Shown one piece after another: positions 1 through 46,030 of a DNA stretch of 46,030 nt. A model generated the notes under the pieces. The model made no database searches and had not been told where the DNA came from. It saw nothing but the letters and a program-made list of their open reading frames with translations. Within the stretch, counting starts at the first letter, position 1. Each line of letters starts with the position of its first letter. Location of the stretch: the NCBI GenBank assembly GCA_026991225.1, contig JALXCB010000133.1, positions 1 through 46,030 of the forward strand, in the 5' to 3' direction. Made by a program: the position numbers and the translations under genes. This DNA comes from Anaerolineae bacterium (GTDB lineage Bacteria; Chloroflexota; Anaerolineae; J102).

Positions 1-127
1 TTTGCCACGAAGACACGAAGAAAACGAAGGCACGACGTATTTTTCTTTATTTTTCCCTTCGTGTCTTCGAAAAACTTCGAGCCTTCGTGGCTTTTGGCGG
101 CCTAAAGTCCAGTACGTTAGCAGTTAC
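1..127 (+). mobile_element. Family A short element, left end cut by the window
   Basis: Long imperfect hairpin of the CACGAAG type: the left arm has repeated CACGAAG words and the right arm CTTCGTG words. It ends at the family A terminus ACGTTAGCAGTTAC (114-127). The left terminus lies outside the window, so no target duplication can be tested. It is closely related to the copies at 2161-2314, 8288-8444 and 20861-21013. Confidence 0.75.
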
Positions 128-339
128 CAAGAAAGCCATACATGTATCCTGCAAAATGTTCTACCACGAAGGCGAAGGAACGAAGACAATGCAGGTTTGC
201 AAGTTTGCAGGTCGCAAGTGGCAAGTCCTTCTGGCTGCGAGGCTTTTCACCTGCCACTTGCCACCTGCCATCTTTTTCCTTCGTGTCGTCGTGTTTTCGT
301 GGTTTTTACCTTGCTATGAGAGAATACGTGTATTGTTAC
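128..339 (+). repeat. Second CACGAAG-type hairpin repeat, family A-like
   Basis: Hairpin with CCACGAAGG near 156 and CGTGGTTTT near 300, ending in GTATTGTTAC at 330-339. The inner part (GCAGGTTTGCAAGTTTGCAG and following) is the reverse complement of the inner part of the composite at 27059-27577. The end resembles the TATACACGTA end of the 26318-26473 copy. The left boundary is unclear because it abuts the 1-127 copy. No protein-coding content is credible here. Confidence 0.6.
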
Positions 340-419
340 GAGAAAATACCATTTCCGGACTTCCATCATTATTGTCACAACGCCACATATCGTACGTATT
401 TTTGGAGGTTCATTCATCC

Positions 420-1922
420 ATGAAGCACAATCAAGCCGTCTCCCGTCGGACAATGCGGGGCTTCGTCACCATTTTCATTGCCGTTCTTCTTCTATTCGCC
501 ACTGCGGTCATTTCCATGGCCGAGTGGGTGACGATCGACACCGATGACTTCGCTATCGATCCCAATTGGGCCAGCGTGACGCCTGTTTATATCGCTGCCA
601 GCAATGACCCCGGCATTGATGACAAAAACGAAATCAAGCAGGCGTGGTATGTGTATGATGGTTCGTATGTTTCTTTCCGGATCGATGTCCAACACTCGAA
701 CATTTTCCTAAGCGATAACAACAAACGAGCAATTGCCTCCCTTGACTGCAACCAAAATGGTAATTTCCGAGACGGAGATGTCCCTGGCGGCCCCTATGGC
801 GATCGCGCCATTATCCTCTATCCGTGGGAGCGCGTCGATCTCACGGACGGCACAGGTCATGTCACGATTTATTCCTCATCGCTAGATGAATTAGGTGATA
901 TCGATGCAGGAAGCGGAGAATGGAAAATGGAAATCAAGCGTCTTTATCCCGAATGTCGGGGACTCAAAGAGGGGATTCCGTTGATATTCACCATCATCGA
1001 CAAAAACAATCCCAATACGCCCATATCCCAGGCGCCACCAGACGGCGATCCGCCTTATTCATATGCTAATCCCATGGATTTCGGCGACGCGCCAAATGAG
1101 GTGAGCTGGGACCAGAGCGTGGGTTTTATTTGCGACCGATATGATACCAAAATGCCCTGTGACGGCCCTCGCCATGGCGTCACCTCCCTGCAACTCGGCC
1201 CGAACATCGACCCCGATGCCGGCGAACTTGCCGATGACCCCGCACTGGCGGACGACACAAATTATGATAGCGCCCCCGACGACGAAGACGGCGCGGCTCC
1301 CAGCCCCGCCGTGACCTGGACCGCGGGCGGCGCAGGTTCGCTGGATGTCAACGTCACTGGCGGCAGCGGCTATCTCAACTGCTGGATCGATTGGGACCGG
1401 GACGAGACGTTCGAGACGGATGAACACGTGATCAATGATGTGGCCGTCAGCGCCGGCGATAGCACACTCTCCCTCAACGTGCCCGCCAGCGTCGCCTTCG
1501 ACGGCCCGTACATGAGTCGATGCCGTCTTTCGCCCAACGCCAATGAAGGAACAACCCCCACAGGCCCGGTCTATGGCGGCGAAGTGGAGGACAATGATTG
1601 GCTGATCCAGCCCGTGGACCTCAGCATCGCCGCCAACGGCGGCAATGTGGACCTCACCTGGACGCACCTCAGCCAAAATGATTCCGAACAGGCCTACAAG
1701 AGCTCGACGCCCTACTTCGATCGGGCCAGCGCCAGCGCGCTGGGAACAACATGCACCACGGGCGCCTGCACCACCAGCGATACGGGCGTGGTAGGCGCGC
1801 CGGCCGACGCCTTCTATTACAAAGTTTACGGCCAGGCCGACGTCAGCGGCGCGACCATCTACTCCACCCCATCCAAAGAAGTTGGCCTGTTCGAGTTCGA
1901 GCTGGTTCCCGGCGCAAATTAA
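420..1922 (+). CDS. Secreted GEVED-domain protein
   Basis: A 500-aa protein starting at an ATG with GGAGG about 10 bases upstream (403-408). The reading frame is open further upstream, but that part is repeat. Residues about 13-37 are a basic stretch plus hydrophobic signal segment. Residues about 38-215 form a beta-rich domain. From about 220, a DFGDAP motif leads into an acidic region (DDTNYDSAPDDEDGA) and a GEVED-type domain with YGGEVEDNDW at about 382-391. The last 100 residues look like a fibronectin-type fold. GEVED domains occur in large secreted or adhesin-like proteins; no catalytic residues are visible. The role is probably extracellular binding. It is a single-gene unit followed by a terminator. 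Confidence 0.85.
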   Translation: MKHNQAVSRRTMRGFVTIFIAVLLLFATAVISMAEWVTIDTDDFAIDPNWASVTPVYIAASNDPGIDDKNEIKQAWYVYDGSYVSFRIDVQHSNIFLSDNNKRAIASLDCNQNGNFRDGDVPGGPYGDRAIILYPWERVDLTDGTGHVTIYSSSLDELGDIDAGSGEWKMEIKRLYPECRGLKEGIPLIFTIIDKNNPNTPISQAPPDGDPPYSYANPMDFGDAPNEVSWDQSVGFICDRYDTKMPCDGPRHGVTSLQLGPNIDPDAGELADDPALADDTNYDSAPDDEDGAAPSPAVTWTAGGAGSLDVNVTGGSGYLNCWIDWDRDETFETDEHVINDVAVSAGDSTLSLNVPASVAFDGPYMSRCRLSPNANEGTTPTGPVYGGEVEDNDWLIQPVDLSIAANGGNVDLTWTHLSQNDSEQAYKSSTPYFDRASASALGTTCTTGACTTSDTGVVGAPADAFYYKVYGQADVSGATIYSTPSKEVGLFEFELVPGAN

Positions 1923-1945
1923 TCTATCAGGATGATGCCCCTATC

Positions 1946-1977
1946 AGGCCCGAGGCGCTTGTCCCGGGCCTTTTTCT
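1946..1977 (+). terminator. Rho-independent terminator after the GEVED gene
   Basis: Stem AGGCCCG (1946-1952) pairs with CGGGCCT (1965-1971), followed by a T-rich tract to 1977. Confidence 0.8.
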
Positions 1978-2022
1978 TATCCTCAAGCCACGTCCGCGAA
2001 TGATCCTTTCGCCCCATAGAGA

Positions 2023-2160
2023 CGGCTATGAAACTAGGATGATCGTCGGTTGCGGAAGGATCGCCAGGCTCCCGTTGGGTGAGGCGACAACGAGCGTGAT
2101 GCGTGAAAACGTGAAACGTGAGATCGTTACGCATCACGCATTACGTGCTTGGCTTCCCAC
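2023..2160 (+). repeat. Family E palindromic repeat
   Basis: Shares a long consensus with 8911-9052 and 38969-39111: GGCTATG, then a GATCGCCAGGC / GTTGGGTGAGGC block, then GCGTGATGCGT and ACGCATCACGC arms around an ACGTGAAACGTGA core, then GGCTTCCC. A family A element has inserted at its right end. No terminal inverted repeats or target duplication were found for family E. Confidence 0.65.
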
Positions 2161-2314
2161 GTAACTGCTAACGTACTTGACTTTAGGCCGCCAAAAGCCA
2201 CGAAGGCTCGAAGTTTTTCGAAGACACGAAGGAAAAATCAAGGAAAATACGTCGTGCCTTGGCTTTTCTTCGTGTCTTCGTGGCAAAAAGTGGTGGCGAT
2301 ACCTTAGCAGTTAC
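2161..2314 (-). mobile_element. Family A element with 8-bp target duplication
   Basis: 154-bp element. The left end GTAACTGCTAACGT and right end CTTAGCAGTTAC are inverted repeats. It is flanked by perfect direct repeats CTTCCCAC at 2153-2160 and 2315-2322. The body is a CACGAAG/CTTCGTG hairpin. It encodes no transposase. The insertion lies inside a family E repeat. Confidence 0.85.
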
Positions 2315-2460
2315 CTTCCCACGCCCGCTTGGCCGCGAGGCGTTTTCATCCGCACCGGCGGGCTATCGCTCGGGCCGCAACGGATGCGCATTGACAAAAT
2401 GGGGTAAAATAAAGGTGAGGCAAGCAAGATCGCGTCCGTTCACGGGATCAGGAGGCTTCT

Positions 2461-3522
2461 ATGACCCACATCCATCGACATCCTGTCCATTGCATTCTGC
2501 CGCCGCACATGCTGGAAGCCATCAAAATGCGCGGGGACGCCAAACAGCGGCGGATGGCGGAGCGCATCGAGAAGGAGGCGGACGCCGCGCGCAAGGCCCG
2601 GGCCGCGGCCGCGCCCGAACGCGCCCATCTGGGGACGCCCGCCTTTGCCGGGCCCGCGCCGGCGCTGCCCAACCGCGAGGTGTATAACGGCGGATACAAG
2701 CGGGAACTGCCGGGCCGATTGGTTCGGAAAGAAGGCGATCCGCCCTCCCGCAGCAAACTCGTCAACACCGTCTACGACCTCACCGGCAAGGTCTTCGAGT
2801 TCTACCTCAAGGAATTCAAGCGTAACTCCATCGACGGGCAGGGGATGACCATCATCTCCACGGTGCATCATCGCCGGAAATACAGCAACGCATTCTGGAA
2901 TGGCCGTCAGATGGTGTTTGGCGATGGCGACGGGGTTCTTTTCAAGAGCTTCGTCGATCTCTCCATCATCGGGCATGAGCTGACCCACGGCGTGGTGCAA
3001 TTCTCGGGCGGATTGACCTATCAGGATCAATCGGGCGCGCTCAACGAGAGCCTGGCCGATGTCTTTGGCGTGATGATCGTCCAGTACGCCAAAAAGCAGA
3101 CCGCGGCCGAGGCCAGTTGGCTGGTGGGCGAGGAGCTGTTCACCCCCGAGGTGGAAGGCGACGCGCTGCGCTCGCTGCGGGCGCCGGGCCTGGCCTATGA
3201 CGACGACATTCTGGGCAAAGATCCCCAGCCCTATCACATGAGCTTCTACGTCAGTTCGTGCACCGATTACGGCGGCGTGCACATCAACTCGGGCATCCCC
3301 AATCACGCCTTTTACCTGCTGGCCCAATATCTGGGCGGTTATTCGTGGGAGAAGGCGGGCCAGATCTGGTATCAGGCCATGCAGTCGTTGCGAAATCCCA
3401 AGGCCACGTTCGCCGATTGGGCCGATATGACCGTGCAAACGGCCTGGCAGTTGTTCGGCGCAGGCAGTTTCGAAATGGCCATGACGCGAAGGGCCTGGAA
3501 ACTGGTAGGCATTCCCGTATGA
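2461..3522 (+). CDS. M4 family zinc metalloprotease (protealysin-like)
   Basis: A 353-aa protein; the ATG is preceded by AGGAGG (2449-2454). The thermolysin-family signature HELTHG is at about residues 178-182, with the second zinc-ligand motif NESLADVFG about 20 residues later. The C-terminal domain has GVHINSGIPNHAFYLLA, carrying the substrate-binding and catalytic His region typical of peptidase_M4_C. There is no signal peptide and only a short N-terminal propeptide-like segment (HCILPPHMLEAI), as in protealysin rather than in secreted thermolysin with its long propeptide. The last codon and stop overlap the start of the next gene (ATGA), so the two are translationally coupled. The likely role is a cytoplasmic or atypically released neutral protease. 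Confidence 0.92.
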   Translation: MTHIHRHPVHCILPPHMLEAIKMRGDAKQRRMAERIEKEADAARKARAAAAPERAHLGTPAFAGPAPALPNREVYNGGYKRELPGRLVRKEGDPPSRSKLVNTVYDLTGKVFEFYLKEFKRNSIDGQGMTIISTVHHRRKYSNAFWNGRQMVFGDGDGVLFKSFVDLSIIGHELTHGVVQFSGGLTYQDQSGALNESLADVFGVMIVQYAKKQTAAEASWLVGEELFTPEVEGDALRSLRAPGLAYDDDILGKDPQPYHMSFYVSSCTDYGGVHINSGIPNHAFYLLAQYLGGYSWEKAGQIWYQAMQSLRNPKATFADWADMTVQTAWQLFGAGSFEMAMTRRAWKLVGIPV

Positions 3523-3977
3523 GCAAGATCAAGCAGATTTATCTCCGCACCTCAGGCGGCATGGGCATTCCCATCGAGGGCGAGGTCGAGATCGACGCCC
3601 TGCCCCAAGACCTGGCCAGACGGGTGCAGCGCGTCCTCGCTCCCCAGCGGCTGGACCGCATTGCCAAACGCCCTCGCTCCTCCATCCCAGACCAGATCGC
3701 TTACGAACTCGTTCTGCCCAGCGAGCAGCGTCCGGAGCCCCGCGTCTATGCGTTCGAGGAATCCCAGGCGGATGACGATGTGTTGGACGTGCTGGATGAA
3801 CTGACGGCGCGCATCGTCGAGGCGACGTTTCGGGCGAGAAAAGAAGCGCGGGGCATGGCGGAGAATGCGCCCAACCCGTCCCCGGCGGGCGCTGCACTCG
3901 TCCAGGAAACGCTGTTTTCTATGCCAGACGCCGAGAATCTGGAAGACGAGGGGCAGGAAGGGGATGCGTCTTTATGA
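3519..3977 (+). CDS. Emfourin-like protease inhibitor candidate
   Basis: A 152-aa protein starting in the ATGA that overlaps the protease stop. The N-terminus IYLRTSGGMGIPIEGEVEIDALP resembles the emfourin family: small proteins encoded directly after protealysin-like M4 proteases that inhibit them. Residues about 5-90 look like the folded domain. The rest, from about 95, is Ala/Glu-rich and probably a helical tail. There is no signal peptide, in agreement with a cytoplasmic partner. Recognition rests on gene position plus the GG-containing N-terminus, not on a known active residue. Its 3' end overlaps the convergent MazG-like gene by 6 bases. Confidence 0.65.
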   Translation: MSKIKQIYLRTSGGMGIPIEGEVEIDALPQDLARRVQRVLAPQRLDRIAKRPRSSIPDQIAYELVLPSEQRPEPRVYAFEESQADDDVLDVLDELTARIVEATFRARKEARGMAENAPNPSPAGAALVQETLFSMPDAENLEDEGQEGDASL

Positions 3978-4304
3978 GGATTTGGGATGCCAGCCGGGCT
4001 CATCCTCCGAAAAACGCGCGTCAACCCTGTCTTGCAACTCCAGCAGGGCTTCCTGGATGTCGATATCGAACTGGTAGGCGAGTTTGAAGAGGAAGACGAT
4101 GGTGTCGGCCAGCTCGCGGGCCAGGGCCGCGCGATGCTCTTCGGGCATGGCGTCCCGCTTGTAGCCCTTGAGGAAGAGCACTTCCCGGGCGACTTCGCCC
4201 AGCTCTTCCATGGCATGCACCAGGGTCAGGCCCGGGTCCGCCTTGTCGAAATCTCGAGCTTCATCCCATTCCTTGAGCCACTGTTGATAGTCGGCGATGT
4301 TCAT
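3972..4304 (-). CDS. MazG-like nucleotide pyrophosphohydrolase
   Basis: A 110-aa all-helical protein with the MazG/NTP-PPase metal-binding pattern EELGE (about residues 33-37) and ELADTI (about 63-68). Proteins of this family hydrolyse (non-canonical) nucleoside triphosphates to monophosphates and pyrophosphate. The length fits the single-domain house-cleaning members (RS21-C6/MazG-like), not the two-domain E. coli MazG. The ATG overlaps the stop of the upstream serine hydrolase by four bases, so it is the last gene of the argS-recO unit. Its stop overlaps tail-to-tail with the emfourin-like gene. Confidence 0.8.
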   Translation of the reverse strand: MNIADYQQWLKEWDEARDFDKADPGLTLVHAMEELGEVAREVLFLKGYKRDAMPEEHRAALARELADTIVFLFKLAYQFDIDIQEALLELQDRVDARFSEDEPGWHPKSS

Positions 4305-5665
4305 GGCGCAGCCTCCAACACGGCCCGTAGAAACGCGCCCTCATCCCAGGCCCCGCCCCGGCTGACGCCCAACCGCACGGCGACCATGTTCCGGGAGGGG
4401 ATGACGACCACGTATTGGCCGTCGTGGCCTTCGGCTGCGTACGCGTCTTCGGGGACGCCCTCCCATTCCTTATGCTCGCCCGAGCCTCGATTCAACCACC
4501 ATAGCGCGCCATATTCTCCCTGTGAGGGCGGCGTGGGCGTGCGGGCGTAGTCCACCCAGCCCTCGGGCAGGATGCGCTGGCCGTTCCAGACGCCATCCTG
4601 CAGGTAGAGCAGGCCAAAGCGGGCCCAATCGCGGGCCGTGGCGTACATGTAGGAAGACCCCACGAATGTGCCCGACGCGTCCGGCTCCAGCACGGCGCTG
4701 GTCATGCCCAGGCGGTTGAAGAATGCCTGGCGGGGAAAGCTCCAGTACACCTGGATATCGCCGCCGATCACGTGGCGGATGATGCGGGAGAGGATGTTGG
4801 CCGTGCCGCTGGAGTAGTTCCACACGGTGTCGGGCGGCGCGGCCAGGGGCATGGACGCGGCGTAGGCGGCCATGTCGCTGCTGTTGTAGAGCATCTGGGT
4901 GACGCCCGTGCGCAGGTCGCCGTAGTCCTCGTTGAATTCCAGGCCGCTGCTCATGCGGATGAGCTGGTCGGTGGTGATGGCGTGGCGGGGATCGTCGGGC
5001 GAGGCCCATTCGGGCACGGGCGCGGGCTGGTGGATGTCCAGCTTGCCCTCTCCAACCAGCACGCCCAGCAGGGCGTGGGTGACGCTTTTGGTCATGGACC
5101 AGCCCAGGAAGGGCGTGTCTGCACCGTAGCCCTCCGCGTAGCGCTCGGCGATGATGCGGCCATCTTTGACGATGACGATGGCGCGGGTGCGCCGCGGATT
5201 GGCGGGGTTGGGTTCGGCAAACGCCTCGTCCAGCACAGCTTCCAGGGCGGGATTGGGCTCATAGGTCGCGGCCTCACCCTCGGGCCAGGGCAAATCGGGA
5301 TTGAGCGGCTCGGGCGGGGGGAAGTTGGGCGATTGGGTCTCGAAGGGGCCTTTGCCTGCCAGCAGGGTGCAGCCCAGGCCGGACCGATAGATGGCCTTTT
5401 GCTTCGCCGCCCACCCCCACAACGTGGCCGAAAGCCCATCCTCCTCCTGCTTGACCCGCAGGAAGGGGACCAGGGGGTTGTCGGGCAGCTCGGCCATGGC
5501 CGTGTCGATGCTCTGGCCGGTGAGATAGTGGTTGGAGCACACCACCTTGGCCGTGTAGCCCGTGGCCACCTTGAAGACGGGGAGCATGTAGAAGTAACCC
5601 CCAACCAGCGCGACAAGCAGAACGACAACCAGGGCGATGAGGATGCGAAGGAGCCAACGTTTCAT
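4301..5665 (-). CDS. Serine hydrolase, class C beta-lactamase-like
   Basis: A 454-aa protein. Residues 1-28 form an N-terminal membrane segment (LLRILIALVVVLLVALVGGYFYM), probably an anchor. The beta-lactamase/transpeptidase-like fold has the nucleophile motif SMTK (about residue 196), a YSS motif in the position of the YxN/YSN motif, and HDGQY near the C-terminus in the place of the KTG-like motif. Members include esterases, D-aminopeptidases and 6-aminohexanoate hydrolases; the substrate cannot be read. It sits 19 bases after recO and overlaps the MazG-like gene. No lipobox or conventional cleaved signal is obvious. Confidence 0.85.
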   Translation of the reverse strand: MKRWLLRILIALVVVLLVALVGGYFYMLPVFKVATGYTAKVVCSNHYLTGQSIDTAMAELPDNPLVPFLRVKQEEDGLSATLWGWAAKQKAIYRSGLGCTLLAGKGPFETQSPNFPPPEPLNPDLPWPEGEAATYEPNPALEAVLDEAFAEPNPANPRRTRAIVIVKDGRIIAERYAEGYGADTPFLGWSMTKSVTHALLGVLVGEGKLDIHQPAPVPEWASPDDPRHAITTDQLIRMSSGLEFNEDYGDLRTGVTQMLYNSSDMAAYAASMPLAAPPDTVWNYSSGTANILSRIIRHVIGGDIQVYWSFPRQAFFNRLGMTSAVLEPDASGTFVGSSYMYATARDWARFGLLYLQDGVWNGQRILPEGWVDYARTPTPPSQGEYGALWWLNRGSGEHKEWEGVPEDAYAAEGHDGQYVVVIPSRNMVAVRLGVSRGGAWDEGAFLRAVLEAAP

Positions 5666-5684
5666 GAAAGCGTTCCTTGGAGAA

Positions 5685-6449
5685 TCAATTTGCTCGGATT
5701 TGGTGGATGAATTTCGATGATTTCAGGCGGCGTTCCAGTAGAAATCGCAGGTAGTCCCCGGTCAGTTTCTCCACCTGGCGCAGGGTGCTCGGCTTGAGTT
5801 GCAGACGGATGATGTGGTTGTAGGGCTGGGTCTGGAGATAGCGCAGCACCTTCAGGGCGTTGAGGGGAATGGGTTGCGCGCCCGAAGCGCCTTCGCCATG
5901 GCTGGGGCAGAGCACGCCGCCTCGTTCCAGGCTGAAGTAATTGAGTTCCGGGCGGATGGCTTCCCCGCACTGAACGCAATGAAAGAGCTGGGGCGCAAAG
6001 CCCACATGCTTCAGCAGCACCAGCTCATACCAGCGGGCGGTGAGAGCGGGGTTGGGTGATGTTTCCAGATGCCGGAATGCTGTGAGCAGCAGATCGTAGA
6101 GTTCGGGATGGGGGTCGTTTTCCTGCACGAACGCATCCAGCAGCTCGCAGAAATAGTAGGCGTAGGCGGTGCGGTCCAGGTCCTCGCGCAGCCTGCGAAA
6201 GCTGGTGATGGTCTGGGCGCTGGTGATGATATCCCACGTTTTGCCTTTGGCCAGCATGAGATTGACGTGGGTGAAGGGCTCCAGATGCCCGGCTTTGCGG
6301 CTGGTGGGCTTGCGCACGCCCTTGGCGATGACCACGCGCTTGCCATACTCGGGCGTGAAGAGGGTGATGACGCGGTCCGCCTCCCCCTGCTCCCTGCGTT
6401 TGAGGATGATGGCCCGGGTGCGATAGACGCGTTCACGATGGGAGGACAT
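5685..6449 (-). CDS. recO: DNA repair protein RecO
   Basis: About 254 aa; a GTG one codon further upstream (6452) is an alternative start. The N-terminal OB-fold begins YRTRAIILKRREQGEADRVI, typical of RecO. The helical C-terminal domain carries a zinc-finger-like CVQCGEAI plus a later Cys (VLCPSHG). RecO loads RecA onto SSB-coated single-stranded DNA together with RecR, whose gene is 3 kb away. It starts 11 bases after the argS stop and belongs to the same unit. Confidence 0.93.
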   Translation of the reverse strand: MSSHRERVYRTRAIILKRREQGEADRVITLFTPEYGKRVVIAKGVRKPTSRKAGHLEPFTHVNLMLAKGKTWDIITSAQTITSFRRLREDLDRTAYAYYFCELLDAFVQENDPHPELYDLLLTAFRHLETSPNPALTARWYELVLLKHVGFAPQLFHCVQCGEAIRPELNYFSLERGGVLCPSHGEGASGAQPIPLNALKVLRYLQTQPYNHIIRLQLKPSTLRQVEKLTGDYLRFLLERRLKSSKFIHQIRAN

Positions 6450-6460
6450 CACTCATCGAA

Positions 6461-8161
6461 TTACATTTTCTCCGGCGCGGACATGCCCATGAGGCCCAAC
6501 ACATAAGCCAGCGTGGTTTTGGCGGCCTGCACCAGCATGAGCCGGGCCTCGGTCAGGTCCTTCTGGGCGGGATCGTCGGAGAGGACGCGGCAATGGCCGT
6601 AGAAGTTGGTGTAGATCTTGGCCAGGTCGAGGGCGTAGTGGGGGAGATGATGAGGCGCCAGGCGTTCCACCGCGAAGAGGACGACCTCGGGCAGTTGCAG
6701 CATTTTGCGCAGCAGGGCCAGTTCTTCGGGGCATGCCAGCAGGTCGAGATGGGCGTCGCTGGGCGCGAAGCCCGCGTCCGCGGCCTTGCGCAGGATGGAG
6801 GAGGCGCGGGCGTGGGCGTATTGGATGTAGTAGACCGGGTTTTCACTGCTCTGGGCCACGGCCAGGTCGATGTCGAAGTCGATGCGGGCCTCGTTGGAAT
6901 GGCTGAGGAGGAAGTAGCGGGCTGCATCCGCCCCAACTTCTTCCAAAACCTCGCGCATGGTGATGATCTCGCCCGATCGCTTGGAGATTTTGACTTCCTT
7001 GCCCCCGCGCTTGAGAGTGACCAGGTCGTAGAGGACGATGGTGAGCCGTTCGGGGTCGATGCCAAAGGCTTTGAGCGCGGGCGGCAGGCGTTTGGCCTGG
7101 TTCTGATGGTCCACAGCCCACACGTTGATGACCCAATCGAAGCCGCGCACGATGAATTTGTGGTAGTGATAGGCCATGTCGCTGGCGAAGTAGCCGGGTT
7201 CGCCATTGGAGCGCACGAAGACTTCATCCCGGTCGCCGCCGATGTATTTGCTGGCCCGGAACCAGACCGCACCCTCCTTCTCGTAGAGGTCGCCCTGTTC
7301 GCTGAGGATGGCGAAGACCCGAGCAAAAGTGCCGTCATCGTACAGACTTTGCTCGGAGAACCATTCATCGAACTGCACGTTCATCATGGCCAGGTCGTCT
7401 TTCAGCTCATCCAGCACGATCTTCAGGCCCAATTCCCGAAAGCGGGGGATGATTGCTTCCTCGGGCAGGTTCAACAGGCTATCGCCGTGCTCTTCCCGAA
7501 TGATTTTGGCGTAGTCGATCATGTACGCGCCCGGATAGCCGTCCGCGGGGATATCGACATCGAGCCCGAAGAGCTGCTGGTAGCGCCGCCACAGGGTCAT
7601 GGCGAAGGTTTCGATCTGGGTTCCCCGGTCGTTGACGTAGTATTCCCGCTGCACCTGATAGCCGCTGTTCTCCAGCAGGCGGGCCAGGGCGTCGCCGATG
7701 GCTGCGTTGCGGGCGCCGCCGAAGTGGAGCGGGCCCGTGGGGTTGGCGCTGACGAATTCCACCTGCACTTTCTTGCCTCCGCCCAGGTCCACTTTGAAGT
7801 AGTCGGGGCCCTGGTGGACGATGGCGCCGGCCTGTCGGGCCAGCCACGCGGGCGAAAGGTGGAGGTTGATGAAGCCCGGTTTGGCCAGCTCCGCTCGGTC
7901 CAGAAAATCGGCCTGGGGCAGGCGTTTGATCAGGATCTCGCCGATCTGCATGGGCGAAAGTTTGCCGCCGCCCTTCTCTTTGAGGGCGTTGTTCACCGGT
8001 TTCACGATTTGCAAGGGCAGGGCGGTGGAGTAATCCCCCTGGCCTTCGCGACGCGGGCGGGTGACGGTGATCTCCGGCATGGGGAATTTGGGCAGATCGC
8101 CCTTCTTCTGGGCTTTTTTCAGCGCCTGGCGGATGAGTGCTTCGAGTTGGGTTTGGATCAT
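6461..8161 (-). CDS. argS: Arginyl-tRNA synthetase
   Basis: A 566-aa class I aminoacyl-tRNA synthetase. It charges tRNA-Arg with arginine using ATP. An N-terminal Arg_tRNA_synt_N domain (about 1-100) is followed by the HIGH-equivalent region SANPTGPLHFGGARNAAIGD (about 133-152), the nucleotide-binding KISKRSGEI segment, and a C-terminal DALR anticodon-binding domain ending VLGLMGMSAPEKM. The length is normal. It is the first gene of argS-recO-hydrolase-MazG. No clear ribosome-binding site was seen just upstream of the ATG. Confidence 0.96.
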   Translation of the reverse strand: MIQTQLEALIRQALKKAQKKGDLPKFPMPEITVTRPRREGQGDYSTALPLQIVKPVNNALKEKGGGKLSPMQIGEILIKRLPQADFLDRAELAKPGFINLHLSPAWLARQAGAIVHQGPDYFKVDLGGGKKVQVEFVSANPTGPLHFGGARNAAIGDALARLLENSGYQVQREYYVNDRGTQIETFAMTLWRRYQQLFGLDVDIPADGYPGAYMIDYAKIIREEHGDSLLNLPEEAIIPRFRELGLKIVLDELKDDLAMMNVQFDEWFSEQSLYDDGTFARVFAILSEQGDLYEKEGAVWFRASKYIGGDRDEVFVRSNGEPGYFASDMAYHYHKFIVRGFDWVINVWAVDHQNQAKRLPPALKAFGIDPERLTIVLYDLVTLKRGGKEVKISKRSGEIITMREVLEEVGADAARYFLLSHSNEARIDFDIDLAVAQSSENPVYYIQYAHARASSILRKAADAGFAPSDAHLDLLACPEELALLRKMLQLPEVVLFAVERLAPHHLPHYALDLAKIYTNFYGHCRVLSDDPAQKDLTEARLMLVQAAKTTLAYVLGLMGMSAPEKM

Positions 8162-8228
8162 GATTTTTCGATTATCGGACAGATGGAGATTGACGGTTGG
8201 GGTGATGCGCGTTGTGTGAGTTTACCAC

Positions 8229-8283
8229 AACGTGAATCGTGAAACGTAAAACGTGAAGGGAGGGCGCGTGATGTTTCACGCGA
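8229..8283 (+). repeat. Partial family E-like sequence
   Basis: ACGTGAATCGTGAAACGT, AAACGTGAAGG and GTGATGTTTCACGCG are degenerate family E core words located upstream of argS. The flanking consensus is missing, so this is a remnant. Confidence 0.4.
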
Positions 8284-8287
8284 GGAC

Positions 8288-8444
8288 GTAACAACAACTG
8301 AGGTCGCGCCGCCACTTTTTGCCACGAAGGCACGAAGAGAACGAAGGCACGAAGTATTTTTCTAGATTTTTCCCTTCGTGTCTTCGGAAAACTTCGAGAC
8401 TCCGTGGCTTCTCGGCGCCTAAAGTCGAGTACGTTAGCAGTTAC
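8288..8444 (+). mobile_element. Family A element, no target duplication left
   Basis: 157 bp. The right end ACGTTAGCAGTTAC is intact. The left end reads GTAACAACAACTGAGGT, i.e. the consensus GTAACTACTAAGGT with a small insertion. The interior matches the 1-127 copy almost word for word. The flanking 8-mers differ (GCGAGGAC and AGCCCCTT), so the duplication is lost or one edge was rearranged. Confidence 0.75.
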
Positions 8445-8472
8445 AGCCCCTTCGCTGCTTGGCCCAATCGCT

Positions 8473-8898
8473 TCAATCCTCGCCCCATTCCCGCAGAATC
8501 AAGCGGAAGATGTCGGATTCGGTGATGACGCCCACGGGGTGATGCTGTGCGTCCACCACAGGCACGCCCCCGATCTTGTGGTCCAGCATCAGCCTGATGA
8601 CCTGGCGCAGGTGCTCCTCGGGCCCGACCGCGTGCACGGGCGCGGACATGATCTCATCCACCGCCAGCAAGATTTCGTCCTGGTCGGGCGCGTAGGGGTT
8701 GGTGAGATTGTAGATGGAGAGGGCTTCGCGCACGTCGCCATCGCTGATGATGCCGATGAGCACGTTTTCTTCATCGACTACGGGGAGGCGACGAATGTTC
8801 CGTTCCTCCATCAGCGCGGACGCTTCCAGCACGGTGGCGTCCCAGCGGATGGTCACGGCGGGGGAGGTCATCACATCGCGGGCGAGATAGGGCTGCAT
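8473..8898 (-). CDS. CBS-domain pair protein
   Basis: A 141-aa protein made of two CBS domains: VMTSPAVTIRWDATVLEASALM with LPVVDEENVLIGIISDGDV (first), and IMSAPVHAVGPEEHLRQVI with GGVPVVDAQHHPVGVITESDI (second). CBS pairs bind adenosyl ligands (AMP, ATP, SAM) as sensors or regulators; the partner is unknown. An AGGAG sits before the ATG. A second CBS-pair gene of the same length lies 200 bases upstream in the same direction, which suggests an old duplication. Confidence 0.9.
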   Translation of the reverse strand: MQPYLARDVMTSPAVTIRWDATVLEASALMEERNIRRLPVVDEENVLIGIISDGDVREALSIYNLTNPYAPDQDEILLAVDEIMSAPVHAVGPEEHLRQVIRLMLDHKIGGVPVVDAQHHPVGVITESDIFRLILREWGED

Positions 8899-8910
8899 GG
8901 CGCGCTCCTG

Positions 8911-9052
8911 CTATGAAAATAGGATTCGGATCAGGATGAGGATTAAGATCGCCAGGCCGACGTTGGGCGAGGCAGCAACGGGCGTAATGCGTAATTCGTA
9001 ATCCGTAAAGTCGTTACGCATTACGCATCACGCATTACGAATTCGGCTTCCC
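8911..9052 (+). repeat. Family E palindromic repeat
   Basis: Starts CTATGAAAATAGGA, contains GATCGCCAGGC, GTTGGGCGAGGC and GTTACGCATTACGCATCACG words, and ends GGCTTCCC. It fills the gap between the two CBS genes. The same start (CTATGNAAATAGGA) is seen at 38969, upstream of pth. Confidence 0.65.
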
Positions 9053-9103
9053 GCGTCAACGTGGTTTGCAATACGACTGTTGAAATGGCCGCGTTTTATG
9101 CCG

Positions 9104-9529
9104 TCAGGCAGTTTCTTTTTCCGCTTGCAACAGATTTTCGAGGTAGTTCAGCAGATCGGTTTCGGTAAGAATGCCGACCAGTTTGCCTTCTTCCAAAACT
9201 GGCACGCCGCCGAATTTGTGCTTGCGCATCAAACGGACGGCGTCCAGGAGGTCGTCATCGGCGGAGACCGTGACGGGATCGGGCGTCATGCAGCTACGCA
9301 CCTCGATGTGTTCCATGAGATAGCTGTCGTACCACCCCTCGCGCATCACGAACGGCGAATTCATGGCCAATCGCAAATCCCTATCGGTAATGATGCCGAT
9401 CAATTCCCCATTTTCCACCACGGGCAGACGCCGAAATCCCCCGCGGCGCATCCGCGCCAGGGCCGCCCCAATGGAATGGTTGGGGCCAATGGTGATGGGA
9501 TCGGGCGTCATCACGTCGCGCACACGCAT
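9104..9529 (-). CDS. CBS-domain pair protein (paralogue)
   Basis: A 141-aa protein with two CBS domains. It begins VRDVMTPDPITIGPNHSI and includes RLPVVENGELIGIITDRDLRLA, then CMTPDPVTVSADDDLLDAV with GGVPVLEEGKLVGILTETDL. The same order and length as the protein at 8473-8898 indicate a paralogue. The ligand and partner are unknown. It may act as a stand-alone regulator. Confidence 0.9.
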   Translation of the reverse strand: MRVRDVMTPDPITIGPNHSIGAALARMRRGGFRRLPVVENGELIGIITDRDLRLAMNSPFVMREGWYDSYLMEHIEVRSCMTPDPVTVSADDDLLDAVRLMRKHKFGGVPVLEEGKLVGILTETDLLNYLENLLQAEKETA

Positions 9530-9597
9530 GGCTTTATTATCTCCAAAATCATCTTTTCACACAAGCCAGCCCGTTACCATGATGGAGATCATACGGT

Positions 9598-10197
9598 TCA
9601 GATATCCCGACGCCCCTCCAGCGCCCGGCTGAGGGTGACTTCATCCGCGTATTCCAGGTCGCCGCCCACGGGCAATCCCCGGGCCAGGCGCGTCACCCGC
9701 ACGCCTTTGGGATGCAGCAGGCGGGCGAGATACATGGCCGTGGCCTCGCCCTCCATGTTGGGATTCGTGGCGATGACGATCTCCTCGATGGGTTCTCGCT
9801 CCAGCCGTTCCAGCAACGCGTCCACTCGCAGGTCCTCCGGCCCGACGCCTTCCACCGGGTTGATGGCGCCGTGCAGGACGTGATACAGCCCGTTGTAGAC
9901 GCCCGTGCGCTCGATGGCGACGACATCCAGCGGGTCCTCCACCACACACACCAGATGCTGATCCCGGGCGGGATCGCTGCAGATGGCGCAGGGGTCGGTC
10001 TGGGAGAGGTTCTGGCAGCGGGAGCAGGTGACGATGTTTTCCTTGAGGGTGGCGATGGCGTCGGCCAGGTCTTGCACCTGGTCTTCGGGCATGCGCAGGA
10101 TGTAGAACGCGAGGCGCGAGGCGCTCTTGGGCCCGATGCCGGGCAGGCGCTCCAGGGCCTCGATGAGGCGTTGGATAGGTTCGGCGACGCCGTGCAT
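9598..10197 (-). CDS. recR: Recombination mediator RecR
   Basis: A 199-aa protein of normal length. A helix-hairpin-helix region (LPGIGPKSASRLAFYIL) is followed by a four-Cys zinc finger (CSRC...CAIC) and a Toprim domain beginning VCVVEDPLDV with NPNMEGEATAMYL. RecR forms rings that, with RecO, help RecA replace SSB. It starts 3 bases after the stop of the YbaB-family gene, the usual dnaX-ybaB-recR order. Confidence 0.96.
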   Translation of the reverse strand: MHGVAEPIQRLIEALERLPGIGPKSASRLAFYILRMPEDQVQDLADAIATLKENIVTCSRCQNLSQTDPCAICSDPARDQHLVCVVEDPLDVVAIERTGVYNGLYHVLHGAINPVEGVGPEDLRVDALLERLEREPIEEIVIATNPNMEGEATAMYLARLLHPKGVRVTRLARGLPVGGDLEYADEVTLSRALEGRRDI

Positions 10198-10200
10198 GGG

Positions 10201-10578
10201 TTACAGCAAGCCGGGAGGCAGCCCCAGGCCCGCAGTGAGGCCGCCCATGCGCTCTTCGGCCAGTTTGCGCGATTGTTCGATGGCTTCGTTGACCGCGCTG
10301 AGGACCAGGTCTTCCAGCATTTCCACGTCGTCGGGGTCCACGACTTCGGGCTGGATGGCGATGGAGACGATATCCTGCTGGCCCGTGGCGACGACTTTCA
10401 CCATGCCGCCGCCCACGCTGACCTCGACGGTTTCTTCGGCCAGGGCGGCCTGTTGTTTGGCCATCTCTTCCTGCAGGGCCTGAAGCTGGGCCATCATGTC
10501 GCCGCCGGGCATGCGCGGGCCTTTGGGTCTGGAGCCTGGAGATCGATATCCTTTGGGAGCTTTTTTGCGTTTGGCCAT
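10201..10578 (-). CDS. YbaB/EbfC family nucleoid-associated protein
   Basis: A 125-aa protein with a basic, low-complexity N-terminus (KRKKAPKGYRSPGSRPKGP). The YbaB core has a helix (MMAQLQALQEEMAKQQAALAEE), then VEVSVGGGMVKVVATGQQDIVSI and a C-terminal helix. YbaB proteins are small dimers that bind DNA. The basic N-terminal extension is longer than in E. coli YbaB and may add DNA contacts. It lies directly upstream of recR. It was originally about 30 bases after dnaX, but a 224-bp mobile element now separates them. Confidence 0.93.
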   Translation of the reverse strand: MAKRKKAPKGYRSPGSRPKGPRMPGGDMMAQLQALQEEMAKQQAALAEETVEVSVGGGMVKVVATGQQDIVSIAIQPEVVDPDDVEMLEDLVLSAVNEAIEQSRKLAEERMGGLTAGLGLPPGLL

Positions 10579-10620
10579 CTGGCAACCTCGGAGGAGAGGG
10601 ATTGGGGATCAGGATGAGGG

Positions 10621-10844
10621 CTGATTGACTGACAAAACGCGTTTTGGTCTGCTGTGGTCGCCTATGCTGTCGACTGAAGTCGGACTCTTCAGGCCTGCGG
10701 CCAGTGGACGGCCTCCGCCATCCATGTTCATGATGGAAATCAGGTCGACGAAGGTCGACCACAGGCGCGAAGCGCCTAAAGAGCCCGAGTTTACTCGGTG
10801 AATACGGTCGGAAAGGAAAGACTCAAGATTTGTCAGTCAACCAG
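10621..10844 (+). mobile_element. Family B element, copy 1, at the dnaX stop codon
   Basis: 224 bp. The ends CTGATTGACTGACAAA and (reversed) CTGGTTGACTGACAAA are inverted repeats. It is flanked by perfect 9-bp direct repeats GGATGAGGG at 10612-10620 and 10845-10853. The interior is an array of small hairpins: GACTGAAGTC, GGCCTGCGGCC, GGACGGCCTCCGCCATCC, GGTCGACGAAGGTCGACC, GGCGCGAAGCGCC and CCGAGTTTACTCGG. It has no coding capacity. CTG ends and 9-bp duplications are known from IS4-type elements such as IS10 and IS50; a link to them is inference. Confidence 0.9.
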
Positions 10845-12500
10845 GGATGAGGGTTTGAGCACGCCGCCCCAGTCGTCTAACGCGCGGCGCACGACGGGGT
10901 GGTCGGTGAGGGGGGAAGCAGGATCAGGATTTGGATCGGGATTGGGGTCAGGATCGGAAGCGGGCGTTGGGGCGGAGGCGGCGTCGGGCTGGGATGCGAC
11001 GGACGCGGTGGGAAGCGGGTCGTTTTCGCCCAGGATCACGGCTTCCATGGGGCGGCCAAGCACCTGGGAGAGGCCCTTGTTCACGTCGTCGATGCCCGCC
11101 TGCACCTGGTTTCGGTGAAATTCGTATTTGAAGCGGATGTAGAACTTGCCGCCCTGGATGCCGGCAGGTTCGCCCGAACGAAGCATGGCCTGAAGTTTGG
11201 CGTTGATGCCGCGCATGACGCGCAGGAGCTGCTTCCACACGCCCGCCAGCTCCGCATCGATGGGGGCTGCAGGTTTCGAGGGAGGCGGGACGGATCCGGT
11301 TGTGCGCTTTGGGGGCGCTTTTTTCGGCCTGGGCGCGGGCCGAGGACTGGAAACCGGCCGGGAGGCCGGTTTGGAAACCTGTTTTTCAACAGGTTTTTCC
11401 CCGGGCGCGGTCATGCCATCCAGGTTGAGGGCGTCGAGCAGGGCCAGCTCCACGGGCAGATACCCGGCGAAGGGCGTCTTCAGGGCCTGCCCCGCCTCGG
11501 TGAGGGCCCGAATCGTATGCAAAAGCTGGGGGGCGGTGAATCGGGCGGCCTGTTCCTGGGCTTTTGCCAGCAAGCTGTCGGGCAGGTCCACCAGGTTGGG
11601 GTCTTTGCCCACATTGAGGAGCAGCAGGATGCGCAGTTGGTCGATGAGTTGATTGACGAACTGGCTGAGTTCGATGCCCTTGTCGATGAGTTCATGCAGC
11701 CGGGTGAGCACCTCGGCCGGGTCGCCTCCGGCCAGCGCGTCCACGAATTCGCTGATGGCCAGGCCCGAGACCATGCCCAACACATCCCGCACCAGCTCCT
11801 CGTCGATCTCCGTGTGCCCATAGGCCGCGACCTGGTCCAGCAGGCTGATGGCGTCGCGCATGGAGCCAGTGGCGCTGCGAGCGATGATGCCCAGGGCCTC
11901 GGGGGTGACGGTCAGGCCCTCGCGGCGGGCGATTTCGTTGAGATGCTCGCTGATCTGCCGGGTGCTGATGCGATGGAAATCGAAGCGCTGGCAGCGGGAG
12001 AGAATGGTGGCCGGTATCTTGTGGGGTTCGGTGGTGGCGAGGACGAAGATGACGTGCGCGGGCGGCTCCTCCAGGGTCTTCAACAGGGCGTTGAAGGCCG
12101 AGGTGGAGAGCATGTGCACTTCGTCGATGACGTAGACCTTGTAACGGGCCTCAGAGGGAGCAAAGGCGACCTTCTCGATGAGCGACCGCACGTCGTCCAC
12201 GCTGGTGTTGGACGCGGCGTCGATCTCGATGAGGTCCATGAGCCGCCCCTGGTTGATGGCTGTGCAGATGGGGCACGCGTTGTCGGGCCGGTCATTCACG
12301 TCCTCGGCCAGACAGTTGACGGCCTTGGCCAGGATGCGGGCGGTGCTGGTCTTGCCTGTGCCGCGCGGGCCCGTAAAAAGATACGCGTGGCCGATCCGAT
12401 CCTGTCGCAACGCGTTGCGCAGGGTCTCTGCCACGTGCTTCTGCCCGACCACATCCTCGAAGGTCTGGGGACGATATCGGAGATAAAGGGCGTCGGTCAT
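10833..12500 (-). CDS. dnaX: DNA polymerase III subunit gamma/tau
   Basis: A 555-aa protein; the start at 12500 (TDALYLRYRPQTFEDVVGQ) is the family's usual N-terminus. An AAA+ ATPase of the clamp loader: Walker A GPRGTGKTS (about 44-52), zinc-binding cysteines ending NACPIC, Walker B DEVHMLS, sensor residues near LSRCQRFDF. Domain III follows, then a Pro/Lys-rich linker (about 380-425) and a C-terminal tau-like domain. The frame is open a further 90 bases upstream, but that part is family B repeat. The last residues LVD and the TGA stop are encoded by the end of a family B element. Removing the element restores a TGA immediately after KPSS. Confidence 0.95.
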   Translation of the reverse strand: MTDALYLRYRPQTFEDVVGQKHVAETLRNALRQDRIGHAYLFTGPRGTGKTSTARILAKAVNCLAEDVNDRPDNACPICTAINQGRLMDLIEIDAASNTSVDDVRSLIEKVAFAPSEARYKVYVIDEVHMLSTSAFNALLKTLEEPPAHVIFVLATTEPHKIPATILSRCQRFDFHRISTRQISEHLNEIARREGLTVTPEALGIIARSATGSMRDAISLLDQVAAYGHTEIDEELVRDVLGMVSGLAISEFVDALAGGDPAEVLTRLHELIDKGIELSQFVNQLIDQLRILLLLNVGKDPNLVDLPDSLLAKAQEQAARFTAPQLLHTIRALTEAGQALKTPFAGYLPVELALLDALNLDGMTAPGEKPVEKQVSKPASRPVSSPRPAPRPKKAPPKRTTGSVPPPSKPAAPIDAELAGVWKQLLRVMRGINAKLQAMLRSGEPAGIQGGKFYIRFKYEFHRNQVQAGIDDVNKGLSQVLGRPMEAVILGENDPLPTASVASQPDAASAPTPASDPDPNPDPNPDPASPLTDHPVVRRALDDWGGVLKPSSLVD

Positions 12501-12545
12501 GGGGCAATCGTAGCATTTTTGGCCGCGGGCGTCAAACCATTCTGA

Positions 12546-12770
12546 CTGATTGACTGACAAAACGCGTTGAGGTCTGCTTAGGTCGCACATACTGTCGACT
12601 GAAGTCGCACCATGGCAGACCTGCGGCCAGTGGACGGCCTCCGCCGTCCATTTTCATGCTGGAAATCAGGTCGACGAAGGTCGACCCCGGGCGCGAAGCG
12701 CCTAAAGAGTCCGAGTTTACTCGGTAAAAGCGGGCGGAAAGGCAGACTGCAAGATTTGTCAGTCAACCAG
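12546..12770 (+). mobile_element. Family B element, copy 2, upstream of dnaX
   Basis: 225 bp with the same ends (CTGATTGACTGACAAA / CTGGTTGACTGACAAA) and the same hairpin array as copy 1, in the same orientation. Perfect 9-bp direct repeats CCATTCTGA lie at 12537-12545 and 12771-12779. The insertion is 36 bases before the dnaX start codon, so it occupies the position expected for the dnaX promoter or leader. Confidence 0.9.
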
Positions 12771-12784
12771 CCATTCTGATTTGA

Positions 12785-13582
12785 TCAGGACGTCAGTGAT
12801 TGGGAGGGTTGTTTGTCGACGGCCTTGGCCACCAGATATCCAGCCTGGCTGATGCCCAACAGGGCGATTGCACTGGAGCCCAGTTCGGGGAAGCTGGTGA
12901 TGGGGAAGTTTTGAGCGATGTCCTGCACTTCGGGCGTGACCGTCACGAGTTCGCTAAACATGGCGCTGAGGCTCGCCATGTAGACGCCCACGAGAATGAA
13001 GGTGAACAGGAGGCTTTGCAGCCGGGTGAGGTCGATTTTATCCCTGTTGGCCAGCTCCTCCCCTGTGATCAGGTTGAGCAGTGACGGCTTTTCTTCCACG
13101 TTGAGGACGCCTTCCCGAGGTTCCATAGCCATCATCTCGGGCTGCTGAGGCAATTTCTTCTTCTTTTCCTCCAAAATCAGGCCCGATCCCACCAGAGCTG
13201 TGACCGAGATGCCCATGGCCAGCCATAAATCTCTGGGGATGGCTATGGCCAGGCCTTCCTGCGTGAATCCGAAACGGAGATTGGCAAATACGGCGGTGAC
13301 ATAGGCGGACAGGATGACAAGGGTCCATAGAAACGCCTGGAATCGGGAGAGGCTCATCCGATTTTGTTCGTTGATGAGCCAGCCGAAAAACAGATCTCCC
13401 GTCACGAGATAGGATAACATCAGTACGAAGGCCACCATCACCAGCATGATCCAGTACCAGGTAGTCGCCAAATCCGAGATGGGACGTCGCATTCCCAGCC
13501 AATAGATGCCCCCGATCATCAGCGCAGCTCCCAGAAAGATCGTGAGGTTCAAATGACGCTTGATCCAGTGAGTGACATTCAT
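12785..13582 (-). CDS. Integral membrane protein with internal repeat, function unknown
   Basis: A 265-aa protein; the start at 13582 has GGAGG about 9 bases upstream. About six membrane segments are visible: 13-32, 41-65, 83-105, 117-136, 196-218 and 231-250. The second and third pairs look alike: LSRFQAFLWTLVILSAYV followed by MGISVTALVGSGL, and LTRLQSLLFTFILVGVYM followed by LLGISQAGYLV. This suggests an internal duplication of a two-helix unit. Between them is a charged linker (EEKKKKLPQQ). I do not recognise the function. It is transcribed towards dnaX, divergent from the PH-domain gene. Confidence 0.75.
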   Translation of the reverse strand: MNVTHWIKRHLNLTIFLGAALMIGGIYWLGMRRPISDLATTWYWIMLVMVAFVLMLSYLVTGDLFFGWLINEQNRMSLSRFQAFLWTLVILSAYVTAVFANLRFGFTQEGLAIAIPRDLWLAMGISVTALVGSGLILEEKKKKLPQQPEMMAMEPREGVLNVEEKPSLLNLITGEELANRDKIDLTRLQSLLFTFILVGVYMASLSAMFSELVTVTPEVQDIAQNFPITSFPELGSSAIALLGISQAGYLVAKAVDKQPSQSLTS

Positions 13583-13701
13583 TTCTTGCCTCCGTAAGAG
13601 CGTGTGCGATGGGGAAAGAGGCGGAGATGCAATGCGACAAGGAAAATGACCTGTCGCTTGCTCTTGTAGTCTATGGGAAATGGAGGAGAAAGTCAACGCG
13701 T

Positions 13702-13730
13702 TTGCGCGGCGTTTCCCGATCCTCTATAAT
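13702..13730 (+). promoter_or_regulatory. Sigma-70-type promoter of the PH-domain gene
   Basis: TTGCGC (13702-13707), 17-base spacer, TATAAT (13725-13730), about 40 bases before the ATG at 13773. The -10 box is perfect; the -35 box is weak. Confidence 0.55.
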
Positions 13731-13772
13731 CCAGCTATCCCATCCAACCCCTTACTCCAACCGAGGCCCGAT

Positions 13773-14318
13773 ATGTCCAATCTCGAACAGATCAAAATGA
13801 AGGCGCGCGAGCGTGTCTGGAAAAGCATCGCCCAAAGCGGCGTTTCCGTATCATCCATTCCTCAGGATGAGTTGGAGACGCTGATAAACGCCCTCCTCGA
13901 TGGCGTCATGGTGCTCATCGACGAATCGTTGGAGGATGCCGGGCTGCCCGGCCGGAGTGATGACGCGCTTGCGACTGTGCTGGAGAGCGATGAACGCGTG
14001 TTGTGGGAAGGCCGTCCCTTCCTTTCCATCCTCACCCATTATCAAATCACCACCGAACGGGTGCGGATCGTTCGCGGTCTGCTGGGCAAGGACCGGGATG
14101 ATATCGAACTCATCCGGATTCAGGACATCGATTTCAAACAGAATATGACCGAACGGATGCTGGGCGTGGGGGATATCATCATCCGCAGCGCCGACCCTTC
14201 TATGCCCAAAGCGGTGCTCAATAACGTCAAGGAACCCGAAAAAGTGCATGAAATCCTGCGGCGGGCCATGCTCAACGCCCGCAAGCGCTTCCGTTACAGC
14301 GTGCAGGAGGAGATGTAA
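13773..14318 (+). CDS. Bacterial PH-domain protein
   Basis: A 181-aa protein; the ATG at 13773 was chosen over one at 13680 because the longer version would include the promoter. The N-terminal half (about 1-70) is helical. Residues about 75-165 match the bPH_2 pattern: VLESDERVLWEGRPFLSIL, THYQITTERVRIVRGLLGKDRDDIELIRIQDI, IIIRSADPSMPKAVLNNV, and a closing helix. There is no membrane segment, unlike many bPH_2 proteins. The ligand is unknown. It ends 3 bases from the convergent GNAT gene. Confidence 0.75.
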   Translation: MSNLEQIKMKARERVWKSIAQSGVSVSSIPQDELETLINALLDGVMVLIDESLEDAGLPGRSDDALATVLESDERVLWEGRPFLSILTHYQITTERVRIVRGLLGKDRDDIELIRIQDIDFKQNMTERMLGVGDIIIRSADPSMPKAVLNNVKEPEKVHEILRRAMLNARKRFRYSVQEEM

Positions 14319-14321
14319 GGA

Positions 14322-14855
14322 TTACCGGGCCACGCGCGAGAAGTGCATCAAAATCTCCTGATTACCCCACAGGTGTTCGCTGAAACCGGTGAACACGAAG
14401 CCATGCGCCAGATAAAATTCGATGGCGGGATGGTTTTTCGTGCTGAGCGCGACCTCGATCCCTTGCAGCTTCCGTTCCCGACCCCATTCCACGGCTCTCT
14501 CCAGCAAGGCGACCCCCACGCCCTGCTGACGAAACTCGGGCGCAACCACGTGTCGTCGAATGTGTCCCGTTTTGGTTTCGTGATTTACCTCAATGTGGAT
14601 ATAGCCCAGAATCATGTTTCCCCGTCGGGCGGCGTAGATGCCATCCCCTCGTTGCCAGGCTTTGGTCATATCCCGCGCTTCTGGGGGGACGGGCACGGTC
14701 ATGGGGCGGGGGAGATGAACGAGATGAAACTGCACCTGAATCCGACCGGAATCGGCTTGCAGGTTCATCTGCCAGACTTTATTCGTGGTGAAGGTGGCGT
14801 CCAGTTTGGCGCATTCGTTGAGATCGTGCAGGGTGGGGCGACGGATGTAAATCAC
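14322..14855 (-). CDS. GNAT family N-acetyltransferase
   Basis: A 177-aa protein starting at a GTG (14855) with TGAGG about 6 bases upstream. The acetyl-CoA-binding motif A is HVVAPEFRQQGVGVALLERAVEWGRE (R/Q-x-x-G-x-G/A pattern QQGVGVA), followed by VALSTKNHPAIEFYLAHGFVFTG, the usual motif B. GNAT enzymes transfer acetyl from acetyl-CoA to an amine; the substrate is not readable. It lies 7 bases after the DUF58 gene, in the same unit. Confidence 0.85.
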   Translation of the reverse strand: MIYIRRPTLHDLNECAKLDATFTTNKVWQMNLQADSGRIQVQFHLVHLPRPMTVPVPPEARDMTKAWQRGDGIYAARRGNMILGYIHIEVNHETKTGHIRRHVVAPEFRQQGVGVALLERAVEWGRERKLQGIEVALSTKNHPAIEFYLAHGFVFTGFSEHLWGNQEILMHFSRVAR

Positions 14856-14862
14856 GGCAACC

Positions 14863-16143
14863 TCAGTCGTTGGGGAGTGCGATATGAGAGAGCGCTGTGG
14901 AGATGCGCGCGCCTCGGCGCACGACATACGTCGGGATCTGGCTGGCCCAGAGTTCAGCAAGAACCGGGCGATAGCTCTGGATCGGGCCGAAGGTGGAAGC
15001 CGCCACCAACACCGTGGTCATGCCAATGCCGCCATGCCGATAGTCGCGTAGCACGTCCACCCACGACGCATCGGCCGAGGGCGTGATGACGACGACCGTG
15101 GATGTGCGGGTAAGGTAGGGGCGTTCGGCCAAAAGCAGGCGGTCGAAGGAGATGGTCGAGGTAGGTTCCACCACGGCCAGCATTTCCAGGAGTTTCGTGA
15201 ATTGGCGATGCCCGCGGTCGAGATGGAGCACCTCGCGTCGGGGCGTGTAGGCGATGAGCCCGACCGCGCGGCGTTCCGCCAGATAGCGTTGGGCGATGGA
15301 CGCCGCGGCCGCTGTTGCGTATTCGATGGTGGAAGGAACCAGTGAAGGCTCTTTGCGCAGAAACTGACTTTGAAGAATGGATGGAATATCGGTGAGATCG
15401 GGCTCTTCCCAGGGTTGAGAGACGTGCCAGGCTGCATCCAGGTCCAGCAAAATCCAGACATCGCTGGTGGGATCCAGCTCGAACTCTTTGACCATGAGTC
15501 GCCCGGTGCGAGCGGTGGAGCGCCAATGGATGCGGTTGTAGCTGTCTCCCGGCACGTAATCCCGCACGGTGGCCACGTTGGTGGTGAGGTAATGCGTGCG
15601 ATGATGGGCGATTTTGCCGCCGGGCAGATGCCCGGGGGGGAGGCGGAAGCCGGGGATCTCGTAAGTAGCGGGATAGACCAGCACGGGGTGGGCGCCCGGG
15701 ATCTTTTTGCTCAATTCGAAGATGCCCAAGGGGTCGCCACTGCGAAGTGTGATCGGCCCCAGATGAAAACGCCCTCTGCGCAGACAGGGCGTTTTCACCG
15801 TCCAAATCCGGGGGTGTTTGCGTCTCAATGAGACCAACACACGCGAAGCGTGATGTCCTGGCAAATCGGATTCGTCCCTGAGTTCAACCCAGAGTTTCGA
15901 AATCCAACTCTGGTTGGTGACCTCAAAAGATTCTTCGACGAACCGCCCTACCTGGCTACGCGGCGTGCGCACCCGCCGTTTGATCTCCAGCCCGCGTAGA
16001 TTCTGCCTCGCCCATAACCAGGAGCCGATCAACACCAGCGTGATGAAGTAAAACGTGTTGTATAGCAGGTCCCGTCCTGTAATGAGCGCCAGAATCAGGC
16101 TGGCAAGCCAGATGATAAGAGCGATCCAGGTGGTAAAGCGCAC
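14863..16143 (-). CDS. DUF58 domain-containing protein
   Basis: A 426-aa protein. There are two N-terminal membrane helices (about 5-22 and 27-45), then an extracytoplasmic-like beta region, then the DUF58 signature VRDYVPGDSYNRIHWRSTARTG at about residues 192-213, and a von Willebrand-A-like domain (WILLDLDAAWH; VVVITPSADASW). DUF58 genes are almost always next to a MoxR ATPase, as here (26 bases). The pair is thought to help assemble or activate protein complexes. The actual client is not encoded in view. Confidence 0.9.
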   Translation of the reverse strand: MRFTTWIALIIWLASLILALITGRDLLYNTFYFITLVLIGSWLWARQNLRGLEIKRRVRTPRSQVGRFVEESFEVTNQSWISKLWVELRDESDLPGHHASRVLVSLRRKHPRIWTVKTPCLRRGRFHLGPITLRSGDPLGIFELSKKIPGAHPVLVYPATYEIPGFRLPPGHLPGGKIAHHRTHYLTTNVATVRDYVPGDSYNRIHWRSTARTGRLMVKEFELDPTSDVWILLDLDAAWHVSQPWEEPDLTDIPSILQSQFLRKEPSLVPSTIEYATAAAASIAQRYLAERRAVGLIAYTPRREVLHLDRGHRQFTKLLEMLAVVEPTSTISFDRLLLAERPYLTRTSTVVVITPSADASWVDVLRDYRHGGIGMTTVLVAASTFGPIQSYRPVLAELWASQIPTYVVRRGARISTALSHIALPND

Positions 16144-16168
16144 AATGGGAATGAAAGAGGGGAAAGTG

Positions 16169-17134
16169 TCAGGCGGTGGAAGCGACGCGTGCGCCCGGCA
16201 CGGGGATGCTTTCCATAATCTCCCGCAAGATGGCCTCGGACCCGATATTTTTGATGCGAGCGGAGGGGCTTACGATGATGCGATGGGCCAGGGTGGGCGC
16301 GGCCAGCTCTTTGATATCGTCGGGCAGCACGAATTCACGATTTTGGGCGGCGGCCAGGGCGCGGGCCGTCTTGAACAAAGCCAGGGAGCCGCGCGGGCTG
16401 GCTCCCAGATAGACGTCAGGATGTTGCCGGGTGGCCTGGGTGATGGAGACGATGTATTCCTTGATGCGATCATCGACATAGACCTGTTTGACCGCCTCCT
16501 GGGCCTGCATTAACTCCTCTCGGGTGACGACCTGTTTCAGATCCTGGATGGGGTGGTGATCTTGTTGGGAATCGAGGATGGCGATCTCATGTCCTCGGTC
16601 GGGATAACCGAGATGGATGCGCATGATGAAGCGGTCGACCTGGGCTTCAGGCAGAGGGAACGTGCCCTCGTATTCGATGGGGTTTTGGGTGGCGAGCACC
16701 AGGAAGGGGCGCTGCATCTCATAAGTGACGCCGTCGATGGTGACCTGGCGTTCTTCCATGGATTCCAGCAGGGCCGCCTGGGTTTTGGGCGTCGCCCGAT
16801 TGATTTCATCCGCCAGGACGATCTGGGCGAAGATGGGACCTGGTCGGAATTCGAATTCCTGACTTTTTTGATTGTAGACCGAGACGCCCGTCACATCACT
16901 GGGAAGCATGTCGGGCGTGAATTGGATGCGGTTGAAGGTGCAGCCAATGGAGCGGGCGATGGAACGGGCGAGCATCGTTTTCCCCAGCCCCGGCACATCC
17001 TCGATCAGTAAGTGCCCCTCACAAAGCAGCGCCAAAAGCGTACGCCGGATGGCCTGTTCCTTGCCAAGGATGACTCTGGAAACATTATCGGTGACGCGTT
17101 GAACGAAGGAGTGAACAAGTGCGATTTCGGACAT
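16169..17134 (-). CDS. MoxR family AAA+ ATPase
   Basis: A 321-aa protein of normal length. Walker A is VPGLGKTML (about 43-51), Walker [10 protein letters not shown] (about 107-115), sensor [10 protein letters not shown], and an arginine-finger region follows; the C-terminal lid has [19 protein letters not shown]. MoxR ATPases act as chaperones for metal-centre or complex maturation, usually with DUF58/VWA partners. It is the first gene of the MoxR-DUF58-GNAT unit. Confidence 0.93.
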
Positions 17135-17177
17135 AAGTGACGTGGATGAGGAGAAGATTTGGGTTTGAACTGATGGG

Positions 17178-17186
17178 ATTGTATCA
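17178..17186 (-). promoter_or_regulatory. Extended -10 promoter element before moxR
   Basis: On the minus strand this reads TGATACAAT, an extended -10 (TGnTACAAT), about 45 bases before the ATG. No good -35 box is visible. Confidence 0.4.
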
Positions 17187-17228
17187 CAAAAGGAGGATGA
17201 AAAGCTAAAGGCGTTTGGCGCAGCACAG

Positions 17229-17254
17229 AAAAACGCCCCGCTGAGTTGCGGAGC
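17229..17254 (-). terminator. Terminator after the sugar transferase gene
   Basis: On the minus strand, stem CGCTCCGC (17254-17247) pairs with GCGGGGCG (17241-17234), followed by TTTTT. It sits 29 bases past the sugar transferase stop. Confidence 0.75.
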
Positions 17255-17282
17255 GCTTTCGATCTGTAAGGTGATGTTTTTC

Positions 17283-18044
17283 TCAGCCCGTGTTCTTCAT
17301 CCCGATCACGACTGGAATGGTGCGCAGGAAGATCTTGAGGTCCAGAAGCAGGGAGGCTTCCTCGATGTACTTCAAGTCCCACTCCACGATCTCAGGGAAG
17401 GGGATGCTGCTGCGACCATTGATCTGCGCCAGTCCAGTGATGCCGGGCAGAACAGAGAGGCGGGGGAGATACCAGTCGAGGTAGGCCTCGGCCTCATAGT
17501 CGATGGAAGGACGCGGCCCGACAAAGCTCATATCCCCCTTGAGGATGTTGAACAGTTGCGGAAGTTCGTCCAGGCTGGTCTTGCGCAGCACTTTGCCTAC
17601 TCGGGTGATGACGCGTCCGTTGGTGGCGGGTTTCAGAAGGCCGCCATTTTCTTTGGGCGCTTCGGTGATCTCCCCCCGGATGACCTTCTGAGCGAATTCT
17701 CGGTTGGCCTGAGCGTGGTTTTGGGTGTGGACCATCGACCGGAATTTGTAGAAGTCGAAAACGCGACCGCCACGCCCCACGCGTTTCTGTACGATGATCG
17801 CAGGCCCGCCATCATCCAACTTGATCGCCAGGTAGATGATGAGAAACAGGGGCGACAGCAGCACCAGCAGTATGAGTGCAGCCATAAAGTCGAAGGCGCG
17901 TTTGGCGAGCCGGTAATGGGTCGGCAGGTTGGCTACGGGCACATGGCCAACAATGTATCTGGCGTCTTCGTCGTGTGCGGCGGGCTGTGTAGACGCTGCT
18001 GGGCGAAAAGCTGGATTGACGATTTGGGGCTTACTGCTGATCAT
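17283..18044 (-). CDS. Bacterial sugar transferase (undecaprenyl-phosphate type)
   Basis: A 253-aa protein; the start at 18044 has AAGGAAGG about 8 bases upstream (18065 and 18143 are alternative starts). One membrane segment at about 64-86 ([24 protein letters not shown]) is followed by the family's catalytic domain: [37 protein letters not shown] and [10 protein letters not shown]. These enzymes move a sugar-1-phosphate from a nucleotide sugar to undecaprenyl phosphate, starting exopolysaccharide or glycan synthesis. It is a short form with one helix, like PglC/WecP-type members. No other glycan genes are adjacent; galE is 26 kb away. Confidence 0.92.
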
Positions 18045-18188
18045 CTCTGCTTCCTTCCTTGTCATGAAGAGGGCTTCCCTGGTGCGTGTTCGTCTGTAAG
18101 GGAGGCAGGATGGCGTGAACGGGATATGGGGGCATCTCTTCAAAGCGTGCGCCCCATGTCTCCTGACAGGGACATGAGGCGCTGTCGG

Positions 18189-20570
18189 TTACGGCGCTTG
18201 GATGATGGGCATGTAGATGTAAGCAGGCGTTTCAATAGGAGGATGTGCGAAGTTCAATTCCAACATGTTGTCTTTGCTGATGTAGATGGCGATGTTGGAA
18301 GGGGTCAACTGTTCGTAACCGGGGGGCGGCGTGGCGGAAAGGGTGTATTGTCCCGGCGTTACATCATCCAGCTCATAATACCCGCTGGCTGTGGTCAGCG
18401 TCTGGTAATCCATGACGCCATCCAGGGTCACTGTGGCGTTGTGGATGCCCGGCTCCCACGGATCGCGTTGGCCGTTTTCGTTCATATCGACATACACAAA
18501 GCCATACACGCCGGTTTTGACGGGCTCTTTGAACTCATCGACTTTTTGCACGTCCACATGATGAATGTATTCATCGCCATCCAGGTCGCCCGTCGTCGGG
18601 TCGCGAGAGTCGATGGCGAGATCGCCGTTGCCGCCAAAGAGGCCGTTGTTGAAATTGCCGTCCTCAATAAGGAACGTGACTACCTTCCATTTGCCGGTGT
18701 TGGTTTTTGTGACGACCCCGGGCTCAGGGTTGTCTAACACGCCCGTGGTGGGGAGACCGCCGTCGATGGCGAGGCCGCGTTCGGGCGTCCAATCATTGAT
18801 GGCGTAAGGCGTTGCGCGTTTGATGCCGTTCACGCTGTCATATTGCAGGAACCACTTGTCGTTGCCCGTATCGAGATAGGTGACTGTGACAATGGCTTTG
18901 TAAGTCGTGGGTGTGGACTGATCGAAGTACTTATCGGCGGCGTCGAAGATGAAGCGGACATTGCCTGAGGCCTGATCGGTGCGGCGGGCCACCCAGCCTG
19001 GATCTATCTGGGATTGTACAGGCCCATTTTTGACGTCGTAGAGTCCGGCCTGGCGTAGTTTGTCATCATAGGGATGAAGGTTCGAATGCCAGGGCTCTTT
19101 CATCTCGGGCGTATCGTTGCCGCCTGTCCAGGTGATGCGCTCATCGTCAGTGACAGGGATGGTGACTGCTTTGTAGGCGGGAAGATGGCGTTGGTTGAGG
19201 TAGAATTCGTAATTGCCAATGGTGGGCCAACTGTTGGATGTGATGGTCGCATGTGGGAGATATACCGGATTGCGGTGTTCACGCATACGCGACCAGATGC
19301 TGGGGGGCTCTTCCTGCCCCGGCAGGAAGCCTTTGCCAAAGTATTTGGCGGCCCATTTTGCGGTCTCCCGGTTGAGGCGGGTGTCCATTCGATTCCAGAA
19401 GCTAATCAGGCGAATGGAATCGACTTTGTATTCCAACGCCCGGGCCATGGCCCAATAGAATTCATTCTCCGTCACCATGTGATAGGCGTATCCTTCCAAT
19501 TGGATGGGGACGCGATTGCTGTACTGGCGGGCCTGATCGTACATGCCGGTGCACGCGACTGTTCCATCTGAGCTGCCGCAGGCCTCGGAGAAATCCCAAT
19601 CGGAAGTAATAGTGTTGATGGCAACGCCTACGTTGTTACTGGCGGCGTAACTGCCGATATCGCGCCGTTCCCAGGCGGAAACATAGAATGGCGCGTTTTG
19701 AATAAGCAGTTGGATGCGCGGGAAATTGGATCCATCATGAAAACTTTGTGTGTAGGCGTTGATGGTGTTCTTGACAAATTGCACCCAATCGGATTGGGAG
19801 ATATACTGCAACAAAAATTGATGGTCGGGTGCGACGTATTTGTCGACAGGGATGTTTTCCCCGCCTTTGCCTGTGCCAATGGCGACCCAGCCGATATGGT
19901 TTCGATAGGGTGAATTCAGGAGATGATCTGCAAGGGCGGCCACGAACGTGTAGTAGGGCCCGGTGTAATTGGGGCTGGTATAGTAAGGAAGATACCAGGG
20001 GCCTCCGTAGTTTGTGCAATCGTCGCCCTGGCGTCCATCCGGGGTGTCGGAAAGCAACACCGCGTCGTCGGATGTTCCCAACCTGTTATCAGGCCCCACC
20101 TGAACCCATTTGGGAATAGCATCGACGCCCTGGAATGGCCGGCCATCGATGGCGCAAGGAGCGTATCGCCCTGGATAGGTGTCGATGGCGATGCCGATGC
20201 TTTCGTAGCCGGCTGCGACGGCATTTTGAATCCACAGATCAAGCTTGTCCCAGTAGTATTGGTTTTTGCCGGGGTTCAATGACGCCCAGGTCCAGAACAG
20301 ATACGTCCCCTTGGCGCTATAATCATATCCCGGTCTGGGATTGTAAACATCGGAGGGGATGTAAAATCCGGGGACGCCCGCCGGGGGCAGTGAGATATCG
20401 ACGGAATCGGGCTTGACAGTTGGCTTGGGTTCGGGGTTGTCCCCCTGTTCGAACCCAGGAGCGGCAGGTGATGAATCGAGTTGGGGATTTGCAAAAGCGA
20501 CAGACGTGAGCAGAAGAATGGTTGAGAGTGTCAGGATTGTCGCAAGAAGCAGAAAGGTCTTCTTGTGCAT
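18189..20570 (-). CDS. Large secreted protein with C-terminal SdrD/B-like domain
   Basis: A 793-aa protein; the start at 20570 has GGAGG upstream. A signal peptide is at 1-27 (LLLATILTLSTILLLTSVAFA). The main part looks like a TIM-barrel glycoside-hydrolase-like region: GTYLFWTWASLNPGKNQYYWDKLD and YESIGIAIDTYPGRYAP resemble GH42/GH5-like catalytic folds. I cannot assign catalytic acids. Residues about 690-775 form a Cna-B/SdrD-like prealbumin domain (GFVYVDMNENGQRDPWEPGI, YYELDDVTPGQYTLSATPPPGYE). The tail ends YIYMPIIQAP, a hydrophobic motif recurrent at the ends of Chloroflexota secreted proteins. It is a single-gene unit. Confidence 0.75.
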   Translation of the reverse strand: MHKKTFLLLATILTLSTILLLTSVAFANPQLDSSPAAPGFEQGDNPEPKPTVKPDSVDISLPPAGVPGFYIPSDVYNPRPGYDYSAKGTYLFWTWASLNPGKNQYYWDKLDLWIQNAVAAGYESIGIAIDTYPGRYAPCAIDGRPFQGVDAIPKWVQVGPDNRLGTSDDAVLLSDTPDGRQGDDCTNYGGPWYLPYYTSPNYTGPYYTFVAALADHLLNSPYRNHIGWVAIGTGKGGENIPVDKYVAPDHQFLLQYISQSDWVQFVKNTINAYTQSFHDGSNFPRIQLLIQNAPFYVSAWERRDIGSYAASNNVGVAINTITSDWDFSEACGSSDGTVACTGMYDQARQYSNRVPIQLEGYAYHMVTENEFYWAMARALEYKVDSIRLISFWNRMDTRLNRETAKWAAKYFGKGFLPGQEEPPSIWSRMREHRNPVYLPHATITSNSWPTIGNYEFYLNQRHLPAYKAVTIPVTDDERITWTGGNDTPEMKEPWHSNLHPYDDKLRQAGLYDVKNGPVQSQIDPGWVARRTDQASGNVRFIFDAADKYFDQSTPTTYKAIVTVTYLDTGNDKWFLQYDSVNGIKRATPYAINDWTPERGLAIDGGLPTTGVLDNPEPGVVTKTNTGKWKVVTFLIEDGNFNNGLFGGNGDLAIDSRDPTTGDLDGDEYIHHVDVQKVDEFKEPVKTGVYGFVYVDMNENGQRDPWEPGIHNATVTLDGVMDYQTLTTASGYYELDDVTPGQYTLSATPPPGYEQLTPSNIAIYISKDNMLELNFAHPPIETPAYIYMPIIQAP

Positions 20571-20860
20571 GAAAGAGGAAACCTCCGTAAAGTGTTTACG
20601 CAGGCGTATTCTGGGAATACTGCATCGCAAAGGACGCAGCATATCGCATTGGCGAGAGAGCCCCACAGAATAAGCCTAGCAGAATCTATTTTAGTGTATC
20701 GAGATGAAAATCCAATGAACAACCCTTCTGGCTAAGATGACAAAAATTTCACATTGTTCATCTTTGTCATCGGGAAGAAAGGAAGGGGGGAATGAAGTGG
20801 GATGATACCACAATCAGAATGGATTGTTCAAAGCAATAAGCTTGAATTGTGAAGGAGAAG

Positions 20861-21013
20861 GTAACTACTAAGGTCTCGCCACCGCTTTTTGCCACGAAGA
20901 TACGAAGAAAAACGAAGGCACGAAGTTTTTCCTTTATTTTTCCTTCGTGTCTTCGAAAAACTTCGAGCCTTCGTGGCTTTTCGAGGCCTGAAATCGAGTA
21001 CGTTAGTAGTTAC
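20861..21013 (+). mobile_element. Family A element with 8-bp target duplication
   Basis: 153 bp. The ends are GTAACTACTAAGGT and ACGTTAGTAGTTAC. Perfect direct repeats AGGAGAAG lie at 20853-20860 and 21014-21021. The body is a CACGAAG/CTTCGTG hairpin. It inserted just beyond the T-tract of the leuS terminator. Confidence 0.88.
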
Positions 21014-21024
21014 AGGAGAAGACG

Positions 21025-21060
21025 AAAAAAGCTGCTGAAGTCATGTCAGACTCAGCAGCC
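21025..21060 (-). terminator. Terminator of the ilvE-leuS operon
   Basis: On the minus strand, GCTGCTGA (21059-21052) pairs with TCAGCAGC (21038-21031), followed by TTTTTT. It lies 38 bases after the leuS stop. Confidence 0.85.
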
Positions 21061-21097
21061 TTTCGGAAAGCAGACGTTTCAAACTGAAGGAAGGGGG

Positions 21098-23614
21098 CTA
21101 TCTGGCGATGATGTTCACCAGCCGCCCGGGCACAACGATGATTTTGCGGATGGGCTTATCCCCGATCCACTTCTGCACCCGATCATTGGCCAGGGCCAGT
21201 TTCTCCAGCTCCTCCTGGCTGGCTTCGGGGGACACGTTGATGCGGGCCCGCACTTTGCCATTGACCTGGACCGCGATCTCCACTTCCTCCTCCCTGGCCA
21301 GCTCGGGGTCGGCCTGGGGCCAGGCTTGCAGGTGGATGCTGTAGGGCTTGCCCAGCCGGGCCCACAATTCCTCGCTGATGTGGGGCATGGCCGGGGCCAT
21401 CATCAGCAACAGGGTCTCGATGGCCTCGCCCCATGCGTCCGTGCCATAAACTTCAGTCTCTTTGGCCGCGTTCAGGGTGTTCGAGAAGGCCATCAGGGCC
21501 GCGATCATCGTGTTGAATTTGAAGTTCTCGTAGTCGCTGGTGACCTTCATCAGGGTCTGGTGGGTGGCCCGGCGCAGATTGCGGATCTGCTGTTCCGAGG
21601 GGGCGCCTTCGGCCCGCTTTTTGGGTTCATCCAGCACCAGGGCCCAGACGCGATGCAGGAAGCGATGGACGCCGTCGATGGCCCGCGGGTTCCACGGCCC
21701 GCCTTCGTCCCAGGGGCCGATGAACATGAGGAAGGCGCGCACGGTGTCCGCGCCATATTTGCTCACGTAATCGTCCGGGTTGACCACGTTGCCCCGGGAT
21801 TTGGACATTTTTTCGCCGTCGGAGCCCAGGATCATGCCCTGGTTGAAGAGGCGCAGCATGGGTTCGTCGAAGTCCACCAGGCCCATGTCGCGCAGCACTT
21901 TGGTGAAGAAGCGGGTATAGAGCAGGTGCATGGTGGCGTGCTCGATGCCGCCGGTGTACTGATCCACGGGCAGCCAGTATTCGCCAACGGCTTTGTCCCA
22001 GGGGACGTCGTCTGGGCTCAGGGTTTCGCCTTCCTTCCAGTAGGGGGAGAGGTAGGCGTATTGGTACCAGGAGGAGTCCATGAAGGTGTCCATGGTGTCG
22101 GTTTCCCGGTGCGCGTCGGCGCCGCAGATGGGACACTGGACGTGCAGGAAGCCCTCGTGGTATTTCAGCGGGCTCTCGCCCGTGGGCTTGAATTCCGCGT
22201 CCTCGGGCAAGAGCACGGGCAGGTCTTCGTAGGGCACGGGCACGACGCCGCAGTTGGGGCAATGGATCATGGGGATGGGGGTGCCCCAGTAACGCTGGCG
22301 GCTGATGAGCCAGTCGCGCAGGCGGTAGTTGACCTTGCGCTCGCCCGCGGCGCGCTCTTCCAGCCACGCGGCCACTTTGTCGAAGCTTTCGGGCCAGGTC
22401 AGGCCCGTGAAGGGCCCGCTGTTGACCATGACGCTGTTTTCCTTCACCTCGAAGGCGCGTTCCATGGCCTCCGACGCTTCCTGGCTCCAGGCGCTGGCAT
22501 CGCCCGCCTCCCACACCTCTTTGGGCACGATGACGATGGGCGTGGGCAGGCCGTATTTGCGCGCGAACTCGAAGTCCCGCTGGTCATGCGCGGGCACGCC
22601 CATGATGGCGCCGGTGCCGTAGCTCATGAGCACGTATTCGGCGATGAAGATGGGCACAGGCTGGCCGTTGGCGGGGTTGATGGCGTAGGCGCCGGTGAAA
22701 ACGCCGGTCTTTTCCCCGGCCTCCTGCTGGCGGGCCAGCTCGCTCTTGTTCTTGGCCTCGGTCACATACGCCTCGACTTCCTTCCAGTAGTCGGGCGGGG
22801 TAATCTGTTCGACCAGGGGGTGTTCGGGCGCGAGGACGGCGAAGCTCATGCCGAAGATGGTGTCGGGGCGGGTGGTGAAGACGCGGAAGCTCAAATCCTC
22901 CCGTCCCTGAATCTTCATGGCGAATTCCACGCCTTCGCTGCGCCCGATCCAGTTGCGTTGCAACACCTTCACTCGCTCGGGCCAATCCAGGGTTTCCAGG
23001 CCCTCCAGCAGCTCGTCCGCGTATTTGGTGATGCGGAATTTCCACTGGGCCAGGTTTTTCATGATCACGGGCGTGCCGCAACGCTCGCATTTGCCGTCCC
23101 ACACCTGCTCCCGGGCCAGGGTCGTGTTGCAGGTGGGGCAGAATTGTACGGGCGCTTCCTCGCGATAGGCCAGGCCCATGTCATAAAATTTGAGGAAGAA
23201 CCACTGGTTCCACTGATAGTAGCCGGGCAGGCAGGTGATGGCCTCGTGCTCCCAGTCGAACATGGCGCCCATTTGCTTCAACTGCCCGCGCATCCGCTCG
23301 ATGTTGGCCATGGTCCATTTATGAGGATGGATATTATGCTTGATGGCCGCGTTCTCCGCGGGCAGGCCAAAGGCGTCAAAGCCGATGGGGAACCAGACGT
23401 TCTTGCCGTTCATGCGGGCGAAACGCGCGCCCGCGTCCGAGGGCGACATGGCGTACCAGTGGCCCGTGTGCAGGTCGCCGCTGGGATAGGGGAGCATGGT
23501 CAGGAAGTACCATTTCTCCCTGTCCGGGTCCTCGACCCGTTTGTACAGGTCGGTTTCGGCCCATTGTTGCTGCCATTTCGGTTCGATGGTTTGGGGATCG
23601 TAGCGGTCGGTCAT
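21098..23614 (-). CDS. leuS: Leucyl-tRNA synthetase
   Basis: An 838-aa class I synthetase. It charges tRNA-Leu. HIGH-type motif HTGHW sits in LPYPSGDLHTGHWYAMS (about 40-56), a zinc-finger-like CPTC...CERC is near residue 160, the CP1 editing domain is about 225-420, a second Cys pair CPNC/CPIC follows, and KMSKS occurs in EKMSKSRGN. The C-terminal anticodon-binding region is complete. It is the last gene of a long operon headed by a leucine-type T-box, which explains its regulation. The start is 6 bases after the hicA stop. Confidence 0.96.
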   Translation of the reverse strand: MTDRYDPQTIEPKWQQQWAETDLYKRVEDPDREKWYFLTMLPYPSGDLHTGHWYAMSPSDAGARFARMNGKNVWFPIGFDAFGLPAENAAIKHNIHPHKWTMANIERMRGQLKQMGAMFDWEHEAITCLPGYYQWNQWFFLKFYDMGLAYREEAPVQFCPTCNTTLAREQVWDGKCERCGTPVIMKNLAQWKFRITKYADELLEGLETLDWPERVKVLQRNWIGRSEGVEFAMKIQGREDLSFRVFTTRPDTIFGMSFAVLAPEHPLVEQITPPDYWKEVEAYVTEAKNKSELARQQEAGEKTGVFTGAYAINPANGQPVPIFIAEYVLMSYGTGAIMGVPAHDQRDFEFARKYGLPTPIVIVPKEVWEAGDASAWSQEASEAMERAFEVKENSVMVNSGPFTGLTWPESFDKVAAWLEERAAGERKVNYRLRDWLISRQRYWGTPIPMIHCPNCGVVPVPYEDLPVLLPEDAEFKPTGESPLKYHEGFLHVQCPICGADAHRETDTMDTFMDSSWYQYAYLSPYWKEGETLSPDDVPWDKAVGEYWLPVDQYTGGIEHATMHLLYTRFFTKVLRDMGLVDFDEPMLRLFNQGMILGSDGEKMSKSRGNVVNPDDYVSKYGADTVRAFLMFIGPWDEGGPWNPRAIDGVHRFLHRVWALVLDEPKKRAEGAPSEQQIRNLRRATHQTLMKVTSDYENFKFNTMIAALMAFSNTLNAAKETEVYGTDAWGEAIETLLLMMAPAMPHISEELWARLGKPYSIHLQAWPQADPELAREEEVEIAVQVNGKVRARINVSPEASQEELEKLALANDRVQKWIGDKPIRKIIVVPGRLVNIIAR

Positions 23615-23620
23615 GATTTG

Positions 23621-23851
23621 CTATTTTAGTTGTTCCATGAATTCTTCTGGGGAAACGTGGGCCTGACGGAGTATCCCACGCAATGTGCCAACGGCCAATT
23701 CACGATGCAAAGGCACTGAGCAGCCAACGGCGCCTTCTGGCGTCACCTTTTTCATCACGACATGGCTTCCACGCTGGCGGACGACGGTAAAACCCAACCG
23801 TTCCAGCGCCTTGACGGTTTCTTTACCTGAAACACGTCTCAGTTTAGGCAT
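23621..23851 (-). CDS. hicA: HicA-family mRNA interferase toxin
   Basis: A 76-aa protein with the HicA dsRBD-like pattern: LRRVSGKETVKALERLGF, then RQRGSHVVMKK, with the catalytic His in GSH. HicA cleaves mRNA and tmRNA when free of HicB. It overlaps the end of hicB by 8 bases (antitoxin first). It is read in the same direction as leuS, six bases before its start. Confidence 0.9.
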   Translation of the reverse strand: MPKLRRVSGKETVKALERLGFTVVRQRGSHVVMKKVTPEGAVGCSVPLHRELAVGTLRGILRQAHVSPEEFMEQLK

Positions 23852-24056
23852 GGACTGGCACCTGGAATGTGGTCACATAGGGCGGTTTTGTCTCAGGCAG
23901 CGGAAACTCTTCAAGATAAAGCTCGGTCGCTTCTTTGAGGTTGTCGAGTGCTTCTTCAATGGTATAGCCCTGACTGACCGTGCCTACTTCCGGACATTCC
24001 GCCACATAAATGTCGTCTTCCTTATGCACGATGGCAGTAAACGTGCGTTCTTTCAT
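23844..24056 (-). CDS. hicB: HicB-family antitoxin
   Basis: A 70-aa protein starting at 24056. It has the degenerate RNase H-like HicB fold: FTAIVHKEDDIYVAECPEVGTVSQGYTIEEALDNLKEATELYLEE. No C-terminal DNA-binding domain is present, so it is the short form that cannot obviously autoregulate. Expression probably follows the T-box operon. It is directly coupled to hicA. Confidence 0.9.
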   Translation of the reverse strand: MKERTFTAIVHKEDDIYVAECPEVGTVSQGYTIEEALDNLKEATELYLEEFPLPETKPPYVTTFQVPVHA

Positions 24057-24073
24057 ATGTAACCTCTTTTTTC

Positions 24074-24400
24074 TTACATAAATGCTTCGCGTGGAGGGCT
24101 GAAAAGCTCGAGAAGCACGGTGGGCTCCAGAAAGCGAGCTTCGTGTTCGACGCCGCCGGGGATGGCGTAGGCGTCGCCCGGGCCCGCGATCCAGGCCTCT
24201 CCGGCCACGGTGAACTGCACCCGGCCCGACTGCACGTAGCCCACCTGCTCGTGGGGGTGGCTGTGCATGGGCACGACCACGCCCGCCTCGGCGGTGAACT
24301 CGCACAGCATCATCTTTTCGCCCCAGACCAGGGTGCGGCGCACCAGGCCGGGGATCATTTCCACAGGGGAGGCGTCGTTACGAAATATCCTCGTCCGCAT
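24074..24400 (-). CDS. Cupin-domain protein
   Basis: A 108-aa single-cupin protein. The metal-binding motif 1 is [16 protein letters not shown] (about 45-60), with motif 2 [16 protein letters not shown] (about 73-88). Both His sets are present, so a metal ion is likely. The substrate is unknown; such small cupins act as isomerases, dioxygenases or sugar binders. It overlaps the end of hepT by 23 bases and lies 17 bases before hicB. Confidence 0.85.
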
Positions 24401-24746
24401 ATTCGCTCACTTCTTGCATGATGGCCTCTATCTTTGGAATGATCACGGGCAAATCGCTGGTAGCAATCGCCCAGATGATATCCAGATTGACGCCAAAATA
24501 ATGATGGATCAGCCTGTCGCGCATACGCGCCATCTCGCGCCATGGCACAGCAGGGTAGTTTTGACGTAATTCGGTCGGTAAGCCCTTGACCGCTTCGCCG
24601 ATGATTTCGAAATTGCGTACAACAGCATCCTGGGTCTTTTCATCCTCCAGGAAATCATCGTACGCCATATCGGCGACATAGCGCTCGATGCGTCGGCAGG
24701 CTTCCAGAATATCCTGCAGGAAACTGACTGAGCGGCGTTCAGACAT
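24378..24746 (-). CDS. hepT: HepT-like ribonuclease toxin (DUF86)
   Basis: A 122-aa helical HEPN protein. The R-x4-6-H-x-Y active-site motif is visible in [12 protein letters not shown] (about 84-95). HepT cuts RNA and is silenced by di- or tri-AMPylation on the Tyr of this motif by MntA. It overlaps the end of mntA by 8 bases. Confidence 0.88.
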
Positions 24747-25068
24747 CGACTAATGCTCGCGTAATGTCCTCCGCGACTTCAAGAACGCGAATGCCTTGCA
24801 AGCCCACAGGGGTCAAAATGTCAACTTTCATGCCGAGTTCCTCTTCCAAAAACTCGACAAGCTCATTGAATTCCAACCCGATGGGCCGCTCGAACTCGAC
24901 GAGCAAATCCAGATCACTGCGTTCTGATGGTCGTCCCCTGGCATAGGAACCAAAGATTGCTATACGAGAGACGCCATATTTCTCGCTCAGATAAGGACGC
25001 AATGCGTTCAATTTGCGGACAATCGACTCGGTATCTTGTTGCATCATTTCATACCAAGACTTTTTCAT
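24739..25068 (-). CDS. mntA: MntA-like antitoxin, minimal nucleotidyltransferase
   Basis: A 109-aa protein; the ATG at 25068 overlaps the HicB-like stop (ATGA). Longer in-frame starts exist but run through that gene. The nucleotidyltransferase motif [20 protein letters not shown] (GSx10DxD) is at about 40-59. In this family MntA AMPylates HepT to neutralise it. The next gene is hepT, as expected. Confidence 0.88.
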
Positions 25069-25292
25069 GTAAGCGCGGGTTCGGGCACAGCGATGTAGGT
25101 AGCTATCGAGAGATTTTTGGGCAATGTTTCGCCCGCTTCCTGCATAGCCTCCAAATGCATCTGGACGGCTTCCGCCATGTTCTGGAGCACTTCTTCGTAG
25201 GTGCTTCCAGTGGCGACGCAACCAGGAAGATCGGGGGAATAGGCGGAGTAATTTTTGTTTCCGGGTTCAATCATCACCAAGATCTGTTTCAT
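25065..25292 (-). CDS. Orphan HicB-like antitoxin
   Basis: A 75-aa protein with the HicB fold: QILVMIEPGNKNYSAYSPDLPGCVATGSTYEEVLQNMAEAVQMHLE. No hicA lies beside it. It overlaps ilvE (ATGA, 25289-25292) at its start and mntA at its end. It may be a solo antitoxin left after toxin loss, or may serve the HicA 1.2 kb downstream. It lacks a DNA-binding tail. Confidence 0.85.
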   Translation of the reverse strand: MKQILVMIEPGNKNYSAYSPDLPGCVATGSTYEEVLQNMAEAVQMHLEAMQEAGETLPKNLSIATYIAVPEPALT

Positions 25293-26221
25293 TCCTGTTC
25301 ATAGACGTAATCCAGCCAGCCGTGCTCGTCGGGATAGCGGCCCGCGGTGATGTCGAAGAAGCGCTGCTGGATGGCCTTGGTGATGGGGCCGCGGGAGCCC
25401 GAGCCCACAGGAATGCGATCCACCGAGCGGATGGGCGTGACCTCGGCTGCGGTGCCGGTGAAGAAGAGTTCATCGGCCAGGTAGAGCATTTCGCGGGTGA
25501 TGAGCGTCTCGTGCACTTCATAGCCCAGATCGCGGGCGATGGTCATGACCGCATCGCGAGTGATGCCGCCCAGGATGTCGGCGTAAAGGGGCGGCGTGTA
25601 GAGGACGCCATCTTTGACCATGAACAGATTCTCGCCCGAGCCCTCGGCCACATAGCCGTGGATATCCAGGCTGATGGCTTCGTCATAACCAAGATCATGG
25701 GCTTCCATGGCGATAAACTGGCTGTTCACATACTGACCGCCGATCTTGCCCAGCGGCGCGCCCACGCCCGAGGGCGTGCGTCGCCAGGAGCTGACGGCCA
25801 CATCGACGCCCTGGTTGATGGCCTCCTCGCCCAGGTATGCGCCCCAGGGCACAGTGCCGATGATGACTTCGATGGGGCATTTGCGGCCATCGACGCCCAA
25901 GGTCTCATAACCGCGGTAAATCAGGGGGCGAATGTAACAGGATTCCAGCTTGTTGGCCCGGATGGCGGCCTTGCTGGCTTCGATGAGCTCATCCGCCGTG
26001 TAGGGCACGGGCGTCAGCCGCATGATCTTGGCCGAATCCATCAATCGACGGAAATGCTCGTGGCTGCGGAAGATGGCCGGGCCTTTGGGGGTGCTATATG
26101 CGCGAATGCCTTCGAAAACGCTGCTTCCATAATGAAGCGCATGCGCGAAAACATGAACTTTGGCCTGATCCCAGGAGATCAGCTCGCCGTTCATCCACAT
26201 CCATTCAGCTCGCATTGCCAT
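25289..26221 (-). CDS. ilvE: Branched-chain amino acid aminotransferase
   Basis: A 310-aa class IV PLP enzyme; ATG at 26221 with GAGGTG upstream (the alternative at 26215 differs by two residues). Features: FEGIRAYSTPKGPAIFR, the PLP lysine in the GKIGGQYVNSQF region (about 160-171), EAISLDIHGYVAEGSGENLFMV, and GTAAEVTPIRSVD. It makes or breaks leucine, isoleucine and valine with 2-oxoglutarate/glutamate. It is the first gene of the T-box-controlled operon, a fit with leucine sensing. Confidence 0.95.
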   Translation of the reverse strand: MAMRAEWMWMNGELISWDQAKVHVFAHALHYGSSVFEGIRAYSTPKGPAIFRSHEHFRRLMDSAKIMRLTPVPYTADELIEASKAAIRANKLESCYIRPLIYRGYETLGVDGRKCPIEVIIGTVPWGAYLGEEAINQGVDVAVSSWRRTPSGVGAPLGKIGGQYVNSQFIAMEAHDLGYDEAISLDIHGYVAEGSGENLFMVKDGVLYTPPLYADILGGITRDAVMTIARDLGYEVHETLITREMLYLADELFFTGTAAEVTPIRSVDRIPVGSGSRGPITKAIQQRFFDITAGRYPDEHGWLDYVYEQE

Positions 26222-26317
26222 GATAATCACCTCATTGTGATAGGAAAATAGGAGAAATCGATCGTTCAGGCGACATTGCCTTGCTTTTATATCATACACC
26301 AAAATGGATGATTATTC

Positions 26318-26473
26318 GTAACTATACACGTACCCTCTCATAGCAAGGCAAAAAACCACGAAGGACACGAAGGACACTAAGGCACAAAGGGAAAAATAAA
26401 AAATTTTCTTCGTGTCTTTGTGACTTTGTGCCTTTGTGGTAAAAACGTCTTGCAGAAGGAGCTGTATAGTTAC
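26318..26473 (-). mobile_element. Family A element between the T-box and ilvE
   Basis: 156 bp. The ends are GTAACTATACACGTA and CTGTATAGTTAC. Perfect 8-bp direct repeats GATTATTC lie at 26310-26317 and 26474-26481. The body is a CACGAAG-type hairpin. It lies in the untranslated leader between the T-box terminator and the ilvE start, so its hairpin is transcribed when the T-box is open. Confidence 0.88.
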
Positions 26474-26530
26474 GATTATTCACAGTTTGCACGCAAGCGT
26501 CAGCCTTGAACGGTGGGATGATGCCCATCC

Positions 26531-26570
26531 AAAAAGAAAAATCCCCTCGTCCTGCAGGGACGAAGGGATT
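26531..26570 (-). terminator. T-box terminator hairpin
   Basis: On the minus strand AATCCCTTCGTCC pairs with GGACGAGGGGATT (13 bp), followed by a T-rich tract. Its 5' arm overlaps the region that pairs in the antiterminator, directly after the T-box sequence. Confidence 0.9.
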
Positions 26571-26631
26571 CCGCGGTGCCACCCTGATTGCCAGAACAGG
26601 AGGCCGGTCATCATCGGATAACCGGCCTCGG

Positions 26632-26707
26632 TGGTGGAGCTGGGGGGACTCGAACCCCCGACCCCCACAATGCCATTGTGGTGCTCTCCCAGCTGAGCTA
26701 CAGCCCC
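26632..26707 (-). tRNA. tRNA-Ala (anticodon GGC), CCA encoded
   Basis: A 73-nt cloverleaf plus encoded CCA. The acceptor stem GGGGCTG/CAGCTCC includes the G3:U70 pair that marks alanine tRNAs. Anticodon stem CCACA/TGTGG with loop ATGGCAT gives GGC; T-arm GGGGG TTCGAGT CCCCC. It lies between stem III and the antiterminator of the T-box. Confidence 0.97.
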
Positions 26708-26931
26708 AGGTCTGTTCTGACCTCTCTATCGCGATAACGGGCGAACCCGTCGTCGACTAGGCCCCAACGGCTTTCGCCGACGCTGCTCCCAGGCGAGTTC
26801 AGTCTCACGCGGGCCCGACGCCGCAACGCCTGGCTTTCACTCTCCCAGGCTCGCTTTCGGGCTGACCTACTACTCCTGTTCGCTGCATGTCTATATCAGG
26901 TTGGAAGGAGCGCTTCCGGGCGGCTGGGGCA

Positions 26932-27006
<75 letters not shown>

Positions 27007-27024
27007 GGAAAGGAAGCAAAGATA

Positions 27025-27053
27025 AGTTTAGGAGAAGCGGCGGATTTTGTCAA
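27025..27053 (-). promoter_or_regulatory. Strong sigma-70 promoter for tRNA-Ala / T-box / ilvE-leuS
   Basis: On the minus strand: TTGACA (27053-27048), 17-base spacer, TAAACT (27030-27025). The tRNA starts 18 bases downstream of the -10 box. The family A composite at 27059 inserted right against the -35 box; the target duplication kept the box intact. Confidence 0.85.
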
Positions 27054-27058
27054 GTTTT

Positions 27059-27577
27059 GTAACTACTAAACTAAACGCATTTTGAAATCAGGTGTTTTCG
27101 GCCTCGGCCACCCGGAGCTGAAGCTCCGGGCTACGAAACGACGCCGGGTGAACCCGACTTCCTACGGCGCGCGACCTGCACCGTAGCCCCATTCATGGGG
27201 CGTCGTTTTTAGCCCGCAGGTTCACCTGCGGGCGGCAGCGCGGCCAGAGAATCGCCTTTCATGGATGATCCAATGCACACCAAAAGCCTTGGTTTCAATT
27301 TGCTTTCAGTTTACTAACGTAGCAAGGTCGAAAACCACGAAGACACGACGACACGAAGGCACGAAGGGGAAAAGTGGCAGGTGGCAGGTGGCAGGTGGCA
27401 AGTAGCAGGTGAAAAACCTCGCAGCCAGAAGGACTTGCCACTTGTGACCTGCAAACCTGCAAACCTTGTATTGTCTTCGTCCCCTCCCCCTGAGCGTAGC
27501 TCGGGGGAGCCGGAGGGGGGCCGAGCCTTCGTGGCAAGGCATTTTCGATGCCGAACCAGGCTACCTTCAGCAGTTAC
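27059..27577 (-). mobile_element. Composite: family A element carrying a nested family D element
   Basis: 519 bp. The outer ends GTAACTACTA and CAGTTAC are flanked by perfect 8-bp direct repeats CAAGTTTT at 27051-27058 and 27578-27585. Inside, close to the left end, sits a 243-bp family D element; without it the outer element is about 275 bp. The outer body holds a CACGAAG hairpin plus short repeats GTGGCAGGTGGCAGG and a CGGGGGAGCCGGAGGGGG word. The right end supplies the stop codon of the 27574-27807 gene. Confidence 0.82.
27069..27311 (+). mobile_element. Family D element, nested copy
   Basis: 243 bp, ends AACTAAACGC and GCTTTCAGTT (inverted), TA on both sides. Nearly identical to 40066-40310. 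The interior has small hairpins: GGAGCTGAAGCTCC, CCCATTCATGGGG and GCCCGCAGGTTCACCTGCGG. TA flanks are a feature of IS630/Tc1-like targets, an inference here; a 4-bp ACTA duplication is an alternative reading of this copy. Confidence 0.75.
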
Positions 27578-27807
27578 CAAGTTTTTGTACCTGTGAAATC
27601 ATCTGCTTCGGATGAAGGCCGATGGGCGACGGCATCCGCCAGGCTGGCGGGAGCCGGCCTCGAACCTTCGAACGGCGAGGGGGGGCGTTGCGGGCCCAGC
27701 AGCGTCTCTTCCAACGTTGGCTGTTTGCGCTGCTTTTTGAGCAAGGCCAGAGTCACGATGCCCGCCGAAAGCCCCAGGCCGAAGCCAAACCAGAAACTGC
27801 CGCTCAT
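27574..27807 (-). CDS. Small membrane protein, unknown
   Basis: A 77-aa protein. Residues about 4-22 are one membrane segment (FWFGFGLGLSAGIVTLALL) followed by KKQRKQ, so the tail (Pro-rich) is probably cytoplasmic. I do not recognise it. It overlaps the 123-aa gene upstream by ATGA and closes the mnmA unit. Its terminal TGG TAA comes from the end of a mobile element. Without the element the gene would stop at TGA after the codons for Lys-Thr, right on the -35 box of the downstream promoter. Confidence 0.65.
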   Translation of the reverse strand: MSGSFWFGFGLGLSAGIVTLALLKKQRKQPTLEETLLGPQRPPSPFEGSRPAPASLADAVAHRPSSEADDFTGTKTW

Positions 27808-28175
27808 GATTCGCTATCAGAAGGCGTGGATGCTGCCGAGGGTTTGGGAGATGGGACGGATGAGCCCCCCGCCTTCTTGGCGGACGCCGTTTCCGGGTAC
27901 AAAGGTTCTGTCATCGATTTGATCACCTGACGCACGCCCGCGAAGAAACTGGCGGTTTTTACGACGGGCCTGGCCACCCGCGTGCCCACGAATTGGGTGG
28001 TGGATTTGACTGTGCGGGTTGTTTCCTGGGCGTCTTTCAGAATCGGCTTCATCTCATCGCGAAGCAGAAGCACCAGCAGGCGCACCTGCCACAGTAAGAG
28101 CAAGAGGATGACGCCGATAACGATCGATTCGATGGCGAGGAGAATAATGGAAATATCACGCAGATCGGCCAGCAC
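27804..28175 (-). CDS. Small membrane protein with coiled tail (DUF948-like)
   Basis: A 123-aa protein. One membrane segment at about 8-37 (ISIILLAIESIVIGVILLLLLWQVRLLVLLL), then a helical region (MKPILKDAQETTRTVKSTTQFVGTRVARPVVK), then a Ser/Pro/Lys-rich end. The layout resembles DUF948-type general-stress membrane proteins, but this is only a resemblance. It overlaps the next gene by four bases. Confidence 0.65.
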   Translation of the reverse strand: MLADLRDISIILLAIESIVIGVILLLLLWQVRLLVLLLRDEMKPILKDAQETTRTVKSTTQFVGTRVARPVVKTASFFAGVRQVIKSMTEPLYPETASAKKAGGSSVPSPKPSAASTPSDSES

Positions 28176-28230
28176 AACGCACCTCGAAAGGGGTGTGAAA
28201 CGACATTTTGAGCAGAGTCATCATGTCATT

Positions 28231-28494
28231 TTACCCTTTCAACCAGGCAATGGCAAGCATGAATAGCCAGGCCAACAGGGTTCCTTCAATCAAATGCACT
28301 TGTCCGACCATCATGACATCCAATTGCAAAAGAAAGGCGACGAGCTGTCCGACGAAAAATCCCAGGATGGCGACGATGATGAACAGGGCCAGATCGGACC
28401 AGGTTTTTCCTTTCCACAGATAGAAGAGCGCTCCATAAATGCCACCGATGACGGCGGAGAGGATGATGGCGGGGGGAATCATGAGGATGCTCAT
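28231..28494 (-). CDS. Small integral membrane protein, unknown
   Basis: An 87-aa protein with three hydrophobic segments (about 6-24, 33-55 and 66-84): ILSAVIGGIYGALFYLW, LALFIIVAILGFFVGQLVAFLLQL and LLAWLFMLAIAWL. The start codon overlaps the mnmA stop (ATGA), so it is co-translated with mnmA. No function recognised. Confidence 0.7.
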   Translation of the reverse strand: MSILMIPPAIILSAVIGGIYGALFYLWKGKTWSDLALFIIVAILGFFVGQLVAFLLQLDVMMVGQVHLIEGTLLAWLFMLAIAWLKG

Positions 28495-29603
28495 GCGCGT
28501 TCGATGAAACCTCCTCCCAGACAGATATCATTCTGATAGAATGCGACGCCCTGGCCCGGCGTGATGTCGCGCACGGCCGCGTCGAATCGCACCTCCACGC
28601 GGCCTTCGGCCAGAGGGATGACGGTGGCGGGATGGTCGGCGGACTTGTAGCGGATTTTGGCGGTGACGCGGATGGGCTCCTGGGGGGCAGCCAGAATCCA
28701 GTTCACGTTTCGGGCGATGAGACGCGTTCGCCCCAGGGCCTCGGCCGGCCCTACGATGACTGCATTCCTGGCCCGATCCAGCTCGACCACGAACAGCCGC
28801 TCGGGCGAGTGAATCCCCAGACCTTTACGCTGGCCGATGGTGTAGAAGGGCAGGCCCTGATGCCGCCCCAATTCCCGGCCCGATAGGTCCAGGATGGGGC
28901 CAGGCCGCACCGCGCCGTCCGCCCAATGCTTCAGGAATTGATGATAGTCGCTGGTGAAGCACAGGTCCTGGCTCTCCGACTTCTCAGCCACTTGCAATCC
29001 GTAGCGTCGGGCCAACGCCCGCACCTCGGGCTTGGTGAACTCACCCACCGGGAAGGTGAGATGGCGCAGGGCCTCCTGCGGCACCATGCTGAGAACATAG
29101 GACTGGTCCTTGCGGGCGTCCACCCCGCGCAGCAACTGCACCCCGGCGGGGGTCCAGCGCAGACGGGCGTAGTGGCCCGTAGCCAGGAAATCCGCGCCCA
29201 GCTCTTCCTGCGCGTAGCGCAGCATGAAATCGAATCGCAGGCGGCGGTTGCACATGAGGCAGGGATTGGGGGTGCGTCCCTGGCTATATTCCTGAATGAA
29301 ATAATCGACCACGATCTCCTTGAAGAGATCGCTGGCGTTGATGAGTCGGAAGGGGATGCCGAGTTGGTCGGCGATGCGTTGGGCGTCGCTGACGGCCTCG
29401 AAGGTGCAGCAGCGATTCTCCCGGGCCTGTTTCATATCCTCGAATGGGTCCACCCACAACCGCAACATGATTCCCAGCACCCGATAGCCCGCTTCCACCA
29501 GGCGCGCGGCCGCGACCGAGCTGTCCACGCCGCCGCTCATGGCGACGACGACCGTGGTCTCGACTGGAGGTTGGGGCAGGTTGAGATCGAGCTGGAGTTG
29601 CAT
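28491..29603 (-). CDS. mnmA: tRNA-specific 2-thiouridylase
   Basis: A 370-aa protein. The start at 29603 was chosen because longer versions extend into a family E repeat. PP-loop SGGVDSS (about 23-29), first catalytic Cys in NPCLMC, second in SQDLCF, and the C-terminal barrel IGQRKGLGIH. MnmA adds sulfur to U34 of tRNA-Glu, -Gln and -Lys, using ATP and a sulfur carrier. It heads a unit with three small membrane proteins. Confidence 0.96.
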   Translation of the reverse strand: MQLQLDLNLPQPPVETTVVVAMSGGVDSSVAAARLVEAGYRVLGIMLRLWVDPFEDMKQARENRCCTFEAVSDAQRIADQLGIPFRLINASDLFKEIVVDYFIQEYSQGRTPNPCLMCNRRLRFDFMLRYAQEELGADFLATGHYARLRWTPAGVQLLRGVDARKDQSYVLSMVPQEALRHLTFPVGEFTKPEVRALARRYGLQVAEKSESQDLCFTSDYHQFLKHWADGAVRPGPILDLSGRELGRHQGLPFYTIGQRKGLGIHSPERLFVVELDRARNAVIVGPAEALGRTRLIARNVNWILAAPQEPIRVTAKIRYKSADHPATVIPLAEGRVEVRFDAAVRDITPGQGVAFYQNDICLGGGFIERA

Positions 29604-29660
29604 GGAGAAAATGGGTGGATCGAAATCGAGGAAACGTTTCTCAGTCACGCTGGCGCGGGC

Positions 29661-29756
29661 AGCCAACACGTGAAACGTCATGCGTGATGCGTAAAGTCTT
29701 CACGTTTCACGTTTTTACGCATCACGTCCGTTGCCGTTTCGCCCAATGTGGGCTTC
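29661..29756 (-). repeat. Family E palindromic repeat
   Basis: Reverse orientation: CACGTTTCACG, TTTTTACGCATCACG, then GCCGTTTCGCCCAATG and GGGCTTC. It lies upstream of mnmA, where it creates a spurious N-terminal extension of the reading frame. Confidence 0.6.
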
Positions 29757-29789
29757 AAGTTATTTTGGAAGACAGGTGCAACGCCATTT

Positions 29790-30782
29790 TCAAAGCATGA
29801 CTTCGAGGAAGACGCGGCGGAAGTTTTCGCCCAGGATTTTGCGGATGTCGGCGGGTGCGTAACCGCGGCGCAGAAGGCCCTGCGTGACAGCGGGATATTT
29901 CTCGCCGCTGTCCAGCTCAGGCGGGGGCAGACAGCCGTCGAAGTCGGAGCCGATGCCCACATGATCGACGCCCGCCACCTGCACGAGGTGGTCGATATGG
30001 TCCAGCAGGTCGTCCAGGGAGGCTTCGCGGAAGTTGGGATTGAGGAAATGGCTGACGAAAGTGGCTCCGATGACGCCGCCCTTCTCGGCGATGCCGCGAA
30101 TCTGGTCGTCACTGAGGTTGCGGCGATGGTCCCAGAGGGCTTTGGCGTTGGAGTGGCTGGCGATAATGGGTTTGCGGCTGATAGCCAACACATCCTCCAC
30201 GCCCGCGGCGTTCAGATGGGAGACATCGACCATAATGCCCAGCTCATTGCAGGCGGCGACCAGGTCCCGCCCGAAGGGGGTCAGCCCGAAATCCGCGCCC
30301 GCGTCGACGCCATCCGCAGCCGCGTTGCGCGGGTTCCAGGTGAGGCCGATATTGCGCACGCCCAGGCGATGAAAGGTGTGAAGGAGGCTCAGGTCACCCG
30401 CCAGGGCCTCGACGCCCTCCAGGCTCAAGATGCCGCCAATGGGCCCGTCGGGCGTGAGCGCGACCAGGTCCTCCGCAGTCTCGATCAGGGTCAACTGGTC
30501 GGGGGCGCGGCGCAGCAGGTCATAGAAGACCTCCAGGCGTTGCAAAGCGGCGCTGGTGGGGCAGGCGTTCAGGCGATCTGCGCCCGGAAAGCAGGCGAAT
30601 ATCTGGGCGTTGATGCCGCCCGCGCGCATGCGGGGCAGGTCGAGATGCCCCTTTTCGCTGCGTGTTAAAAGGTCGCGTCGACGCGAGGAGCCCGCTACGG
30701 CTTCGCCCAGGGTGTCGCAATGCCCGTCGAAGACGAAGCTGCTTTGGTGGAGTTCAATCGCCTGAGGATCGAAGGCGTTCAT
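29790..30782 (-). CDS. Membrane dipeptidase family (M19)
   Basis: A 330-aa protein. Zinc ligands in VFDGHCDTL (His-x-Asp, about 17-25), the bridging Glu in SLEGVEAL, DVSHLNAAGVEDVLAI with a second His, PIIASHSNAKAL, and GVDHVGIGSDFDG near the C-terminus. M19 enzymes cleave dipeptides, including D-amino acid-containing ones; the substrate here is unknown. No signal peptide, so it is likely cytoplasmic. It overlaps the DUF1992 gene by 29 bases. Confidence 0.93.
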   Translation of the reverse strand: MNAFDPQAIELHQSSFVFDGHCDTLGEAVAGSSRRRDLLTRSEKGHLDLPRMRAGGINAQIFACFPGADRLNACPTSAALQRLEVFYDLLRRAPDQLTLIETAEDLVALTPDGPIGGILSLEGVEALAGDLSLLHTFHRLGVRNIGLTWNPRNAAADGVDAGADFGLTPFGRDLVAACNELGIMVDVSHLNAAGVEDVLAISRKPIIASHSNAKALWDHRRNLSDDQIRGIAEKGGVIGATFVSHFLNPNFREASLDDLLDHIDHLVQVAGVDHVGIGSDFDGCLPPPELDSGEKYPAVTQGLLRRGYAPADIRKILGENFRRVFLEVML

Positions 30783-31230
30783 ATTCCTCCTCCAGGATGA
30801 TGATGTATTTCTGCAACGCCAAACTGGGAACTTTGAGATTGTAGATGCGGATGTCGGCGTTGATGGCTTTTACCGCCTCCTCGAATTCCTGACGATATCG
30901 CCGCCACACCTGTTCCAGGGCCAGGAGCTCATGCCCCGGTCGCCGTTCTCTCTCCGCCAGATACCAGCGATACCGGCGTTTCAGCGCCAATCGAGCTTTG
31001 TTCAGGCGAGCGTCGATATCCTTGCCTTCCTCGATCCAGGGCAGGGTGTGGCCGCTGTCTCTCAGCAGATCGAAGGCCAGTTGCTGTTCTTCGGGCAGGA
31101 AGGGGTTGCGGCGGTCGGGCAGGGGTTTGCCCTTGCCTGGGAGATCATCGAACAGGCCCTTTTGCTGGGCCTCGCGAATCTTCTCCTCCACCCAATCCTC
31201 CCAGCTTTGGTCGTCCGGTTTCTTGCGCAT
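30754..31230 (-). CDS. DUF1992 (DnaJ-homologue C28-like) protein
   Basis: A 158-aa protein. The DUF1992 pattern is EDWVEEKIREAQQKGLFDDLPGKGKPL, with the conserved FDDLPGKGKPL at about 27-37, then an Arg/Glu-rich helical part and LKVPSLALQKYII near the end. The family also occurs in eukaryotic DNAJC28 proteins; no J-domain is present here and the function is unknown. It is encoded just before, and overlapping, the M19 gene. Confidence 0.88.
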   Translation of the reverse strand: MRKKPDDQSWEDWVEEKIREAQQKGLFDDLPGKGKPLPDRRNPFLPEEQQLAFDLLRDSGHTLPWIEEGKDIDARLNKARLALKRRYRWYLAERERRPGHELLALEQVWRRYRQEFEEAVKAINADIRIYNLKVPSLALQKYIIILEEEYERLRSSGD

Positions 31231-31242
31231 GACGGTTGGGCG

Positions 31243-31268
31243 AACGAAACCCCCGCGGCGGCGGGGGC
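31243..31268 (-). terminator. Possible terminator after the DUF4013 gene
   Basis: Stem CCCCCGC (31250-31256) and GCGGGGG (31261-31267), on the minus strand followed by TTTCGTTC. The T-tract is weak. Confidence 0.5.
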
Positions 31269-31299
31269 TTCTGGCGTCTCAATGCGTGATGAAAAGGCG

Positions 31300-32028
31300 T
31301 TACCCCTCGTCGGCAGGGGCAGATTCAGGGGGTTCGGAGGAAGCGGGCGGCTCGGGAAGTTCGGGTGCGGACTCCGGGCTCACTTTCGGCATGGCGGGCG
31401 CTGGCTCCAGGCCAATTTGGGCCAGGAGATGACCTTCGACCAGCATGGCCCAGAAGGAGGTGAATAGCAGACCAATGCCGCAAAGGAGCATCCCCACCAG
31501 GCTGGCCACCAACCCCACCAACCAGGCTACAATGACGTAGATGATGATTTCGCCAATGTGCGCTTTGGCGAAATCCAGGATTTTGCCAACCTGAAAACCG
31601 GCGGCGATGTCGCCACTTTCTGCGTAGTTGATGATGATGCCGGGTGAGGCGAAGAAGAATACGATCATGTAAAGGAAGAGGAAACAACTGAAACACAATC
31701 CGATGACGCTAAGGAGTCCTCCGCCGTCGGAATCCCCAGCCACCGTCAGGGGCATGAACGCGATGAATGCCAGAATGATGAGGGGGATGCTCCAGGCCAG
31801 CATGATGATGAAGATCTTGAAGCCATCGGCCAGCTTGTCGCCCCAGCGATCCCATTCAGGAAGTGGTGCGGGTTCGCGCCTGCGCACATTGCGCACAAGT
31901 TCGATGACGTAACCGTAGACTAAAAAGACTCCTAGAAGCGGGATCAACGAAACCAATCCCCCGATCAGAACTTTTTCGATCCATTTCTCATCCTCAAAAA
32001 CATAATTGAATGATTTGCCAATGTCCAT
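31300..32028 (-). CDS. DUF4013-type membrane protein
   Basis: A 242-aa protein. The DUF4013 start MDIGKSFNYVFEDEKWIEKVLIGGL is followed by about five membrane segments (about 24-44, 75-95, 105-130, 170-195 and 198-220). RRREPAPLPEWDRWGDKLADGFK between the first two is the family's conserved cytoplasmic loop. The C-terminal 35 residues are Pro/Glu/Ser-rich and disordered. The function is unknown. It is a single-gene unit. Confidence 0.85.
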   Translation of the reverse strand: MDIGKSFNYVFEDEKWIEKVLIGGLVSLIPLLGVFLVYGYVIELVRNVRRREPAPLPEWDRWGDKLADGFKIFIIMLAWSIPLIILAFIAFMPLTVAGDSDGGGLLSVIGLCFSCFLFLYMIVFFFASPGIIINYAESGDIAAGFQVGKILDFAKAHIGEIIIYVIVAWLVGLVASLVGMLLCGIGLLFTSFWAMLVEGHLLAQIGLEPAPAMPKVSPESAPELPEPPASSEPPESAPADEG

Positions 32029-32119
32029 GATTTCCTCCTTGATGAAATCAAGCTTTGAGAAGCGGCGAAGAAACGATAAGGGATTGATGCGGATATGGTT
32101 TATTTTTTAATCATATCTT

Positions 32120-32261
32120 GTAACTACTAAGGTCATCACCGGAAAACCACTAAGAACACGAAGACACAAAGGCACAAAGGGCAATTTATACATTTTCTCT
32201 TCGTGTTCTTAGCGCCTTTGTGCCCTTTGTGGTTTGTTAACCGGGGTACGTTAGCAGTTAC
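32120..32261 (+). mobile_element. Family A element with 8-bp target duplication
   Basis: 142 bp. The ends are GTAACTACTAAGGT and ACGTTAGCAGTTAC. Perfect direct repeats CATATCTT lie at 32112-32119 and 32262-32269. The body is a hairpin with CACAAAGGCACAAAGG and CCTTTGTGCCC arms. Near twin of 43010-43151. Confidence 0.9.
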
Positions 32262-32354
32262 CATATCTTCAAGATTATAGCAGTTCTTGGTCAAATCGAC
32301 AATGGGTTCGAAAAGAAGCTGCCAAAATCTAATGCAGTTCTAATGTGATTGGAC

Positions 32355-32403
32355 TTGACAAACTTAACGCGATGCGTCATAATGAGACTGTAACGCGGTG
32401 CGT
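32355..32403 (+). promoter_or_regulatory. Promoter with twin palindromic operators before the phasin gene
   Basis: TTGACA (32355-32360), 17-base spacer, CATAAT (32378-32383). The palindromes ACGCGATGCGT (32367-32377, in the spacer) and ACGCGGTGCGT (32393-32403, near the start site) are 26 bases apart. Each sits in a larger direct repeat TAACGCGRTGCGTCA. This arrangement suggests repressor binding. Confidence 0.7.
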
Positions 32404-32495
32404 CACAAGGGCGCATCCCCCACCATCGACTCCGAAAACACCACAACTGATATCCATAACATTCATCCACCTTTGGGACAGGAGGATTTCCCATC

Positions 32496-33020
32496 ATGAT
32501 CCAAACAGTCAAAGAGAACACGCAGAAGGTCGTCGGCAAAGTGGAAGAGACCGCACAGCCCATCGTCAATCCCGCCTACAAAGCGGCCCGATCCCTGCTG
32601 CTTGCCAGCATCGGCGCCATCGCCCTGAGCAAGGATGAGATTGAGTCTCTGGTCAATCGTCTGGTCGAGAAGGGCGAAATCAGTGAGAAAGAGGGCCGCA
32701 AGCTGGTCGATGAACTGGTTTCCCGCACGAAAGAGACCCCAAAAGAGATTGCCGAGAAGGTCTCCAAGACGGTCGAGGAGCCTGTCAACAAGACCGAAGA
32801 GCTGGTCAACAAGGCGGAAGAGGTCTTCGCTCAGCGGGTTCAGGCTATCCTCAACAGCATGAACATCCCCAGCAAGACCGACATCGAAGAGCTGACCAAG
32901 AAGATCAACACGCTGTCCCGCAAGGTCAGCCAGCTCGATAAGAAGCTGAGCGCGGAGGCGAAGGTCATTGAGGCCGAACCCGCCAAGGCTCAGAAGCCCG
33001 CGGCCAAAAAAGCCGCCTGA
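32496..33020 (+). CDS. Phasin-family coiled-coil protein
   Basis: A 174-aa protein; ATG with AGGAGG upstream (32480-32485). Almost entirely helical: a mildly hydrophobic segment at about 30-45 (SLLLASIGAIALSKDEIES), long heptad-like Glu/Lys/Val stretches (about 50-150), and an Ala/Lys tail (KAQKPAAKKAA). The start and layout resemble PhaF-like phasins, which coat polyhydroxyalkanoate granules and bind DNA through a Lys/Ala-rich tail. The tail here is short. It could also be a stress protein. Confidence 0.7.
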   Translation: MIQTVKENTQKVVGKVEETAQPIVNPAYKAARSLLLASIGAIALSKDEIESLVNRLVEKGEISEKEGRKLVDELVSRTKETPKEIAEKVSKTVEEPVNKTEELVNKAEEVFAQRVQAILNSMNIPSKTDIEELTKKINTLSRKVSQLDKKLSAEAKVIEAEPAKAQKPAAKKAA

Positions 33021-33060
33021 TCCACCTCCTGAGAGACATCCGATTCTCCTTTTGAGTGAA

Positions 33061-33088
33061 CGCCCCGGTTCCCCGCCGGGGCGTTTTT
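33061..33088 (+). terminator. Terminator after the phasin gene
   Basis: Stem CGCCCCGG (33061-33068) and CCGGGGCG (33076-33083), then TTTTT. Confidence 0.9.
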
Positions 33089-33133
33089 GTTCTTGGTCTC
33101 ATCTCCAATACCAAGCAATCTTTTCTGGCCCAC

Positions 33134-33436
33134 TCATCTCAATTTATCAAGCAATTGCTGAAGATCAGCATAATCATATGGAGGGCGTTTTCGAACAGCC
33201 AGGATAGTGATCATATCCCATTCCGTGTCAATCACGTATAAAATGCGCCAGGCATCCACACGCAACCGCCGCAATTCCAGGAAATCAGGCCACCCTTCGG
33301 GAGGGGTTAATGGTTTGCTTTTAGCAGGCCTCGGGTTGTCTCCCGATGCCAAAGCAAGACGGTGGAGCCGCTGGCGTACATGTCCTGGCGAGTGACGCAA
33401 TTCCTGCAACGCATCAGGATCGATCCAGACCCGCAT
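33134..33436 (-). CDS. RelE/ParE-like toxin
   Basis: A 100-aa protein; the start at 33436 has GGGGAT 8 bases upstream (33454 is an alternative). The RelE-like fold reads RVWIDPDALQELRHSPGHVRQRL, PPEGWPDFLELRRLRVDAWRILYVIDTEWDMITILAVRKR. Basic residues in ELRRLRVDAWRILY match the catalytic region of mRNA-cleaving members, but a ParE-type gyrase inhibitor cannot be excluded. It follows its likely antitoxin with a short overlap. Confidence 0.8.
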   Translation of the reverse strand: MRVWIDPDALQELRHSPGHVRQRLHRLALASGDNPRPAKSKPLTPPEGWPDFLELRRLRVDAWRILYVIDTEWDMITILAVRKRPPYDYADLQQLLDKLR

Positions 33437-33668
33437 TCTTCTTATCCCCATCATTGAGGGTCTCGGGCAAAAGTTCCAGTCCTATCTCTTCCGGCGACCG
33501 CGCTTTTCGACGCCGCTCCAGATAGGATTTCGCAGTGGCCCAATCATCCAATTGTTCCAGAGCATGGAGCACGGCCTGCCACATTTCATAATCGATCAGG
33601 ACATCCGTAGGGCGCCCTTGTTCATCAACAAGATAACGGATCTTTTCCGAGGGAATGTACGTAATCAT
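33414..33668 (-). CDS. Antitoxin of the RelBE-like pair
   Basis: An 84-aa protein. The N-terminal half (YIPSEKIRYLVDEQGRPTDVLIDYEMWQAVLHAL) resembles the small antitoxins that often precede RelE toxins. The second half is Arg/Glu-rich and probably wraps the toxin. The overlap with the toxin gene (23 or 41 bases, depending on the start) supports co-translation. No classical DNA-binding fold was recognised. Confidence 0.7.
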   Translation of the reverse strand: MITYIPSEKIRYLVDEQGRPTDVLIDYEMWQAVLHALEQLDDWATAKSYLERRRKARSPEEIGLELLPETLNDGDKKNAGLDRS

Positions 33669-33743
33669 GAGTGGACTCCATCAAATCCGGAGTGGCTTTT
33701 TGGTAATTATAACAGCCTCTCAATCAATGGAAAAGGAGCAAAG

Positions 33744-33815
33744 GGGTGTGTCCCAATTTTTTTGGCAAGACCTCCGGGAGGTCAATTGCGTCCGCCAACT
33801 ATCTGGGACGCACCC
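33744..33815 (+). mobile_element. Family C element, minimal form
   Basis: 72 bp. The ends GGGTGTGTCCCAATTTTTTT and (reversed) GGGTGCGTCCCAGATAGTTG are inverted repeats. Near-perfect flanking direct repeats GAGCAAAG (33736-33743) and GAGCACAG (33816-33823), 7 of 8 matching. The core is a single palindrome GACCTCCGGGAGGTC. It is 44 bases from the mfd stop. Confidence 0.75.
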
Positions 33816-33858
33816 GAGCACAGCCACACAGGCCCGCCATGATAATCGAACACTACCC

Positions 33859-36800
33859 TCACCCCGCGCCCGCGCTGAGGATATCCAGCACGTGCAGCAA
33901 GCGATCGCGCCATGCGCCCTCGGCGTCGATCTGCACCCAGATAGCTTGGGAGCCCACCCGCGCCTGGTCACCTAGGTGATGCTGGAGTGCGAGACGAGGT
34001 AAGCGGGCCACGGCGGGGCTGCGCACGATGAGCTGGTCCCCATCCCGGCCGATGGCGGTGACGCCCGCCCGCGAGGCCAGCAGTTTCACCTTCACCTGGA
34101 AAAGCAGGTCTTTCACTTCGTCGGGCAGCGGGCCAAAGCGGTCGACCAGCTCCTCGGCCATGTCGTCCAGTTCGCCCAGCGAGCCCAGGCCGGCGATGCG
34201 CCGGTAGAGCTGAAGCCGCAGCTCCTCGTTCTCGATGTAGTCGCGGGGGATGCCTGCGCGCAGGGGCAGGTCGAGTTGGATGGTGGGGGTGAGGGGCGCG
34301 AGCAGGCCTTTGATCGCGTCCACGGTCTCGGGCAGATGCCCCTGCTCCCGCAGTTCCTCCACGGCCTGGGCCAACAGCCGCACATACATATCGAACCCCA
34401 CTGCGGCGATGTGCCCATGCTGCTTCGATCCCAACAGTTCCCCCGCGCCCCGGATCTCCAGGTCGCGCATGGCGATGCGGAAGCCTGCGCCCAGATCGCT
34501 GGCCTCCTGGATGGCTTCCAGCCGGCGTCGGGCCTCGGGCGAGAGGGGTGTGTATTTGTCGTAGAGCAGGTAGGCGTAGGCCCGAGCCGCGCTGCGTCCC
34601 ACCCGCCCCCGAAGTTGATAGAGCTGGGCCAGACCGAATTTATCGGCATGGTGGATGATGATGGTGTTGGCGTTGGGGATATCGATGCCGCTTTCGATGA
34701 TGGTCGTGCTCACCAGCACGTCGAATTCCCCTTCCGCGAAGGCCAGCATCACCCGCTCCAGCTCGCGCTCGGGCATTTGTCCGTGCCCCACGGCGATGCG
34801 GGCCTCGGGAACGAGCCTGCGCAACTTGTTAGCCATCTGTTCGATGCCTCGCACCCGGTTGTACACGAAGAACACCTGCCCGCCTCGATCCAGCTCTCGC
34901 AGGATGGCGTTGCGCACCAGAATGTCGTCGTAGAAGCCGACCACGGTCTGGATGGGCTGCCGTTCCAGGGGCGGGGTGTCGATGGTGCTGAGGTCGCGCA
35001 CGCCCGTGAGGCTCATGTAGAGGGTGCGGGGGATGGGCGTGGCCGTGAGGGTGAGAACGTCGATCTGGGTGCGCAGTTGTTTGATGCGCTCCTTGTGCCG
35101 TACGCCGAAACGCTGCTCCTCGTCGATGATGAGCAGGCCCAGGTTCTTGAATTCGACGTCCTTGGAGAGCAGGCGGTGGGTGCCAATGACGATATCCACC
35201 TTCCCTTGTTTCAGGCCCTCGATAGTCTCCCGTTGTTGTTTGCGGGTGCGAAAGCGGGAGAGCATGTGCACTTCCACGGGGAAGCTCTTGAGCCGCTGGG
35301 TGAAGGTTTTGTAGTGTTGTTGCGCCAGCACAGTGGTGGGAACGAGAATGGCCACTTGTTTGCCATCCATGATGGCTTTGAACGCGGCTCGCAGGGCCAC
35401 CTCGGTTTTGCCATAGCCCACGTCGCCGCAGATGAGCCGATCCATGGGCTGGGGCTTTTCCATGTCCTGCTTCACCGCCTCGATGGCCACGAGCTGATCC
35501 TCGGTCTCGATGTAGGGGAAGGAGGCTTCCAGCTCCCGCTGCCATTCGCTGTCGGGCGCGAAGGCGTGGCCGGGCAGCGTCTCCCGTTTGGCGTAGAGCA
35601 TGAGCAGGTCCTGGGCGATGGCTTCCACGGCCTTTTTGGTGCGCCGTTTGGCCATGTCCCAATCGGCCGTGCCCAGGCGATTGAGAGGCGGTGCGTCCGC
35701 GCTGGGCCCCACATAGCGAGCCAGGCGATCGGCCTGATGCACGGGCACGTAGAGCTTATCCCCTCGGGCGTATTCGATGAGCAGATAATCTCGCTCGACG
35801 CCATCCATCTCCAGCTTGGTGAGGCCCTTGAACCGGCCGATGCCGTGGTCCATGTGGACGACGTAATCGCCGGGCTGGATATCGGCGAAGAAGGATTCGG
35901 GCGCAACGGGGCGGGGCGCGCGGCTGCGGCGGCGTTTGGCCTTCCCCCAGCCAAAGATCTCCGCGTCCGTGAGGAAGTGCAGGCTTTCTTGAGAGGTGGA
36001 GAGCCGCCAGCCTTCGTCGAACTGTCCTTGAATGAGGGTGATGCTGTGGGAGGGGGGCAATGTCTCCAATTGTGTGGCCTGGAGAACAGGGATGTCCTCT
36101 TCGGCGAAGAGATCGGCCAGGCGTTGGGCCTGACGGCTGACGATGACCACGCGATCCACCCGTCGCATCCGGTCCACCTGCTCGATGACCCGGCGCAATT
36201 GCCCGCCCCAGCGGGGGCCGGGGTGGAAGAGACGGCCCAAGGGCGATCCCACGCTGGTGCTGTGCCCATCCAGCTTGCCCTGCCCCAGCACGATGGGCCC
36301 GCGGGCCTCGATGGCCGCGCGCAAAGCGTCCCAATCGGCCAGGCTACTGGCGAAACCCTGGGGCAGCTCGCCGCTCTTGATCAGGTTCTTTTCGATCTGT
36401 CCGGCCTGGCCTTCCAGATCGAGGGCCTGGGCCGCCACGTCCGCGGCTGCGTCGATGAGGAGGAGCCCCTGCGTCGGGAGGTAATCCAGCAGGGTGGATG
36501 GACGTTGATAGAGGTAGGGAATATAAAGCTCCACGCCCCGAAAAGCGGCGCTTTCGGCCAGGTTGTCGATATCCTGTTCGCACTGAAGCTGGGCGGGAGG
36601 ATGGCAGTTGCTCGGGTCGAGCTGACGCAGCCGAGCCGCGGCCTCGGGCCCTCTATCCAACAGGGCTTCGCTGGCTGGGCCGATGAGGATGCGGTCGGGG
36701 TGGTGGTTGGGAATGGTGCGCTGGGTGGCGGGATCGAAGTAGCGAAGCTGGTCGATTTCATCGCCCCACAGTTCGATGCGCACAGGCCAGGATTCTGTGG

Positions 36801-37440
36801 GCGTCCAGATATCGAAGATGCCTCCGCGGCGGCTGAATTGGCCCGGCGCTTCCACCACGGGCGTGTGTTCATAGCCCATGCGCTGCCAGCGGGCCAACTG
36901 CGCCCGTAGGTCGAGGATCTGGCCGCGGCGTAATGTGTGCAGCGTCTGGCGGAACAGGCCCGGCGGCGCGGTGAGCTGCATCAACGCGCGGATGGAGCTG
37001 ACGACGATGGGCGGTTGCTCCGGCCCGCCCGGTCGTCCCCAGCGACTGAGCGCGGCCAGCGCGGCCAATCGCAGCCGCCGCGTCTCCCGACTCCAGGGAA
37101 TGCGCTCGAAGGGCAGCGCGTCTGGATCGGCGAAGCGATGCACCCGGCCCGCCTCCTCACCCAACCAGGCCTGGAGCTGATCCGCCAGGAGGATGGCCGT
37201 GTCTGCGCGGGCGGTGAGCAGGATGGCGGGCTGGTTCAGTTCCTTGGTCAGACCCGCAGTCACATAGCTCCGGGCCGCGGGGATGATCCCCAGGGGATGG
37301 GCTGGTTTCTCGCCCGCGCGCAATCCCTCCGCCAGCCGTCGGAACGCATCCTGCTGGCGGAGATACGGCGTCAGCCCTTGGAGTTGAAGATGGGCCGCGT
37401 GGGCGGAGATGGTTGTCTCGGGCATGGGTTGATATTTCAT
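33859..37440 (-). CDS. mfd: Transcription-repair coupling factor Mfd
   Basis: An 1193-aa protein of normal length. UvrB-like N-terminal region, CarD-like RNA polymerase-interaction domain ([18 protein letters not shown], about 510-527), helicase Walker [20 protein letters not shown] (about 665-683), [12 protein letters not shown] (DEEQ box), TATPIPRTL, and a C-terminal TRCF domain. Mfd moves stalled RNA polymerase off lesions and recruits UvrA. It starts 24 bases from the divergent MNT gene. Confidence 0.97.
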
Positions 37441-37458
37441 CGAAACTTAGATTATAAT
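37429..37458 (+). promoter_or_regulatory. Promoter of the MNT-HEPN pair, possibly leaderless
   Basis: TTGATA (37429-37434), 18-base spacer, TATAAT (37453-37458). The ATG at 37465 is only 6 bases after the -10 box, so transcription would start at or next to the ATG. ATTATAAT is its own reverse complement and could also serve mfd in the other direction. Confidence 0.6.
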
Positions 37459-37464
37459 TCAACC

Positions 37465-37953
37465 ATGTTTCAGACGAAGGATTACAGCGTCTTGATACAG
37501 ACGTTGGTGGATCATTTTGGCGAGCGACTGAAGACCATCGTGCTATTTGGTTCGCGCAGCCGGGATGAAGCGCGAGATGAGAGTGATCACGATATCCTGG
37601 TGGTGGCTGAGGGGTTGCCGCAAAATCCCCTCAAACGTCAACGAGAAGTGCGCATGGCGCTGTTTTCTCGGTTGACGGACATGCCAGAAGGCATCTCCAT
37701 CTTGGCGAAGACGCCCGAAGAGGTGGAGAAAGATTTGACGCCTTTGCTGATGGATATTTTCATGGAAGGGCGGCCGCTATGGGGAGAAGATTACTTTCAA
37801 GCGCTTCATGAGAAAGTCGAACGGGCCGTGCGCGAAGCAGGATTACAGCGTCGCCGTCTTGCTGGAGCCTGGATGTGGGTCTTCCCTTCGCCGCGGCCGC
37901 GGAATTGGGAGTTGACCTGGGAGGGTTATCGTGAATCTTCCAAAGGAAGTTGA
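37465..37953 (+). CDS. Nucleotidyltransferase-domain (MNT) antitoxin candidate
   Basis: A 162-aa protein. The nucleotidyltransferase motif GSRSRDEARDESDHDILVVA (GSx10DxD) is at about 29-48, then RQREVRMALFSRLTDMPEGISILAK, and a Trp/Arg-rich C-terminus. It overlaps the HEPN gene by 23 bases. In MNT-HEPN systems the nucleotidyltransferase modifies and silences the HEPN RNase. It is longer than MntA at 24739-25068, so it belongs to a different branch. Confidence 0.85.
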   Translation: MFQTKDYSVLIQTLVDHFGERLKTIVLFGSRSRDEARDESDHDILVVAEGLPQNPLKRQREVRMALFSRLTDMPEGISILAKTPEEVEKDLTPLLMDIFMEGRPLWGEDYFQALHEKVERAVREAGLQRRRLAGAWMWVFPSPRPRNWELTWEGYRESSKGS

Positions 37954-38365
37954 GTATCGCCTGGCTTTGGCGGAGGGTTTTTTGAACGAGGCGGAAGAAG
38001 ATTTCCGCCTGGAGCGTTGGCGTTCCTGTGTGGATAACGCACAGATGGCTGTCGAGAACGCAGGGAAGATGGTTTTGGCTTTGTTCGGCGTTGTGCCCAA
38101 AACGCACGATCCCGCCCGTCAAATTAAACTGATCCTGGAGGAGCAACCGATTGAGGGGCCCATCAGCGAGTTGATCCAGACTATGCTGCCCGATATAGCG
38201 GCCATGGGGCTGGAAACCCACTTTCTTACCGATTATGGCGACGAAATGAATTACTTGCTTCCTTGGGATATTTTCACCAGGGATATTGCTGAAGAAGCGT
38301 TGATTTCGGCGCGCCATGTCGTGAAACAAGCGCGAATGTTGCGCAACAAAATGTTGGGAGCATAG
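37931..38365 (+). CDS. HEPN-domain protein, toxin candidate
   Basis: A 144-aa helical protein, starting at a GTG. The HEPN features are YRLALAEGFLNEAEEDFRLERWRSCVDNAQMAVENAGKMVLALFG and a second helix pair near the end (EEALISARHVVKQARMLRNKML). The first part matches the family in which HEPN proteins bind or cut RNA; the Rx4-6H motif of the classical type is not clearly visible (ARHVVKQ is a weak candidate). Its partner is the overlapping MNT gene. Confidence 0.8.
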   Translation: MNLPKEVEYRLALAEGFLNEAEEDFRLERWRSCVDNAQMAVENAGKMVLALFGVVPKTHDPARQIKLILEEQPIEGPISELIQTMLPDIAAMGLETHFLTDYGDEMNYLLPWDIFTRDIAEEALISARHVVKQARMLRNKMLGA

Positions 38366-38381
38366 CAATCTGGAGCGTTCG

Positions 38382-38963
38382 CTACGGCTGCGTTTCAGGA
38401 CGATTGAACGCGTTCATGGCCGCGTCAATGCCCTCGGTCAGCCAGGTCTCCAGCGCCCGGACGGCCCGATCCCTCACCTGCACCATGATTTCCTCTTCCT
38501 CCGGGTTGAAGTCCTGCAGCACATACGCGGCCGGGTCCATCCGCCCAGGCGGACGATCGATCCCCACCCGCAGCCGGGGAAACCGGTTGCTTCCCAGCCG
38601 CTGGATGATGGATTTCATGCCGTTGTGCCCGCCCGCGCCGCCAAAGGGCCGCAGCCGGATGACGCCCAAGGGCAGGTCCATATCGTCAAAGACCACCATG
38701 AGGTCGGGCAGGTCGATTTTGTAGTAGTGCGCCAGGGGTTGGACCGCCTCGCCGCTGAGGTTCATGAAGGTTTGAGGCTTGACCAGCAGCACGCGCTGTC
38801 CGTCGATGACGCCGGACGCGATCAGCGCTTTGAACTGGCGCTTCTCGAAGCTCAAACCATGCTTCGCGGCCAGCTCATCCACGATCTGAAAGCCCACATT
38901 GTGGCGGTTGCGGGCATAGCGGGGGCCGGGATTGCCCAGCCCAACGATCATCTTGGGTGGCAT
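38382..38963 (-). CDS. pth: Peptidyl-tRNA hydrolase
   Basis: A 193-aa protein. The typical start is MIVGLGNPGPRYARNRHNVGFQIVDEL; I give MPPK at 38963, and 38951 is an alternative. Catalytic His in RHNVGF, the loops KPQTFMNLSG and VVFDDMDLPLG, and GGAGGHNGMKSI are all present. It frees tRNA from peptidyl-tRNAs dropped from ribosomes. A family E repeat lies directly upstream. Confidence 0.95.
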   Translation of the reverse strand: MPPKMIVGLGNPGPRYARNRHNVGFQIVDELAAKHGLSFEKRQFKALIASGVIDGQRVLLVKPQTFMNLSGEAVQPLAHYYKIDLPDLMVVFDDMDLPLGVIRLRPFGGAGGHNGMKSIIQRLGSNRFPRLRVGIDRPPGRMDPAAYVLQDFNPEEEEIMVQVRDRAVRALETWLTEGIDAAMNAFNRPETQP

Positions 38964-38968
38964 GGCTG

Positions 38969-39111
38969 CTATGTAAATAGGAGTCGGATCAGGATTAGGA
39001 TTGAAGATCGTCAGGACAACGTTGAGCGAGCCTGCAACGACCGTGATGCGTGAAAACGTGAAACGTGAGACGTTACGCATCACGCATTACGTATTACGGC
39101 ATTGGCTTCCC
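38969..39111 (+). repeat. Family E palindromic repeat
   Basis: Same order of words as 2023-2160: CTATGTAAATAGGAGTCGG, AAGATCGTCAGGAC, GTTGAGCGAGCC, CGTGATGCGTG, GTGAAACGTGAGACG, ACGCATCACGC and TTGGCTTCCC. The following 60 bases (GGCCGCGGGGCGTTTTCATT) also match the part after 2322, so the conserved unit may be longer than marked. Confidence 0.65.
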
Positions 39112-39196
39112 GAGCGGCCCTGGCCGCGGGGCGTTTTCATTCGTATCAGCGAGCGGTCGCTCGTGTCGCCTGCTTTCGATCCTCCCTGTTCTTCAT

Positions 39197-39916
39197 CTAC
39201 CGGAGGAAGAAGCGTACGTAAAGCCAGGTGAGCAGATTTTTGACGCCGAAGAAGATTCCAACGGCCAGGAAGGCCAGCGTCACAACCATGACGCCTTTGA
39301 GAAAGCCCTCTTTGGCCTGGGTCAGCAGCTCGACGATGGCGGAAGTGGTCTGGCTCCCGCCATCCTCGTTGTCCCCGCCATGCACCTCGCCCGGAGGGAC
39401 GACGCCCGTTTCGGGCGTGTTGGTGGGGCCGGGCGTGGGCGTCGGGATCTCGGGCGTGAGCTGCACGGGCGTGGCCGTGGGCGGCTTGGGCGTGGGGGTG
39501 GATGTTGGCGTTGGGGTCACCTCGGGGGTGGGCGTCGGCAGGGGTGCGGCGTTGTTCACTGTCACATTTCTGACAAAATATTCATCATAGTTGCCATCCC
39601 GTCGCACCACGCGCAGCCGAATGGAGTAGGGGCCATCCGCCACCGTGCGGGTGTCCCACACGCCCAACACGCCATTGACGACGGGCGTTTCGCTGACGGT
39701 GATGATGAACCAGTTCTCCGTGCCCTGGGGCGCGGCCGCAAGCTCATACTTCCAGAATTCGGGATGCGTGGCCGTGCCCTGTATCTGGACAGAACCTTGA
39801 AGCACTTCGGTTTCGGGGGGGTATGTGATGCCCGATTGGGCGTAAACCGTGTGATAACCTGCTAAAGTGAGAAAAACCAGCAGGAATAGGAGAAGCCAAT
39901 TTCGATAGATGCGCAT
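39197..39916 (-). CDS. Secreted or anchored protein with Pro/Thr linker
   Basis: A 239-aa protein; ATG at 39916. Signal segment 5-26 (RNWLLLFLLVFLTLAGYHTVYAQ). A beta-rich domain (about 30-125) follows: VLQGSVQIQGTATHPEFWKYEL and GPYSIRLRVVRRDGNYDEYFVRNVTV, an Ig/bacterial-like fold. Then a PTPTPEVTPTPTSTPTPKPP linker (about 130-175), and a membrane segment near the C-terminus (GVMVVTLAFLAVGIFFGVK). It is probably a surface-exposed, membrane-anchored protein. No catalytic motif is seen. Confidence 0.75.
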   Translation of the reverse strand: MRIYRNWLLLFLLVFLTLAGYHTVYAQSGITYPPETEVLQGSVQIQGTATHPEFWKYELAAAPQGTENWFIITVSETPVVNGVLGVWDTRTVADGPYSIRLRVVRRDGNYDEYFVRNVTVNNAAPLPTPTPEVTPTPTSTPTPKPPTATPVQLTPEIPTPTPGPTNTPETGVVPPGEVHGGDNEDGGSQTTSAIVELLTQAKEGFLKGVMVVTLAFLAVGIFFGVKNLLTWLYVRFFLR

Positions 39917-40065
39917 GATGGGGTGCTCTGTCTGGAGGATGCAAAGGGCTTGAGCATCTGGTGTTGGGGGTTCTGACATGCAACCATCTAGTCTAACACA
40001 GAAAAAAGGAGGTGGGCAAAACAAGGGCGTCTTTCACGTGAATCAGCGATTATCGCGAATAATTA

Positions 40066-40310
40066 AACTAAACGCATTTTGAAATCAGGTGTTTTCGGCC
40101 TCGGCCACCCGGAGCTGAAGCTCCGGGCTACGAAACGACGCCGGGTGAACCCGGCTTCCCGCGGCGCGCAGCATGCGCCGTAGCCCCATTTATGGGGCGT
40201 CGCTTTTAGCCCGCAGGTGAACCTGCGGGCGGCGGCGCGGCCAGAGAATCGCCTTTCATGGATGATCCAATACGAACCAAAAAGCCTTGGTTTCAATTTT
40301 GCTTTTAGTT
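40066..40310 (+). mobile_element. Family D element, single copy
   Basis: 245 bp with ends AACTAAACGC and GCTTTTAGTT (inverted), TA on each side (40064-40065 and 40311-40312). The interior has hairpins GGAGCTGAAGCTCC, GCCGGGTGAACCCGGC, GCCCCATTTATGGGGC and GCCCGCAGGTGAACCTGCGG. It lies upstream of the secreted gene at 40435. Confidence 0.82.
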
Positions 40311-40434
40311 TAGATGAAAGAAAGTTCATTCATTTCGCCAGGAACGCCTGGTGAGGATTTTTTCATCCTTTGATTTTGCGTTACACTATACGCCCTCCCC
40401 ACACAAATTCTATTGAGGAGCAGCTCTTACCATC

Positions 40435-41736
40435 ATGAAACGATTACTCGCCACACTTTTCATATTCACCTTGATGACCGTCAGCATCGTTGGCGCCAGC
40501 TATGCTGAATCGCCAACTGTCGATAGGGCTGTCACGCTACCAGCCATGGAGATGCAAAAAGAGGTCAACGCTCCCTGGCAGCTCCATCCACCTGTCATCG
40601 ACGGGGATCTGTCCGATTGGCCTTTGACCAACAAGATTTTTCTGACGGGCGAGACGGCCGATTACCCTGCGGGCAGCGAACTCTTGCGGGAGGACGATCT
40701 CAGCGGTTGGATTAGTATCCTCTGGACCAGCGACCGGGTTTATCTGGCGCTTTCTGTGCGAGATGAATACGTGGTCAGGAAATCCCGCAACTGGCATGAC
40801 GACGATATGGCCGCCGTCGTATTCGATGTGGATCAGTCGGGCGATTATTCGGTCGGCGATGTGCAATTGACGCTGAGCCCCGACAATCTTCTGACCGTGA
40901 ATGGCGGCTGGCCCGCCGGCTATGAATGGGCCATTCGTGAGACCGATTATGGTTGGGCGGGCGAAGTCAGCATTCCTATGCGCGAGTTCGGCAATGTCGA
41001 TTTCCTGGGCGATGTGCAGGTGGGCTTCACCTGGGGCCTGCAAGATAATGACGGCATCGGCGTCGAAAGCTGGCTGAGCTGGGCCGGGCCCGAATATCTC
41101 AAACCCACACCCGAAGAAGGCGCGCTGACCTTTGTGAATGGCCCGGTGCGCAAGTGGGTGGCCTTCCATCCCGGCGTCGATGGCTATGACGGCATTGTAG
41201 ACGCGAGCCTCTCATCCTGGAGTCCGGACCAGAATTCCGGCGCGGATGAGCGGCTGACGCTTTACAGCCGCAATCAATTCCATGTCGTGATAAAGTTCGA
41301 CATTCCCGATCTCGGGCCCGATGTGCGCGTGTTGGGCGGCAAGGTGCATTTCAACGCCGAATCCCGCAATCATGACTGGACTTCCTATGTGCGCATCTAT
41401 CGCCTGTTGCGTCCCTGGGATGAAAATTCCGTCACCTGGAACAATGCGGACGCATCCACGAGATGGGCCGTGCCCGGAGCCAATTCCGTAGGCGTTGATC
41501 GGGAAGGACGCAGCATCGGCAGCGGCGCATTGGATCGGTTGGGATGGATCACCTTCAACCTGTCAGGAAGCGCTGTGCGGGATATGTATGAAAATCCCGA
41601 CGAAAACTACGGCCTGATCTTCCGGGCGGAGGAAGGCTCCGCGGTCCGCTATCTCCTTTCCAGCACGGAAAGCGGGCCCGACACCGCTCCCTGGATCGAG
41701 ATTTACGCCGAATTCCCGCCCGGCCAGGGCAACTAA
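40435..41736 (+). CDS. Secreted protein: CBM9-like plus DNRLRE domain
   Basis: A 433-aa protein; GAGGAG lies upstream of the ATG. Signal peptide 1-24 (LLATLFIFTLMTVSIVGASYA). Residues about 45-220 form a CBM9/DOMON-like domain: PPVIDGDLSDWPLT, WTSDRVYLALSVRDEYV, WAGEVSIPMREFG. Residues about 240-430 match the DNRLRE pattern: DASLSSWSPDQNSGADERL, NQFHVVIKFDIPDLG, YRLLRPWDENSVTWNNADAS, GLIFRAEEGSAVRYLLSSTES. It is probably an extracellular carbohydrate-binding or scaffold protein. No catalytic residues are visible. Confidence 0.82.
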   Translation: MKRLLATLFIFTLMTVSIVGASYAESPTVDRAVTLPAMEMQKEVNAPWQLHPPVIDGDLSDWPLTNKIFLTGETADYPAGSELLREDDLSGWISILWTSDRVYLALSVRDEYVVRKSRNWHDDDMAAVVFDVDQSGDYSVGDVQLTLSPDNLLTVNGGWPAGYEWAIRETDYGWAGEVSIPMREFGNVDFLGDVQVGFTWGLQDNDGIGVESWLSWAGPEYLKPTPEEGALTFVNGPVRKWVAFHPGVDGYDGIVDASLSSWSPDQNSGADERLTLYSRNQFHVVIKFDIPDLGPDVRVLGGKVHFNAESRNHDWTSYVRIYRLLRPWDENSVTWNNADASTRWAVPGANSVGVDREGRSIGSGALDRLGWITFNLSGSAVRDMYENPDENYGLIFRAEEGSAVRYLLSSTESGPDTAPWIEIYAEFPPGQGN

Positions 41737-41756
41737 ATCCGCTTGCTTGCGCTTGC

Positions 41757-41786
41757 AAACCCCGTCCCTTGCGGCGGGGTTTTCTT
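41757..41786 (+). terminator. Terminator after the DNRLRE gene
   Basis: Stem AAACCCCG with CGGGGTTT, followed by TCTTTT. It precedes queG by about 30 bases. Confidence 0.85.
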
Positions 41787-41814
41787 TTCGGCGCAAAAAC
41801 CTGATAATGGAGAT

Positions 41815-43020
41815 ATGAACCTCGCCCGAGCCGTGAAGGAACGCGCCCTGGCCCTGGGCTTCGACCTGGCCGCCATCGCGCCCGCGGGCCCCAGCCCCGA
41901 CTGGGAGCGCTATCGCGTCTGGATCGAACGAGGGTGGGCGGGGGAGATGGGCTATCTCGAACGTCATCTCGAACCAAAACGCGACCCGCGCGCCTTGCTG
42001 CCCGAGGCCCGCTCTCTCATCCTTGTGGCCTTGAACTACGCCCAACAGCTCGACCCGGCCCTGCTGGAAGACCCGAGCCGGGGGCGGATCGCCATCTACG
42101 CCTTGGGCCGGGACTATCACAAGATCATGCGCAAGGCCCTCATCGAGCTGGACCGCTGGCTGGCCGCGCAGACCGGGCGCAGCACCCGCGGTCGGGTCTT
42201 CGTGGACAGCGCGCCCGTGCTGGAGCGATCCTGGGCGGCCCGCGCCGGTCTGGGCTTCATCGGCAAAAACGCGTGCCTCATCCATCCCGAGCTGGGCTCC
42301 TGGCTCTTCCTGGGCGGATTGCTCGTCCCCGAAGTCCTCCCGCCCGACCCTCCGCCCTCGCTCCTCCCGCCCGACGAGACGGCGCCCGGGCGCAGCGACT
42401 TCGTCTGGCGTTTCGAGGATGGACGCACGGGGACATGCGGGCGCTGCACCCGCTGTCTGGATGTCTGCCCCACCGACGCGTTGGTCGCCCCCCGCCAACT
42501 CGACGCCCGCCTCTGCATCTCCTACCTCACCATCGAACAGCGCGGCCCCATCCCCATCGAACTACGCCCGAAGCTGGGCAATTGGGTGTTCGGCTGCGAC
42601 CTGTGTCAGGATGTCTGCCCCTGGAACCGCCGCACTCGGCCCGCGTCCCATCCCCAACTGCAACCCCATCCCGACCGCATCGCGCCGCCCCTGCTCGACC
42701 TGCTGGCGTTGGATGAGACGGCCTTTCGCCATCGTTTCGCGGGCAGTCCAGTGATGCGGGCCAAATGGGAGGGGTTCATGCGCAATGTGTGCGTGGCCGC
42801 AGGCAACTGGGGCGATCCCGCCGCGGCTGAGCTCTTGCACCGCCACCTGTGGCATAGCCCCCTGCCGGTGGCCGAGCACGCGGCCTGGGCCCTGGCCCGT
42901 CTGCGCGATGGCGCGGGCATTGCACTCTTGGAAGAAGCGGTGAAACACGTTCGGGAATCGGAACGAAAACGGTTCGTTGTCCAGGCGTTGCTCGAATGCG
43001 GAAAGTCTCGTAACTACTAA
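41815..43020 (+). CDS. queG: Epoxyqueuosine reductase
   Basis: A 401-aa protein. It reduces epoxyqueuosine to queuosine in tRNA, using cobalamin and two [4Fe-4S] clusters. The N-terminal part carries GRDYHKIMRKAL and FVDSAPVLERSWAARAGLGFIGKN. Cluster motifs are CGRCTRCLDVCP and CDLCQDVCPWN. A C-terminal HEAT-like region follows. The start at 41815 has GGAG close upstream. The last two codons and the stop (AAC TAC TAA) belong to a family A element. Without it the protein would stop at TGA after the same Arg. Confidence 0.94.
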   Translation: MNLARAVKERALALGFDLAAIAPAGPSPDWERYRVWIERGWAGEMGYLERHLEPKRDPRALLPEARSLILVALNYAQQLDPALLEDPSRGRIAIYALGRDYHKIMRKALIELDRWLAAQTGRSTRGRVFVDSAPVLERSWAARAGLGFIGKNACLIHPELGSWLFLGGLLVPEVLPPDPPPSLLPPDETAPGRSDFVWRFEDGRTGTCGRCTRCLDVCPTDALVAPRQLDARLCISYLTIEQRGPIPIELRPKLGNWVFGCDLCQDVCPWNRRTRPASHPQLQPHPDRIAPPLLDLLALDETAFRHRFAGSPVMRAKWEGFMRNVCVAAGNWGDPAAAELLHRHLWHSPLPVAEHAAWALARLRDGAGIALLEEAVKHVRESERKRFVVQALLECGKSRNY

Positions 43021-43151
43021 GGTCGTCACCCGAAAACCACTAAGAACACCAAGACACAAAGGCACAAAGGGGAATTTATACATTTTTTCTTCGTTTTCTT
43101 AGTGCCTTTGTGCTCTTTGTGGTTTGTTAACCGGGGGACGTTAGCAGTTAC
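43010..43151 (+). mobile_element. Family A element at the queG stop codon
   Basis: 142 bp. The ends are GTAACTACTAAGGT and ACGTTAGCAGTTAC. Perfect direct repeats AAAGTCTC lie at 43002-43009 and 43152-43159. Nearly the same as 32120-32261. Its left end supplies the queG stop. Confidence 0.92.
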
Positions 43152-43239
43152 AAAGTCTCGTTGAAAAACGACACGGATAGAAGGAAACACGGATAAAATT
43201 CTTTCCGCATGATCTCGGACTTCATAGCCAAAAAGAATT

Positions 43240-43436
43240 GGGTGCGTCCCAAATGAGTTGGCGTCAGCATCCTGGCCGAGTGAACTCGGGCGTTTTAGGC
43301 GCTTCGCGCCCGTGGTCGACCTCCGTCGACCGGAACATGGGACGGCGAAGGCCGTCCACTGGCCGCAGGCCTTAAGTGTTCGACTTTAGTCGATGAGAAC
43401 AGCGGTGCAACGCTTCAACCGAAAAAGGACACACCC
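43240..43436 (+). mobile_element. Family C element with the family B hairpin cargo
   Basis: 197 bp. The ends GGGTGCGTCCCAAATGAGTT and (reversed) GGGTGTGTCCTTTTTC are inverted. Perfect 9-bp direct repeats AAAAGAATT lie at 43231-43239 and 43437-43445. The interior has CCGAGTGAACTCGG, GGCGCTTCGCGCC, GGTCGACCTCCGTCGACC, GACGGCGAAGGCCGTC, GGCCGCAGGCC and GACTTTAGTC: the family B array in reverse order. Confidence 0.85.
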
Positions 43437-43519
43437 AAAAGAATTGCGATGAGAATACCCCTTGTAAATTTATGCCCGCAGAGGTTTCGCAGTTCCTGGC
43501 TCCCGAATGCTTGTCGGGC

Positions 43520-44302
43520 TCACTTCAGCATGATCACCGCCCCAAATCGTCCGCTCTGGCCCTTGTCCCCCCGATGGGAGAAGAAGATGTCGGTGTGACA
43601 GGCGGTGCACAGCCCGGCCACCTCCACCTGCTTCACCCCGGCATCCTGCAATTGGCGGGCATTGGCCTGCCACAGGTCGAGATAGGCGTGGCCCGTCCGG
43701 ACGCTGGGGCGTAAGAGCGCGTCGGGGTCGCGCTGGCTGGCGCGGATGGCTTCTGCCACCTCGGGCCCGACCTCGTAGCAGCAGGGGCCGATGGCGGGCC
43801 CCACCGCGGCGACCATGCCCGCAGGATCGCTGCCGAACGCGGCGGTCATGGCCCGCACCAGGGCCTCGGCCGTGCGGGCGACCACGCCCTGCCAGCCCGC
43901 GTGGGCGATGCCCGCGGCGTGATGCTCGGGGTCGTAGATGAGGATGGGGGTGCAGTCCGCGTAGCGTTGCAGCAGGGGGATGCCGGGGGTGTTCGTGATC
44001 AGGCCGTCGGCCTTGCCCAGGCTGCCACCGTGGTGAGTTTCATCCGCCACGAGGATGCGATTGCCATGCACCTGCCAGGTGGTGGTGAGCGCCTCCCGGG
44101 TCACGCCCACGGCCCGGGCCACCCGCCGGTAGTTCTCCTCCACCCGGTCGGGATCATCTCCCACCGACCAGCCCAGGTTGAGGCTGTCCCACGGCTTCGG
44201 GCTCACGCCCCCGCGGCGGGTGAAGACCGCATGAAAAAGCCTGGGGAAGGCGTCCAGGCTGGGGAAGGTGTAGTAGGGGACGGGACGATTGTGATAATTC
44301 AT
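43520..44302 (-). CDS. pgeF: YfiH/PgeF-like (DUF152) protein
   Basis: A 260-aa protein; ATG at 44302 (a TTG two codons upstream is possible). Motifs: AVFTRRGGVSPKPWDSLNLG, TTWQVHGNRI, YADCTPILIYD, GIAHAGWQGVVA, GPAIGPCCYEVG and a C-terminal CHTDIFFSHRGDKGQSGRFG. The Cys and His of ADCTP and HAGW form the metal/active site. Relatives were first described as laccase-like and later as purine nucleoside phosphorylases/peptidoglycan editing factor. The exact role here is open. Confidence 0.92.
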   Translation of the reverse strand: MNYHNRPVPYYTFPSLDAFPRLFHAVFTRRGGVSPKPWDSLNLGWSVGDDPDRVEENYRRVARAVGVTREALTTTWQVHGNRILVADETHHGGSLGKADGLITNTPGIPLLQRYADCTPILIYDPEHHAAGIAHAGWQGVVARTAEALVRAMTAAFGSDPAGMVAAVGPAIGPCCYEVGPEVAEAIRASQRDPDALLRPSVRTGHAYLDLWQANARQLQDAGVKQVEVAGLCTACHTDIFFSHRGDKGQSGRFGAVIMLK

Positions 44303-44340
44303 GGTCAACTGCGGATGAGGATGTCCTCCAGCTAAGTCGG

Positions 44341-44446
44341 CGCGGGAAGGCGAAACGTGAAACGTAATCCGTGATGCGTCATGTTCTCACGTTTCACGTC
44401 TTCACGCATCACGCCTTTCGCCGTCTCGCCCCATATCGGCTTCCGC
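44341..44446 (-). repeat. Family E palindromic repeat
   Basis: Reverse orientation: GAAACGTGAAACGTAATCC, GTGATGCGTCATG, CACGTTTCACG, TTCACGCATCACGCC, then TCGCCCCATATCGGCTTCC. It is upstream of the pgeF-like gene. Confidence 0.6.
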
Positions 44447-44476
44447 ATCCTTTTGCAAACGAAATCAACTCTCGTG

Positions 44477-45478
44477 TTATGAGCATGGCTCAAATCCGCA
44501 GGGATGCGTGCTGTGCCAGCGCCAGTCGGTCTCGATGATCTCCCGCAGGCCGTAGCGGGGCTCCCAGCCCAGCACCTCGCGCGCGCGGGTGTTGTCCGCC
44601 CAGATGCGCACCGCATCGCCCGGACGTCGCGGCCCCACCCGCACCTCGAAGTCACGGCCAGTCACCTCCCGCACCATGTCGATGATCTCCATGACGCTGG
44701 AGCCCTGGCCCGTGCCCAGGTTGAAGGCCATGCTCTCGCCGCCGTTCCACAGATACTTCAGCGCGGCGATGTGCGCGGTGGCCAGGTCATCCACGTGGAT
44801 GTAGTCGCGGATGGCGGTGCCGTCGGGCGTGGGGTAGTCGTCGCCAAAGACCATGAAATCATCCCGCTGGCCCAGGATGTATTCCATCAGCCGGGGGATG
44901 AGACGGCTGGCGGGTTTATACGCGTCGCCGATGCGGGCGTCGAAGCTGGCGCCCGAGGCGTTGAAGTAGCGCAGGGGTATAAACCGCAGCCCCTTGGTGC
45001 GGTCGTACCACTCCATGACCTGTTCGGCCATGCGCTTGGACGCGCCATAGACGCTTTCGGGCTTGTAGCTTTCTTCTTCCGTGACAGGAACGCGCTCGGG
45101 CGTGCCATAAACTGCACAGGTGGATGAGAAAACAAGATAGCTCACGCCCGCGTCCAGCATGGCCTCGATGAGGTTGACCGAGCCCTGAATGTTGTTGCGG
45201 AAGTATTTGTCCGGATTTTCCATGCTCTCGCCCACTTCCACATAGGCGGCGAAGTGGATGACGCCGGCGATGTCGGGGTAACGCCGAAATACCGCCTGGA
45301 TTTCCTCCGGATTGAGCAGGTCGCCCACAATGAGGGGCGCGTTTTCCACGGCCTGGGCATGGCCTTTGACCAGGTTGTCGAAGACGACGACGTCGTAGCC
45401 CTGGCGTTGTAGTTCGCGGACGGTGTGGCTGCCGATGTAGCCAGCGCCGCCGGTGACAAGAATGCGTTGGGTAGCCAT
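44477..45478 (-). CDS. galE: UDP-glucose 4-epimerase
   Basis: A 333-aa short-chain dehydrogenase/reductase-type enzyme. NAD-binding GGAGYIGS (about 10-17), catalytic VFSSTCAVYG and YGASKRMAEQ (Tyr-x3-Lys), and a C-terminal sugar-binding region with the FNLGTGQGSSVMEI motif. It interconverts UDP-glucose and UDP-galactose, supplying galactose for glycans. It is a single gene with no partner in view. Confidence 0.95.
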   Translation of the reverse strand: MATQRILVTGGAGYIGSHTVRELQRQGYDVVVFDNLVKGHAQAVENAPLIVGDLLNPEEIQAVFRRYPDIAGVIHFAAYVEVGESMENPDKYFRNNIQGSVNLIEAMLDAGVSYLVFSSTCAVYGTPERVPVTEEESYKPESVYGASKRMAEQVMEWYDRTKGLRFIPLRYFNASGASFDARIGDAYKPASRLIPRLMEYILGQRDDFMVFGDDYPTPDGTAIRDYIHVDDLATAHIAALKYLWNGGESMAFNLGTGQGSSVMEIIDMVREVTGRDFEVRVGPRRPGDAVRIWADNTRAREVLGWEPRYGLREIIETDWRWHSTHPCGFEPCS

Positions 45479-45555
45479 GATGATGGGATGGAATTAGGGT
45501 GGGGTTATTACGGAACAGTCGCCATGAGCAATAGCTCACCGATACGGATGAAAAG

Positions 45556-45686
45556 CTCACGCAAAGACGCAAAGATCGCCAAGCAGGTTTGCAAGTGGCA
45601 AGTCGCAAGTGGCAAGTGATCCTCACACCTGCTACCTGCCACCTGCTACCTTTTTCCCTTTGCGCCCTTGGCGCCTTGGCGTGAGG
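45556..45686 (+). repeat. Hairpin repeat of the CACGCAAAGAC type
   Basis: Left arm CTCACGCAAAGACGCAAAG, right arm GCGCCTTGGCGTGAG, inner tracts CAAGTGGCAAG and CTACCTGCCACC. The flanks hold TTACGGAACAG and TTACGAAACAG, imperfect direct repeats. The ends do not match families A-D, so the class is left open. Confidence 0.5.
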
Positions 45687-45710
45687 CCTCTATTTACGAA
45701 ACAGGCGCCG

Positions 45711-46030
45711 CTACTTGGGAATACAAAGCTTTTGCCCCGGCTCGATGCGATTGGGGTCGGTGATCGGCGTGAAACTGGGGTCTTGCTCCGCCATGGCGTT
45801 GGTGGCTTCGACGATTTTCATGTAGGCGTTGACATCCCCTAAATAGGTCAGGGCCAGTTTGCTCAACCAATCATCCTCTTTGACGATGTAAGGATTGCAG
45901 GCAGGGGTGACGGGCGTGGGCTGGGGCACGGTGAAGGCCGGTGCGGAGGTCTGGTTGACGCTTTCGCCCGCCGCGTCCAGGGTCTGGATGTCGAACAGGT
46001 ATTCGCCCGGCTCCAGCTTGCCCGCATCAA
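45711..46030 (-). CDS. LysM-domain protein, N-terminus outside the window
   Basis: Only the last 106 residues are visible. They hold part of a beta-rich domain (LEPGEYLFDIQTLDAAGES), a Thr/Pro linker, and a LysM domain (YIVKEDDWLSKLALTYLGD, ending RIEPGQKLCIP). LysM binds peptidoglycan-type glycans, so this is likely a cell-wall or surface protein. The open frame continues past 46030, so the gene is partial. The stop is TAG at 45711-45713. Confidence 0.8.
   Translation of the reverse strand, partial: DAGKLEPGEYLFDIQTLDAAGESVNQTSAPAFTVPQPTPVTPACNPYIVKEDDWLSKLALTYLGDVNAYMKIVEATNAMAEQDPSFTPITDPNRIEPGQKLCIPK

Follow-up and report, generated by a model that had tools for sequence, protein, structure and literature searches.

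Transcription units in which tRNAs and a translation gene share a transcript and are separated by processing are exemplified by thrU-tufB of Escherichia coli. In that unit, the tRNA is located outside any riboswitch and no aminoacylation sensor intervenes, whereas the unit from Chloroflexota described here has both a tRNA within a riboswitch and such a sensor. As for the two-codon T-box of Clostridium acetobutylicum, its biology also involves two amino acids, but its two tRNAs bind in trans, while the Chloroflexota switch encodes a second tRNA within itself. The nearest precedent that we found for tRNAs within a larger structured RNA is GOLLD, which carries them in a linker; however, it is a phage RNA of unknown function that contains a tRNA only sometimes and has no gene-control platform (PMC12286853). 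Endonucleolytic cutting of a T-box leader has been described for thrS of Bacillus subtilis (PMC11313650, PMC4419217). That leader is cut by a general mRNA endonuclease (RNase Y/J1), whereas tRNA enzymes are expected to act at both ends of the tRNA in the Chloroflexota leader.

The aminoacylation-sensing domain of T-boxes has been defined by the motif 5'-RRRxG-stem III-AA-3', in which stem III varies in both its stem and its loop (PMC7583486). The locus analysed here has in common with leuS/ilv-type T-boxes with a CUC specifier (RF00230) stem I, the specifier, the RRRxG-stem III-AA motif, the UGGN antiterminator, the terminator and a leuS or ilvE target. Two features set it apart from them: stem III surrounds a complete tRNA gene for a different amino acid, functional in appearance (approximately 76 nt), together with an extra hairpin, and another tRNA is located 5' of the leader in the same unit. 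The literature that we found covers T-boxes, stem III and T-box databases; no earlier description of a tRNA gene within a T-box came up in the open-access literature searched, an earlier mention being possible.

A single T-box with a whole tRNA gene inside

The window, i.e. the whole stretch of 46,030 nucleotides that was analysed (contig JALXCB010000133.1 of an Anaerolineae bacterium), carries on its minus strand, in this order, a promoter, tRNA-Ala(CGC), a T-box leader with tRNA-Ala(GGC), an antiterminator/terminator, ilvE, small genes and leuS. The features are as follows, in window coordinates.

27025..27053, minus strand: promoter TTGACA-17-TAAACT (10/12 matches), the sole good one in the unit
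27006-26932, minus strand: tRNA-Ala(CGC), first product of the unit (tRNA gene searches)
26733..26892, minus strand: T-box stem I, stem II and stem IIA/B region (RF00230 alignment)
26795..26797, minus strand: specifier CUC (Leu) in GAA-CUC-GCCUGG-GAGC (register calibration)
26722..26726, minus strand: RRRxG motif GAGAG, 5' flank of stem III (sequence)
26712..26721, minus strand: stem III 5' arm GUCAGAACAG (fold and covariation)
26707-26632, minus strand: tRNA-Ala(GGC) with encoded CCA, in the stem III loop (tRNA gene searches, ARAGORN)
26600..26629, minus strand: extra hairpin 3' of the tRNA, within stem III (fold, alignments)
26590..26599, minus strand: stem III 3' arm CUGUUCUGGC (fold and covariation)
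26588..26589, minus strand: AA, 3' flank of stem III (invariant in alignment A1)
26571..26585, minus strand: T-box sequence AGGGUGGCACCGCGG with UGGC bulge, 5' side of the antiterminator (RF00230 match)
26531..26572, minus strand: intrinsic terminator (hairpin 26572-26538, 15 pairs) with T-run, alternative to the antiterminator (fold)
25289..26221, minus strand: ilvE, branched-chain amino acid aminotransferase, first gene after the T-box (TIGR01122, 423.6 bits)
21098..23614, minus strand: leuS, leucyl-tRNA synthetase, further downstream (TIGR00396, 1003.7 bits)

The RF00230 model covers positions 26892-26553 of the minus strand over its full length (model positions 1-219; 71.3 bits, below the Rfam gathering cut-off of 93; E 2.6e-15). 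The tRNA falls in an insertion of 118 nt relative to the model, located in stem III. Six relatives with the same layout score above the cut-off (108.9, 104.9, 103.2, 101.4, 94.5 and 93.7 bits). The original prediction had treated the sequences on both sides of the tRNA as parts of a single T-box. Scored alone, the part 5' of the tRNA reaches 43.0 bits (model positions 1-182) and the 3' part 26.3 bits (positions 146-219). The two halves thus complement each other on the model, which indicates that both belong to a single T-box with an intact tRNA gene in its midst. The end-to-end match, the tRNA gene searches and the conservation of the layout bear out the predicted tRNA-Ala(GGC) with encoded CCA at this place. 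Both an antiterminator with a UGGN bulge and the competing 15-pair terminator with its T-run are present in the window leader, and so is the sensing-domain motif, with GAGAG and AA flanking stem III. This RRRxG...AA motif was found in nearly all of 54 leaders of the class, and it gives invariant columns in alignment A1.

The embedded tRNA-Ala(GGC) scores 63.7 bits, and ARAGORN agrees on an intact cloverleaf with a GGC anticodon. By inspection, its acceptor stem is GGGGCUG/CAGCUCC with a G3-U70 pair. It is the sole GGC gene found among the 45 tRNAs of the assembly, which suggests that it is used in translation. The second tRNA of the unit, tRNA-Ala(CGC) (27006-26932), located 5' of the leader, was not mentioned in the original prediction; with few exceptions, the other embedded leaders of the class have it in the same position. 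The two alanine tRNAs of the window are 88% identical, which would fit an old tandem pair. As for the encoded CCA, it is present in the embedded tRNAs of just 16 of 54 leaders.

To read the specifier, we calibrated its register on Trp, Thr and Ile T-boxes of the same genome and of relatives, in each of which the specifier is located 6 nt before GAGC. This register designates CUC (Leu) in the window. CUC is kept in the leaders that were read, including those found without CUC in the query, and it fits the downstream genes, leuS or ilvE; it is also the commonest leucine specifier in TBDB, with a share of 0.77 (PMC7778990). The triplet that follows varies, being GCC in the window and ACC, GUC, AUC or other triplets elsewhere. 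An alanine-specific T-box with GCC as the specifier is ruled out by the register calibration and by this variation. LeuS is the usual first gene behind the leucine T-box in other genomes, directly adjoining it in most other families, and it could be read on the DNA of 37 of the 39 embedded loci from the phylum search. We found no tRNA-Leu(GAG) among the 45 tRNAs of the assembly, and since tRNA-Asp is missing from it too, an assembly gap is likely. Among relatives of the class, tRNA-Leu(GAG) was seen in only two, with a search pattern that is incomplete. The antiterminator bulge is UGGU in most relatives, which fits A73 of tRNA-Leu, and UGGC in the genus of the window and in several other leaders (L009, L041-L047), which makes a mismatch to A73.

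Promoter-like sites are present at most 120 nt 5' of tRNA-Ala(CGC) in 50/50 leaders of relatives, against 3 in shuffled sequences, and between tRNA-Ala(CGC) and the specifier in a single one of 51 leaders. This distribution suggests that both tRNAs and the T-box probably form one transcript in most lineages. A separate promoter with its own stem I between the tRNA and the antiterminator, the arrangement named in the original prediction as speaking against a single T-box, was found neither in the window nor in the leaders of relatives. In one derived family, f35, eight leaders (L257, L259-L263, L267 and L268) have a promoter-like site within the loop of stem III; in most of them it is 13-19 nt 5' of tRNA-Ala(GGC). 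Such sites are confined to this family and are not present in the sister leaders L264-L266. Given its promoter-like site, tRNA-Ala(GGC) may have acquired its own promoter inside the riboswitch in f35 and be made separately there.

Two further observations concern the surroundings of the leader. Between ilvE and leuS (23621-25292, minus strand), the window contains small genes of toxin-antitoxin-like type, namely a HicB-like gene, a nucleotidyltransferase and a HepT-like gene, a cupin gene, a weakly HicB-like gene and HicA. Repeats of the CACAAAG/CTTCGTG type are located around the stretch from the terminator to ilvE (26308-26482) and again upstream of the unit (27320-27400), and a 20-nt inverted pair (26309-26328 with 26463-26482) brackets the former stretch; these repeats and the inverted pair resemble a small element of mobile or REP-like type.

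Pairing of stem III across the tRNA

Folding of positions 26725-26556 yields a stem III of 10 bp with one G-U pair, in which 26721-26712 (GUCAGAACAG) pairs with 26599-26590 (CUGUUCUGGC). In the minimum-energy fold, this stem closes a three-way junction made up with the full cloverleaf and the hairpin at 26629-26600, at a free energy of -80 kcal/mol compared with -68.8 kcal/mol in shuffles. The whole leader folds with the same three-way element and the terminator (z -3.95). The extra hairpin is variable or missing in the alignments of relatives.

The pairing was examined across relatives in a MAFFT alignment of 40 leaders of the class, built without structure, in which six stem III pairs could be followed across the tRNA. 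The pairs are formed in 98.3% of the cells, against 74.3% in shuffles, and when the partner is slid along the alignment, pairing falls to 21-49% (at most 48.7%). Changes on both sides occurred at five of the six pairs and the covariation score is 0.692, compared with 0.244 in shuffles. When the anchors were set blind to the helix, all six positions matched in 25 of the 50 distinct combinations of arms, where shuffled arms give a mean of 2.3 and a maximum of 8; the mismatches mostly resemble register errors of the crude anchor. Counts of both kinds are inflated by kinship among the sequences. The 5' arms include GUCAGAACAG, GGCCAGG, GAUAGAU, GUCGGC and GAUGGACAG, each with a matching partner, and such a variety would be hard to explain otherwise than by selection on pairing. 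The helix around the tRNA that had been predicted from complementary words therefore stands, by fold and by strong covariation, with the correction that it comprises 10 bp including one G-U rather than 8.

The distance between stem III and the tRNA is not uniform. The spacers range from 0 to more than 100 nt, and the helix comes within 0-7 nt of the tRNA in some leaders (L265, L266, L278, L280 and L281). In the family f76, from outside the class, the stem III arms were not resolved by a simple search. In another leader (L056), a tandem repeat of approximately 21 nt, of the GCGTGGTCTCCACGCCCTGGT type, has expanded within the T-box, between the specifier and tRNA-Ala(GGC).

Occurrence of the nested layout in Chloroflexota

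The 400-bp element is present at 75-90% identity, with both tRNAs, in 17 of the 20 genomes of the family. In the other three (G005, G010 and G013), neither the leader nor tRNA-Ala(GGC) was found, and as the tRNA is missing along with the leader, these absences are likely to be assembly gaps. The genome of Anaerolineae bacterium S145_12 (L069) has the element at 86% identity, on a contig other than that of its ilvE locus, and the ilvE loci of the named genomes L069-L073 have no T-box. The search of viral contigs yielded no match.

To explore the class, we used a pattern made of any tRNA T-arm followed by a T-box on 396 genomes, with the reversed pattern as a control. It matched 27 of these genomes, the control gave 0 matches, and all matches examined were tRNA-Ala(GGC). 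Adding a search for the leucine specifier region brought the collection to 71 distinct leucine T-boxes, of which 55 embed tRNA-Ala(GGC), 9 have tRNA-Ala upstream only and 7 have none nearby, these counts coming from pattern searches and thus from a non-random sample. The embedded leaders of the class belong to 16 families (f1, f2, f5, f6, f8, f13, f17, f22, f23, f24, f26, f35, f40, f42, f44 and f49). A similar tRNA-T-box pattern that made no use of the specifier matched 45 of 400 genomes of the phylum, and tRNA-Ala(GGC) was located between stem I and the T-box sequence in 39 of the 40 loci read. These add ten families outside the class (f62, f63, f67, f68, f70, f73, f76, f89, f101 and f102). 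The embedded layout is thus found in at least 26 families of Chloroflexota, mostly before leuS, and neither the isoacceptor nor the T-box type varies among them. A chance juxtaposition is excluded by this spread, which covers 17 of the family's 20 genomes and no fewer than 26 families in the phylum.

In a LeuS tree of 74 loci, the embedded state appears on every deep branch sampled and the eight exceptions fall within one subclade, the loci from outside the class having been picked by the embedded pattern, so that other states may occur there. This distribution makes the embedded state look ancestral and the upstream state derived; the architecture appears to be ancient and vertically kept. 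The related genomes, to which the original prediction had looked for leaders with or without the tRNA, show a widespread embedded layout and, in one subclade, leaders with the tRNA outside. In six leaders (L226, L237, L251-L253 and L284), tRNA-Ala(CGC) and tRNA-Ala(GGC) are in tandem 5' of the leucine T-box and not inside it. An ancient layout, vertically kept, does not support the partial duplication upon insertion that had been proposed from the GTTATC-CGAT words on both sides of the tRNA. As a duplication footprint these words were rejected, since the upstream CGTTA is part of the T-box and widely conserved. Its downstream counterpart is found in the loop of a hairpin, differs among members of the family, and is lacking from many relatives.

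Working model and alternatives

We consider it likely that a tRNA-Ala transcription unit has been fused with a leucine T-box, whose terminator would control read-through into leuS/ilvE. The sequences themselves show the order of the parts, the match to a single T-box, the specifier, the covarying helix of stem III, the promoter kept in relatives and the spread of the layout; how the T-box would act in these cells, when it would be read and how its RNA would be processed can be proposed on this basis. RNA polymerase would start at one promoter and transcribe in turn tRNA-Ala(CGC), stems I and II, tRNA-Ala(GGC) and the antiterminator/terminator. The tRNA-Ala(GGC) would fill the stem III loop, with its cloverleaf projecting from the far end of the stem, and as stem III closes around the tRNA, the sensing domain should still form. 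Uncharged tRNA-Leu(GAG) would pair with the CUC specifier and with the UGGN bulge and stabilise the antiterminator, allowing read-through to ilvE/leuS; with charged tRNA-Leu, the polymerase would stop at the terminator. As both alanine tRNAs are located 5' of the terminator, they would be made in either state of the switch, and the T-box terminator would also end the tRNA operon.

The switch decision would be taken during transcription, before excision of the tRNA. Indeed, the terminator is complete approximately 100 nt after the tRNA, so that readout probably precedes processing. RNase P and RNase Z would later release tRNA-Ala(GGC), consuming the leader, and any mRNA arising from read-through would then begin anew at the antiterminator. 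Since no other GGC gene was found, general tRNA biology suggests that this tRNA must be cut out, which would destroy the leader. A competition between tRNA processing and riboswitch readout, as the original prediction envisaged, is plausible.

It is tempting to speculate that stem III also serves as the leader-trailer helix of pre-tRNA-Ala(GGC), in an ancient composite RNA in which sensing and maturation control each other. The folding state of the T-box would then set the speed of RNase P and RNase Z on the precursor, cutting would disarm the switch, and tRNA-Ala supply and LeuRS/IlvE expression would affect each other. Leader pairing near the cleavage site is known to slow RNase P, and pairing of the leader with the 3' end of the precursor acts as a brake (PMC9433436); the helix around the pre-tRNA appears to be under selection, it comes within 0-7 nt of the tRNA in some leaders, and the layout is kept throughout the phylum. 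However, T-box sensing already needs stem III, whose conservation therefore requires no role in processing, the broad range of spacers argues against a fixed geometry, and stem III is expected in either state of the switch. We regard such coupled control as rather unlikely. A more probable alternative, which we hold to be a serious possibility while leaning slightly away from it, is that tRNA-Ala landed in the T-box of an ancestral leuS, within a loop that tolerated it, where nesting was neutral for regulation, and could not leave that loop because it was the sole GGC gene. The variability of stem and loop in T-box stem III (PMC7583486) and the single copy of tRNA-Ala(GGC) in the assembly are in line with this scenario. 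The subclade in which the GGC gene is found upstream beside tRNA-Ala(CGC), with the T-box retained, has been put in its favour; it also indicates that escape is possible, and yet at least 26 families have kept the nesting, without any change of isoacceptor or T-box type.

An action of the embedded tRNA on its own T-box, either through pairing of its acceptor end with the UGGN bulge or through pairing of its GGC anticodon with the GCC that directly follows CUC, might be envisaged for the window, where the tRNA encodes CCA. Nevertheless, the triplet after CUC varies among leaders, the 6-nt calibration yields CUC itself, and most of the embedded tRNAs have no encoded CCA (16/54 do), which makes such a decoy very improbable. 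Finally, most of the genomes are draft metagenome assemblies, in which unrelated elements might have been placed side by side by assembly or annotation. The same order is nevertheless found in dozens of independent genomes, including on single large contigs of near-complete genomes, and compensatory changes occur across the tRNA, so that an artefact is hardly conceivable. We favour the fusion of a tRNA-Ala unit with a leucine T-box that would regulate the downstream genes.

Few RNA switches have been studied as well as T-boxes, and here the sole tRNA-Ala(GGC) gene found is housed in a loop of the sensing domain. This shows that a folded tRNA is tolerated, or used, at the far end of stem III. 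As the tRNA sits inside a leucine-sensing RNA, its excision should break the switch, and the locus makes it possible to test how an RNA that is cut to yield a tRNA works nonetheless as a switch. Collections of T-boxes and annotations of genomes may contain other composite leaders, which score below the Rfam cut-off or have been entered as two features. If stem III proved to join sensing and maturation in one composite RNA, the supply of an alanine tRNA would be linked to the level of leucyl-tRNA synthetase across Chloroflexota.

Follow-up and report, generated by a model that had tools for sequence, protein, structure and literature searches.

Introduction

TnpA proteins of the IS200/IS605 type and TnpA-REP proteins bind hairpins in single-stranded DNA. 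In REPtrons, the REP-BIME/RAYT systems, a Y1 transposase gene present once or in a few copies goes together with inverted hairpin units that are multi-copy elsewhere in the genome (PMC2817692, PMC3116915, PMC3733652). REPs are defined by a GTAG/GTGG foot (PMC6006769), and Di Nocera et al. 2013 described GTAG repeats in Chloroflexi, with RAYT genes that have either REPs or TIRs at their flanks (PMC3733652). TnpA-Y1 proteins of subclass 1.2 (Quentin et al. 2018) have the motifs DH[IV]H and Y---Q--HH, a length of about 148 aa, a low copy number and no IS behaviour; they occur mostly in Cyanobacteria and Bacteroidetes, and no REP has been reported for them (PMC6006769). The PATEs of Haloquadratum are multi-copy derivatives of a Y1 element that has lost its transposase gene, so that its terminal hairpin regions have become contiguous; they are devoid of TIRs and TSDs, and MITEs insert into them (PMC3119063). 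DDE-mobilised bacterial MITEs such as ERIC, NEMIS and Nezha have TIRs, fixed-length TSDs and many copies, but no ORF.

Here we describe a hairpin array, termed alpha, from the draft genome (3.87 Mb, 201 contigs) of an Anaerolineae bacterium (GCA_026991225.1). The window is the whole stretch that was analysed, 46,030 nt of contig JALXCB010000133.1, which is one of the 201. In its workings, array alpha resembles a REPtron as well as a PATE, without being exactly either. As in REPtrons, a Y1 gene of low copy number is accompanied by inverted hairpin units dispersed through the genome; unlike REPtrons, alpha has three hairpins per arm, its Y1 protein is of the IS200 class, and most of the arrays in this genome lie within TIR transposons with TSDs. 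Whereas PATEs have neither TIRs nor TSDs, the alpha unit in the window has both, as cargo, and the nesting known from Haloquadratum is reversed, the array being inside the MITE (PMC3119063). It differs from ERIC, NEMIS and Nezha in that its interior is a conserved array common to unrelated ends and tied to another transposase class. A literature search, which was not exhaustive, returned no report of Y1-associated arrays, REPs or REPINs as cargo of several TIR families.

Features of the element and its relatives in the window

The C1-type MITE is 197 bp long, is exactly bounded by its TIRs and a perfect 9-bp TSD, and sits between two convergent genes (Table 1). Its array consists of six hairpins, H1 to H6, which span positions 43276-43393 and form a quasi-mirror of two three-hairpin arms (H1-H2-H3 and H4-H5-H6). 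The first-pass annotation had placed the same hairpin cargo, in reverse order and with other terminal repeats and duplications, in a second element family. All six hairpins of the C1 element do recur in both B-type elements of the window (88-90% complementarity over 59 nt). The reverse order, however, reflects strand orientation only, as B copies are found on either strand, with H1 invariably towards the same element end. The TIRs and the TSD sequences of the two families differ, but the length of the duplication, 9 bp, is common to both. A further element has C2-type ends and no alpha array, i.e., the ends are reused for other cargo.

Table 1. Coordinates of array alpha, its carrier and related elements (positions in the window)
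Feature	Position	Strand	Remarks
C1-type MITE with hairpin array alpha	43240..43436	+	TIR and perfect 9-bp TSD
Left TSD of C1 MITE	43231..43239		AAAAGAATT
Right TSD of C1 MITE	43437..43445		AAAAGAATT
Left TIR of C1 MITE	43240..43249	+	GGGTGCGTCC
Right TIR of C1 MITE	43427..43436	-	GGACACACCC
Hairpin H1	43276..43289	+	CCGAGTGAACTCGG
Hairpin H2	43298..43310	+	GGCGCTTCGCGCC
Hairpin H3	43314..43331	+	GGTCGACCTCCGTCGACC
H3/H4 spacer	43332..43339		Array position that holds the transposase gene in Y1 loci L228, L235 and L246
Hairpin H4	43340..43357	+	GGACGGCGAAGGCCGTCC
Hairpin H5	43361..43371	+	GGCCGCAGGCC
Hairpin H6	43380..43393	+	TCGACTTTAGTCGA
B-type MITE with alpha on minus strand	10621..10844	-	TIR CTGATTGACTGACAAA/TTTGTCAGTCAACCAG
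TSD of B-type MITE 10621-10844	10612-10620 and 10845-10853		GGATGAGGG
B-type MITE with alpha on minus strand	12546..12770	-	TIR CTGATTGACTGACAAA
TSD of B-type MITE 12546-12770	12537-12545 and 12771-12779		CCATTCTGA
C2-type ends, no alpha array	33744..33815		72 bp; one gamma-type hairpin GACCTCCGGGAGGTC

The end of one B element (10829-10844) provides an in-frame stop, TGA within CTGGTTGACTGAC, to the open frame 10833-12590, which resembles dnaX and has B elements at both its ends. Two other pairs of dispersed repeats were found in the window, each 92-93% identical: 27067-27285 with 40064-40282, and 32116-32268 with 43006-43158, the latter with stretches like AAGGCACAAAGG and CACTAAGAACAC.

Copies, end families and target duplications

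A 21-base core of alpha, searched with at most three mismatches, gave 97 matches in the genome compared to two for the reversed control, and the TIR-pair pattern gave 26 compared to none for its control; chance is excluded as the source of the repeats. Core matches were taken with their flanks and the ends were then assigned, which yielded about 95 alpha copies with ends of families B (n=31), C1 (n=13), D (n=13), C2 (n=11) and E (n=6), while fewer copies had D2 ends, mixed ends, a single end that could be recognised, or no such end. Alpha is thus found inside B, C1, C2, D, D2 and E ends. The GGGTGYG ends of C1, C2, D and D2 show a visible relationship. Judged from end sequence and duplication length, alpha appears to be carried by at least three unrelated end systems, namely CTGRTTGACTGAC (9-bp TSD), GGGTGYG (9 bp) and GTGAGCGTC (3 bp).

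The TSDs of families B, C and D are 9 bp long and mostly perfect. Family E has the ends GTGAGCGTC.../...GACG-TAC and a TSD of 3 bp, which reads TTG, TAC, TAA, TTA, TTA and TAA in the six copies of this genome (L018, L029, L031, L035, L041, L050); many more 3-bp duplications of this family were found in a sister genome. Lengths of 4 or 5 bp were rejected because the fourth base often differs. With TIRs and a TSD of fixed length, the carriers of alpha have the features of DDE-type MITEs. The draft assembly yielded no autonomous transposon bearing B, C, D or E ends. Profiles for IS4-type DDE transposases (PF01609) and ISKra4 (NF033572), chosen because end sequence and TSD length pointed to them, had no match in this assembly either. 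Multi-copy transposons are easily lost from draft assemblies. Plasmid and phage collections contained no match to the array, even at distant sensitivity.

Ends and cargo are separable both ways: B ends also enclose two further hairpin arrays, delta and epsilon, and C ends also enclose beta arrays (205-228 bp) and gamma arrays (about 120 bp). Mosaic copies exist as well. One of them (L061) is a C1 element that shares 96.5% identity in its interior with a B element located some 115 bp from it, and in another (L036) a B element has a D-type interior. The nearest core lies in the copy's own end family for 70 of the 75 copies with intact ends and in another family for the remaining five, which suggests that each family arose mostly from one capture and that the exchange of arrays between end families is real but occasional.

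A second palindromic element of about 70 bp (TCTCCCCCGC..GCGGGGGAGA type) is nested in some alpha arrays, either inside H2 (L113, L114, L115, L143) or between H4 and H5 (L029, L035, L073, L103). It occupies the same site in B and C2 vehicles, which may reflect either hairpin-targeted insertion or spread by conversion.

Y1 transposase genes and their cognate arrays

A Y1/HUH transposase of 145 aa, bracketed by alpha, is encoded at two loci, C23 (L227) and C167 (L228). It matches PF01797 (Y1_Tnp) with an E-value of about 1e-22 and scores over the cut-off of NF033573 (NCBIfam IS200) but below that of the NCBIfam REP-associated profile. The motifs DHVH and Y---Q--HH identify it as a TnpA of the HUH type with a single tyrosine (Y1). 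The two genes are only about 79% identical, and multiple near-identical gene-bearing copies, as expected of IS200/IS605 elements, are not present. Motifs, length and low copy number place the predicted protein in TnpA subclass 1.2; unlike the reported members, it comes from Anaerolineae (Chloroflexota) and its gene has conserved hairpin arrays on both sides.

At C167 the order is H1-H2-H3-gene-H4-H5-H6. Since the gene is placed exactly between H3 and H4, taking it out of the locus would leave just the array; the gene may, however, have been gained by the array rather than lost from it. Two half-arrays likewise flank the gene of L229 (C128). When MITE cargo was compared by BLASTN with all five Y1 loci, alpha matched only C23 and C167 and beta matched only C128. 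The gamma hairpin occurs 11 times around the RAYT gene of C112 and is absent from the other Y1 loci. By these matches, the three MITE cargos alpha, beta and gamma correspond to three resident Y1 systems. The arrangement is that of a REPtron in that a Y1 gene is flanked by its own palindromes, and that of a PATE in that IS605-type terminal palindromes occur without the gene, the full array being the two halves joined. Unlike in REPtrons, the alignment of alpha arrays contains no conserved GTAG/GTGG foot; GTAG is present beside one beta hairpin, and gamma goes with a class-2-like RAYT, both of which recall REPtrons.

In two species (L023 of this genome, on C23, where the gene is at L023:1038-1475, and L220 of JALWZT), the alpha-type Y1 gene is next to the same formylglycine-generating-enzyme-like gene, so that its locus looks vertically inherited and not freely mobile.

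Distribution across Chloroflexota

A scan of named genomes detected the array in Anaerolineae, in MAGs of other Chloroflexota and in a single MAG that carries the label Halieaceae. Of 396 genomes of the class, 58 contain matches to the array model and 104 contain matches to the Y1 protein. Arrays lie within about 150 nt on both sides of 15 of the 16 Y1 homologues that are at least 51% identical (L231-L246), and on one side of the remaining one; the association weakens yet holds down to about 40-45% Y1 identity. In two of the other genomes (L235, L246) the gene lies inside the array as at C167, whereas outside these three loci it lies between complete arrays. Across genera, the array sequence varies in step with its Y1 gene.

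Within the same genus, arrays are found in TIR elements (L262-L265, L268); beyond it they are mostly standalone or tandem. This contrast favours the view that the arrays came first and were packaged later. Ends of the type GGGACTGTATCA with a 9-bp TSD surround alpha-like arrays within the genus (L179/L268). In another family, ends of the type GTAACTGTTCAGC with an 8-bp TSD surround an alpha-like array (L290), possibly an independent capture. In the Halieaceae-labelled MAG (L222, JAAENL010000519) and in genome G084 (L234), the array-flanked Y1 gene adjoins a gene resembling HsdR of type I restriction systems; the Halieaceae-labelled occurrence and the neighbour at L234 may be due either to horizontal transfer or to a mis-binned Chloroflexota contig.

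Conservation of the fold

Pairwise divergence among 65 distinct arrays is 3.7% in stems, 12.8% in loops and 39% in spacers. Pairing is kept in 97.6% of their stem cells, and both-side changes occur in six pairs; none of 500 shuffles reached the observed pairing and paired changes, and sliding the partners destroys the signal. At 75 places from other loci and genomes, in an alignment that was fitted to the array model and hence leans towards it, 97.1% of cells pair, whereas shuffling lowers this to 85.2%, and both-side changes occur in 21 of 34 pairs, a count that never exceeded 10 in 300 shuffles. In vehicles of families B, C1 and C2, stems change more slowly than spacers and TIR/subterminal DNA by a factor of roughly 3-7; in the young D family the sequence classes differ little. 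Compensated changes are found in H3 (A-T/C-G/G-C, varying between copies and between genomes), H6 (C-G/T-A/A-T) and H1 (G-C/T-A). The GTTTAC/GTGAAC difference, which the first-pass annotation had taken for a compensated stem change, is a loop change. Its wider claim of selection on the fold is partly supported: the aligned copies covary, divergence inside and outside the stems is unequal, and stem conservation is strong. These data do not, however, separate selection from palindrome-correcting mutation.

The stems could accordingly be kept by mutation, with template switching at hairpins repairing quasi-palindromes and the arrays being inert passengers. In two copies (L081, L100) the H4 loop is inverted (GGAG to CTCC/CTGC) with the stem intact, a mark expected of template switching during replication and possibly a trace of it, so that palindrome repair may contribute to stem upkeep; the lack of strand preference among mismatches (see below) would agree. 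Palindrome repair alone, on the other hand, would not yield loops as conserved as stems, as observed in family B (1.6% vs. 2.7%), nor would it account for an array sequence that tracks its cognate Y1 gene across genera. We regard mutation as the sole keeper of the stems as unlikely, though it is the most serious of the alternatives.

Proposed origin of the array and alternative explanations

We consider it probable that the alpha cargo is a gene-less (miniature) Y1/HUH transposase element, similar to REPs and PATEs, that is nested in DDE-type MITEs and sometimes swapped between them by recombination. The observations behind this are the architecture of the array, its bracketing of the Y1 gene, its packaging in at least three TIR systems, the mosaics, and the conserved, covarying stems. 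By analogy with TnpA of IS200/IS605 and TnpA-REP, the Y1 protein would bind or nick the alpha hairpins as single-stranded DNA and may have copied and spread the arrays in the past. Arrays would then have landed between the TIRs of DDE-type transposons, whose transposases would amplify the array-carrying MITEs in trans and probably move most copies now, and recombination or conversion between neighbouring copies would let arrays swap ends. What keeps the stems may be continued action of Y1 or the host on the folded single strand, or else their repair by palindrome-correcting replication errors. The first-pass annotation was right that the cargo is a separate module which moved between sets of ends, as alpha occurs in six kinds of ends, in mosaics, standalone or in tandem outside the genus, and around its own Y1 gene; it did not recognise the cargo as part of a Y1 transposase system.

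It is improbable that alpha marks one ordinary MITE family in which ends of common descent drifted apart around a retained interior, without any module having moved. The related GGGTGYG ends and the predominance of nearest cores within the own end family agree with such a history, but the B, C and E ends have dissimilar sequences and make TSDs of 9, 9 and 3 bp, ends of the same kinds also enclose beta, gamma, delta and epsilon, arrays without ends exist outside the genus and beside Y1 genes, and mosaics are present.

Slightly less credible still is an array that is a selected folded RNA (a small RNA, terminator or stability element) with incidental mobility. The stem conservation and covariation would suit it, as would the position of the window copy between convergent genes, the usual place of REP-like terminators. 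G-T and A-C mismatches are, however, equally frequent (15:14 and 33:42), with neither strand preferred, so that the fold is not kept as a one-strand RNA, a function we judged unlikely on this balance. Moreover, the array brackets an HUH transposase gene and matches no Rfam family, the Rfam scan of the window having returned two tRNAs only.

That the Y1 gene is an intruder into pre-existing MITE arrays, with no functional tie to them, is very doubtful: the gene is inside the array at only three loci and between complete arrays elsewhere, as an intruder might be, but alpha and beta are laid out alike around their respective Y1 genes, without either array matching the locus of the other, the association persists to about 40-45% Y1 identity, and most arrays outside the genus have no TIRs.

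Implications

With the alpha cargo read as a miniature Y1 element, its packaging explains how the same hairpin interior comes to lie behind unrelated ends. At least three arrays (alpha, beta and gamma), each tied to a different resident Y1 gene, are packaged in transposons. Whether they represent a class with dual mobility, in which resident HUH (Y1) arrays are repeatedly captured and exchanged by unrelated DDE-transposon ends and can move both by single-strand and by cut-and-paste transposition, and in which multi-hairpin arrays are the cognate DNA of TnpA-Y1 subclass 1.2, is in our judgement evenly balanced. For this uncharacterised subclass, alpha would be a candidate substrate that is clear, covarying and present in dozens of genomes. 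More generally, carriage by other transposons may account for the spread of REP-like hairpins, whose own Y1 transposases do not seem capable of moving as units.
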